This document shows, one piece after another, positions 1-43,987 of a stretch of DNA of 43,987 nucleotides. Source of the stretch: Chloroflexota bacterium (lineage in GTDB: Bacteria > Chloroflexota > Dehalococcoidia > Lucifugimonadales > UBA3495). The position numbers and the translations under genes are program-made. Position 1 is the first letter of the stretch. Each line of letters opens with the position of its first letter. The stretch lies in the NCBI GenBank assembly GCA_028875655.1, contig JAPPCX010000093.1, positions 1 to 43,987 of the forward strand, read 5' to 3'. The notes under the pieces were generated by a model. It searched no databases, was not told where the DNA came from, and saw only the letters and a list, made by a program, of their open reading frames with translations.

Positions 1-5
1 CAGGC

Positions 6-221
6 TTGCTCACAGTCTACACCCCAACCGGCATCCCGACTTTTGAGACAGGCTCAAGTGTGAAGACGTTCCTCATCGTGCTGGGCGTCCTCATCCTCGT
101 GAATGTCATCGTCATGGTGGCGCAAATCCCATTCTTGCCGGTCGTCACCGGGATTTTATTCGTCGGTTGGTTGATCTGGGGCCTGATCGGAGCATTCGTA
201 CCCAGACGAAAGTACGAGTAG
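6..221 (+). CDS. Small two-helix membrane protein (possibly 5'-incomplete)
   Basis: A 71-residue reading frame opens at a TTG six bases from the window edge, so the true start may lie upstream; an internal GTG at 60 is another option. Residues about 20-42 and 44-65 form two strongly hydrophobic segments joined by a short Pro-containing turn. The protein ends in a basic tail (RRKYE), consistent with a small inner-membrane protein with a cytoplasmic C-terminus. I do not recognise the family. The stop codon lies in the putative left end of the neighbouring insertion sequence, so the last residues may not be original. Confidence 0.45.
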   Translation: MLTVYTPTGIPTFETGSSVKTFLIVLGVLILVNVIVMVAQIPFLPVVTGILFVGWLIWGLIGAFVPRRKYE

Positions 222-1471
222 AACAGTGGTATGGCCCGCGCCCTGGACTGCTAGGGCGGGGCCACATCGTTGGGCTACTTCTTCTTGTGCTTCCTGTTGT
301 TGGGTGCCAGTTTGTCGTAGGTCAGGCGTTTGCCCACCATGCGGCGTAATATCTCGGCGATGGCCTTGAATCCGTTGGTGCGCCCCTGATTCTGGCGGTA
401 GGGTAGGCAAACTCGCTGGTGTAGCGGTGCAGATGCTTCGGGCTCACGCAGTGAAACGTGCCAACGTACCCGTGCTTGAACACCGACCAGAGAGATTCAA
501 TACCGTTGGTGGTGACGTCCCCAAGCACGTACTGACCAATGTTATGCTTCACCACCTCGTGGTGGTATCCCATCTCGGAGAGCGGCTTGTAGGCGTCGTG
601 TCCATCGGTATAGACCGTGGAACCGGGAACTACGAACTCCAAGACCATGTCCAGCAGCGTGTCGTTGTCCGCGTTGAAGACCGGGAACATCAGCACCCGA
701 CCACCGGGAGCGTGTTCCTTGATGCCGATGACTGCGACCTTTCCATCCCGCCAGCGATCATGCAGCTTCTTGTCGCCGTGCTTCCATCGTTCCTTGCCGC
801 CCACGTACATTTCATCGACCTCAACGACGCCGGAGAACACATCATAGTCGGGCCGCATCGCCTCGCGGATGCGATGCTCCAGAAACCACGCGGAATACTG
901 CGAAATCTCCAACTGCTCGGACAGTCGCACCGAGCTTTCACCCTTGCGCTCACCGAGCATGATATGAATTGCCATGAGCCATTTCCGGAGGGGCAAGTTC
1001 GTCTCCTCCAGCGTCGTGCCAACCCGAACCGAGAAATACCGCTTGCACTTGCGGCAGCGCCAGCGCATGGGTTTACCGGACGCCGGCATGTACACGTTGG
1101 TGGCTTGGCACTTCGGGCACTGGGGGCCGTCATCGCCCCAGATGACTTCTTCCACGAAGGCTACCGCGGCGTCCTCATCGGGAATCCGTTCCCAGAATGT
1201 CGGCCAGCCGACGATGTCCTGCCGTTCCTTCTTGGTGAGCTTGGGCGCGTCATCGACCGGGATCGGGACCGGGCGCGCCTCGCCCTCGCGGTAGATGTTG
1301 CCTTCCGGAGTAATGCTCAATATGGGTTTGGTATCCATCGTGATTTCCTCCTTTGTGCCTCTTTTTTTGAAGAGAGCAGCGACGAAAATTGCTGTCAAGT
1401 TCTGTCGAAATTGAACCAGGTTCATACTACCCCCATTGTTGCGCGGGTAGTCCTGTGGTATAATTGTTCTA
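219..1471 (-). mobile_element. IS1595-type insertion sequence, approximate limits
   Basis: The element contains one zinc-ribbon/ISXO2-type transposase reading on the minus strand. A weak inverted repeat with core TAGAACA is seen at 219-225 and, inverted, at 1465-1471; about 10 of 15 positions match. The size of about 1.25 kb suits the IS1595 family. The limits are tentative because the repeat is imperfect and I could not identify the 8-bp target duplication expected for the family. Confidence 0.5.
275..1338 (-). pseudogene. IS1595 family transposase, frameshifted near the C-terminus
   Basis: The protein has an N-terminal zinc ribbon (CPKC...CRKC) followed by an ISXO2-like DDE-type domain with VVEVDEMYVGGKE, YTDGHDAY and TNGIESLWSVFKHG, the acidic and N-G-I-E-S motifs of the family. 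I start it at the ATG at 1338 because GGAGG lies 8 bases upstream and the sequence MDTKPILSITPEG begins there; the open frame runs further up without support. After HRYTSEFAY the frame changes. The pentamer GGTAG is present twice in tandem (397-401 and 402-406, plus strand). Removing one copy restores RQNQGRTNGFKAIAEIL and a natural end KHKKK with the stop at 275-277. The insertion sequence is therefore probably inactive unless the frameshift is an assembly error. Confidence 0.8.
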
Positions 1472-1937
1472 TAGCACCGGCCCCCCACCATTTGACCCGG
1501 TTCAGCCTGTGCTTTGGGGCGGCGGGCCGACAATACGGCTCGCCGCACAATTTTTAGATTCAAGTCATGGCACACCTCCTGAGTGAAATTCGACGGTTCT
1601 GGTTGCATGTATCTGGTATAGCACAATCCCCAGCAGACCATCTAACGGATTTCGTTACTGATTATGCCCACGAAAGATCGAATACCCCAACGTTTGGCTG
1701 GAATCCGAGATCGGGCATCCCAACGAATTTCGGATTTCGACATCGGACGTGCCAGCGATTAACGACGCGATGAGATCAGGCACCAAATTGGGTAGAATTG
1801 GGCCGAAATCAACCCCGACCCCGAAATTACCCGGAAAATCACGCGCTCGGTCTTTATTTGGCTTGGGGGCTGACAGGCGCACAGCGTGAACGTGATACTA
1901 TGTGCGGACTGATTTCACGTCGAGGACAAGACCAAGA
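1339..1937. other. Intergenic: IS right flank plus about 450 bp with no recognisable gene
   Basis: The stretch runs from the transposase start to the HEPN-like gene. The first 130 bases are the untranslated right part of the insertion sequence, up to the putative terminal repeat at about 1471. The remaining sequence to 1937 is less GC-rich than its surroundings in places (1700-1760) and shows no reading frame, RNA or repeat that I can support. It may be eroded host sequence disrupted by the insertion. Confidence 0.5.
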
Positions 1938-2327
1938 ATGACTACTCTCACCATCCAAGAACGTGCCGCCGAAATTTTCGCCGACGCCCGTCAGATGCAC
2001 GCCCAAGCCATTGAACGCCTCGAAGCCAGCGACATCCGCGATGCCGCGGAAAAAGCGTGGTGCGCCACCAAGCGAGCCACCGACGCCATGATATTGGCCA
2101 AGACGGGCACGGAAGTTGAATTCTCAACGGACACTAGGCGTGGGTTGATTGAGTTGGCGAAGCAAGGTCGGGCATTTAGCGCTTTGCGAACACGTTACTA
2201 CGCAAGACAAAATATACTGCACGGCGACTGCTTCTACCTCGGGATGTGCGATCCCATTGACGACACTCAACGTCGCATCCGCGAGACTGTTGGCTATATC
2301 GACGACGCCGAGCGTCTGGCATTCTAG
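1938..2327 (+). CDS. HEPN/PaREP1-like protein
   Basis: This is a 129-residue, mostly helical protein. The segment ASDIRDAAEKAWCATKRATDA matches the pattern of PaREP1/HEPN-type helical bundles (small-residue helix followed by AEKAW). The segment YARQNILHGDCFY contains R-x4-H, the arrangement of the HEPN ribonuclease motif. HEPN proteins are commonly nucleases of toxin-antitoxin or defence loci, but small HEPN-like proteins also act as binding partners, so no activity is claimed. I chose the ATG at 1938 over an upstream in-frame ATG at 1902 because the latter adds a low-quality R/T-rich stretch. No nucleotidyltransferase partner is adjacent. Two related proteins lie at 25.0-25.85 kb. Confidence 0.6.
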   Translation: MTTLTIQERAAEIFADARQMHAQAIERLEASDIRDAAEKAWCATKRATDAMILAKTGTEVEFSTDTRRGLIELAKQGRAFSALRTRYYARQNILHGDCFYLGMCDPIDDTQRRIRETVGYIDDAERLAF

Positions 2328-2424
2328 GGCGAAAACATTTCAGATATTGACACTGATGCCGTCTCAGCCTGACGATAGATAGGCGGCCTGCGCCGCAGAC
2401 GATACCCAGCAGGAGACGAGAGAT

Positions 2425-2940
2425 ATGCAAGACAATTTCGACGATGCCCTCGGAGATGCAGCACACGCCCTGGCTGGCCCCAGAGGCCCACTACCGCCCG
2501 GTGTTCACCGCGTGGTGGTGCTGTACGGCGACACGGCCAACCTGGCCAGGGCCGTCGAGGAAGCCGACATGCGGGTGGTGTTCGCCCACTTCCAACTAGA
2601 CGGCGAGGCCATCGACGACGCGGCGATCCCGGACATGACCCCCGAATTTGACCTGCTCTGCGCCAACATCCCCACCGGTGAGGAAACCAGAGCCTTTCAG
2701 TTTGCGCTCCAGTACATACAAATCTGGCAACCGCCGGGGTTCCTGTTGGTAACCTCGGGCGCGTCCAGCCTGCTGTCTGCGCTCCGCGAGACGACCCGGC
2801 CTATGAACTACCGGACCAGCGTACATGTCATTGGCAAGCGCACCTTCATCGTGGGAATGCAGGACGACGCCGACGACACCATGAAAACCGCGCTGTGGGA
2901 GGTTGCGCACAACATCAATCAATTCGACGGCGAGGAATAA
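2425..2940 (+). CDS. Protein resembling a degenerate DNA cytosine-C5 methyltransferase
   Basis: The 171-residue protein is preceded by GGAG 12-15 bases before the ATG. Its plan follows a C5-methyltransferase Rossmann core. VVVLYGDTANLARAVEEAD sits where motif I (DLFxGxGGxxxGxxxAG) would be. FDLLCANIPTGEE sits where motif IV (DxxxxxxPCQ) would be. WQPPGFLLVTSGASSLL resembles the (P)xxFxxENV motif, and GKRTFIVGMQDD resembles motif VIII (QRRxRxFIVGxRxD). The catalytic Cys of motif IV is missing and no target-recognition domain is present, so methylation activity is unlikely. It could be a pseudo-enzyme, a remnant or a chance resemblance. The family assignment is an inference. Confidence 0.4.
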   Translation: MQDNFDDALGDAAHALAGPRGPLPPGVHRVVVLYGDTANLARAVEEADMRVVFAHFQLDGEAIDDAAIPDMTPEFDLLCANIPTGEETRAFQFALQYIQIWQPPGFLLVTSGASSLLSALRETTRPMNYRTSVHVIGKRTFIVGMQDDADDTMKTALWEVAHNINQFDGEE

Positions 2941-3158
2941 AGTCGGAGGGATCGTCGGCCCCAGGCTATTGGTGGTGACTAAGGACCTCGCGTTAGACGA
3001 TGCGAACAACAAATCCAATCAGGAAGACGGCGCTGGTGCCGGGGCTGAGGGCGGATACGGTGTGAATGGGTCCCGCGTGTAGGCAGTGCGTGATGCTAAT
3101 GCCGATGTTCTCCCAAATATCCTACGACGTGCTCTGCCTTCCAACCGGAGCAATGCCA

Positions 3159-3788
3159 ATGGAGCAATGGTTCATGCTGATAATCGACATTTTCCAAACG
3201 ATTTCATCTGTCGTCTTGTCATCAGTCGCAATCGTGCTGGCTGTCATGGTTTATCGAATTCAACGCGACCGGAACAGGGCCAAGCTAATGTTGACAGATG
3301 AATTGATTGAAGACGACGAGCGCGGTGAACCCGCGCAAGGTATTCGGATTCGAAATGTTGGTCTGGTGCGCGCGGTGAACATCAAGCTCTTGGCTGATAT
3401 TGAAGAATGGAAGGACGATCAACTATTGAATTCCAAATTCCATGAACGCTTCGACGCCTATTCGGATAACCTAGCGGTCTTAGAGCCCCAAGAATCTCGA
3501 CTATATGAACTGCCTACACCTGAGGACCGCGATTACATAATCACCGTGATCGCTCAGTGCAAGAACGGTACCGGTGACCATATGAGGTTCCACCAATTGG
3601 GGAGCCAAGTGGACCACAAACCTGGGCACGGATGGATCGCGCTCCGGCGAATCAAGAAAGGAAGGAAAGCGGCGATAAAGAGGTTGGAGCGGCTAGCATC
3701 GGGGAAATCTCCAAGAAGGGGGATAGTTTTTGTGATGGGTGTTGACTCTATGAAAGACCACGACAGTGAATTCGGCGGCGGTGTCTGA
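3159..3788 (+). CDS. Single-pass membrane protein of unknown function
   Basis: With the ATG at 3159 (GGAG eight bases upstream) the product is 209 residues. The open frame also contains ATGs at 3066 and 3153. One transmembrane segment lies at residues about 10-30, followed by a basic stop-transfer stretch (YRIQRDRNRAK). A soluble, probably cytoplasmic domain of about 170 residues follows. It contains EPAQGIRIRNVGLVRAVNIKL, a beta-rich pattern seen in many bacterial proteins with one N-terminal membrane anchor. The C-terminus is highly basic (RRIKKGRKAAIKRLERL) and then acidic. I do not recognise the family. It lies in the accessory segment, and its somewhat lower GC suggests acquisition. Confidence 0.5.
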   Translation: MEQWFMLIIDIFQTISSVVLSSVAIVLAVMVYRIQRDRNRAKLMLTDELIEDDERGEPAQGIRIRNVGLVRAVNIKLLADIEEWKDDQLLNSKFHERFDAYSDNLAVLEPQESRLYELPTPEDRDYIITVIAQCKNGTGDHMRFHQLGSQVDHKPGHGWIALRRIKKGRKAAIKRLERLASGKSPRRGIVFVMGVDSMKDHDSEFGGGV

Positions 3789-3869
3789 TGCGGTCTAGTC
3801 ATTCCCTAAGATCTGGGGAATCCGCACAGCGAGACATATCCGCGACGAAACGGGGGCTAGTGCGGTTGT

Positions 3870-4118
3870 TTGGCCCCGTATCAGCCCATAACGATTAATG
3901 AGTTAGCGGATGGCGCTTGGCAGGGGTACAGCGCCGTGTTGAATTTGAACCTGCGGTGGGAGAGCGGTCAACTGGGGTGGTATGATCCCGCGACGGGAGA
4001 ACATATTCTGACCTACCACGACCAGCGGGAACGGGCAGACAGTGAGCGGGAAGCTCGACTACGCGCCGAAGCGCGGGTTCGCGAACTGGAAGGGCAGTTG
4101 CGTCGCCAAAGCCCCTGA
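3870..4118 (+). pseudogene. C-terminal remnant of a Uma2-family endonuclease
   Basis: The 82 residues align with the C-terminal third of the complete Uma2 protein at 17.06-17.82 kb. ELADGAWQGYSAVLNLNLRW corresponds to ELTDGSLQGYSGVLNLYLRW, DPATGEHI is shared, and both end in a coiled coil rich in Arg, Ala and Glu. The PD-(D/E)xK catalytic part is absent here, and only a TTG at 3870 can open the frame. It is best read as a truncated gene copy. Confidence 0.65.
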
Positions 4119-4143
4119 CGCGACCCAAGTTTAAGGATAAGAC

Positions 4144-5019
4144 TTACGCGCTCCCTGTTGGCAGACGGGCATTTACGTAGTCGTGGAGCTGTTGGAGGAC
4201 GGCGGCGTTTTCTTCCAGCGTGAACTCGTCCACCAGGTAGTCGTGCTCGCCGGTAACGCCGGTGACTGCGCCGGAATCGACCAGGAAGCGGATGCAGTCG
4301 GCGTCGGTTTCGATGTCGGGCAGCAAGTTGCGTCCGATTTCCACCGACAGGGCCGCGACCAGGCCGTAGCCGCCCCAATTAGACGTGCTGGACGCGATGA
4401 GGTGGTTGCAGCCGACGACGGCCGGATGGTCGGGCAGTCGGTCGGCGGTGGCGATGACATCCTGCAGGTTGCCCATGCCGATTTCGTTGCCGCCGTCGCC
4501 GATGCCGATGGAGGGCAGGCCCTGGGTGAACAGGTGGTCAATGCGCGCGGTCTGCGGCGAGATGTCCACGCCGCGCATGTTGCGGTAGATGCCGTCGGCG
4601 TCGGGCGAGCAGCGCTCGATGGAAATTAACAAGGCCGGCTCGCGCTCGCTGATGGTTTCCCGGACGAAATGGCCGTTGATATGGGGGTCATCGATGATGG
4701 GGTACCTGATTATCGGCGACGGGTCGCGTTGACTCCTCGCCCACGAAGCCATCATGTAGGCCAGGGGTTCGTCGGCGGCATAGGCCACCGGGTAGCCCAG
4801 CTCACGGACGGCGTTGCCGATGGCGAAAGCGCCGGGAGGGCCGTCGGTTTCGGGGGCGTCGCTCATTATGATGTAGAACCCGGTGGCGATGATGACCGGG
4901 CCGGGGTGTTGCAGGAGGTACTGCGCCGCCTGGGTGCAGAAGTCAGCGGGGAGATGAGGACGCAGGGCGTTGATGCCCCGGCGGTCGTGGTTCAGGACGA
5001 TGTCTTCGATGGTTGGCAT
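4144..5019 (-). CDS. DUF4392 protein, D-glutamate cyclase C-terminal-like
   Basis: The 291-residue protein contains the signature GIGDGGNEIGMGN at residues 172-184, plus TGFYI (47-51), TDGPPGA (58-64) and IERCS (134-138). These are features of the DUF4392 family, which forms the C-terminal half of mammalian D-glutamate cyclase (DGLUCY). That enzyme converts D-glutamate to 5-oxo-D-proline. The gene lies 133 bp downstream of, and on the same strand as, a DUF1445 gene corresponding to the other half. The two products probably work together. The substrate is inferred from the eukaryotic enzyme and could differ in this bacterium. The ATG at 5019 begins the conserved N-terminus. Confidence 0.8.
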   Translation of the reverse strand: MPTIEDIVLNHDRRGINALRPHLPADFCTQAAQYLLQHPGPVIIATGFYIIMSDAPETDGPPGAFAIGNAVRELGYPVAYAADEPLAYMMASWARSQRDPSPIIRYPIIDDPHINGHFVRETISEREPALLISIERCSPDADGIYRNMRGVDISPQTARIDHLFTQGLPSIGIGDGGNEIGMGNLQDVIATADRLPDHPAVVGCNHLIASSTSNWGGYGLVAALSVEIGRNLLPDIETDADCIRFLVDSGAVTGVTGEHDYLVDEFTLEENAAVLQQLHDYVNARLPTGSA

Positions 5020-5077
5020 TTATGTGTCTCGCTTGGGGCGTGCGGGATCTGGCAATAGTTTGCGAAAGGGTTTCTGG

Positions 5078-5148
5078 ATTCCCGCTTTCGCGGGAATGAC
5101 GGTGGAATTGCGGGAATGACGGTGGTTCGACAGGCTCACCATGAACGG
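5078..5148 (+). repeat. Dispersed palindromic repeat, copy 1, with adjoining second repeat type
   Basis: The palindrome ATTCCCGC-TTTC-GCGGGAAT occupies 5078-5097. GGGAATGACGG units start at 5092 and 5112, 20 bp apart. Directly after comes a copy of a different dispersed motif, TTCGACAGGCTCACCATGAA (5126-5145), related to the one at 9373 inside recG. The whole lies between the DUF1445 and DUF4392 genes. Confidence 0.85.
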
Positions 5149-5152
5149 GGAG

Positions 5153-5950
5153 TTAGATTACGGCGTAGTCGGAGTCGCGGCGGTCGGTGATGAACATTTT
5201 GCCGGGGGCATGGGTGATCATCAACGGGGGCTTGCAGTTGAGGGCGACGGCCTGGGGGGTTACGCCGCAGGCCCAGAAAACCGGGGTTTCGCCGGGTCGG
5301 ATTTCTACGGCGTCGCCGAACTCGGGGTTGTCGATGTCGCGGATGCCGATGGCCGCCGGGTCGCCGATGTGAACGGGCGCGCCGTGGGTGTCGGGGAAGC
5401 GTGAGGTGACCTGAACGGCGCGGACAATCTGCTCGCGGGGGATGGGCCTCATGCTCACCACCATTGGGCCGGAGAACATGCCGGCCGGCCGGGTGGGAAT
5501 GTCGGTGATGTACATGGGCACGTTGCTGTTGGCTTCCTGGTGGCGCAGGGGTATGCCGGAGTCGGACATGGCCGCCTCGAAGGAGAAGCTGCACCCCAGC
5601 AGGAACGAAACCAGGTCGTCGCGCCAGTGATCGGCCACGGACTGGAACTCGCCGACCATCTCGCCGTGCTCGTAGATGCGGTAAGCGGGCACGTCGGTGC
5701 TGATGTCGGCGCCGGGGGCTACGAAGGACGGCTCCACGGAGCCGGCTTCGATGACCTCCAGGATCGGGCAGGGTTGAGGGTTGCGCTGGCAGAACAGCAG
5801 GAAGTCGAAAGCGAGGTCGCGAGGCAGGACGGCCAGGTTGGCCTGGACGTGTCCGTTGGCCAGGCCGGAAGTTACGCCGTCGTATTCGCCGGCGCGGATC
5901 AGGCGGCGGATTTCCGACGGCCGGGTGGGCAGCAAAGTGGCAGTGGTCAT
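5153..5950 (-). CDS. DUF1445 putative hydro-lyase / D-glutamate cyclase family protein
   Basis: The product is 265 residues, the usual length for this family. The start is the ATG at 5950, with GGAG about 7 bases upstream; the open frame extends further but runs into repeat sequence. Family motifs include [14 protein letters not shown] near the N-terminus, [34 protein letters not shown], the MYITDIPT...[14 protein letters not shown] block and a C-terminal [15 protein letters not shown]. The family is annotated as D-glutamate cyclase or hydro-lyase. The adjacent DUF4392 gene supports the cyclase role, because DGLUCY fuses these two domains. It is soluble, with no signal peptide. Confidence 0.85.
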
Positions 5951-6029
5951 TGGGGTTCTCCGTCCGACGATAGTGGTTTTTGCATGGATGAACAGGATGA
6001 ACGGGATTTTACTGATTTGGACTTTCTGG

Positions 6030-6110
6030 ATTCCCGCCTTCGCGGGAATGACGGGTGAGGGTGGGAATGACGGGTGAGGGCGGGAATGACGGGTGAGGGC
6101 GGGAACGACC
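6030..6110 (+). repeat. Palindromic repeat copy 2 with four-unit tandem tail
   Basis: The palindrome ATTCCCGC-CTTC-GCGGGAAT is at 6030-6049. Four GGGAA(T/C)GAC units start at 6044, 6063, 6082 and 6101, exactly 19 bp apart, giving the longest regular tail after the copy at 42.1 kb. The GCATGGATGAACAGGAT motif precedes it, as at copies 3 and 5. Confidence 0.85.
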
Positions 6111-6189
6111 GGGGGTTGTGCTAGAATTGCGCCGGCATGAGTGATAATAGACGGGGGATGCGCAAGCGTCAATTTGAGCGAGGATGATT

Positions 6190-6296
6190 GTCAGAATCAG
6201 GATTCATAGGATTGCCGGATTATCAGGATTGGCGTAATCCTAACGGTGTCAACTCGATCTTGGGAATCCTAAAATCCAGCAAATCCTGATTCTGAC
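6190..6296. repeat. Inverted repeat pair GTCAGAATCAGGATT
   Basis: GTCAGAATCAGGATT at 6190-6204 is repeated as its exact reverse complement at 6282-6296, 77 bp apart. A third copy lies at 14239-14253 (plus orientation), followed by similar sequence. The pair looks like two opposed copies of a small dispersed repeat and not a transcription terminator, since the loop is long and there is no T-run. Confidence 0.7.
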
Positions 6297-6321
6297 GATT
6301 CCTAACGGCGAAGGTCCCAAG

Positions 6322-6996
6322 TTGTACAACGTGTTCCTACTGACACGCCCCGGCGAGGGGATGGTGTCGCTGGTGAAGCAGATTGACGCCTCAGGCCTGT
6401 CGTGCCGGGCGGGCAGCGACATAGTGGAACTGGAAGACGTGGCGCACACGACGAGCCTGGACGTGGTGCTGCTGGATATGTCGGCGGTGGGAATCGGCGC
6501 GCAAGCGGTGATTGAACAGATCAGCCAGCTGAGCTTGCCGACCATGCTGGTGGTGGATTCCGGCTTTCTGGCCCAATACGATCCGGCGATAAATCCCGAC
6601 GATTTCATCGTCGCGCCGCTGAACGCCACGGAATTGATGGCGCGGGTGGGGCAGATCGTTTTCCGGCGGAACGGACGGAACACCGATCAGGTGGTGCGCG
6701 TCGGCGAGCTGACTATCGACCTGCAAAGCTACGAGGTTACGATGGCGGGGCGGCGCATTTCGCTGACCTACAAGGAGTTCCAACTGCTGACGCTGCTGGC
6801 CTCCAATCCCGGCCGGGTCTATACGCGGGAGGCGCTGCTGAACCAAGTTTGGGGGTACGACTACCTGGGCGGCACGCGCACGGTGGACGTGCACATACGC
6901 CGGCTGCGCTCCAAGGTGGAGGACCCTGACCACCTGTTTGTGGAAACGATCTGGAACGTGGGGTATCGGTTCCGGGACGTGGGGGCTGAGGGGTAG
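6322..6996 (+). CDS. OmpR-type response regulator with degenerate receiver domain
   Basis: The product has 224 residues. Residues 1-115 form a receiver-like domain and 125-220 a winged-helix DNA-binding domain (LTYKEFQLLTLLASNPGRVYTREALL...TVDVHIRRLRSKV...WNVGYRF), typical of OmpR/PhoB regulators. The phosphoacceptor Asp is present at 52 (VVLLDMSA). The N-terminal acidic pair is absent (residues 4-9 read VFLLTR), and the conserved Lys of beta-5 is replaced (FIVAPLNATEL, Ala at 99). No sensor kinase gene is nearby. It probably binds DNA but may not be controlled by ordinary phosphorylation. The start is the TTG at 6322, with GAAGG about 10 bases upstream. Confidence 0.8.
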   Translation: MYNVFLLTRPGEGMVSLVKQIDASGLSCRAGSDIVELEDVAHTTSLDVVLLDMSAVGIGAQAVIEQISQLSLPTMLVVDSGFLAQYDPAINPDDFIVAPLNATELMARVGQIVFRRNGRNTDQVVRVGELTIDLQSYEVTMAGRRISLTYKEFQLLTLLASNPGRVYTREALLNQVWGYDYLGGTRTVDVHIRRLRSKVEDPDHLFVETIWNVGYRFRDVGAEG

Positions 6997-7007
6997 GGCT
7001 ATATTTG

Positions 7008-7115
7008 CATGGATGAACAGGATTGTACTGATTTGGCTTTCCTGGATTCCCGCTTTCGCGGGAATGACGGGTAAAACTGCGGAAATGACGGTGAAGGGAG
7101 CGGGGATGACGGTGA
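7008..7115 (+). repeat. Palindromic repeat copy 3 with leader motif and tail
   Basis: GCATGGATGAACAGGAT lies at about 7008-7024. The palindrome ATTCCCGC-TTTC-GCGGGAAT is at 7046-7065. Tail units begin at 7060, 7081 and 7102, 21 bp apart. It fills the gap between the convergent response regulator and recG genes, and its hairpin could act as a terminator for either. Confidence 0.8.
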
Positions 7116-7140
7116 TTGCCTGGGATTTTTTTGATCTGGG

Positions 7141-9789
7141 TTAGTCGCTGATGTGGGCCTGAACCCGCGTTAGGAAGCGGTCGCGCTCGGCGGCGATGCC
7201 GGCGTGGCGCAGTTCTTGGAGTTCAGGGTCGGCTTCGATGATTCGTGCGGCTTCCTGGCGGGCGATGGCGAGCAGGTCCTGGTCGAAGACGTTGGCGATG
7301 CGGAGGACGGTCTGGTCGCCGCTCTGGGTGGTGCCGAAAATGTCGCCCTCGTGGCGCATCTGCAGGTCGATTTCGGCGAGCTTGAAACCGTCGGTGTAGT
7401 CGGCGAGGGCGGCAAGACGTTCGGCGGCGCGCTCGGACTCGGATTCCGACATGAGCAGGCAGTAGCTCTTGTGCTCGCCACGGCCCACTCTGCCCCGGAA
7501 CTGGTGGAGCTGGGACAGGCCGAACCGGTCCGCGCCGTCGATCAGCATCACCGTAGCGTTGGGCACGTCGATGCCGACCTCGACGACGGCGGTGGCGACG
7601 AGGATGTCCAGCTCGGCGTCGCGGAACTGCCGCATCACCTTGTCCTTCTCCCGGGATGCCAGGCGCCCGTGCATGAGGCCAACGCGCAGATCCGGGAATA
7701 CCTCTTCGGAGAGGCGTTTGTGCTCGTCGATGGCGGCGCGCACGTCCAGTTTGTCGGACTCCTCGACCAATGGGCAGATCACGAAAGCCTGGCGGCCGGC
7801 AGCGACCTGCTGGCGGACAAATCCGTAGGCGGCGCGGCGCTTGTCCTCGGGAACGATGCGGGTCAGGATTTCCTGGCGGCCCGGCGGGAGTTCGTCGATG
7901 GTGGATATGTCCAGGTCGCCGTACAGGGTGAGTTGCAGCGTGCGCGGTATGGGCGTGGCGGACATCATCAACGAGTGCGGCTGTTCGTCGCCGGCGCCCC
8001 GGAGGGCGGAGCGCTGTTCCACTCCGAAACGGTGCTGCTCGTCAGCCACGGCCAGGGACAGGTTGGGCAACTCGACTCCATCCTGGATGAGCGCGTGGGT
8101 TCCGATGAGCAGGTCCAGGTGTCCCTCCGACGCCATGCGCAGCAGCTCGCGGCGGGGCGCGGCGCGAGTGCTGCCGGTGAGCAGCCCGAAGGTGAAAGGA
8201 CGCGGCAAGTTGGGCAGGTAGGCAGACAGCACGTTGGGCTGTTGCAACGGCTGCGCGAACCCCTCCAGCAGTTGGCTGACGGTGCGGAAGTGCTGCTCGG
8301 CCAGCACCTCGGTGGGGGCCATGAGCGCGGACTGCCGGTGCGCGGAAGCCACGGCGAGGATGGCGGCCAGGGCAACGAGAGTTTTGCCGCTTCCCACCTC
8401 GCCCTGGAGCAGGCGGCTCATGGGCGGCGAACCTCGGCCCATGTCCGCCAGGATCTCGGCGACGCAACGCAACTGGGCGGCGGTTGGAGTGAATGAGAGT
8501 CCGTCGAGAAAACCGTCCACGGTGGGGGCATGGTACTTGATGGGCAGACCGATGGCGTTTCGCTCGCGGTAGTGTCGGCGTCCCAGGATGGCGAGCTGGA
8601 ACGCCAGGATTTCGTCGAAAGCAAGGCGACGACGGCCCCGGTCGGCGGCGGCGGAATCGGTGGGGTAGTGTACGTCGCGGATGGCGTTGGGCAGGGCTAC
8701 CAGCCCGGTGCGTTGGAGCATGTCGGCTGGCAAGGGGTCGGTGATTGCGCCGGCGGAACGGGTGACGGCCAGCCAGGTGAGGCTGCGCAGGTTGCGGGCG
8801 GTCATGCCCTGGGTGAGGCGATAGACGGGGGTGATGCGTCCAGCGTTGAGCGGCGGCTGGCGCGGAGTGATGACGTCGTACTCCGGGGACGACATGGACA
8901 GCCGGCCTCGGTGGATTTCCACCTTGCCGTTGACGACCATGTGGTTGCCGGGTTTCAGGGAACGAGCGAGATAGCCCTGGCCGAACCATTGCAGTTCAAT
9001 CTGCCCGGTGTCGTCGCTAAGGACGCCCTCGGCCAGTTGCAGGCGGCGCTGTCCCACGTTGGCGGAACGAATGTCGGTCAATCGCCCCTCAACGGTGAAC
9101 GTGCCGCCGGGGTAGAGGTCCGCGATGCTGGCGATGTCGGCGCGGTCGTCGTGGCGGCGGGGGAGCGTGTAGAGCAGGTCGCGGACGGTGCGGACATCCA
9201 GCTGCTCCAGGCGTTGCACGGTTTTGCCGTCCATGCGGCGCAGGGCGGAGACGGGCTGATCGGGGTCGATGGGGTTGGGGGCCGGGGTTGGGGGCGCGGG
9301 GGGGCGACGGCGCGTCCGCACGGGCAGCAGGGTTTCCTGTGGGATGAGCAGGGGCGGGACAGGGGGGCGTCCTTCGACAGGCTCAGGACGAGCGGAGGGA
9401 GTGGGTTCGGGACGAGCAGGCGAGGCAGGATCAGTGTGAGTGGGCGGTGACTGGATTCCCGCCTTCGCGGGAATGACAGGAATAGCGGGAATGACGGAGG
9501 TCGGGGGAATCTCGGGTTGGGTTGAGGTTTCTTCCAGGGCGGCCTGCCAGCCGGCTACCCAGGCACGGCGCCGGTCCGGGTCTAGGTCGCGGTAGGATTG
9601 CTCGATGAGATGGCGCGCGCGGGCGTCGTCGGCCAGGTATTCCCGGAGGTCGGGTTCCCAGCGCTCGATGAAGCGGCGGATGCCTCCGCTGACGGCGTTG
9701 TCGGCGTAGCCCTTGTGCGCTTCAAGGGCCAGGATCTTGCGGAAGGCGTCGCGCCAGAGAGGTTCGTTGTCGCGGCGGTTGGCGTCCAT
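7141..9789 (-). CDS. recG: ATP-dependent DNA helicase RecG
   Basis: RecG is a monomeric superfamily 2 helicase that remodels stalled replication forks and branched DNA. At 882 residues it is longer than the usual 680-830. An N-terminal domain (1-90) leads into a Pro-rich linker (90-180), an HhH-like segment and the wedge/OB domain (190-310), then the helicase core. Walker A is GEVGSGKT at 463-470 and motif II is DEQH at 583-586, within the RecG-specific DEQHRFGVEQR. Further on come SATPIPRTLQL, TAVVEVGIDVPNA and QFRGRVGRG. The linker carries two repeat-derived peptides in frame: VIPAKAGIQ (105-113) and SARPEPVEG (132-140). The start is the ATG at 9789, without a strong ribosome site. The gene stands alone on the minus strand, with repeats on both sides. 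Confidence 0.95.
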   Translation of the reverse strand: MDANRRDNEPLWRDAFRKILALEAHKGYADNAVSGGIRRFIERWEPDLREYLADDARARHLIEQSYRDLDPDRRRAWVAGWQAALEETSTQPEIPPTSVIPAIPVIPAKAGIQSPPTHTDPASPARPEPTPSARPEPVEGRPPVPPLLIPQETLLPVRTRRRPPAPPTPAPNPIDPDQPVSALRRMDGKTVQRLEQLDVRTVRDLLYTLPRRHDDRADIASIADLYPGGTFTVEGRLTDIRSANVGQRRLQLAEGVLSDDTGQIELQWFGQGYLARSLKPGNHMVVNGKVEIHRGRLSMSSPEYDVITPRQPPLNAGRITPVYRLTQGMTARNLRSLTWLAVTRSAGAITDPLPADMLQRTGLVALPNAIRDVHYPTDSAAADRGRRRLAFDEILAFQLAILGRRHYRERNAIGLPIKYHAPTVDGFLDGLSFTPTAAQLRCVAEILADMGRGSPPMSRLLQGEVGSGKTLVALAAILAVASAHRQSALMAPTEVLAEQHFRTVSQLLEGFAQPLQQPNVLSAYLPNLPRPFTFGLLTGSTRAAPRRELLRMASEGHLDLLIGTHALIQDGVELPNLSLAVADEQHRFGVEQRSALRGAGDEQPHSLMMSATPIPRTLQLTLYGDLDISTIDELPPGRQEILTRIVPEDKRRAAYGFVRQQVAAGRQAFVICPLVEESDKLDVRAAIDEHKRLSEEVFPDLRVGLMHGRLASREKDKVMRQFRDAELDILVATAVVEVGIDVPNATVMLIDGADRFGLSQLHQFRGRVGRGEHKSYCLLMSESESERAAERLAALADYTDGFKLAEIDLQMRHEGDIFGTTQSGDQTVLRIANVFDQDLLAIARQEAARIIEADPELQELRHAGIAAERDRFLTRVQAHISD
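9373..9497 (+). repeat. Two dispersed repeats inside the recG coding sequence (palindrome copy 4)
   Basis: TTCGACAGGCTCAGGACGAG (9373-9392) is related to the motif at 5126. The palindrome ATTCCCGC-CTTC-GCGGGAAT is at 9455-9474, with tail units at 9469 and 9487, 18 bp apart. Both keep the recG frame open and fall in its non-conserved linker. Confidence 0.85.
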
Positions 9790-9806
9790 TGACAGGTAAT
9801 TTCACA

Positions 9807-9917
9807 TCGATGGACAGGATAATCAGGATGTTGTTGATTTGGTTTTCCTGGATTCCCGCTTTGGCGGGAATGACGGTGTGGTGACGGGAATGACGGTGTG
9901 GTGGCGGGAATGACGGG
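9807..9917 (+). repeat. Palindromic repeat copy 5 with three-unit tail
   Basis: A leader related to GATGGACAGGAT begins at about 9810. The palindrome ATTCCCGC-TTTG-GCGGGAAT is at 9852-9871, with a loop variant but an intact stem. Units start at 9866, 9886 and 9906, exactly 20 bp apart. It lies between degV and recG. Confidence 0.85.
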
Positions 9918-9931
9918 ACCGGATAGAAAAT

Positions 9932-10768
9932 TCAGGACAGGGTGGACACGGCGACGGCGCCGGGGCCGACGTGGGTGCCGATGGCGGAACCGACCTGCGT
10001 GGTGTACGTGTTCTCAGGGGATGCGAGATCCGATAGGCGGTTGCGGATCTCCTCGGCCGGGCCGGCGTCGGTGGTGTAGGCGACGGCCAGCCTGGACACG
10101 GAGCCGCCCTGTTCGCGCACCAGCTCTTCAAGCCGTTGCAGGCCGCGCCGGAGGTTGCGCGGACGGTCAACGGGAAGCACCTCGCCGTTGGCGACCTTGA
10201 GGATGGGCTTAACCTTGAGGATGGAACCCATGAACGCCTGGGCTTTGCCGATGCGGCCGCCCTTCTGGAGGTATTCCAGCGTGTCCACCATGGCGAGGCT
10301 GAAACTGGAGGCGGCGCGAGCGGTGGCGGCAGCGGCGACGGACTCGGCGGTGGCGTCGGCAGCGGCGGCGTCCTCGGCGGCGGCGATGACCTGGAGCATG
10401 TGACCGACCGACGCAGTGCCGGCATCGATCACGGCTACGGCGCCGTCATCGAACTGCGACGCGGCCTGCACCGCCGAGTTGTAAGTGCCGCTGAGTTGTT
10501 GGGGTACGGTGATGCAGACCACCTGGTCGCCGGCGGACACCAACGGCTCAAGCGCCTCGGTGAAGTCGCGGGGAGTGGGCTGGGACGTGCTGGGCAGTTG
10601 TGAAGAGGATTGCAGGCGGGCGTAGAACTGGGTCGGGTTGATGTCAATGCCCTGGCGGAAAGACTCCTCGCCGAACAGAACGTAGGCTGGCACCAGGGTG
10701 ATGCCGAATTGGTCAACGATTTCCCGGGAGATGTCGCAGGTGCTGTCGCTAACGATTTTGACTGCCAT
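9932..10768 (-). CDS. DegV family fatty-acid-binding protein (FakB-like)
   Basis: The 278-residue protein begins MAVKIVSDSTCDIS, the DegV N-terminal signature. It continues with VPAYVLFGEESFRQGIDI, SQPTPRDF, the LSGTYNSAVQAA loop, VDTLEYLQKGGRIGKAQAFMGSILKVKPIL, and ends with THVGPGAVAV. DegV/FakB proteins hold a fatty acid with its carboxylate exposed so that FakA can phosphorylate it. The acyl phosphate then enters phospholipid synthesis through PlsX/PlsY. The gene sits 40 bp downstream of a FakA-type gene on the same strand, so the two are very probably one operon. An Ala-rich helical insert (about 130-150) is the only unusual part. Confidence 0.9.
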   Translation of the reverse strand: MAVKIVSDSTCDISREIVDQFGITLVPAYVLFGEESFRQGIDINPTQFYARLQSSSQLPSTSQPTPRDFTEALEPLVSAGDQVVCITVPQQLSGTYNSAVQAASQFDDGAVAVIDAGTASVGHMLQVIAAAEDAAAADATAESVAAAATARAASSFSLAMVDTLEYLQKGGRIGKAQAFMGSILKVKPILKVANGEVLPVDRPRNLRRGLQRLEELVREQGGSVSRLAVAYTTDAGPAEEIRNRLSDLASPENTYTTQVGSAIGTHVGPGAVAVSTLS

Positions 10769-10808
10769 GTTGAACGCTCCAGTGAAAGATTATGAGGGTG
10801 CGCGGCAA

Positions 10809-12488
10809 CTATTCCACGGACACAAGATAGGGGTAGTGGGGCTGGCCGCCGGCGTACACGTCAACCTCCGCGCCCTCGTATGCGGATTCCAGAGCTTCCT
10901 GCAAATCTGCGGCCTGCTCCTCGTTGGCTCCTTCTCCCCAGTAAAGGGTGACAATGCTGTCTTCGCCGACCGACGAATGGGGAAGTCCGTCCCGCACGGC
11001 GCGGTCGGGGTCATCGGACAGGGCAACCAGCTTCCCGTCGAGGATGGCCATGAACTGGCCCTCGCTGACCGATTGGCCGTCAACGATGGAATCGCGGACG
11101 GCCTGGGTCACTTCAAGGGTTTCGATGGACGTGGCAGCCAGATTCATGCTGGACAGGTTGTCGTCAACCGACACTTCGGGGTTGAAACCGAGCATGGCGG
11201 CGGTGCCCTGGGGCATGGAGCGGGTGTTGACGACGTGCAGGGTTATGTCTTCGGTGTCGGCGTCGGCGGCCTGCGCTGCCGTCAGGATGACGTTGGAGTT
11301 GTTGGGCAGGACGATGACGTCGGTGGTGCCGGTGGACAGCGCGGCGTCGATGATTTCATTGGCGCTGGGGTTGAGGGTCTGGCCGCCGGGAACGATGGCG
11401 GCGCAGCCGGCGTCCTGGAACAGGGCGGCGATGCCCGGGCCGGAGGCGACGGCGACCACGGATACGCCGGGCCGTATCTCGTCGGGCCGGGCGCGTTCGC
11501 GGTGGCCGGTGGTCCAGTCCCGGTTCTGGAGGCTCATGTTGTCGATCTTGACTTCGTCCAGGTCGCCGTAGCCTACGCCGAAGGTGAGGGCCGCGCCGGG
11601 GTCTTCGGTGTGGACGTGAACGCGGACGGCGGAACCGCCACCGATGATGACGGTGGAGTCGGCGATGGCGTCCAGGCCGGCGCGGAGTACGTTAACCTTC
11701 AGGTCCTGCCCGTGGATTACGAACTGGGTGCAGTAGCCGAACTCGCTATCTTCGTGGGCTTCCAGGAAATCGGTGTCGATGGATACGGAGGCGGTCTGCG
11801 TCGGGTCGATGAGGTTGCCCATGCTGCGCAGACCCAAATCGTGCGCCGGCCCCATATCGCCCTGGAGGTGTTGCAGCGCGCCGCCGATGATGGCAACGAC
11901 GCCGAGGCCGCCGGAATCGACGACGCCGGCCTCTTTGAGGACCGGCAGCTGTTCGGGCGTAAGGGCCAGGGCTTCGATTGCGCCATCGTAGGCGATCTGC
12001 CATAGGGCGATAACGTCGCGCTCGCCGGCGTCGTTGGCGCGAACCGAGGCGTCGGACGCGCCGCGGATTACGGACAGCATGGTGCCCTCGCGGGGCTGGC
12101 TGACCGCGCCGTAGGCGGAATCGGTGGCGGAACGGAAAGCGGCCACGGCGTCGGTGGTCTCGATGGTCTCGGAGCCGGCCACACCGTCGGCGAAACCGCG
12201 CAGCAGTTGGGAGAGAATGACGCCGCTGTTGCCGCGCGCGCCCCAGAACGCGCCGGTGGCGATGGACTCGGCCACTTCCCAGGCGGCGGTCTTGTCGGCG
12301 TCCTTGTTCATCTGCTCGATGCCGGCGCGGAGAGTGAGCAGCATGTTGGTGCCGGTGTCCCCGTCGGGCACGGGGAAAACGTTGAGGGCGTTGGCGGCGT
12401 CGCGGTAGAGTTCCATGTACGCGGCGGCGCCGAGCATGGCCTGGCGCAGGTCGGAACCGTAGAGGACGGTTGCGCTGATGGTGGTCAT
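10809..12488 (-). CDS. fakA: DAK2/DegV-associated kinase, FakA-like fatty acid kinase
   Basis: FakA transfers phosphate from ATP to the fatty acid held by FakB. The 559-residue product starts with a DhaL-type nucleotide-binding domain (1-200). The Mg-ATP motif NVFPVPDGDTGTNM lies at 37-50, and GARGNSGVILSQ at 83-94 gives the second part of the site. EAGVVDSGGLGV marks the end of this domain. The middle region carries CTQFVIHG, and the C-terminal third is DegV-like with LPNNSNVILTAAQAA and TLYWGEGANEEQA. I start it at the ATG at 12488, where homologous sequence begins; an upstream ATG at 12527 adds 13 unconvincing residues. It is followed at 40 bp by the FakB-like gene. Confidence 0.88.
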   Translation of the reverse strand: MTTISATVLYGSDLRQAMLGAAAYMELYRDAANALNVFPVPDGDTGTNMLLTLRAGIEQMNKDADKTAAWEVAESIATGAFWGARGNSGVILSQLLRGFADGVAGSETIETTDAVAAFRSATDSAYGAVSQPREGTMLSVIRGASDASVRANDAGERDVIALWQIAYDGAIEALALTPEQLPVLKEAGVVDSGGLGVVAIIGGALQHLQGDMGPAHDLGLRSMGNLIDPTQTASVSIDTDFLEAHEDSEFGYCTQFVIHGQDLKVNVLRAGLDAIADSTVIIGGGSAVRVHVHTEDPGAALTFGVGYGDLDEVKIDNMSLQNRDWTTGHRERARPDEIRPGVSVVAVASGPGIAALFQDAGCAAIVPGGQTLNPSANEIIDAALSTGTTDVIVLPNNSNVILTAAQAADADTEDITLHVVNTRSMPQGTAAMLGFNPEVSVDDNLSSMNLAATSIETLEVTQAVRDSIVDGQSVSEGQFMAILDGKLVALSDDPDRAVRDGLPHSSVGEDSIVTLYWGEGANEEQAADLQEALESAYEGAEVDVYAGGQPHYPYLVSVE

Positions 12489-12542
12489 TTGAAAGCCCGG
12501 TAGCTCAGGATGCGCAGAGTATAGCACGGGGGTTGTTCAGGG

Positions 12543-12659
12543 CTACTCTCCGGCCTGAATAACGACGCGGCCACCCCTTTTTACCTGGATGCTCAGGTCG
12601 CGGCCGTCAAGCAGTAACATACCCACGAGTGGGGCGCTGCCCGTCGCGTCAGCTTTGAT
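12543..12659 (-). pseudogene. C-terminal stub of a retropepsin-like aspartic protease
   Basis: On the minus strand, in a frame different from the gene that precedes it, about 38 codons read [14 protein letters not shown], then LLLDGRDLSIQV, then KRGGRVVIQAGE and a stop at 12543-12545. This is the usual C-terminal end of small clan AA aspartic proteases (PL(V/I)GM, LLDGxxLxIxV, GGxVxI). The D-T-G half is gone. The stub immediately follows, and slightly overlaps, the 94-residue partner gene. It is therefore the decayed second gene of the same module that is nearly complete at 43.3-43.9 kb. Confidence 0.7.
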
Positions 12660-12933
12660 ATGCCGGGGTTGGCCGTTGCAAGGAACTGGCTCCGAAACTG
12701 CGTAGCGCCCGGTATCCGACGCGCTCGCAGAGGATATTGACCGCGCTTGTGTGCATGGTGCGCAGGCGGTCCACCGCGGCGATCTCGCTGTCGGCGACTA
12801 CCCAATTCCCGCTGTCCACGTCAATGACGACGTATTCGCCAAAGTGGTCAGATTCTACTTGAGGCAGGATGTCCCTGCGGTAAATTTCCCGACCCAGGCG
12901 GGCTGTCTCTGCACTTGGGCGGCGGGGGGGCAT
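12649..12933 (-). CDS. Partner protein of retropepsin module (paralogue of 43344-43631)
   Basis: With the ATG at 12933 (GGAG about 8 bases upstream) the product is 94 residues, matching the 95-residue paralogue at 43.34 kb; ATGs at 12981 and 12993 are alternatives. Shared features are (L/I)G-x3-Y near residue 15, then an acidic helix, H-x-[16 protein letters not shown] (VVIDVKSGDY in the paralogue), R-L-R and (R/L)VGY-x-A-x2-S-(F/I)G near the end. The function is unknown. The paralogue lies directly before a protease gene, and here the same position holds a protease stub. The last residues ([11 protein letters not shown]) may be a by-product of the deletion that removed most of the protease. 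Confidence 0.6.
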
Positions 12934-13116
12934 GGCGGCTTCTCCGCTGCAACCGGGCTTTGTCGTTTTCGCGTCTCTCATACATTCCCCCATTCAGCAG
13001 CGCGTCCGATGTTGATGATTCTACCATTTCGCGGGCAGTTCCATAGAAAGAAATGCGGCGGCTCGGGTTACTGGCGCAGGGTGTTTGGAGGAAATATACG
13101 GTATCATGGGGCCGTT

Positions 13117-14205
13117 ATGGCTACGGCAGAAGGAACGAACGAGGCGGTTACGGACGGAGCGGGCAGCGCCGACGAGCGGCCGGTGTCGCCGGATGCGCGG
13201 GGTGAGGAGCGGGAGCAGGAAACGCGGCTGCGGCCGGCGCGGTTGGCTGATTTCGTGGGCCAGCCGCAGGTCAAGGAGAACCTGAGCATCGCCATGCAGG
13301 CGGCGCGGATGCGCGAGGAGCCGCTGGATCACGTGGTGATCTACGGGCCGCCGGGGTTGGGAAAGACCACGCTGGCCAACATCATCGCCAACGAGATGGG
13401 CGCGACCATCAAGGTTACGGCGGGGCCGGCTATCGAACGGGCCAGCGACGTGGCGTCCATCTTGACCGGGTTGCAGCCCAACGACGTGCTGTTCATCGAC
13501 GAGATTCACCGGCTGAACCGTGCGGTGGAAGAGGTGATGTACTCGGCCATGGAGGACTTTTTCCTGTCCTGGGTGGTGGGCAAAGGGCTGTCGGCGCGGA
13601 GCATCAACCTGCGGATCAATCCGTTCACGCTGGTGGGGGCGACCACGCGGTACTCGCTGGTGAGCGCGCCCCTGCGGGACCGGTTCGGGTCGGTGTTCCG
13701 GCTGGACTACTATTCGGACGAGGACATGGCGACGGTGGTGCGGCGGTCGGCGCGCATCCTGGGCATTGAGGCGGACGACGAGGGGATCAACGAGGTGGCG
13801 ATGCGTTCTAGGGGCACGCCGAGGATCGCCAACCGGCTGCTGCGGCGGGCGCGGGACTACGCGCTGGTCAAGGCGGACAACCGGATCACCGGGCCAGTGG
13901 CGCGGGAATCGCTGGACCGGCTGGGGGTAGATGCGCGGGGCTTGGACGAAACCGACCACCGGCTGCTGACCAGCATCATCCACAAGTTCAACGGCGGGCC
14001 GGTGGGTTTGGACACGCTGGCAGCGTCGATGAGCGAGGACGCCAGCACGGTGATGGAGGTGCTGGAGCCGTTCCTGCTGCAACAGGGGTTCTTGGAGCGA
14101 ACGCCGCGGGGTCGCATGGCGACACGCCTGGCCTATGAATACATGGGCTGGCCGTGGGGCGGTGGAGATGACGGCGGACGGCAGGCGCAGTTGTTTGGCG
14201 GCTAG
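13117..14205 (+). CDS. ruvB: Holliday junction branch migration helicase RuvB
   Basis: RuvB is the hexameric AAA+ motor that, with RuvA, drives branch migration of Holliday junctions. The product is 362 residues. An acidic N-terminal tail of about 40 residues precedes [12 protein letters not shown]. Walker A is GPPGLGKT (77-84), Walker B is DEIH (128-131), and sensor 1 is [18 protein letters not shown]. The C-terminal winged helix is seen in TPRGRMAT and AYEYMGW. I choose the ATG at 13117 because the long upstream frame lacks similarity and covers the divergent partner gene. The ribosome site is weak. ruvA and ruvC are not adjacent in the window. Confidence 0.95.
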
Positions 14206-14212
14206 GGTGAGC

Positions 14213-14268
14213 TTTTGCATGGATAGACAGGATTTACAGGATGTTGTCAGAATCAGGATTTGCCGGAT
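14213..14268 (+). repeat. Dispersed repeat: GCATGGATAGACAGGAT with GTCAGAATCAGGATT
   Basis: A copy of the leader motif lies at about 14217-14233 and is followed at 14239-14253 by GTCAGAATCAGGATT, the 15-mer that forms the inverted pair at 6190/6282. No palindrome follows here. The sequence lies just after ruvB. Confidence 0.65.
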
Positions 14269-14328
14269 TTCGAGGGTTATCGGGATTGAGTGGCGGAGAG
14301 TGCCAGATTGCAAAAACGGCGTTGTGAT

Positions 14329-14380
14329 ATTGACATAAAATTCCAGTGAATCTGCTTCTCACAAGTTTGAATTGACATAA
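14329..14380 (+). promoter_or_regulatory. Direct repeat ATTGACATAA upstream of the F420 cluster
   Basis: ATTGACATAA occurs at 14329-14338 and again at 14371-14380, exactly 42 bp apart (about four helical turns), in an unusually AT-rich stretch. Each contains a perfect TTGACA -35 hexamer, but no good -10 box follows at 16-18 bp. It may be tandem promoters or a paired operator for cofG and the genes behind it. This is low-confidence. Confidence 0.35.
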
Positions 14381-14481
14381 TAGTTTGAAATTACGGATGT
14401 TGTGCAGACGGCGTCTTGAATGTTATCGGGCGCCTGCATAAAATGGTTTGAGTTTTTGCTTTGCCGCCAGGAACCCCCGAC

Positions 14482-15702
14482 GTGACCTCCGTAATTTCCA
14501 CTCCCCGCATCAGCCAACAACTGCCGTCCTTAGAGCGGCTGACGGTCAGCGGCTGGCTGTCCGATCAGGAAGCCTTGACGCTGGTGGATGTCGATGGCGA
14601 GGGGATGGACGAACTTTGCAGCGCGGCAGCGGAGTTGCGGGACAGGGGGCGAGGCCGAGTCATCACGTTTTCGCCCAAGGTGTTCATTCCTCTTACCCGC
14701 CTATGCCGGGACTTCTGCGGGTACTGCACGTTCCGACAGTCGCCTGACGAGGCGGATGAACTGTTCCTTTCCAGCGACGCCGTGCTGTCGGTGGCCAAAG
14801 CCGGCGAGCGGCTGGGCTGCACCGAAGCGCTGTTCACGCTGGGCGAACGACCGGAGCAACGGTACGCGGAGGCCGGCCAATGGCTGGACGCCCACGGGCA
14901 TCGCACGACTTTGAGCTATCTTTCGGAGATGTGCCGGCGGGTGTTCGACGAGACGGACCTGCTTCCCCACGGCAATCCCGGCACCATGAGCCGCCGGGAA
15001 TTGCAGGCGTTGCAGCCGACCAACCCGTCGGTGGGCATCATGCTGGAAAGCTCCAGCCCGCGACTTTATGAAACGGGCGGGCCGCATGAGTTCGCGCCAA
15101 GCAAGCGACCGCGAGTGCGGCTGCGCACCATGGAGTTGGCCGGCGAGTTGGGCATCCCGTTCACCACGGGCATCCTGATCGGCATTGGGGAAAGGCGGAC
15201 GGAGCGGGTGGAATCGCTGTTAGCGATACGGGACTTGCACCGTAGGTTCGGGCACATCCAGGAAGTGATCGTGCAGAATTTTAAGGCCAAGGCCGATACG
15301 CCCATGGCCGACGTCCCCGACGCCGGCGGCGACGAACTCATGTGGACGACGGCGGTGGCGCGGCTGATCCTGGGCGAGCGGGTGAACATCCAGGTGCCGC
15401 CCAACCTGAGCGAGAACTACGAGCGGTACATCCACGCCGGCATCAACGACTGGGGCGGCGTGTCGCCCTTGACCATCGACTACGTGAATCCCGAAGCGCC
15501 GTGGCCGCAGCTGGCGGAGTTGCAGCGGCGCACGGAGGCGGCCGGATACGAACTGCGGCCCAGGCTGCCGGTGTATCCGGAGTATTTTGCCAACGGATCC
15601 GACTGGCCGTTGCCGCCGGCATTGAAAGAAAAATTGCTCCGCTTAACGGACGAAGATGGATACGTGAAAGGGGGAATGCAACGCTATGCCCGAAATGATT
15701 GA
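14482..15702 (+). CDS. cofG: FO synthase subunit CofG (7,8-didemethyl-8-hydroxy-5-deazariboflavin synthase)
   Basis: CofG is one of two radical SAM proteins that build FO, the deazaflavin chromophore of coenzyme F420, from tyrosine and a ribityl uracil. The cluster motif CRDFCGYC (Cys about 75, 79 and 82) binds 4Fe-4S and SAM. Further family features are LGERPEQRY, HGNPGTMSRREL, GIMLESSSPRL, TTGILIGIGE, VIVQNFKAK and GINDWGGVSPLTIDYVNPE. I prefer the GTG at 14482, with AGGA about 9 bases upstream, over a TTG at 14461. The product is 406 residues. Its end overlaps cofH by 17 bp, implying translational coupling. Confidence 0.93.
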   Translation: MTSVISTPRISQQLPSLERLTVSGWLSDQEALTLVDVDGEGMDELCSAAAELRDRGRGRVITFSPKVFIPLTRLCRDFCGYCTFRQSPDEADELFLSSDAVLSVAKAGERLGCTEALFTLGERPEQRYAEAGQWLDAHGHRTTLSYLSEMCRRVFDETDLLPHGNPGTMSRRELQALQPTNPSVGIMLESSSPRLYETGGPHEFAPSKRPRVRLRTMELAGELGIPFTTGILIGIGERRTERVESLLAIRDLHRRFGHIQEVIVQNFKAKADTPMADVPDAGGDELMWTTAVARLILGERVNIQVPPNLSENYERYIHAGINDWGGVSPLTIDYVNPEAPWPQLAELQRRTEAAGYELRPRLPVYPEYFANGSDWPLPPALKEKLLRLTDEDGYVKGGMQRYARND

Positions 15703-17020
15703 CCAAGATATGCCCGACAAGGGGACTCCGGCTACCCTGGCCGCGCTGATGGCGGGAGTGCGGTCGGACGTTGCTGACGTGTTGAACCGGGCGCTGGCCG
15801 GCGAAGACATCACGGTGGCGGACGGCGAGTTGCTGTTTGAGACCTCGGGAATCGAGTTCACCGCCATGACCATGGTGGCCGACGAACTGCGCCGGCGTGC
15901 GGTCGGCGACCTGGTGACCTACGTGGTGAACCGGAACGTGAACTTTACCAACGTGTGTATCAAGCGGTGCGGTTTCTGCGCGTTCAGCCGGGATTTCCGC
16001 GAGGAGGAAGGCTACTTCCTGCCGGTTAGCGAGATTATCCGGCGGGCGAAGGAAGCGCAGGACTACGGCGCGACAGAGGTCTGCATCCAGGCCGGCCTGC
16101 CTCCGCAGATGGAAGGCGACCTGTACATCCGGTTGTGCGAAGCCATCAAAGAGGAGCTGCCCGACATGCACATCCACGGCTTTTCGCCGGAGGAGGTGCT
16201 GTACGGCTCGATACGCTCGCGGTGCAGCATCCGCGAGTACCTGCAAGGTCTGAAGGACGCCGGCGTGGGCAGCCTGCCGGGAACGTCGGCGGAAGTGCTG
16301 GACCAGGAGCTGCGGGACATCATCTCACCGGGCCGGATCACCGTTGACCAGTGGATTGAGGTCATCACCAACGCTCACGACCTGGGCATCCCGACGACAT
16401 CCACGGTGATGTTCGGGCACCGGGAAACCAACGCGCAGATCGTGCGGCACATCGCGCTGCTGCGGGATATCCAGCAGAGCACGGGCGGGTTCACCGAGTT
16501 CGTGCCGCTGAGTTTCGTGGCGTCGGAAGCGCCGATGTACTTCAAGCAGACGGTGGAAGGCGTGCGCTCCGGGCCCACGGGCATGGACGTGATCAAGGTA
16601 CACGCCATCGCCCGCATCATGCTGAACAACTGGATACCCAACATCCAGGCGTCGTGGGTGAAAGAGGGCAACCGCATGTCGCAACTGCTGCTGACCGCCG
16701 GCGTCAACGACCTGGGCGGAACGCTGATCAACGAAAGCATCTCAACATCGGCGGGGGCGATGCACGGGCAGCTGATGCGTCCGGGCGAGTTCCGGGGAAT
16801 GATCCGCGAGGCGGGCCGGACGCCGGCGGAGCGTTACACTACCTACGGCCTGCGCCGCATCTACGGCGAGACCGACGAAGTCCTGGACCCCCTGGACTTG
16901 GTGGGCGACAACGTTGAGGAGATTTTCGGCTCGTACAACCAGCTGGTGCAGATGGACAGCTACCGCTTTGAGCATCCCCGGCACGAACGGGAGCGAGCCG
17001 CGGCGGAACAGTCGGCCTAG
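15686..17020 (+). CDS. cofH: FO synthase subunit CofH (5-amino-6-(D-ribitylamino)uracil-L-tyrosine transferase)
   Basis: CofH is the second radical SAM enzyme of FO synthesis. It acts first, joining a tyrosine-derived fragment to 5-amino-6-ribitylaminouracil to give the substrate of CofG. The 444-residue protein has the cluster motif CIKRCGFC (Cys 91, 95 and 98), then QAGLPPQMEGDLY, HIHGFSPEEVLYG, LPGTSAEVLDQELR, TSTVMFGHRE, FVPLSFV and INESISTSAGA, all typical of CofH. In actinobacteria CofG and CofH are fused as FbiC; here they are separate but overlapping. The ATG at 15686 has an AGGGGG site upstream. Confidence 0.93.
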   Translation: MPEMIDQDMPDKGTPATLAALMAGVRSDVADVLNRALAGEDITVADGELLFETSGIEFTAMTMVADELRRRAVGDLVTYVVNRNVNFTNVCIKRCGFCAFSRDFREEEGYFLPVSEIIRRAKEAQDYGATEVCIQAGLPPQMEGDLYIRLCEAIKEELPDMHIHGFSPEEVLYGSIRSRCSIREYLQGLKDAGVGSLPGTSAEVLDQELRDIISPGRITVDQWIEVITNAHDLGIPTTSTVMFGHRETNAQIVRHIALLRDIQQSTGGFTEFVPLSFVASEAPMYFKQTVEGVRSGPTGMDVIKVHAIARIMLNNWIPNIQASWVKEGNRMSQLLLTAGVNDLGGTLINESISTSAGAMHGQLMRPGEFRGMIREAGRTPAERYTTYGLRRIYGETDEVLDPLDLVGDNVEEIFGSYNQLVQMDSYRFEHPRHERERAAAEQSA

Positions 17021-17059
17021 GTTGCGCTGGCATACAAATCGTCATTGTAGGGGTGCGAC

Positions 17060-17818
17060 ATGACCACCGCCAAGCCCTTCCTTGCCACGCCCCCATTGCC
17101 GGCGGACTTCCGGCTGCCCGACCCGCCGGACAACCCCGATGACAAGATGACCAATTTCGACCAGATGGCCGCCACCGGCGGCGCCCATCACCTGCGCCAG
17201 CATTTGGGCAACCTGGACACGACTCTGGTGGCCGGGGAGCGTTACGTGGTCATCCGCCCGACCCGGGGCATGGCGGGCAGCCATTACCCCGACCTGCTGG
17301 TGGCATTCGACGTGAACCCGGCGGCCTACAAGGCGAGGAATGGGTACGTGATACCGGAGCAGGGTAAGCCGCCGGACTTCGTGCTGGAGGTGGCGTCCCC
17401 GAACACGGCGGACACGGACGTCATCGACAAGCGGGCGGACTACGCGGCGCTGCTGATACCGGAGTACTGGCGGTTCGACGCGACAGGCGAGCATCACGGG
17501 ACGCGGCTGGCCGGGGATCGGCTGGTGGACGGGGTGTACGTCGCCATCGACATCGAGGAGTTGACGGACGGGAGTTTACAGGGATACAGCGGGGTGCTGA
17601 ACCTGTACTTGCGGTGGGAGGATGGTCAACTGGAGTGGATTGATCCGGCCACGGGCGAGCACATCCCCTCCTTCGACAGTGAACGGGCCCGGGCAGACGC
17701 CGAGCGCGCCGGCCGCTTGCAGGAACGGGCCAGGGCCGACGCCGCCGAAACCCGCGCTGATGCCGCTGAAGCCCGGGTCCGCCAGCTCGAAGAACAACTG
17801 CGTCAGCAAGACCGTTAG
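17060..17818 (+). CDS. Uma2 family (DUF820) restriction-endonuclease-fold protein
   Basis: The protein has 252 residues. The PD-(D/E)xK core is visible as HYPDLLVAFDV followed by PPDFVLEVASPNT, then DVIDKRADYAALLIPEYWRFD, the typical Uma2 order. The last 60 residues form an Ala/Arg/Glu-rich coiled coil with repeated RADA(A/E). Uma2 proteins are a very common, poorly understood family in cyanobacteria and Chloroflexi and are often multicopy. This one sits between cofH (39 bp) and cofD (2 bp) on the same strand and must be co-transcribed with them. I see no reason from its sequence for a direct role in F420. A truncated copy lies at 3.87 kb. Confidence 0.85.
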   Translation: MTTAKPFLATPPLPADFRLPDPPDNPDDKMTNFDQMAATGGAHHLRQHLGNLDTTLVAGERYVVIRPTRGMAGSHYPDLLVAFDVNPAAYKARNGYVIPEQGKPPDFVLEVASPNTADTDVIDKRADYAALLIPEYWRFDATGEHHGTRLAGDRLVDGVYVAIDIEELTDGSLQGYSGVLNLYLRWEDGQLEWIDPATGEHIPSFDSERARADAERAGRLQERARADAAETRADAAEARVRQLEEQLRQQDR

Positions 17819-17820
17819 AA

Positions 17821-18813
17821 ATGCCAACGGAGCCTAACCAAACGGGTGAAGGGGCGCCGCGTAAGGTGCTGGCGCTGGCCGGTGGCGTCGGCGGGGCAAA
17901 GCTGGCGCTGGGTCTGGCCCGGATACTGCCGCCGGAGCGGTTGACCATCGTGGTCAACACCGGGGACGACGAGGAATTTCATGGGCTGCACGTGTCTCCC
18001 GACCTGGATACCATGACCTATACCCTGTCGGGCTGGTACAACCAGGAGACGGGATGGGGCGTCGCCGGCGACTCTTTTGAAACGCTGGCTGTACTGAAGC
18101 GCCTGGGAGCCGATGCCTGGTTCAACCTGGGCGACCGCGACTTTGCCATGCACATACGGCGCACGGAATTGCTGCGCCGAGGTATGACGCTATCGGAAGT
18201 AACCGCCGAATTGACCGGACGGCTGGGCATTGAGCATCCCATCGTGCCCATGAGCGACCAGCCGGTGCGGACGGTGCTGGAAACCGATGCGGGAACGCTG
18301 TCGATGCAGGAATACTTCGTGAAACACCGGGCGGTTCCCGCGGTGCGGTGGATCAGGTACGCCGGCGCGGAGAACGCGCAGCCGTCGCCAGGATTCGCGG
18401 GGGCGCTGGAGTCGGCGGATGCTATAGTATTCTGCCCGTCGAATCCGCACCTGAGCGTTGCGCCGATACTGGCGATCCCGGGCGTGCGGGATGCCATCAG
18501 CGGACATACGGGCTGCCGCATCGCGGTTAGTCCCATCGTGGGCGGCGACGCGGTGCGCGGGCCGGCCGGCAAGATCATGGGCGAGCTGGGCGCGGAAGTA
18601 TCAGCCGTTGGAGTCGCCAGGGAGTACCGGGGTTTGTGCAACGTGCTGGTGGTGGACACTCAGGACGCCGCGCTTGCGGACGCCATAGCGGCGGAGGGGA
18701 TTGCGCCGGCGGTTACTGGTACGATAATGCAGACGGACGACGACAAGATCGCGCTGGCGCGTGAGGTAATGGGACTGGCGGAGAGGGCTGGATTCCCGCT
18801 TTCGCGGGAATGA
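17821..18813 (+). CDS. cofD: 2-phospho-L-lactate (or PEP) transferase CofD
   Basis: CofD joins the nucleotide-activated lactyl- or enolpyruvyl-phosphate moiety to FO, giving (dehydro-)F420-0. The 330-residue product has LAGGVGGAKLALGL (19-32), the nucleotide-binding NTGDDEEFHGLHVSPDLDTMTY (from 46), GDRDFAMHIRRTELL, CPSNPHLSVAPILAIPG and SPIVGGDAVRGPAGKIM, all CofD hallmarks. It starts 2 bp after the Uma2 gene. The final codons (GFPLSRE) and the stop codon come from a dispersed palindrome (18792-18811), so the original C-terminus has been altered. Whether the substrate is phospholactate, PEP or 3-phosphoglycerate cannot be told from the sequence. Confidence 0.93.
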   Translation: MPTEPNQTGEGAPRKVLALAGGVGGAKLALGLARILPPERLTIVVNTGDDEEFHGLHVSPDLDTMTYTLSGWYNQETGWGVAGDSFETLAVLKRLGADAWFNLGDRDFAMHIRRTELLRRGMTLSEVTAELTGRLGIEHPIVPMSDQPVRTVLETDAGTLSMQEYFVKHRAVPAVRWIRYAGAENAQPSPGFAGALESADAIVFCPSNPHLSVAPILAIPGVRDAISGHTGCRIAVSPIVGGDAVRGPAGKIMGELGAEVSAVGVAREYRGLCNVLVVDTQDAALADAIAAEGIAPAVTGTIMQTDDDKIALAREVMGLAERAGFPLSRE

Positions 18814-18833
18814 CGGAAGTGGGTGCGGGAATG
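18792..18833 (+). repeat. Palindromic repeat copy 6, overlapping the end of cofD
   Basis: The palindrome ATTCCCGC-TTTC-GCGGGAAT lies at 18792-18811. Its last base is the first base of the cofD TGA stop (18811-18813). Tail units start at 18806 and 18827. Confidence 0.9.
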
Positions 18834-18877
18834 GCGGAAATTGATGGCGGAGAAAAGTTGATGGTGGAGAAAACAGG

Positions 18878-19567
18878 ATGTTGATGGAATCAGGAAACAA
18901 CGACAACCCATCGGTGCTGCCGGTGGTGCCGATGAAACCATTGTCCCAGTGCAAGACGCGACTGGAGCGGATCATGGGCCCGCAAGACCGGGAGGATTTG
19001 ACCATGGGGATGTTGCGGCGGGTACTGCTGGCAATCCGGGGGGCCGGCGTGGATCCCTTCTGGGTGATTGGCGGCGACGACCGGATACGGAACATGTCCC
19101 GGACGCTGGGGGCGGTGTGGATGGAGGACCTGGGCCGGAACCTGAACGACACCATCACCAAGGCGTTTGAGAGCGCGCGCATGCGAGAGGTCTCCGCGCT
19201 GTATCTGCCTGGAGACCTGCCGTTCATCAAGCCCGGGGACATTCACCAGCTGATTCGCAGCGCACAGCATCAGCACAACGTCACGCTGTCGCCGGCGCGG
19301 CGGGACGGCGGCACCAACGCGATACTGGTGCCCTACGACCTGATACCGTACTTCCGGCCCGAGCTGGGCAGCAACAGCTTCCGCAAGCACGTGGGCACCG
19401 CGGCGCGTATGGGCGTGTCGGTGGCGTTCTACTACAGCGGCGGCATGGGGTTCGACCTGGACGACGGGTCGGACCTGGATGAATACGAGCACATGGAGCC
19501 GGGCCTGCTGGAGCGGCTCATGGGGCGGAAGCCGGATAATATCAATCGCACGCCGTTGCAACTGTAA
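18878..19567 (+). CDS. cofC: 2-phospho-L-lactate guanylyltransferase CofC
   Basis: CofC activates the phospho-acid with GTP before transfer to FO by CofD. The 229-residue protein has the nucleotidyltransferase start VVPMKPLSQCKTRL (16-28), then LNDTITKAF, LYLPGDLPFIKPGDI with the metal-binding GDLP, SPARRDGGTNAI and LGSNSFRKHV, in the order of the CofC family. The start may be the ATG at 18878 or 18884. It follows cofD by 64 bp, the gap being filled by repeat copy 6. Together with cofGHD this gives all steps to F420-0; the glutamate ligase CofE is not in the window. Confidence 0.92.
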   Translation: MLMESGNNDNPSVLPVVPMKPLSQCKTRLERIMGPQDREDLTMGMLRRVLLAIRGAGVDPFWVIGGDDRIRNMSRTLGAVWMEDLGRNLNDTITKAFESARMREVSALYLPGDLPFIKPGDIHQLIRSAQHQHNVTLSPARRDGGTNAILVPYDLIPYFRPELGSNSFRKHVGTAARMGVSVAFYYSGGMGFDLDDGSDLDEYEHMEPGLLERLMGRKPDNINRTPLQL

Positions 19568-19580
19568 CGGGACTTGCTGG

Positions 19581-19620
19581 ATTCCCGCTTTCGCGGGAAT
19601 GACGGAAACTCGTTGGAATG
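19581..19620 (+). repeat. Palindromic repeat copy 7
   Basis: ATTCCCGC-TTTC-GCGGGAAT is at 19581-19600. A degenerate tail unit (TGGAATGACGG) follows at 19614. It lies just after cofC and before the luciferase-like gene. Confidence 0.85.
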
Positions 19621-19676
19621 ACGGCTGCACATGGAATGGACAGCGTAAATTTTTGTAAGAGAAGGTAAAGGCACGA

Positions 19677-20663
19677 ATGTCAGGAAAAGTACAAATCGGC
19701 TGTTTGCTGCCCACGCGGGGGCTGCTGCTGGAGGACGATAAGCCTACGGACGCCGAGTCGGTGTTGAAGATGGCGACGTGGGCGGAGGAGGCCGGCCTCG
19801 ATTCCTTGTGGGTGGGCGACAGCCTGACCGCCAAGCCCCGGCTGGAGGCGATGACGACGCTGGCGGCCATCGCGGCGCGAACGTCGCGGGTGCGGCTGGG
19901 CACGGCGGTGATGCTGATGGCCTTGCGGCATCCGGTGCTGCTAGCGCAGATGGTGGGCACGGTGGATCTGATTTCCGGCGGCCGGCTGCAACTGGGCGTC
20001 GGCGTGGGCGGCGCGTTCAACGCCATGCAGCAGGCGGAATGGCGCAACGCCCAGGTGAATCAGCGCACGCGAGCGCCCCGGCTGGAAGAGATGTTGCAGG
20101 TAATCAAGGGCCTGGGCAAAGAAGAACCGTTCAGTTTCGAGGGCCGGCATTTTGAGCTGGACGAGGTGGTGATGCAGCCGACGCCGGTGCAGGACCGTGG
20201 CGTCCCCGTGTACTTGGGCGTCCACTGGCATGGACGGGGCGATGGCCAGGGGGCGCAACGGGAACGGCAGGCGCGACGGGCGGCCAGGCTGGCCGATGGC
20301 ATTATCTCCATATCGGCGACGCCGGATGAGTTCGTGGAATTGAACGAAACGGTTGACGGCTATTGCGCCGAATACGGCCGGGATCCTGGGGATATGTCGT
20401 CGGTCATGTATATGACCGTCAACCTGGACGAGGACGTGGCGCGGGCCGAGGCGGAGGCGGAGGACTGGCTGCTGGGATACTATGGCGCGAACATCTGGGG
20501 CGACCGATGGGGTCCCTTTGGGGACGCCGAGCGGGTGCGGGAGCGTATCCACGCCTACACTGAGGCGGGGGCTGACCAGGTAGTGGTCCGGTTCGCGTCG
20601 TACCGGCAGGAAGAGCAGATGCAGACGTTTCTGGAACAGGTTGCGCCGGATTTCAGCCGGTGA
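19677..20663 (+). CDS. F420-dependent LLM-class oxidoreductase
   Basis: This is a luciferase-like (TIM-barrel) oxidoreductase of 328 residues. The N-terminal pattern GCLLPTRG...WAEEAGLDSLWVGDSL and ARTSRVRLGTAVMLMALRHPVLLAQMVGTVDLISGGRLQLGVGVGG is typical of F420-binding LLM enzymes. In these the deazaflavin sits in the barrel and transfers hydride to a small organic substrate. Its place directly behind cofC supports F420 over FMN as cofactor. The substrate is unknown. The ATG at 19677 follows a purine-rich AGAGAAGG site. Confidence 0.88.
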   Translation: MSGKVQIGCLLPTRGLLLEDDKPTDAESVLKMATWAEEAGLDSLWVGDSLTAKPRLEAMTTLAAIAARTSRVRLGTAVMLMALRHPVLLAQMVGTVDLISGGRLQLGVGVGGAFNAMQQAEWRNAQVNQRTRAPRLEEMLQVIKGLGKEEPFSFEGRHFELDEVVMQPTPVQDRGVPVYLGVHWHGRGDGQGAQRERQARRAARLADGIISISATPDEFVELNETVDGYCAEYGRDPGDMSSVMYMTVNLDEDVARAEAEAEDWLLGYYGANIWGDRWGPFGDAERVRERIHAYTEAGADQVVVRFASYRQEEQMQTFLEQVAPDFSR

Positions 20664-20714
20664 CGGCTTTTGCATGGATGGAAATGATACGCAGATATTG
20701 ATTGAGGTAGCTAC

Positions 20715-21488
20715 GTGTACCCGATTGATTTGACCGGCCGCAATGCGGCGATTTTTGGTGTAGCCAACGACCGCAGCATCGCGTGGGCCATCGCCCGCAC
20801 GCTGGCCGAGAGCGGCGCACGAATCGCGCTGACCTACCAGAACGACCGGCTGAAGGACCGGGTGGCGCGGCTGGCGGACACGCTGGACGACGCAGTGATA
20901 CTGCCGTGCGACGCATCCGAAGACGGGCAGATTCAAGAGGTTTTCGAGAACCTGCAAGCGCAGATGGGCAGCCTGTCGGTGCTGGTGCACAGCATCGCCT
21001 TCGCTAACCGGGAAGACCTGTCGGGTCGGCTGGCGGACACGGGCCGCGACGGGTTCCGGCTGGCGCTGGAGATCAGCGCGTTCACGCTGCTGCCGATGGT
21101 AAGGCACGCCGCGCCCCTGATGACCGACGGCGGCAGCGTCATCGCCATGACGTTCCACGCATCGAGCCGCGTGTATCCGGGTTATAACGTGATGGGAACG
21201 GCCAAGGCCGCGCTGGAGCACGAGGTGCGGCAGCTGGCGCACGAGTACGGCGGCGACGGCATACGGGTGAACGCCATCTCCGCAGGCCCCATTGACACGC
21301 TGGCGTCGCGTGGGATCAGCGGGTTCCTGGACATGAAGCGTACCCATGCGGAGCGGGCGCCGTTGCAGCGCAACATCACTGCGGACGAGGTGGCTAAAAC
21401 TGCGCTGTTCCTGTCAAGCGACCTATCGACGGGAGTTACCGGCACGGTGTTGCCGGTGGACGCCGGCTACCACATTATGGCGGTGTGA
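20715..21488 (+). CDS. fabI: Enoyl-[acyl-carrier-protein] reductase, FabI type
   Basis: FabI reduces trans-2-enoyl-ACP in the last step of each fatty acid elongation cycle. The 257-residue short-chain dehydrogenase has the FabI nucleotide motif GVANDRSIAWAIA, HSIAFA, the catalytic Y-x6-K (YNVMGTAK) and RVNAISAGPIDTLASRGISGF, all specific to FabI-type reductases. The second FabI Tyr is present in the RVYPGYNV segment. The GTG at 20715 has GAGGTA upstream. It follows the LLM gene by 51 bp on the same strand and ends at a hairpin terminator. Confidence 0.9.
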   Translation: MYPIDLTGRNAAIFGVANDRSIAWAIARTLAESGARIALTYQNDRLKDRVARLADTLDDAVILPCDASEDGQIQEVFENLQAQMGSLSVLVHSIAFANREDLSGRLADTGRDGFRLALEISAFTLLPMVRHAAPLMTDGGSVIAMTFHASSRVYPGYNVMGTAKAALEHEVRQLAHEYGGDGIRVNAISAGPIDTLASRGISGFLDMKRTHAERAPLQRNITADEVAKTALFLSSDLSTGVTGTVLPVDAGYHIMAV

Positions 21489-21510
21489 AGGAGTTTCACC
21501 CTCACCCTAG

Positions 21511-21533
21511 CCCTCTCCCGTCAAGGGAGAGGG
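21511..21533. terminator. Hairpin between convergent genes
   Basis: CCCTCTCCC (21511-21519), loop GTCAA, GGGAGAGGG (21525-21533) form a perfect 9-bp stem between fabI and the minus-strand gene that ends at 21547. No T-run follows. The sequence resembles a widespread intergenic CCCTCTCCC/GGGAGAGGG repeat. It probably ends transcription from both sides. Confidence 0.6.
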
Positions 21534-21546
21534 AACTACCTTCCCG

Positions 21547-22314
21547 TTAGATTGCTTCGAGCTGGGCCTGGTCGGCGGCGGCTTTGTCGCTGAGCCCCAA
21601 CTCGTTGTAGGCTTTAGCGCGGTTGGCCCATGCGTCGCGGTAGCGGGGGTCGAGGGCGATGGCCTTGGTGAACTGATCGACGGCTTCGCGCACGCGGCCC
21701 TGGTTGAACAGGGTCAATCCGGCTTCCGTCATCGCCGACGCGGTCAACGGCTTGGAGATTTTCATCGGAGCGGCCGAGAAGGCGGGCCCCGGGTCGGATG
21801 CCGGCGACGGGGGTTGAGCAGTAGCCGCGCCCGCTTCCGCGGTCTGTTCGGCGGCCAGCACCGGATCGACAGTTGGCGCGGCGGCCGGATGTTCTGCCAC
21901 GGTTGTGGACTCGGCGGCGTCTTCGGTAGTTGACGCCATGACGGGTTCCGGCGCGGGCGATGAATCCGAAGTTGTCTCATCGGTAGCATACGGCCGGCTC
22001 AGTTCCCAGCCGCAGTTGGTACAGAAATTCGGCCCCAACTCATGGGCGTGCTGGCAGCGGGGGCAATATACGTTGGTGTCCTGCTCCGCTTCACTGTCGG
22101 CGGCAGGTCGGGCCGGAATGAACACCAAGCCCACCATGGGCGCCATGCACAAGATGGTGAAGGCGTCGGGCAGAGCGTCGATCAAGTACACGGCGATGGC
22201 GGGCAGCGCGGCGGCCCCGGCCCAGAGGAGCATGTTGCGGCGCTTCCTGGAGGCCAGCCGAGCGGTCCACAAGACGACGAACAGGACCGACAGAATTTGC
22301 AGAATTACGTCCAT
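21547..22314 (-). CDS. Membrane protein with zinc ribbon and TPR motifs
   Basis: The 255-residue protein has three hydrophobic segments (about 2-18, 28-44 and 51-68). A zinc ribbon follows (CPRC...CTNCGWEL, about 84-105). Next comes a 75-residue Pro/Ala/Thr-rich linker, and then two TPR repeats (AGLTLFNQGRVREAVDQFTKAIALDPRYRDAWANRAKAYNELG, with similar spacing). The plan suggests a membrane-anchored cytoplasmic scaffold; no enzymatic function is visible. It is transcribed against fabI and divergently from the FBP aldolase/phosphatase gene. Confidence 0.65.
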   Translation of the reverse strand: MDVILQILSVLFVVLWTARLASRKRRNMLLWAGAAALPAIAVYLIDALPDAFTILCMAPMVGLVFIPARPAADSEAEQDTNVYCPRCQHAHELGPNFCTNCGWELSRPYATDETTSDSSPAPEPVMASTTEDAAESTTVAEHPAAAPTVDPVLAAEQTAEAGAATAQPPSPASDPGPAFSAAPMKISKPLTASAMTEAGLTLFNQGRVREAVDQFTKAIALDPRYRDAWANRAKAYNELGLSDKAAADQAQLEAI

Positions 22315-22413
22315 ACTAACCCGGTATCAGTTGGTACGGATATTATTATAACCGGATAACGCCAACGACGGCAAACCGATGCTTGGCGAGATTACGCCGG
22401 CGCGGCCCACAAA

Positions 22414-22443
22414 TTGACAGTGGCAAAGCGGCGATGCTATCGT
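22414..22443 (+). promoter_or_regulatory. Candidate sigma-70 promoter of the FBP aldolase/phosphatase gene
   Basis: TTGACA (22414-22419), an 18-bp spacer and TATCGT (22438-22443) preceded by TG at 22435-22436 (extended -10) lie about 85 bp before the ATG. This is the best promoter match in the divergent gap. Confidence 0.5.
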
Positions 22444-22528
22444 ACACACCGTCAAATTCCAATGAAACAGCGTTAAAACGCATCGTTCAGTCAGTACACC
22501 ATCCGATGCGACGAGAGGGAGAGTTCAG

Positions 22529-23710
22529 ATGGATTTAACGATTTCCGTGCTGAAAGCCGACGTGGGTTCGATTGGCGGACACACCAAGCCGTCGGACCGC
22601 ATGATGGACGCCGTACGGGCCGCCGCGGACAGGGCGATCAAGGACGGGTTGCTGATCGACGCTTACGTCGGCCATACCGGGGACGACATCTGCATTACCA
22701 GCACGCACACGCGAGGCGACAACGACGAGCGGGTGCATCAATTCGCCTGGGACTCATTCATTGAGGCCACGGAGATCGCGAGGCAATACGGCCTCTACGG
22801 GGCCGGCCAGGACCTGCTGGTGGACGCGCCGTCGGGCAACATACGGGGCGCCGGGCCGGCGGTGGCCGAAATCACCTTTGACCATGACCCGGTCAAAACC
22901 AATCCGCTGCGGCCTGCTGAGTCGTTCTTTGTGCTGGCTGCCGACAAGTGTGGGCCGGGGGCTTACAACCTGCCCATGTTTTTGGGATTCGCCGACCCGA
23001 TGTACTGCGCCGGCCTGATGCTGCCGCGCCTGGGCGACGGTTTCACGTTCAACATCATCGACATGGACAACACCGACGGCGACAGCCTCATCTCGCTGAA
23101 CGCGCCGGAGGACTACTACAAAATCACCGTGCTGCTGCGGGACAACGAACGGTTCGCCATCGAAAGTATCGTCTCTCGCTACAGCGGTCAGACGGCGGCC
23201 GCGATCTCAGCCACGCGATTGCACAACATTGCCGGCAGCTACACCGGCAAGGATGACCCGGTGGCGGTGGTCCGCAACCAGGGCATCTTCCCGGCGCCGG
23301 AGGAACTGATCTCTCCCTACACCAAGGCCCACTTCATCGGCGGAGACGCGCGGGGTTCACACGTGATGCCGTTGATGCCGGTGGCGATCAACACGGCGGT
23401 TACGGGCATGTACTGCCTGCCGCTGGTGTCCTGCGTGGGCTTCAGCATCAACGGGGAAGGCAAGTTCTCGGAATCGTCCACCGACTTCTTTGACAACCCG
23501 GCGTGGGACTACACCCGCCAGTTGGCCCAGGAGAAGGGAATCGCCATGCGCTCGCAGGGCTGGTCCGGCGCGGCCATGTTGCCCTACGGGGAGCTGGAAT
23601 ATTCCGGCTTCCGGCAGAGCATCGGCGACCTGGTGGCGCGGTTCGCCATCCGCGCCAACGGCCACCAGCCGGCGGAAGCGGAGGCTATGGTCACCGGCGA
23701 CAACGACTAG
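22529..23710 (+). CDS. fbp: Fructose-1,6-bisphosphate aldolase/phosphatase (class V)
   Basis: This bifunctional gluconeogenic enzyme condenses the two triose phosphates and then removes the 1-phosphate, giving fructose 6-phosphate. It is otherwise best known from archaea and deep-branching bacteria. The 393-residue product matches the family from the first residues (MDLTISVLKADVGSIGGHTKPSDRMM). GHTGDDICITSTH, GAGQDLLVDAPSGNIRGAGPAVAEI, FFVLAADKCGPGAYNLP, KAHFIGGDARGSHVMPLMPV and the C-terminal YGELEYSGF are all present. GAGAGGGAGAG precedes the ATG. It is a single gene, ending at a hairpin. Confidence 0.93.
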   Translation: MDLTISVLKADVGSIGGHTKPSDRMMDAVRAAADRAIKDGLLIDAYVGHTGDDICITSTHTRGDNDERVHQFAWDSFIEATEIARQYGLYGAGQDLLVDAPSGNIRGAGPAVAEITFDHDPVKTNPLRPAESFFVLAADKCGPGAYNLPMFLGFADPMYCAGLMLPRLGDGFTFNIIDMDNTDGDSLISLNAPEDYYKITVLLRDNERFAIESIVSRYSGQTAAAISATRLHNIAGSYTGKDDPVAVVRNQGIFPAPEELISPYTKAHFIGGDARGSHVMPLMPVAINTAVTGMYCLPLVSCVGFSINGEGKFSESSTDFFDNPAWDYTRQLAQEKGIAMRSQGWSGAAMLPYGELEYSGFRQSIGDLVARFAIRANGHQPAEAEAMVTGDND

Positions 23711-23737
23711 CCAGCCGTAACTTTGACCAGATAAGCG

Positions 23738-23760
23738 GGGGCGGGTACAAGACCCGCCCC
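23738..23760. terminator. Hairpin terminator between convergent genes
   Basis: GGGGCGGGT (23738-23746), loop ACAAG, ACCCGCCCC (23752-23760) form a perfect 9-bp stem between the ends of the aldolase/phosphatase and aminotransferase genes. The sequence CCCCTACG that follows is also found after the hairpin at 32.4 kb. Confidence 0.65.
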
Positions 23761-23788
23761 TACGCATTGGTGGATGATGCGGTGTCGG

Positions 23789-24976
23789 CTAGCCCTTAAA
23801 AATGCCGTGCCGCTCGAATATGTTGGCCAGTTCCGCGATGCCCTCGGAGACGGTTTCGGCGGTGGGGTGGCCAAAGCACAGGCGCGCCATGTTGGCGCCG
23901 TTGCCCTCGGGGGAGAACATTGTGCCGTTGTAGTAACCCACCCCTTCCTGGAACGACTGCTCCTGCAGGCCGGCCAGGTCGGTGCCCTCGGGCATGGTGA
24001 GCCAGAGGTACAGACCGCCTTCGGGACGGGTCCAGGAGGCGCGGTTGCCGAAGTGTTCGCCCAATGCGGCCAACATGGCGTCGCGCTTGACGCGGAGGGC
24101 CTGGTTCTCCTCGTCGATGTGGTCGTACATGTGGTTGCGCAGGTATTCCTCGATGGCCAGGGCGGCGAACTGGTTGACGCCGCCGGACTTAAAGCTCAGG
24201 GCACGCTGGCGCACCTCTTCGGGAGCTACCAGGTAGCCCATGCGGACTCCGGGCGCGATGATCTTGGACATTGAGCCAACGTAGAGTACCTGTCCACTGT
24301 CGTCCATGCTGGCCATGGAGGTGACGTCCTCCCCTTCAAACCGTAGGTCAACGTAGCAGTCATCCTCCAGGATCGGGACGCCGTGGCTCTGGCAGATTTC
24401 CAGGGTGCGCTGCCGGCGTTCCAGGGTCATGGTCCAGCCCAGCGGGTTCTGGAACGTGGGGATGGAGTATAGGAACTTGACGCGCTTGCCGGCGGCGGTC
24501 TGGGCGCGGATGGTCTCGTCCAGGGCCTCGGGAATCAGGCCCTGATCGTCGCACTTCACGCCGACCACCTGGGCGCTCCACAGCCGCATCTGGCGCATGG
24601 TGCCGAGGTACACGTACTCCTCGGTGAGCAGCACGTCGCCGGGGTCGGTGAGGGCCTGGATCAGCATGTTGATGGCCTCGCCGGAGCCGGAGGTGAGGAT
24701 GATGTCCTCGGCGGACACGTCCATCTCGCGGTCGCGGCGGAGCTTGTCGGCGACCAGTTCGCGCAGCGGCGGGTAGCCGGCGGCCACGGGGTAGTAGGCC
24801 AGGTCGCGGCCCTCTCGTTCCAGCGCCACGCGGAGCGAGTCAACCAGGCCCTCCAGCGGCAGGGTGTCGGGGTCGGGATAAGCGACGGCAAAGTCGTACC
24901 TAGCGTTCCGGTTTGCGCCCCGGGTGGTGATGGGGGCGTTTGCGGCGAAAAGGCTGTCGTAGTTGAACTGGGTCAT
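23789..24976 (-). CDS. PLP-dependent aminotransferase (class I/II, 2-aminoadipate transaminase-like)
   Basis: The product is 395 residues from the ATG at 24976, which has GGAGGAAACGCAAC directly upstream; an in-frame ATG at 25000 is less likely. Fold type I features are TSGSGEAINMLIQALTDPGD (pyridoxal phosphate-binding loop), PTFQNPLG (around 173-180), the Asp of PILEDDCY and the Schiff-base Lys 238 in YVGSMSKIIAPGVRMGY. The sequence most resembles the LysN/MocR-related transaminases that use 2-aminoadipate, aromatic or branched-chain amino acids. The substrate cannot be fixed. It is last in a minus-strand run behind two HEPN-like genes. Confidence 0.85.
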   Translation of the reverse strand: MTQFNYDSLFAANAPITTRGANRNARYDFAVAYPDPDTLPLEGLVDSLRVALEREGRDLAYYPVAAGYPPLRELVADKLRRDREMDVSAEDIILTSGSGEAINMLIQALTDPGDVLLTEEYVYLGTMRQMRLWSAQVVGVKCDDQGLIPEALDETIRAQTAAGKRVKFLYSIPTFQNPLGWTMTLERRQRTLEICQSHGVPILEDDCYVDLRFEGEDVTSMASMDDSGQVLYVGSMSKIIAPGVRMGYLVAPEEVRQRALSFKSGGVNQFAALAIEEYLRNHMYDHIDEENQALRVKRDAMLAALGEHFGNRASWTRPEGGLYLWLTMPEGTDLAGLQEQSFQEGVGYYNGTMFSPEGNGANMARLCFGHPTAETVSEGIAELANIFERHGIFKG

Positions 24977-25003
24977 GTTGCGTTTCCTCCAGTGGGACAA
25001 CGT

Positions 25004-25390
25004 TCAAAGCAGGGATTGTTCGGCAGTGGCAATGATCCTGGCGACGTATGCCGTACCTTCACTCAAGCCCCGGCGCAATCCTGTTGGATGCGCGTCGCCG
25101 TGATAGAAGTAGGTATGCAGGACTTTCTGATTATTGTCCAGACATTGCTCCAATTCAGGGAGAGTCAGGCTGGAGTTTGCGATTCTCCGGGCAACCTGGC
25201 GGAAACTCCATTGCTGGTTAGGGGCGAAGTGGTGGCTGATGTTATGCTCCGGGTCGGCGGCGCTCATAGCGGCTACGGTTGCGCCCCAGACCATTTCGGC
25301 TACTGCCTGGCTTTGTCTGGGCATCGTGTCCAACACCGCTGCTGCGGTGAGGAAGTCACGCGCCGACTGTAGATGCTGAGCACGGTTCAT
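25004..25390 (-). CDS. HEPN/PaREP1-like protein (second of a pair)
   Basis: The protein is 128 residues and all-helical. SAADPEHNISHHFAP followed by LDNNQKVLHTYFYHGDAHP resembles the ARQNILHGDCFYLG segment of the protein at 1.94 kb. Both fit the PaREP1/HEPN pattern, though the Arg of the R-x4-H motif is not conserved here. I start it at the ATG at 25390, thirteen bases after the stop of the preceding HEPN-like gene, so the two form a small operon. The function is unknown. Options include a nuclease-type toxin with its partner, or a housekeeping helical binding protein. Confidence 0.55.
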   Translation of the reverse strand: MNRAQHLQSARDFLTAAAVLDTMPRQSQAVAEMVWGATVAAMSAADPEHNISHHFAPNQQWSFRQVARRIANSSLTLPELEQCLDNNQKVLHTYFYHGDAHPTGLRRGLSEGTAYVARIIATAEQSLL

Positions 25391-25403
25391 TTCCCGTTGA
25401 GTA

Positions 25404-25850
25404 TTATTCTTCCGACGCCAAGAGATCGATAAATTTTCTGACCAGCGGCAGGCTCTTGATGTAGTCCTCTGGTTCCCAGAAAGTAGTGGGCAAAGACCCG
25501 TCCGGGGATTTCGTGCGACTGTGATGCTTGAAACAGTACACGGTAGTGAACAGGAGAGAATAAACGGGAAGAGGGTCATCTACAGTCTCGAATGCCCGCT
25601 TAATCATCTCCACCACGGATTCTGGCGGCGGCTCCACGCCATCCAACCGGTAGATAACGTCATGAGCGTCTTCGTATGTTTCGCAAATCCAGCCGCGGCT
25701 TTTCGCCACAGCGCGCAACGCGGTGAATGCCGCTTGATAGACGCTTGCGGAGCCTTCCCGGTGCTGGCCGGCGGCGATTTGACGCTCGCCTTCGGCCAGC
25801 AGCGCGTAGGCGGTGTCAATGCTTTCCGAGTAGGTGGGCGTTGTGGTCAT
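25404..25850 (-). CDS. HEPN-like helical protein (first of a pair)
   Basis: The 148-residue protein begins with a long helix (SIDTAYALLAEGERQIAAGQHREGSASVYQAAFTALRAVAKSRGW) typical of HEPN/PaREP1-type proteins: an A/G-rich first helix, then an aromatic-containing second helix. No R-x4-6-H nuclease motif is evident. It is followed immediately by a second HEPN-like gene. It lies between aspS and the aminotransferase and may be an inserted two-gene unit, since neither neighbour relates to it. Confidence 0.55.
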   Translation of the reverse strand: MTTTPTYSESIDTAYALLAEGERQIAAGQHREGSASVYQAAFTALRAVAKSRGWICETYEDAHDVIYRLDGVEPPPESVVEMIKRAFETVDDPLPVYSLLFTTVYCFKHHSRTKSPDGSLPTTFWEPEDYIKSLPLVRKFIDLLASEE

Positions 25851-25913
25851 GCTGTGGCTCCCGGCGTGTGATCCATTCGGATTTTAGCACGGCGCAGAGC
25901 CGGGAAGGGGCCG

Positions 25914-27704
25914 TTATTCCACCACCCGGATTCCCAGGTCTCGCAGCTGTGGGAAATCAACGGGGGCGGGCGCGCCGAAGAGCAGGTCGGAGCCGCTTTG
26001 AGTCTTGGGAAAGGCGATGACTTCGCGCAGGGAGTCGGCGCCGGCGAGGATGGCGACGAGGCGGTCGATGCCGGGGGCGATGCCGCCGTGGGGCGGCGCG
26101 CCGTAGTCGAAGGCTTCAAGAATGTGGCCGAAGCGTTCCTGCACCTGCTCGTGCGTGTAGCCGAGGATTGCGAAGACCTTTTCCTGCATGTCGCGCCGGT
26201 GGATGCGTATGCTGCCGCTGGCCAGCTCGGAGCCGTTGCAGACCAGGTCGTAGGCCCGGGAAGGAATTGCCGAGAAGTCGTCCCCGTCGAGCATTGCCTC
26301 ACAGCCGGGGGCGGGCGCGGTGAAGGGATGGTGGGTTGAATCCCAGCGTTGCGCGTCGTCGTCCCAATCGAACATGGGGAAGTCGGTGACGAAGGCGAAG
26401 GCCAGGGTATGCGGGTCGGCGAGTTCCAGTTGCTCCGCCAGGTGTGTCCGCATGGACGCGAGCCACTGGTTGGCGAATTTGGCCGGGCCGGCCATCAGCA
26501 GGATCAAGTCGCCGCGACTCGCTCCCGCGCGCTGGGCCAGCCGGATCACCCACTCGGGCGGCATACGGAGACCGGGGGAGAGCAGCGCGTCGCCATCCTC
26601 CAGCGTGTCCAACGGGCCGTCGCCGGTGAGCCGGACGTGGCTCATGCCGGCAGCCCCGAACTCCTTGGCGGTCTCTTCCATGCGCCGCATGTCGGAACCG
26701 GACAAGCGACCCTGGCCGGGCACGGCCATGGCCTTGATGATACCGCCCCGGTCCAGTATGCCGTGGAAGACGCGGAACTCGGTTTCGGCGGCCAGGTCGC
26801 TGACGTCGGCCATTTCTAGGCCGTAGCGGAGGTCGGGCTTGTCGCTGCCGTAGCGCGCCATCACGTCGTCGTAGGTGAGGCGCGGGAAAGGAGTCTTGAC
26901 CTTGAACTGCGGGGTCAGTTCGCGCACCAGGCCGGCGTAGAGACCCTCGATGAGGGTTAGCACGTCGGACTCGCTGACGAAGCTCATTTCCAGGTCGAGT
27001 TGCGTGAACTCGGGCTGTCGGTCGGCGCGCAGGTCTTCGTCGCGGAAGCAGCGGGCAATCTGGAAGTAGCGTTCGACGCCGCTGACCATCAGTAGTTGCT
27101 TGAGCTGCTGGGGCGACTGGGGCAGGGCGTAGAAATTGCCCGGCTGCATACGGCTGGGCACCAGGAAGTCGCGCGCGCCTTCCGGGGTGCTCTTGATGAG
27201 GATGGGCGTTTCGATTTCGAGGAAGCCGTGATCGTCCAGGTAATCCCGGATGTACTTCACGGCGCGATGGCGCAGCCGCAGGTTTTCCTGCATGGCGGGC
27301 CGGCGCAGGTCCAGGTAACGGTAGCGCAGGCGGAGGCTCTCGTCGGCTTCAACGTCGTCGGTGATGTAAAAGGGAGGCGTCTGCGACTGGTTGAGCACTG
27401 TGACGCCGCTAGCCATCACCTCGATCTCGCCGGTGGGGAGCGCGAGGTTCTCGGAACCTTCGGGTCGCTTCTGCACGGTTCCAGTGACCTGGACGCACCA
27501 CTCGGAGCGGAGCCGCTCGGCGGTGGCGTAGTCGTCGCCAGACAGGTTCTCAGGGTTGAGGACGACCTGGACGAAACCGGAGCGGTCGCGCAGGTCTATG
27601 AAGATGATGCCGCCATGGTCGCGGCGCCGGCTTACCCAGCCGGCCAGAGTGGTTGCGGAACCGTCGTGGGCGGCGCGCAGTTCGCCGCAGTCTTGGGTCT
27701 TCAG
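25914..27704 (-). CDS. aspS: Aspartyl-tRNA synthetase, probable CTG start
   Basis: AspRS charges tRNA-Asp (and tRNA-Asn in species lacking AsnRS). The bacterial-type protein shows the anticodon-binding OB fold ([24 protein letters not shown]), motif 2 ([23 protein letters not shown]), the GAD insertion domain and motif 3 ([12 protein letters not shown]). Family members begin M(L)KTxxCGELR. Here that position is CTG-AAG-ACC at 27704, with AAGGAG eight bases upstream and no ATG, GTG or TTG in between. The only in-frame ATG is at 27821, which would add 39 residues encoded partly by repeat copy 8 and the end of the upstream gene. From the CTG the length is 596 residues, normal for the family. Confidence 0.93.
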
Positions 27705-27753
27705 AGGATCAACTCCTTGGCGCGAAAAGAACGTTTCCGGTTGTGATTTCTGG

Positions 27754-27773
27754 ATTCCTGCTTCCGCAGGAAT
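27754..27773 (+). repeat. Palindromic repeat copy 8, with compensatory stem change
   Basis: ATTCCTGC-TTCC-GCAGGAAT differs from the consensus in both arms (C to T on the left, G to A on the right), so pairing is preserved. A GGAATGACGGAG tail follows. It lies between the DUF255 gene and aspS. Confidence 0.85.
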
Positions 27774-27798
27774 GACGGAGTGGAATTTGGCTTGCGGG

Positions 27799-29574
27799 TC
27801 AGCCCAAAAGGTCAAGGACATTCTGGAAGGGGCTTTCGGTGACCATGCCGCCGCCGGCTACCGCATCGGCCAGCGCGGACGGGTCGGATACGGGTGGATA
27901 GCATACCGTATCGAGGCAAACGTGGGCCTGGGCCGGCGCCGCGCCGTTTTCGACGGCTGCCAGCTTGATGAGCAGGTTGGGGGAATCCAACCCCATTGCG
28001 GCGGCGAGCATGGCGTCGGCGTCGGGTGTTCCAGGCCGGCCTTCAACGGTAACCTCGACCACCGGATTCAGGTAGCGATCCACGGCGATGGCGTAGTCGG
28101 CGGCCAACTCGCCGTAGTCGCGGTTGGCTTCCGCGTAGGCGCTCAATGTGTGGTGCGCCGTATGCAGGTAACGCTCTTCAAATGTGACGTGGCTCAGGCG
28201 CATCATGCCGAGCGCGGCGGCCACGTTTTCCGCCAGCGGTTTTTCCCGCACTTGAAGGTAACCGGCCCGGTCGGGGGTATCCTCGATGTCGAAGAATCCG
28301 CCGCGCTGGCCGTCCAGGAACCGGTCGTACAGGATGCTGGCGGCGTGTTCGGCGGCCTGGCGATAACGGTCGCTGGCCGATGGCACAGCGTCGTGGCCGT
28401 CCAGGGCCGCGAGCAGGAACCAGGCCCAATCGACGAGCAGGTCGCCGTCTTCGGGCGGCGCGTCGCCGATGGTGGGATAGACGTGGGACAGCTGGCCGGA
28501 TGCTGCCGAAACCGCCAGCGCATTCAGCATTGTAACGGCGACGTCGGTCAGGCCGGGACGGCCGAGTTTCCAGGCGGCTGCAAAGAGCATGGACGCCGCT
28601 TGTGCAGTCAACGAAGCATAACCGCGAGGGTCAACAGGCGGCGCCGGGATGGCGGCGCGCACGGGCGCAGGTTCGGCGAAGTATTTGGAGTGGGCGCCCT
28701 GGCTGCCGCGCATTATTGACCCATCGGCATCGAGCAAGGTTGCCAGGATGTAGTCCACCGTTGCGCCGGCGTGGCGAAGGTAGTCCGGGCGTTGCAGCAG
28801 GATTCCGGCGTCCATCAAGACGTTGGCGAGGCTGATGTTGTCCTCGGCCATCTTTTCATGCTGCGGCTGCGTCCAGTCGGCGGACATGGTGAAACGGAAG
28901 AAGCCTCCGCCGATCCGGTCGTGCAAAGCTCCGCCGACCAGCGCGTCCAGGCTCTTCTCCAGCATGACGCGGAAGAAGGGTTCACGGGTGACGCGGTAAC
29001 GGTGGAGCAACAGGCGCAGCATCGGGGCCGCCGGGAATTTGGGCGCAGTTCCGAATCCGCCGTTGCAGGGATCATAGGTTCCGGCGACGCGGCGGGTGAT
29101 GACGTCAACCAGCGCGGCATCGGGTTCCTGGCCGGCGGCGACGCGAGCGGCGTGTTCCCGGCGCTGGCGTCGTATGTCGTTGCCCTGTTCGTACAACTCC
29201 GGCTTGCGTTCAGAATAAGCGCGGCTGACCTCATCGAGCATGGCCAGGAACTGGTCGGCCGGCAGGTAGGTGGCACCGGCGATGTAGCCGCCGTGAGGGG
29301 TCAGGAACGACGTGGTGGGCCAGCCGCCCACGTTATAACGGGCGTTGACGTCGGGGCGATGGTCGGTGTCAACCCGGACGGGGATGAAACGCTCGTTGAG
29401 AAAACGGGCCACGTCCGGATCGGAGTAGGTCCCGTCGTCCATCTCGTGGCACCAATAGCACCACACGGCGTTGATTGACAGCAGGATGGGCCGGTCGAGC
29501 TGCTGGGCGTTGGCAAAAGCGTTTGCGCCCCAGGGTTGCCAGGTGACCGCGTTAGTCGTTGCTGATAATGACAC
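27799..29574 (-). CDS. Thioredoxin-domain DUF255 protein (YyaL/SPATA20 family)
   Basis: The product is 591 residues. The N-terminal DUF255 thioredoxin-like domain has the redox motif WCYWCHEM (Cys 39 and 42) and continues with NERFIPVRVDTDHRPDVNARY and GGWPTTSFLTPHGG, close to the family consensus. The rest is an (alpha/alpha)-barrel-like region resembling N-acyl-glucosamine 2-epimerases and cellulases (GTAPKFPAAPMLRLLLHRY, EKMAEDNISLANVLMDAG). Family members are usually 650-700 residues, so this one is slightly short. The biochemical role is not established. It overlaps the aspartic protease gene before it by 23 bp. Confidence 0.88.
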   Translation of the reverse strand: MSLSATTNAVTWQPWGANAFANAQQLDRPILLSINAVWCYWCHEMDDGTYSDPDVARFLNERFIPVRVDTDHRPDVNARYNVGGWPTTSFLTPHGGYIAGATYLPADQFLAMLDEVSRAYSERKPELYEQGNDIRRQRREHAARVAAGQEPDAALVDVITRRVAGTYDPCNGGFGTAPKFPAAPMLRLLLHRYRVTREPFFRVMLEKSLDALVGGALHDRIGGGFFRFTMSADWTQPQHEKMAEDNISLANVLMDAGILLQRPDYLRHAGATVDYILATLLDADGSIMRGSQGAHSKYFAEPAPVRAAIPAPPVDPRGYASLTAQAASMLFAAAWKLGRPGLTDVAVTMLNALAVSAASGQLSHVYPTIGDAPPEDGDLLVDWAWFLLAALDGHDAVPSASDRYRQAAEHAASILYDRFLDGQRGGFFDIEDTPDRAGYLQVREKPLAENVAAALGMMRLSHVTFEERYLHTAHHTLSAYAEANRDYGELAADYAIAVDRYLNPVVEVTVEGRPGTPDADAMLAAAMGLDSPNLLIKLAAVENGAAPAQAHVCLDTVCYPPVSDPSALADAVAGGGMVTESPFQNVLDLLG

Positions 29575-29992
29575 TGCCCGTTCGTCCCTCGTATGCCATG
29601 TTGAAGTGTCTCAAAAAGGTGCGGCCGATGAGCGCGTAGTAGGGTTGCCCGCTGGCGGCCAGACTTACGCTGTCGAAAGGTCCATCAATGGTGAAATCCA
29701 GTTCCGGGATGTAGATCTGCGCCAGATATACGGTTGTCTCGAAAAGACCGCCGGCCCCGGCAATGCGGTTATGTGCCAGTACCGGCAGGTTCAATGAGTT
29801 AGCCAGATCCGCGTCTATCGCGCTTTCCATGGCCCCCGTATCCACCAGCGCCCGCCACCGTTCCGGCGGCAATTGCGCCCGCTGTCCGGGACTTGGCTGA
29901 TAGTTGGGATCATAGCCGATCTGTACGTAAACGGTTGGGCCTAACTGGATCAATGCATAGGGGTTGTTATATCCGGAATCAGTCCTTGCCAT
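29552..29992 (-). CDS. Retropepsin-like (clan AA) aspartic protease, module C
   Basis: The product is 146 residues from the ATG at 29992. The catalytic motif is WRALVDTGAMESAID (Asp 51, D-T-G-A). The second conserved element, YYALIGRTFLRHFNMAYEGRTGSVII, has the (A/I)LIGR hydrophobic-Gly motif. A single D-T-G per chain implies a homodimer, as in retroviral proteases. There is no signal peptide, so it should be cytoplasmic. The gene overlaps the end of a small partner gene by 14 bp and is overlapped downstream by the DUF255 gene. The substrate is unknown; the tight coupling suggests the partner. Confidence 0.75.
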   Translation of the reverse strand: MARTDSGYNNPYALIQLGPTVYVQIGYDPNYQPSPGQRAQLPPERWRALVDTGAMESAIDADLANSLNLPVLAHNRIAGAGGLFETTVYLAQIYIPELDFTIDGPFDSVSLAASGQPYYALIGRTFLRHFNMAYEGRTGSVIISND

Positions 29993-30245
29993 AACGCTCG
30001 CGGCGCTCCATTGCGGCGGCCAGGTGCTGCCGCTTCTTTTCCAGATTCTCATTGCCAACCACTCTTATGTAGAATGGTTCGCCTCCGAACCGCACCCATG
30101 ATTCCCGGCGGGCCTCCAGGCCATCACGGTAAATTCCAGCCAACTTGCCATCATAAAAGACCGCCCAATGGAGGAAGTGCTTATCCTCCAGATAGTCCTT
30201 CATCTTTTCGTAAGCGGCGGCGTTTTCTTCCCAGGTAGCGGGCAT
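29979..30245 (-). CDS. Small partner protein of retropepsin module C (DUF5678-like)
   Basis: The product is 88 residues; the ATG at 30245 has GGGAGG seven bases upstream. The pattern is an N-terminal helix (ENAAAYEKMKDYLEDKH), a beta-hairpin (HWAVFYDGKLAGIYRDGLEARRESW) and a strand (PFYIRVVG). It resembles DUF5678 proteins, which are often encoded beside small aspartic proteases in bacteria and archaea. It is not clearly homologous to the partner type at 12.65 and 43.34 kb, though size, order and overlap with a protease gene are the same. The function is unknown. Confidence 0.6.
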   Translation of the reverse strand: MPATWEENAAAYEKMKDYLEDKHFLHWAVFYDGKLAGIYRDGLEARRESWVRFGGEPFYIRVVGNENLEKKRQHLAAAMERRERYGKD

Positions 30246-30365
30246 CTTGCACCTCCCTGCCCGGATGTGCGCAGGCGCGAGTAGCGTCAAGCCAATTCGA
30301 TTATAGGGTACACCCCAAAGCCCGGCAAGAAACCGCCGGCTCCCAGGCAAACGATCTCGCCGCGC

Positions 30366-31403
30366 TTAGCGGGTGCGCGGGTTGAAGGCGTCGTTAACCG
30401 CGTCGCCCAGGATGTTGAAGCAGAAGAACAGCAGCGTCACCGCGCCGATGGGGAACAAAATCAGGTGGGGATGGTTCAACAGCACCTGGGGGCTCCCGTT
30501 TTCAAAAAGCATACGGCCCAGGCTGGGTGTCGGCGGGAAAACCCCGACTCCGATCCAGCTCAGCACCAGCTCGGCTCCCGCCACGCCGGCCAACCCCGCC
30601 GAAACTGACACGATGAGCGGGCTGAGGATGTTGCGCAGCATGTGCACCCGCAGAATGTGGGCGGTGGAGGCGCCGGTGACCAGCGCGGCCTCGATGTACT
30701 GGCTTTCCCGGGCTTGCAGCACCTGGCCTCGTACCAGCCGGGCCATGCCGAACCAGCCGAAGATTGCCAGTCCCACGGAGATAATCATGAAGTCCAGCAC
30801 GCCAAGGCGGATGATCCAGTCCAGGCCCGTCGCATCTTCGAAAGCTTGAACCGCGGTCAGCAGGCGAGGCCGGAAGGCGGAGACGAAGATGAGGAGGAGG
30901 AGGATTTCGGGGAACGACGAAGTTACCTCTCCTGTGCGCATTATGACGGCGTCAACCCACCGCCCCATGTAGCCGCTCATCAACCCCATGACCACCCCCA
31001 GGACCAAAGTGCCGCCCAGCAACGAGGTGATGGTGATGATGACCGTGGTGCGCACGCCAAAAATTACCCGGGTGAGCATGTCCCTGCCCTGGCGGTCGGT
31101 GCCGAAGGGATGGGCCAGCGACGGGCCCTGCCGGGTGTTCTGGAGGTCCACCGCCCTGAAATCGTAGGGCGTAATGAGGGGCGATAACAATGAACCGACG
31201 TACATGAAGGCGATGATCGATATGCAAACCATCGCGAGTTTTTTGCGGTACAGGCGTCGGAGCGCCAGGCTCCAGTAGCTATGGCCGCGGATGGGCTGAG
31301 TATCAAGCTCCAGGAGCTGATCACCGGAGAGCTCGCTTTCCGCCCAGTCCAGCTGCTCGGCATGGGAGTCGCGCGTGGAAAGGCCGGAACGGTCAGGCAA
31401 CAT
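30366..31403 (-). CDS. Peptide ABC transporter permease, DppC/OppC type
   Basis: The protein has 345 residues and six predicted membrane helices. The N-terminal cytoplasmic tail of about 45 residues ends in the OppC-N type first helix (YRKKLAMVCISIIAFMYVGSLL). LAHPFGTDRQGRDMLTRVIFGVRTTV is the DppC signature. The ATPase-contacting EAA loop is YIEAALVTGASTAHILRVHMLRNILSPLIVS. It overlaps dppB by 11 bp. The transporter would import peptides, nickel or sugars, and the sequence does not settle which. No ATPase gene follows. Confidence 0.9.
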   Translation of the reverse strand: MLPDRSGLSTRDSHAEQLDWAESELSGDQLLELDTQPIRGHSYWSLALRRLYRKKLAMVCISIIAFMYVGSLLSPLITPYDFRAVDLQNTRQGPSLAHPFGTDRQGRDMLTRVIFGVRTTVIITITSLLGGTLVLGVVMGLMSGYMGRWVDAVIMRTGEVTSSFPEILLLLIFVSAFRPRLLTAVQAFEDATGLDWIIRLGVLDFMIISVGLAIFGWFGMARLVRGQVLQARESQYIEAALVTGASTAHILRVHMLRNILSPLIVSVSAGLAGVAGAELVLSWIGVGVFPPTPSLGRMLFENGSPQVLLNHPHLILFPIGAVTLLFFCFNILGDAVNDAFNPRTR

Positions 31404-32340
31404 GGCCGGCTCCCAGCCTGATGCGCGGGTCCAGCCACGGGTACATCAGGTCAACTATCAGGTTCGCCAGGACGAAGAAGGTGGTGGCGATGATGGCGAA
31501 TCCCATGAGGACCGGATAGTCCCTCGCGTTCAGCGCTTCCAGTGACAGCCGCCCTACGCCGGGAATCCCGAAGTAGATTTCCACGATGAAGGTGCCGCCG
31601 GCCAGGCCGGCCAGAATGAACCCGAAACTGGTGGTTACGGGAATCAGGGCATTGCGCAGGATGTGCCGGTATCGCACCGTGAGTTCGGGCAGGCCCTTGG
31701 CCCGGGCGGTGCGGACGTATTCCTGCCCCAGCACATCCAGGACGCTGGCGCGCACCAGCCGCACCACGATGGCGATGCCCGGCACGCCCATGACGATGGC
31801 GGGCATGATGATTTTCGGAGAGAAGAAACCTCCCCATCCGCTGGTGGGGAGGACGTCAAGGTGAAGGGCGAACACCAGCAGCATGACCGGCGCGGTGATG
31901 AAAACCGGCAGGGACTGAAAGGCGAGCGCGATGGACACAATCAGATTGTCCCAGCCGGTGCCCTGGCGCAGGGCAGCCAGCAGACCCACCGGGATGCCAA
32001 CTCCCAGGGTAATGATGACGGCAGCCAGGTTGAGTTGCATGGAGACCAGGATGCGTGTCCCGATAACCTCCCGGACCGACTTGCCCCGGAACTTGAAGCT
32101 CTCGCCAAAGTCCAGGCGGGTAATCACGCCTTCCATGTAGCGCGCGTACTGGATAAACAGGGGATCGTCCAGGCCCAACTTGGCGCGAATGCGTTCACGC
32201 ACCTCGTCGTTCTGGTGCTGGCCCAACCAGATTTGCACCGGATCGCCGGGGCCGAGCCGCAGCATGGCGAAGGTGATGAAGGTGACGATGACCACCAGGA
32301 ACGGCAGCCAGATCAGCCTTCTGATTACGTAAACGCCCAT
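31393..32340 (-). CDS. Peptide ABC transporter permease, DppB/OppB type
   Basis: The protein has 315 residues, typical of DppB, with an N-terminal helix (YVIRRLIWLPFLVVIVTFITFAML). RLGPGDPVQI and the EAA loop (YVRTARAKGLPELTVRYRHILRNALIPVTTSFG) are family hallmarks. LMYPWLDPRIRLG is the usual C-terminal end. It lies 72 bp downstream of the binding-protein gene, with a strong hairpin between them, and overlaps the dppC start. Confidence 0.92.
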   Translation of the reverse strand: MGVYVIRRLIWLPFLVVIVTFITFAMLRLGPGDPVQIWLGQHQNDEVRERIRAKLGLDDPLFIQYARYMEGVITRLDFGESFKFRGKSVREVIGTRILVSMQLNLAAVIITLGVGIPVGLLAALRQGTGWDNLIVSIALAFQSLPVFITAPVMLLVFALHLDVLPTSGWGGFFSPKIIMPAIVMGVPGIAIVVRLVRASVLDVLGQEYVRTARAKGLPELTVRYRHILRNALIPVTTSFGFILAGLAGGTFIVEIYFGIPGVGRLSLEALNARDYPVLMGFAIIATTFFVLANLIVDLMYPWLDPRIRLGAGHVA

Positions 32341-32373
32341 GGGAAACCGGTCTTATGCAGTATTGGCACAGGT

Positions 32374-32399
32374 TAGGGGCGAATAATCATTCGCCCCTA
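32374..32399. terminator. Hairpin between binding-protein and permease genes
   Basis: TAGGGGCGAAT (32374-32384), loop AATC, ATTCGCCCCTA (32389-32399) give an 11-bp perfect stem. In this position it would partly end transcription or protect the upstream mRNA. That could make more binding protein than permease, as is common in ABC operons. Confidence 0.55.
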
Positions 32400-32412
32400 C
32401 GTGTCGCAGTCG

Positions 32413-34296
32413 CTACTTGTTGAAATAGATGTAGCGGTACTTTGGTATGCTCATCTGGAGCAGGAAGTAGTCGGATACCTCAGGCTTGATCAGGGCGTAG
32501 CCTTCGCCCCGGTACCAGGTCCAGACCCAGGGAGCGTCGTCCAGGACCATCTGCTCCACCTGGTTGTAGATCTCGAAGCGGCGGTCACGGTCGCGCTCGG
32601 TTCGCGCCTCCTCCAGGAGGCGGTTCACCTCGGGATTGCTGTAGGAAGTGTGGTTGTTCTGGCTTTCGCCGTGGAACAGCAGGTCCAGGAAGTTCTCGGG
32701 ATCGGGATAGTCGGCAATCCAGCCGTGAGAGAACATCTGGTACTTTTTATCGTTGACATCCTGGAGGAAGGTGGCCCACTCGGTCTGCTGGATGTCGATC
32801 TCGATGCCCAGGGCGCGCCACTGTTCCAGCATGACTTCCAAGTAAGTGGGTACGGTGGCGCCAAAGCTGCCGGAAATAGTCAGCGTGATGCGCGGGAAAT
32901 CACCGCTGGCCAGAGCGTCGGCGTAGGTGGAACTTTCCAGCAACTCCCGGGCCAGGTCCGGGTTGAACGTATAGCCGCGCAGGTTTTCGTTGTAGGACGG
33001 GAAACCCGGGGGAATAACGCCGGTGGCCTGGGAGACGCGATTGTCCAGCACGTTCTCGGCGATGCCCGAGAGGTCGATGGCGTAGTTCATGGCCTGTCGG
33101 ACCTTGGGATCGTCGAAGGGCGGGTCATTGACGTTCAGACCGATGTAGAAGACCGAGAAGTCCTGGGCCGAACGATGCAATTGGGGGTTGAGCGGGTCGT
33201 TGGGGTCCAGCAGGCGCGGCAGGTCGTCGGTGCCCACGCCGGTGAGGTGGATCTCGTCGTTCTCGTACATGATCATCGCGGTGCCGCCGCTCAGGATCAT
33301 GTGAACGCTGTCGATGTGGGGCGGCCCCAGGTGGTAGTGCTCGTTTTTCTCCAGGATGAGCAGTTCGCCAATGTCGTACTGGGCCAGCCGGAAGGGTCCG
33401 GTGCCGTTGGGCCGGTCGAGCCATGAGCCGTCCTCGGTGACCTGGTCCTGGTCCAGGACGTAGGCGGTGGGGTAGGAAAGTTTGGCGAGGAAGTAGGCCT
33501 TGGGAGCGTCGAGGGTGAACTCGATGGTACGGTCGTCGATGACCTGCACGCCGCGGACTTCGTCAGCGATTGTGCATTCACCGGCGCCCTGGGCCTCTTC
33601 GGTGCAAAGTTTGTCCTTGACGCCGACAATGTCACCCAGGTAGGTCTCGGCGGTGGTGGACAGGGTGTCGGGGTCGGCGGCGCGTTCTATGGACCACTTG
33701 ACGTCCTGGGCGGTTACCGGGCTGCCATCCTGGAAACTGGCGTTTTCCCGCAGGACGAAAGTATAGGTGAGTCCGTCGTCGCTGACGGAGCAACTCTCGG
33801 CGAGGTCAAGGACAGGCTGGTAGTCGAGGCTCAGGGTAACCAGGCCGCCGAAAACCTCGTTGGTGATGACGCTGGAAGTGGCATCGCTCACCAGGTGCGG
33901 GTCGATACTCGGCGGGTCGGCGTAGAGTCTTACCAGCGTGCCGCCCTGGGGTGGCCGGTTATCGAAAGTCAGATCGGCTGACGGGGCACAGTTCTCTCCC
34001 GCCGCTGGCGCCGCCAGGGGCGCGACGGTGGGCACCGCTCCAGAGGTGGAGGGCTGCCCCGGAACGGATTCGCGGGTGGGCGCCTGCGCCGGCGTGGCGG
34101 CGCTGGTTCCGGCGTCTCCGGCAGATTGGGTCGCCGTCGGTGCGGCGGCGGCGCGAGCCGGCAGTGTTGGCGTAGGCTCGGTGGCTGCCGGGGACGTTTC
34201 GGTTTCAGGAGGGCTGCCGCCGCCGCAGGCTAATACCAATACCAAAAGGGATAGCATTGCGGGCAGAATCAACAAACGAAATGAAGCGAGTACCAT
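32413..34296 (-). CDS. Peptide ABC transporter substrate-binding lipoprotein (family 5)
   Basis: The product is 627 residues from the ATG at 34296, with GGAGGAGATC just upstream; the frame continues up but without support. The signal peptide ends in the lipobox VLAC (Cys 24). A linker of about 90 residues rich in Thr, Pro and Ala follows. The SBP_bac_5 fold is visible from GGTLVRLYADPPSIDPHL through YTFVLRENASFQDGSPVTAQDVKWSIER, GTGPFRLAQYDIGELLILEKNEHY, FDDPKVRQAMNYAIDLSGIAENVL and GYTFNPDLARELLESS. It is anchored outside the membrane and delivers the solute to the permeases encoded next. Confidence 0.92.
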   Translation of the reverse strand: MVLASFRLLILPAMLSLLVLVLACGGGSPPETETSPAATEPTPTLPARAAAAPTATQSAGDAGTSAATPAQAPTRESVPGQPSTSGAVPTVAPLAAPAAGENCAPSADLTFDNRPPQGGTLVRLYADPPSIDPHLVSDATSSVITNEVFGGLVTLSLDYQPVLDLAESCSVSDDGLTYTFVLRENASFQDGSPVTAQDVKWSIERAADPDTLSTTAETYLGDIVGVKDKLCTEEAQGAGECTIADEVRGVQVIDDRTIEFTLDAPKAYFLAKLSYPTAYVLDQDQVTEDGSWLDRPNGTGPFRLAQYDIGELLILEKNEHYHLGPPHIDSVHMILSGGTAMIMYENDEIHLTGVGTDDLPRLLDPNDPLNPQLHRSAQDFSVFYIGLNVNDPPFDDPKVRQAMNYAIDLSGIAENVLDNRVSQATGVIPPGFPSYNENLRGYTFNPDLARELLESSTYADALASGDFPRITLTISGSFGATVPTYLEVMLEQWRALGIEIDIQQTEWATFLQDVNDKKYQMFSHGWIADYPDPENFLDLLFHGESQNNHTSYSNPEVNRLLEEARTERDRDRRFEIYNQVEQMVLDDAPWVWTWYRGEGYALIKPEVSDYFLLQMSIPKYRYIYFNK

Positions 34297-34496
34297 GATC
34301 TCCTCCCGGACAAAAGGTGTTATGGAACGATACGGGTACCTGCCCGGAATCGGATTGATTTTATACAGCGCAGGGCTTTGTTTCAATTGGTGCCAGGGGT
34401 AATGAACTTGCAATATGGGCGTATTGTGTGGATTTGGGAGGTGTGCTAACCTGTATTACGAGCCGGCAGCAGGGGAGTTGCTGGTGTGGTTTGCGA

Positions 34497-34574
34497 GGCG
34501 AGCATAGCCAAGTGGTCGAAGGCGCCTGTCTGTGGCACAGGAGATCACGGGTTCGAATCCCGTTGCTCGCCCCA
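34497..34574 (+). tRNA. tRNA-His (GTG)
   Basis: The acceptor stem GCGAGCA/TGCTCGC (34498-34504 with 34564-34570) follows a genomic G-1 at 34497 that faces C73 at 34571, the tRNA-His identity pair. The anticodon stem CCTGT/ACAGG closes loop CTGTGGC, giving anticodon GTG. The T arm is ACGGG-TTCGAAT-CCCGT. CCA is encoded (34572-34574). It is transcribed with the next tRNA. Confidence 0.95.
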
Positions 34575-34602
34575 TCACCTAACCCGTTGACGCGCCAACC
34601 GT

Positions 34603-34678
34603 GCGCCTGTAGCTCAATGGACAGAGCACTGGGCTTCGGACCCAGGGGTTGCGGGTTCGAGTCCTGCCAGGCGCGCCA
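34603..34678 (+). tRNA. tRNA-Arg (TCG)
   Basis: The acceptor GCGCCTG/CAGGCGC pairs 34603-34609 with 34668-34674. The D stem is GCTC/GAGC and the anticodon stem CTGGG/CCCAG with loop CTTCGGA, giving anticodon TCG. The T arm is GCGGG-TTCGAGT-CCTGC, with one G-T pair. Discriminator G at 34675 and an encoded CCA (34676-34678) complete it. It lies 28 bp after tRNA-His. Confidence 0.95.
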
Positions 34679-34688
34679 CCGAAAACCG

Positions 34689-34720
34689 GGCCGACGGCGA
34701 AAGAGCCGTCGGCCTTTTAT
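34689..34720 (+). terminator. Rho-independent terminator of the tRNA operon
   Basis: GGCCGACGGC (34689-34698), loop GAAAGA, GCCGTCGGCC (34705-34714) form a perfect 10-bp stem followed by TTTTAT. It is the clearest intrinsic terminator in the window. Confidence 0.92.
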
Positions 34721-34751
34721 TTGCACGGAGGACGCATGCGCGGACGACGCA

Positions 34752-36086
34752 TCACTGGGTGGGCCTGGCACCCATGGTGATGTTGACCGTGGTCTCGGCG
34801 CCGTCGCGGAGCACGGTGAATTCCGAGGTGTCGCCCGGGCGCGTATGTTCGACCACGTACGCCAATAGATCGTCCATACTGCGGATGGGGGTTCCGTCGA
34901 TGTCGATGATGACGTCGCCGCCGATGGGTACTTCAGCGCCGTTAATCACGGTGAGGCGGTCGGATGCCCTCAGGCCGGCCCGGCTGGCGGCGCTGTCTGC
35001 GCCGATGGCCAGCACCAGCGCTCCCCTGGTGCCGGGGGTGAGTTCCATGGCCGTTGCGATATCAGGGCTGACGGAGGCGCCCCGGATGCCGATGTACGGG
35101 TATTGGTAGCGCCCTTCGGAGATCAACGCGGGGATCACCAATTTGGCGAGGTTGACCGGTATGGCCAAACCCACGCCGGAAAACGCGCCGGTCTGGCTGA
35201 TAATCTGGGCGTTGATGCCCACCAGTTCGCCTTTGCGGTTCAACAGCGGGCCGCCGGAGTTGCCCGGGTTGGTGGCGGCGTCGTGCTGTATCACTCGCGG
35301 GATGGCGAAGTTGCTCTCCGAGGGACTGATGGTGCGTCCCAGGGCGCTGATGACGCCCGAGGTCATGGAAAAGCCCCGGGAGAAGGGATCGCCGATGGCG
35401 ACGGCCAACTGTCCCGGCCTGATGGTGTCGCTGTCGCCCAGTGCAATGGGCGGTGGTCGAACGGAGTCATCGGTAATCTTGATCACGGCCAGGTCGGAAT
35501 CCGGGTCCTGGCCCACGATTTCCGCGTCGGCCTGGGTTCCGTCGCTGAGCACCACCACGATGCGCTCCGCGGACTCGACAACGTGCCGGTTGGTGACCAC
35601 GTGGCCCTGATCATCCCAAACGAACCCGGAACCGCTGGCCCTGGAAAACAGGTCGTTGGGCATGCCCTGGGGGACGTTGACTCCGACCGTGACGGGTTGG
35701 ATTACGCGGAGGCCGACCACTGAAGGGACGGCACGCTCGTACATGCCGCTCATGATCGCGTCGTGGGCGGCGGTGATCTGGTCGGCGGTCAGCTCTTGAA
35801 CCAGGGTTTGCGCCGGCGAGGGAGTAGGCTCGGCCGCCGCCAGTGCCGGTTCGGTTGCCGGCGGTTTCTGGGTCTCGGCTGCTTCCGGCTGAGCCGGGGC
35901 GGCCGGCGCGACCGTGTTGATTGGCGGAGGAGGCGTCAGTTCCACGACGGTGGGGCCGGCGGCGGGTTCGCTGGGTTGTCCGCAGGCCAGGGCGATGATC
36001 AGCCCTAAAGTCGCCAGGACGATGATGAAACGCTCAGGGGTGAAAGTGGGGCGAAACAGGCGATAACGATGGCTTTTCGATTCCAA
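34752..36086 (-). CDS. HtrA/DegP-type serine protease with PDZ domain, lipid-anchored
   Basis: The product is 444 residues. After a basic N-terminus, a hydrophobic segment (20-34) ends in a lipobox-like ALAC (Cys 35). A linker of about 65 residues rich in Pro, Ala and Glu places the protease outside the membrane. The trypsin-like domain (110-330) has His 168 (VTNRHVV), Asp 198 (DPDSDLAVIK) and Ser 277 (ATNPGNSGGPL), the full triad. A single PDZ domain (about 340-440) carries YIGIRGASV, GALVLAIGADSAASRAGL and GDVIIDIDGTPI. It should degrade or refold damaged envelope proteins. It is divergent from the NIPSNAP gene across a gap with a 9-bp inverted repeat. Confidence 0.92.
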   Translation of the reverse strand: MESKSHRYRLFRPTFTPERFIIVLATLGLIIALACGQPSEPAAGPTVVELTPPPPINTVAPAAPAQPEAAETQKPPATEPALAAAEPTPSPAQTLVQELTADQITAAHDAIMSGMYERAVPSVVGLRVIQPVTVGVNVPQGMPNDLFSRASGSGFVWDDQGHVVTNRHVVESAERIVVVLSDGTQADAEIVGQDPDSDLAVIKITDDSVRPPPIALGDSDTIRPGQLAVAIGDPFSRGFSMTSGVISALGRTISPSESNFAIPRVIQHDAATNPGNSGGPLLNRKGELVGINAQIISQTGAFSGVGLAIPVNLAKLVIPALISEGRYQYPYIGIRGASVSPDIATAMELTPGTRGALVLAIGADSAASRAGLRASDRLTVINGAEVPIGGDVIIDIDGTPIRSMDDLLAYVVEHTRPGDTSEFTVLRDGAETTVNITMGARPTQ

Positions 36087-36121
36087 TTGAGGAAGCTCCG
36101 TCGGGGTTGTGGGTTGATGAT

Positions 36122-36189
36122 GCCTTCACATGCTATACGTAATCAAAGGATGTTCAGATTGTGTGAAGGCGCGCTGCCGATGCTATACT
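36122..36189. promoter_or_regulatory. Inverted repeat and promoter elements between htrA-like and NIPSNAP genes
   Basis: GCCTTCACA (36122-36130) and its exact reverse complement TGTGAAGGC (36162-36170) flank 31 bp in the divergent gap. TGCTATACT at 36181-36189 is a good extended -10 for the plus-strand gene, with TTGTGT 19 bp upstream. A related TGCTATAC lies at 36131-36138. The symmetric site could bind a regulator that controls both genes. Confidence 0.45.
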
Positions 36190-36274
36190 ACCGCCGGCGG
36201 GGGCGCGATGCCAGTTGGCAACCGGATTGACCCGCCGCCAAGACCCTGACACTCGCCCGGCAAGGAGAGAAGCG

Positions 36275-36934
36275 ATGCTTTACGAACTCCGTATCTACGA
36301 CGCGGTCGCCGGTCGCCTGCCCGACATCAGCGGCCGATTCGCCAACCACACCTGCGCGCTGTTCCGCAAGCACGGGGTCAAGTACCTGGGCTTCTGGACC
36401 GACGAAATCGGACGCAGCAACCGGCTGACCTACATCAACGTTTTTGACAGCATGGCCGACCGGGAGAGCCGGTGGGCCAAGTTCGGCAGCGACCCGGACT
36501 GGCTGGAAGTGCGCAAGCAAACCGAGGCCAACGGGCCGCTGGTTGACGCCGTTACCAACCGTTTCCTGCGGCTGACCCCCTACTCGCCGGAGCCGAAGAT
36601 CTCCACGGCGGTTCAGGAGCTGCGGATTTACGAAGCGATGCCGGGCCGGCTGGCCGACGTTCACAACCGTTTTGCCAACCACACCATCGGTCTGTTCGAA
36701 AAGCACGGCATCGAGAACATCGGCTACTGGTCGGAGGACGTGGGCGTCAACAACGTGCTGGTGTACATGCTCGGCTATCCCAGCCTGGGCGACCGGGAAA
36801 AGAGCTGGCGTTCTTTCCAGGCCGACCCCGAGTGGAATAAGGCCCGCGCCGCCAGCGAGGTGGACGGCCCCATCGTTCGAGTGTCCCGCCACAGCATCAT
36901 GCGGCCTACGGACTACGCTTTCACCAGCGATTAG
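36275..36934 (+). CDS. NIPSNAP family protein, two-domain
   Basis: The product is 219 residues from the ATG at 36275, with AAGGAG nine bases upstream; an upstream in-frame start at 36215 adds an R/D-rich stretch without similarity. Two ferredoxin-like NIPSNAP domains repeat in tandem. The first is MLYELRIYDAVAGRLPDI with FANHTCALFRKHGVKYLGFW. The second is QELRIYEAMPGRLADV with FANHTIGLFEKHGIENIGYW; both end in a W-x-x-F module. NIPSNAP proteins are small dimeric alpha/beta-barrel proteins, and their bacterial role is unknown. The gene is transcribed divergently from the HtrA protease and is followed at 61 bp by an aspartic protease gene. Confidence 0.85.
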   Translation: MLYELRIYDAVAGRLPDISGRFANHTCALFRKHGVKYLGFWTDEIGRSNRLTYINVFDSMADRESRWAKFGSDPDWLEVRKQTEANGPLVDAVTNRFLRLTPYSPEPKISTAVQELRIYEAMPGRLADVHNRFANHTIGLFEKHGIENIGYWSEDVGVNNVLVYMLGYPSLGDREKSWRSFQADPEWNKARAASEVDGPIVRVSRHSIMRPTDYAFTSD

Positions 36935-36995
36935 TTGGGGCCCGGAGGCGCTGGCTCCAAACAACAATACGCGCCCTGCCACCGGAGGAACAACC

Positions 36996-37352
36996 GTGGG
37001 AACCGTTACTGTTCCGATCCAGATCGGAGACCTTCAAGGTAGCCGATTCGAGGAACTTGACATCATCGTGGACACCGGCTCGACGTACACCGCGGTGCCG
37101 CGCGCGATGCTGGAACGCCTCGGAGTTCCAATCCAACGTTCACTGCCGTCGGAGACTGCCGACGGCCGGATCATTCCGGTGGACGTGGGCGAAACCGTGG
37201 TCGTGCTTGAAGGACTGCAATTCCACACTCCGGTGATATTTGCCGAAGAGAACGAGCCGATTTTGCTCGGCGTGGTAACTCTCGAAGAGGCATCCCTCGC
37301 CGTTGACCCGGTGGCCGGCCGCCTCATACCTACGCATGTCCTGCGCTACTGA
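36996..37352 (+). CDS. Retropepsin-like aspartic protease, solo copy D
   Basis: The product is 118 residues. The GTG at 36996 has GGAGG nine bases upstream. The catalytic motif IIVDTGSTYTAVP places the Asp at residue 26, close to the N-terminus. The second element is PILLGVVTLEEASLAVDPVAGRL, the hydrophobic-hydrophobic-Gly motif that packs behind the active site in clan AA enzymes. The single D-T-G implies a homodimer, and there is no signal or membrane segment. It is behind a NIPSNAP gene and has no small partner gene. A 141-bp gap without a supported gene separates it from the mutase gene. Confidence 0.78.
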   Translation: MGTVTVPIQIGDLQGSRFEELDIIVDTGSTYTAVPRAMLERLGVPIQRSLPSETADGRIIPVDVGETVVVLEGLQFHTPVIFAEENEPILLGVVTLEEASLAVDPVAGRLIPTHVLRY

Positions 37353-37493
37353 CCGTACCGAATAGCGCGGGGAACAGCCACCGGTGAGCGAAGCGCGCGC
37401 GTGGCCCGGCGCGCAAAGCAGAGTTTAGTTTCATGGCCGAACGCAAGCCCATCGTGGTGGATTACATTGCATCGGATTGATAGGTAGGGCAAT

Positions 37494-39149
<1,656 letters not shown>

Positions 39150-39161
39150 TCGAGAACTGAA

Positions 39162-39983
39162 ATGACACGCATCCGCCTGTGCGCCGTCGTCGCCGTATTC
39201 TCCACGATGGTCGTGGTGGCGATGGCCTGCGGCGGGGCATCGGAGCCGATTCCGACGGCAGCGCCGCGCACGGCTGCGCCCGCGCCGACCATGCCGGCAG
39301 CGTGGGATGCTTCCGAGGCGCTGCTGATTGGAACTTCGGCGGACTTTCCTCCGTCCAATTTCATCAACGAGAGAGGCGAAATTGACGGATTCGAGCGCGA
39401 ACTGGGCGACGAACTCTGCCGGCGCATGGACGTGGAGTGTTCCTGGGTGCAAAACGACTGGGTCACCATCATCCCGAATCTGCTAGCCGGAAACTACGAC
39501 GCCATTGTGGCTGGAATGGCCGCCACCAAAGAGCGGGATCGACAGATAGATTTTACCCAGCCTTACCTCCCCGATACTCCGTCGGCATACGTCGCGCTGG
39601 CCGGGGCCGGCGACGAGGCGATTAACGGGAAAGTGGCCGTGCAGGTCAACACCATTCAGCACACCTACCTTTCCGACTCCGGCATCACGACGATAATATC
39701 TTTGCCGGCAGAAGACTCCGTTGAAGCCGTCCGGAAAGGGGATGCGGATGCGGTATTCGCTGATAAAGCCTTTCTTCAAAGCTTCGTGAAGGACAGCGAC
39801 GGGGAGTTGGTCTTTGTTGGCCCGGAGGTTACTTTCGACTCCGACCATGTGGGCATCGGCGTGCGCGAGTCGGACGGCGAGTTGAAAAGCCGGCTGAACG
39901 CGGCTATCCGCACGATGAAAGAGGATGGCAAGCTGAACGATTTGATCAGAAAATGGTTCGGCGAGGATGCCGAAACGTTCTGA
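39162..39983 (+). CDS. Amino-acid-type ABC substrate-binding lipoprotein (family 3)
   Basis: The product is 273 residues. A signal peptide ends in the lipobox AMAC (Cys 23), followed by a short Pro/Thr/Ala linker. The SBP_bac_3 fold is clear from LLIGTSADFPPSNFINERGEIDGFERELGDELCRRM, WDWVTIIPNLLAGNYDAIVAGMAAT (with a small variation) and DRQIDFTQPYL to the C-terminal LIRKWFGED. It should bind a polar amino acid or similar solute outside the membrane. No permease or ATPase is adjacent. It starts 12 bp after the mutase gene, so the two are probably co-transcribed. Confidence 0.9.
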   Translation: MTRIRLCAVVAVFSTMVVVAMACGGASEPIPTAAPRTAAPAPTMPAAWDASEALLIGTSADFPPSNFINERGEIDGFERELGDELCRRMDVECSWVQNDWVTIIPNLLAGNYDAIVAGMAATKERDRQIDFTQPYLPDTPSAYVALAGAGDEAINGKVAVQVNTIQHTYLSDSGITTIISLPAEDSVEAVRKGDADAVFADKAFLQSFVKDSDGELVFVGPEVTFDSDHVGIGVRESDGELKSRLNAAIRTMKEDGKLNDLIRKWFGEDAETF

Positions 39984-40049
39984 CGCCCTCCGGATGCTCT
40001 AAAGGCAGCCTGTGATAAACTGCGATGGGAAGAGTGGCGAGCGAACCAA

Positions 40050-40427
40050 ATGGGCATCACCCGCATCGACGTGAAAATCAGGAACCCGGCCGAACCTGAC
40101 CGGGTCTGGGAAGGCCGGTGCCTGGTGGATACTGGAGCAATCGACTGTCTCATACCCAGACAGCACCTGGAGGCAATCGGGCTCGCGCCGAAAGGAACTC
40201 GAACCTACGGCCTGGCCGATGGCAGTCCGGTTACGATGGACATTACCACCGCCGATATCGAGTTCATGGACGAAATAGTCGGCGGCACCATCGTATATGG
40301 AGCGGCCAACGCCGAACCCCTGCTGGGGGTTACGGCCATGGAATCGGCCGGCGTAGAGGTGGATCCCCACAACCAGACCCTGAACAAACTCCCCGAGGTT
40401 CGTCTCCGGGGATTCAGGTTTCGATGA
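40050..40427 (+). CDS. Retropepsin-like aspartic protease, solo copy E
   Basis: The product is 125 residues from the ATG at 40050. The catalytic motif CLVDTGAIDCLIP places the Asp at residue 27. The second element is EPLLGVTAMESAGVEVDPHNQTL. The plan (D-T-G near residue 27, then LLG and VDP) matches copy D at 37.0 kb, so the two are probable paralogues. There is no small partner gene before it, only a 66-bp gap after the binding-protein gene. The acyl-CoA dehydrogenase gene follows at 50 bp. Confidence 0.78.
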   Translation: MGITRIDVKIRNPAEPDRVWEGRCLVDTGAIDCLIPRQHLEAIGLAPKGTRTYGLADGSPVTMDITTADIEFMDEIVGGTIVYGAANAEPLLGVTAMESAGVEVDPHNQTLNKLPEVRLRGFRFR

Positions 40428-40477
40428 TTGGAAGACACACTGAGATTCAACGAAAAAACCCTCACGGAGGAACCCTC

Positions 40478-41632
40478 GTGCCCGACCTGACGTTGACGGA
40501 ACAAGAAAAGATGCTGCAAAACCTGGTCCGTGATTTCGCGGAGCGGGAGGTTATGCCGCGTGCGGCGGAGTTGGACGAGAAGGCCGAGTTTTCCCATGAA
40601 AACTGGCGCGGAATGGCGCAGCTGGGTCTGACCGGAATCGGCGTTGATCCAGCCTACGGCGGCAGCGGCGGCGGATTCCGCCAGTCATCCATCGTGATTG
40701 AGGAGATGGCCCGGGCCGACGTGGCGGCGAGCGTGACGCTGGCGGCGCACTTGGGTTTGGGGTTGGAAACCATCGCCCGGTTCGGCAATGAGGAGCAAAA
40801 GCAGCAGTACGTCCCGTCCCTGGCGTCCGGCAAGGGCATCGCGGCCTGGGCGCTCACCGAGCCGGGCAGCGGTTCCGACGCGGCGGCCATGCAGACCACT
40901 GCTACTCGGCGCAACGGCAGCTGGGTGCTCAACGGCTCCAAGCAGTTCATCACCAACGCTGAGGTTGCGGAGACGCTGGTAATATTCGCCAATCAGGACC
41001 GTTCCATCGGATACCGGGGCGTGTGCGCGTTCATCGTGCCGGCCGGCACGCCGGGAATGCAGATCAATCCGCAGCACAACAAGATGGGCATCCGAGCGTC
41101 CAGCACCTGCGAGATCGTTTTCGAGGACGCCGAAATTCCGGCGGAAAACTTGATCGGCGAAGAGGGGATGGGTTTCCGCTACGCCATGGACATTCTGGAC
41201 TCCAGCCGCATATCCATCGCGGCGCAGTGTGTGGGTATCGGGCAGGCTGCTCTGGAAGAGGCGGTGCGGTACTCGCAACTGCGCGAGACCTTCGGGCGCA
41301 AGTTGGCGCAGCACCAGGCCATCCAGTTCAAGCTGGCGGATATTGCTACGGGCGTACACGCGGCCCGCATCGCCACCATGCACGCTGCCACCCTCCGCGA
41401 CCAGGGCATGCCGTTCATCAACGAGGCCTCCATGGCCAAGCTGCTCGCGTCCGAAAACTGCAACAAGGCCGCCTACGAGGCGATGCAGATTCACGGCGGC
41501 ATCGGCGTGTTCAAGGAATCGCGCATCGAGCGCATCTTCCGGGACGCTAGGGTTACCACCATCTACGAAGGCACGTCGGAAGTGCAGCGCATGATCATTG
41601 CGCGGCAGGTGCTGGGGCAGTACCCGGTGTAA
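40478..41632 (+). CDS. Acyl-CoA dehydrogenase
   Basis: This FAD enzyme makes the alpha-beta double bond of acyl-CoA esters. From the GTG at 40478 (GGAGG seven bases upstream) it has 384 residues, normal for the family. AWALTEPGSGSDAAAMQTTA and GSWVLNGSKQFITNA are the FAD/acyl-binding signatures. RETFGRKLAQHQAIQFKLADI and MQIHGGIGVFKESRIERIFRDARVTTIYEGTSEVQ follow, the last containing the catalytic Glu (YEGTSE). Short-chain or branched-chain substrates are likely, given the mutase and epimerase around it. Confidence 0.93.
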   Translation: MPDLTLTEQEKMLQNLVRDFAEREVMPRAAELDEKAEFSHENWRGMAQLGLTGIGVDPAYGGSGGGFRQSSIVIEEMARADVAASVTLAAHLGLGLETIARFGNEEQKQQYVPSLASGKGIAAWALTEPGSGSDAAAMQTTATRRNGSWVLNGSKQFITNAEVAETLVIFANQDRSIGYRGVCAFIVPAGTPGMQINPQHNKMGIRASSTCEIVFEDAEIPAENLIGEEGMGFRYAMDILDSSRISIAAQCVGIGQAALEEAVRYSQLRETFGRKLAQHQAIQFKLADIATGVHAARIATMHAATLRDQGMPFINEASMAKLLASENCNKAAYEAMQIHGGIGVFKESRIERIFRDARVTTIYEGTSEVQRMIIARQVLGQYPV

Positions 41633-41698
41633 CAGCCCGTGCCTTTTGAGATTGCCGCGCTGCGCTTTCAATGACAGTCGGGTGGAGGGTTTTTGCTG

Positions 41699-42109
41699 AT
41701 GACCGAAGTCTGCGCCGTCAACTACGTTGACCATGTGGGAATCGCCGTCAACGACATTCAGGCGGCCCTGGACTTCTTCGGGGCCAATTTCGGGACACCG
41801 GACGCCGAAGTGGTGGAGATGGACGACCAGGGTGTGCGGGCCTGCCTGATTGAAGTCGGCCAAACCCGCCTGGAACTCCTGGAACCGTTGTCGGCGGAGT
41901 CTGCCGTGGGGCGTTTCATCGAGCGACGCGGCGAGGGGCTGCATCACCTGGCCCTCAACGTTGACGACATCGGCGCCAAGCTGAAAATTCTGGCCGCCAA
42001 CGACTTGTCGCTGATTGACAGTGAACCCCGGCACGGGTTGTCGGGAACCATCGGTTTCGTGCATCCCCGGTCGGTTTTCGGAGTGCTGACCGAGCTAGTG
42101 GAGAATTAA
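41699..42109 (+). CDS. mce: Methylmalonyl-CoA epimerase (VOC family)
   Basis: The enzyme interconverts (2R)- and (2S)-methylmalonyl-CoA, supplying the form used by the mutase. The product is 136 residues from the ATG at 41699, with GGAGGG nine bases upstream; the TTG at 41693 is too close to that site. Two VOC modules carry the metal ligands: YVDHVGIAVNDI (His near the start), LELLEPL (Glu), GLHHLALNVDDI (His) and FGVLTELVEN (Glu). It completes a propionyl/branched-chain CoA set with the mutase and dehydrogenase upstream. Confidence 0.9.
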   Translation: MTEVCAVNYVDHVGIAVNDIQAALDFFGANFGTPDAEVVEMDDQGVRACLIEVGQTRLELLEPLSAESAVGRFIERRGEGLHHLALNVDDIGAKLKILAANDLSLIDSEPRHGLSGTIGFVHPRSVFGVLTELVEN

Positions 42110-42134
42110 TGGTCTGTTGGGATCAACCTTCTGG

Positions 42135-42266
42135 ATTCCCGCTTTCGCGGGAATGACGGAGTAGAAGCGGGAATGACGGAGCAGTAGCGGGAGCGGCGGA
42201 ATAGCAGCGGGGATGGCGCAATAGAGTCGGAAATTGACGGGATGGAAGTGGAGAGGACGGAGTAGG
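42135..42266 (+). repeat. Palindromic repeat copy 9 with six-unit decaying 20-bp tandem tail
   Basis: The palindrome ATTCCCGC-TTTC-GCGGGAAT is at 42135-42154. Units of 20 bp start at 42147, 42167, 42187 and 42207 (first unit GCGGGAATGACGGAGTAGAA). Two more diverged units end at about 42266. Similarity falls steadily away from the palindrome. The array lies just before holA. Confidence 0.85.
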
Positions 42267-42274
42267 GTTTCAAG

Positions 42275-43279
42275 ATGCCCGCCCACGTAGTCTATGGGGA
42301 CAGCTTCCTGGTGGCGGTCGCTATCCGGCGTATTCTCCAGGATGCCGGCGCGTCGGACGTGATGGAATCCAACCATCACCGCATGGTTGCCGCGCAAACC
42401 CAGCCGGCCGAGGCGCTGGCTGCCTGCAACTCCCTCCCCTTTCTCGACGCGCTACGGCTGGTGGAAATTGAGGGTGTGCTGGCCACCGAGGAAAGCGCGG
42501 GCGGTCAGCGCGGCCGGGGAAGAGCCACGCGCCGGCAGACTGCGCCCCGCACGGGCTGGATGCAGGTTGTCGAAGCGATCCCTCAGATGCCCGACACCAC
42601 ATTGCTGATGCTGGTGGACGGTGATGTGACCGACGGCAATCCGCTGTTACGGGCCTTGGCCGAGCATTGCCAAGTCCACAAGCAGGCCGCGCCGACGGGG
42701 CAGGGCCTGAATCAATGGGTGAAGCGCAGCGTTGAGGACAAAGGGGGAAGCATCACGCCGCCGGCGATCCAGGCCATTACCGAGATGATCGGCAACGACC
42801 TGTGGACGCTGGACCGGGAGCTTGAAAAGCTGTCCCTGTACGCTACTGGCCGTGAAATCACCGAACCTGATGTCCGTGCCCTGGTTCCATACGCCCAGGA
42901 GGCCAACATCTTCGCGGCGGTGGACGCGATCATGGACGGCAGGCCCGGCGACGCGCTCAGGCTGTTGGCCCAACTGATGCAGGAAGGGCGCGAGCCGCTG
43001 TACATCATCGCCATGATCGAGCGGCAGTTGCGGTTAATCGCGCTGGCCCGTGATTTGACCGAGCGAGGCGTGGTGCAGCCGGAACTGGGCCGTCGGATGG
43101 GAGCCAACTCCGACTTTGTGGTGCGGAAGACCCTGGGGCAGGCGCGCCGGGTGTCTCTGCCCGAAATCTCGCTGAAGTACCAACGCGTGCTGGAGAGCGA
43201 CCTGGCAATCAAGCAGGGACGGCTTGATCCTGAGGTTTCTCTGGAGTTGCTGGTGGCTGACCTGGCGGGGGCCGCTTAG
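42275..43279 (+). CDS. holA: DNA polymerase III delta subunit (HolA)
   Basis: The delta subunit of the clamp loader opens the beta sliding clamp. The 334-residue protein has the HolA pattern: an N-terminal VVYGDSFLVAVAI (here without a functional Walker A, as expected), TLLMLVDGDV, the mid-region GGSITPPAIQAITEMIGNDLWTLDRELEKLSLYA and EANIFAAVDAIMDG. The C-terminal helical domain reads REPLYIIAMIERQLRLIALARDL and LESDLAIKQGRLDPEVSLELLV. An Arg/Gly-rich insertion (QRGRGRATRRQ) around residue 80 is unusual. The ATG at 42275 starts right after the tandem repeat tail. Confidence 0.88.
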   Translation: MPAHVVYGDSFLVAVAIRRILQDAGASDVMESNHHRMVAAQTQPAEALAACNSLPFLDALRLVEIEGVLATEESAGGQRGRGRATRRQTAPRTGWMQVVEAIPQMPDTTLLMLVDGDVTDGNPLLRALAEHCQVHKQAAPTGQGLNQWVKRSVEDKGGSITPPAIQAITEMIGNDLWTLDRELEKLSLYATGREITEPDVRALVPYAQEANIFAAVDAIMDGRPGDALRLLAQLMQEGREPLYIIAMIERQLRLIALARDLTERGVVQPELGRRMGANSDFVVRKTLGQARRVSLPEISLKYQRVLESDLAIKQGRLDPEVSLELLVADLAGAA

Positions 43280-43343
43280 CCGCGCCGGCGGCGTGTTACC
43301 ATTTAACCGTCTGCGTTGTCCGTCGTCGCGAGGAGCTGTTGCC

Positions 43344-43631
43344 ATGGAGTTCAAAGAAGGGGAAGCCGCCGCAATCGGGCAGGCTATGTATGAAAAAATC
43401 CGCGACGAGATGGAGGAGCATTACTGGGGACACATGGTAGTCATCGACGTGAAGAGCGGCGACTACGAAATCGGCGGCGCCGGCGATGACGACTGGACCG
43501 TCACCATGCGCCTGAGAGAACGCCGGCCGGATGCGTACACATGGGGCGAACTAGTTGGTTACCCGGCGACTTGCTCTATCGGCGGCGGCGTGTTGGAACC
43601 CCTGCCCAGAAGGTCCAAAAAGCGTGATTAG
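43344..43631 (+). CDS. Partner protein of retropepsin module B (paralogue of 12649-12933)
   Basis: The product is 95 residues. The ATG at 43344 has AGGAG nine bases upstream. Features shared with the 12.65-kb protein are IG-x3-Y near residue 14, an acidic helix (EKIRDEMEEHYWG), VVIDVKSGDYEIGG, an R-L-R element and LVGYPATCSIGGG near the end; the C-terminus is basic (RRSKKRD). No known domain is recognised. The stop overlaps the start of the following protease gene by 8 bp (GTG at 43624), so expression is coupled. A role as substrate, inhibitor or adaptor of the protease is plausible but not shown. Confidence 0.65.
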   Translation: MEFKEGEAAAIGQAMYEKIRDEMEEHYWGHMVVIDVKSGDYEIGGAGDDDWTVTMRLRERRPDAYTWGELVGYPATCSIGGGVLEPLPRRSKKRD

Positions 43632-43987
43632 CGGCGCCGTTTGGATGCTGGGTCAATCAGCATCCATGACAATCTGGGAACCACGCATTGAAGTCTCTGT
43701 CTCCGGCGTGAGCATGGACTTCCGCACTGTGGAAGCCGTTGTTGACACGGGATTCACGGGGGCATTGGCGCTTCCGAGTCAAATTATTGAAGATCTCGGC
43801 CTAGTCCTCCACGACGAGCGGCCCGTAAGGATGGCGAGCGGTATAAGAACAGTGCGCATCTACGGCGCAATAGTATCCTGGTTTGGCCAGCACCGGGCCG
43901 TGCCTGTCCATCAAGTTGAGGGCAACCCACTAAGAGCCTATCCTAAAAACTGTTGGAAACTTGCAGTGGTGCTGTGGGAAGGGAAGC
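43624..43987 (+). pseudogene. Retropepsin-like aspartic protease, probably interrupted by an IS (partial)
   Basis: The frame opens with GTG at 43624 (or ATGs at 43645 and 43666) and runs past the window end. The motif EAVVDTGFTGALALP has its Asp at about residue 41 from the GTG. It continues as expected (IIEDLGL, VRMASGIRTVRIYGA, RAVPVHQVEGNPL) up to the G-N-P-L that should be followed by (I/V)GMxLLxG, as in the stub at 12.54 kb. Instead the reading turns to RAYPKNCWKLAVVLWEGK at 43934, where a terminal repeat typical of IS5-type elements begins. The conserved C-terminal third is therefore missing. Confidence 0.7.
43934..43987. mobile_element. Left end of a probable IS5-family element (cut by the window edge)
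   Basis: GAGCCTATCCTAAAAACTG starts at 43934 and resembles the terminal repeats of many IS5-type elements. The four bases just before it, CTAA (43930-43933), fit the YTAR target site that such elements duplicate. The protease reading frame loses its conserved sequence exactly here. No transposase is visible in the remaining 54 bases. Confidence 0.5.

Follow-up and report, generated by a model that had tools for sequence, protein, structure and literature searches.

Type II toxin-antitoxin modules consist of two small overlapping genes, the toxicity of one product being neutralised by the other. Retropepsin-like proteases have been described in Pseudomonas as RloA and RimB, and the part of the published account considered here reports that loss of rloB/rloC rescues protease mutants (PMC12239564). 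The IS1031 subgroup of the IS5 family is characterised, in the portion of its description used here, by a TNA target and 3-bp duplications; the example ISLrh has 17-bp repeats and overlapping orfA and orfB (PMC12016507).

The window analysed here, 43,987 bp long, is the entire contig C105 of a Chloroflexota genome (G000; 3.45 Mb in 123 contigs) and stops 54 bp inside a multicopy insertion sequence (IS). A small gene, called the partner below, and the beginning of a clan AA aspartic protease gene lie at its right edge, downstream of a DNA polymerase III delta-like gene that we take to be holA (Table 1). The start codon of the protease, GTG at 43624, overlaps the partner stop codon at 43629-43631. 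The protease frame runs from this GTG to a leucine codon at 43930-43932 and enters GAGCCTATCCTAAAAACTG, the end of the IS, at 43934. The match of the truncated protease to TIGR03698 (clan_AA_DTGF) includes the DTGF motif and scores below the cut-off of 57.35 bits. The initial annotation had read this place as a protease gene running into an IS5-type end beside an intact partner gene, and on C105 both parts of that description hold.

Table 1. Features of the window that bear on the split protease gene and on the second copy of the partner
Feature	Position	Strand	Evidence
C-terminal protease remnant behind second partner	12543..12677	-	profile positions 80-121; DTG part absent
Second partner gene of the window	12649..12993	-	ORF intact; stop-free match to the partner profile at 12703-12909 (E 4.5e-18)
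DNA polymerase III delta-like gene, synteny marker on the upstream side	42275..43279	+	ORF; DNA match in all 14 genomes of the genus, G000 among them
Intact partner gene, 95 aa	43344..43631	+	87% amino acid identity (80/92) and dN/dS 0.083 to the G009 copy
Clan AA (DTGF) aspartic protease interrupted by the IS, N-terminal ~103 codons	43624..43933	+	TIGR03698 positions 3-78, 38 bits; family-profile positions 12-99
TAA target triplet, left copy	43931..43933	+	flank comparison; right copy on contig C43
First 54 bp of the IS, running off the contig	43934..43987	+	end common to 18 contig ends; transposase 5' side by comparison with left end of the G006:C15 element

The missing half of the gene was found at the right end of contig C43 (L131), where the IS end is followed by a second TAA and then by codons for IGNALLTNCLLSIDFREGGSVTIQPHW. 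A family profile built from 18 proteases of other genomes was searched against all 37 IS flanks in three frames (111 sequences). The C43 flank matched profile positions 100-124 (E 5.6e-06) and the C105 flank the positions given in Table 1 (E 5.6e-24); the two halves, searched separately, abut at positions 99|100. None of the other flank frames scored below E 1, the nearest being four rows at E 4.8 to 8.7. We infer the join between C105 and C43 from the gene halves and from synteny rather than from a spanning read.

These results agree with what the initial annotation had predicted beyond the window: an inverted terminal repeat, found as the opposite IS end, and codons for (I/V)GMxLLxG...GGxVxI, found on C43 past the IS end and the TAA. 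Together with the short target duplication, the repeats and the other half of the gene bear out its reading of a protease gene split by an IS5-type element. Its proposed target, CTAA under a YTAR rule with a second CTAA on the far side, has to be replaced. The C43 flank begins TAAT where a 4-bp copy would need CTAA, showing that the duplication is TAA (3 bp), and a 4-bp YTAR target is further contradicted by TTA, which adjoins ten of the 18 left ends and 11 of the 19 right ends.

The IS ends are repeated throughout the genome. A 19-mer of the GAGCCTATCCTAAAAACTG end has 18 exact copies in G000, all of them at contig ends, the contigs stopping 50-54 bp into the IS; the reversed control pattern has no matches. 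The opposite end, GAGCCTATCCTAATAACCC..., is imperfectly inverted and lies at 19 further contig ends. A looser end pattern gave 39 matches in G000, 37 of them exact and two bearing two mismatches; its reversed control gave 9. Sixteen of the first 18 bases agree between the two ends, in keeping with the short terminal repeats of IS1031. A MITE-like repeat with identical ends was considered and rejected, since the ends differ at two of these bases and diverge beyond them.

The target triplet is equally regular. TAA or TTA adjoins the element in all 37 flanks, TWA making up 0.66% of the trinucleotides of the window. There are eight TAA and ten TTA among the left flanks, and eight TAA and 11 TTA among the right flanks; the agreement of the two tallies indicates about 18-19 insertions, each with a 3-bp duplication. 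The base before the triplet is C in 13 of the 18 left flanks. The split protease has TAA on both sides, a 3-bp duplication of TNA form, which, judged from sequence, fits the IS1031 subgroup of the IS5 family.

The body of the IS and its transposase were not seen in the G000 assembly in searches with DUF4096 and PF01609, as expected of a collapsed repeat. DUF4096 gave one strong match, on C50, and one weak match, on C19 (E 0.70), and PF01609 gave four rows, on C50 and C56. The transposases of G000 are thus on contigs without these IS ends, plus one weak row. The IS5-type transposase on C50 was tried as the body of this element and is not supported, C50 having no end motif at up to two mismatches. 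Two relatives of the element are present in G006, a genome of the same genus. One, on C45, is about 917 bp long and has TTA on both sides. The other, on C15, is 1067 bp long and has TTA before and TAT after it on one strand, that is, no clear target duplication; it carries an IS5-type DUF4096 transposase match, with transposase-like sequence in two frames, the second interrupted by a stop. A plasmid search with the IS end gave no match. In G048, a genome of another genus, two left ends (L075, L076) and three right ends (L146, L147, L148) identical to those of this IS lie at contig ends with TAA or TTA beside every one, which would reflect either recent transfer or cross-binning.

Ten of the 13 congeneric genomes were compared at this site. 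C43 is collinear with nine of them beyond the polymerase gene, G010 being the exception. Only G009 has the module at this site. There it is in one piece and lacks the IS, the order on G009:C51 being polymerase gene, partner, protease (..GNPLVGNALLTNC..) and ABC-type gene, and C43 is collinear with this contig from base 4 of the C43 flank. This comparison bears on whether the IS end was wrongly attached during assembly, the protease being whole in the real genome. Assemblers do err at contig ends in repeats, and C105 stops 54 bp into one. Such an error is nevertheless very improbable, given that the other half follows the opposite IS end and an identical TAA, at abutting profile positions, that the flanking synteny agrees with G009, and that TWA adjoins the element in every flank.

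It is therefore regarded as close to certain that an IS1031-type element of the IS5 family transposed into the second gene of a two-gene unit, the protease, and inactivated it. The element entered the protease gene after about 103 codons and duplicated TAA, and the 3' part of the gene is now found on C43. Comparison with the homologous left end in G006 suggests that its transposase reads in the direction of the gene. The contig break would be explained by the presence of the element at about 18-19 places in the genome, its body having presumably collapsed in assembly. The truncated product keeps the DTG motif and lacks the conserved IG..LL...GG.V.I end; with this end lost, it is expected from the retropepsin fold to be inactive. 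The insertion leaves the partner intact.

Decay of the module is visible at the same site in related genomes. Nothing similar to the partner or to the N part of the protease was found there by blastn in the other nine compared genomes. G008 has a short stretch resembling the protease tail (L166; G008:C11, 1626-1639 of the reverse complement), which is fused, at a short imperfect repeat, to the sequence following the polymerase gene; in the window this repeat is likewise present past the polymerase gene. This stretch may be the scar of a lost module. In G009 the protease is damaged by a frameshift before the active site and by a change of DTG to DTE, and the partner is open. Between G000 and G009 the three protease pieces have identities of 61%, 61% and 82% and dN/dS values of 0.29, 0.32 and 0.07, the last at a dS of 2.0, near saturation; as neither protease is intact, these values may be raised by relaxed selection. 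The polymerase gene has 71% identity and a dN/dS of 0.17, and the partner the values given in Table 1. The G008 scar, the damage in G009 and the absence of similar sequence elsewhere all suit a reading in which decay affects the entire module here and the partner owes its intact state only to the recency of the hit. Nothing about function could then be read from the pattern. Decay of this kind predicts similar numbers of broken partners beside intact proteases across the genus.

In the 14 genomes of the genus, G000 included, there are 136 partner domains at 122 loci, with 2 to 20 domains per genome. No stop was found inside any of the 136 domains. Behind the 122 partner loci there are 99 full-span proteases with DTG and four full-span proteases without it. 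A protease is counted as full-span when a single frame free of internal stops covers 91 or more of the 125 profile positions, and some such copies (L241, L242) already end at position 105. Twelve proteases are visibly broken, among them the IS-split copy and the remnant at 12543-12677, and some of the stops and frameshifts in the other copies may be sequence errors, the genomes being mostly drafts. Six loci have no protease; in one of these the partner is partial, and in another it is a tandem copy preceding a complete pair. At one further locus the protease is cut by a contig end. Of 14 stop-bearing protease rows, eight end at the gene's own terminal stop and six contain an internal stop, and only the latter indicate breakage; once the eight are corrected for, a tally from match coordinates likewise arrives at 103 full-span proteases.

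In the reverse direction, the partner was found in 25 of 27 loci of relatives located through the protease. The protease survey listed 150 of 240 matches, and the 120 rows of the strongest type were used. The other 30 listed rows (E 3e-10 and weaker) were excluded as a DTGA/DTGS branch, an assignment based on three of them from G000; partnerless DTGA/DTGS proteases are another branch and stand outside the counts. Among the matches listed, proteases without a partner are a full-length copy (G012:C73), a divergent copy (G006:C9) and a C-terminal remnant (G014:C81), and a further partnerless piece is a protease part at the end of G010:C121. That end (L239) holds protease positions 73-123, the C part, and the start of G010:C112 (L229) positions 2-77, the N part; the two may belong to one more gene interrupted at a repeat. 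The window itself contains three more clan AA proteases, of the DTGA/DTGS type and with no partner upstream, at 37017-37319 (+), 40065-40382 (+) and 29579-29860 (-). Of 22 TIGR03698 rows in G000, 20 have E <= 1.3e-4.

The damage is thus one-sided over the 122 partner loci, and broken partners beside intact proteases, which decay of the whole module would produce in similar numbers, were not seen, a result confounded by gene order. A binomial test of the asymmetry (P about 0.001) is exploratory, since the events are non-independent and subject to the same confounder. Conservation points in the same direction. When the 99 intact pairs are compared by protease identity, the partner core is the better conserved of the two in 75 of 85 comparisons, which also speaks against decay of the whole module. 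The same holds for 226 of 232 comparisons selected on partner identity and for 76 of 84 between nearest neighbours, all of these comparisons being non-independent. The median dN/dS over 123 pairs is 0.141 for the partner and 0.232 for the protease, the pairs having been chosen by partner identity and hence biased. On this evidence, decay of the whole module with a recent hit is rather unlikely to account for the pattern.

Pairs of the same kind occur on cyanobacterial plasmids. Nine plasmid records contain the partner, and six were examined. In five of these the profile places a full-span protease directly behind the partner. The sixth, from Oscillatoria, has no protease profile match; by eye, a protease start can be followed that breaks off just before the place of the DTG motif. 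In the plasmid of Nostoc sp. MS1 (L301) the pair is situated between pglZ and pglX of a BREX-1 locus. One plasmid pair adjoins a ParD/RelE-ParE pair, and another lies near a RelE/ParE-family toxin gene and beside a DUF1156 gene.

In four of the cyanobacterial plasmid pairs the annotated genes overlap by 4 bp, and in the window the protease start overlaps the partner stop. Such overlap raises the question of polarity. If the upstream partner is translationally coupled to the protease, breaking the partner would silence both genes and lead to loss of the unit, while breaking the protease would spare the partner. Polarity would leave unexplained both the persistence of partners without a protease (L231, L232, L233, L236) and the stronger conservation of the partner core, and as an account of the one-sided damage it is rather unlikely. 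Gene order nevertheless has to be taken seriously as an alternative source of the asymmetry.

The initial annotation had argued that a disrupted protease beside an intact partner tells which gene is dispensable. A single case is insufficient for this argument; the genus-wide counts point the same way, with gene order confounding them. That the protease is repeatedly lost while the partner survives suggests that the former is dispensable or costly and the latter harmless or useful on its own. Tentatively, the partner and the clan AA protease may form a widespread, undescribed module of toxin-antitoxin-like or regulated-proteolysis type, with the protease as a costly effector and the partner as its keeper. 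Decaying copies would then lose the protease first, the IS insertion being one such event.

The partner of the window (43344..43631) matched no family of Pfam or NCBIfam at E <= 1. When 22 partner members were compared with Pfam, 15 families were matched, each by one member only, the best being HepII_C (E 3.2e-05); NCBIfam was searched with the window copy only. Against solved structures, the best match by sequence had an E of 0.057. The fold predicted by AlphaFold2 has a mean pLDDT of 84.4 and a pTM of 0.73. Foldseek gave no match to this model at E <= 0.001, and from the best VIA match (Z 4.1) no reading was drawn. PADLOC gave a weak 'protease' match for the protease (E 0.019) and none for the two partners, and the window partner had no match at E <= 0.01 in phage records. 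A search of mainly open-access literature found no description of the partner-protease pair or of the partner family, and no function of the partner.

The insertion itself is a routine IS event of known type. It provides a knock-out made by nature within a unit of two genes, and the partner in this copy matches no family of Pfam or NCBIfam. More worth pursuing is that, across the genus, the partner repeatedly survives where the protease does not, which raises the testable question of whether a retropepsin-like protease is harmful unless its partner is present.

The unit resembles type II toxin-antitoxin modules in having two small overlapping genes (43344-43631 and 43624 onwards), in being present in multiple copies per genome and on plasmids, and in having toxin-antitoxin or BREX genes as neighbours in some cyanobacteria; the survival of one gene alone may be a further likeness. 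Counted as for such modules, there are 12 broken and six absent proteases at 122 partner loci against no stop in 136 partner domains, and among the matches listed two proteases and one remnant are partnerless, gene order being a confounder. Unlike type II modules, the unit has a partner without a known antitoxin domain, and any role of its products as toxin and antitoxin is putative.

The protease shares the DTG motif and the profile match with the clan AA aspartic proteases of TIGR03698, and its second half completes the family profile; it differs in being split, the N part alone falling under the TIGR03698 cut-off. Compared with the IS1031 subgroup and ISLrh, as far as the portion of the source used describes them, the element has in common the 3-bp TNA target and inverted repeats of about 17 bp starting with GA (PMC12016507); a two-frame transposase may be a further shared trait, suggested by the G006:C15 relative. 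It differs from them in that its repeats agree at 16 of 18 bases, that all its targets are TWA, mostly preceded by C, and that the body of this copy is absent from the assembly. A further parallel for the protease is provided by RloA and RimB, bacterial proteases of clan AA with a DTG motif that are likewise encoded together with partners. In the part of that account considered here, the partners are an inactive transglutaminase membrane protein and an ATP-grasp protein (PMC12239564), whereas the partner of the present unit is a protein of about 95 amino acids.
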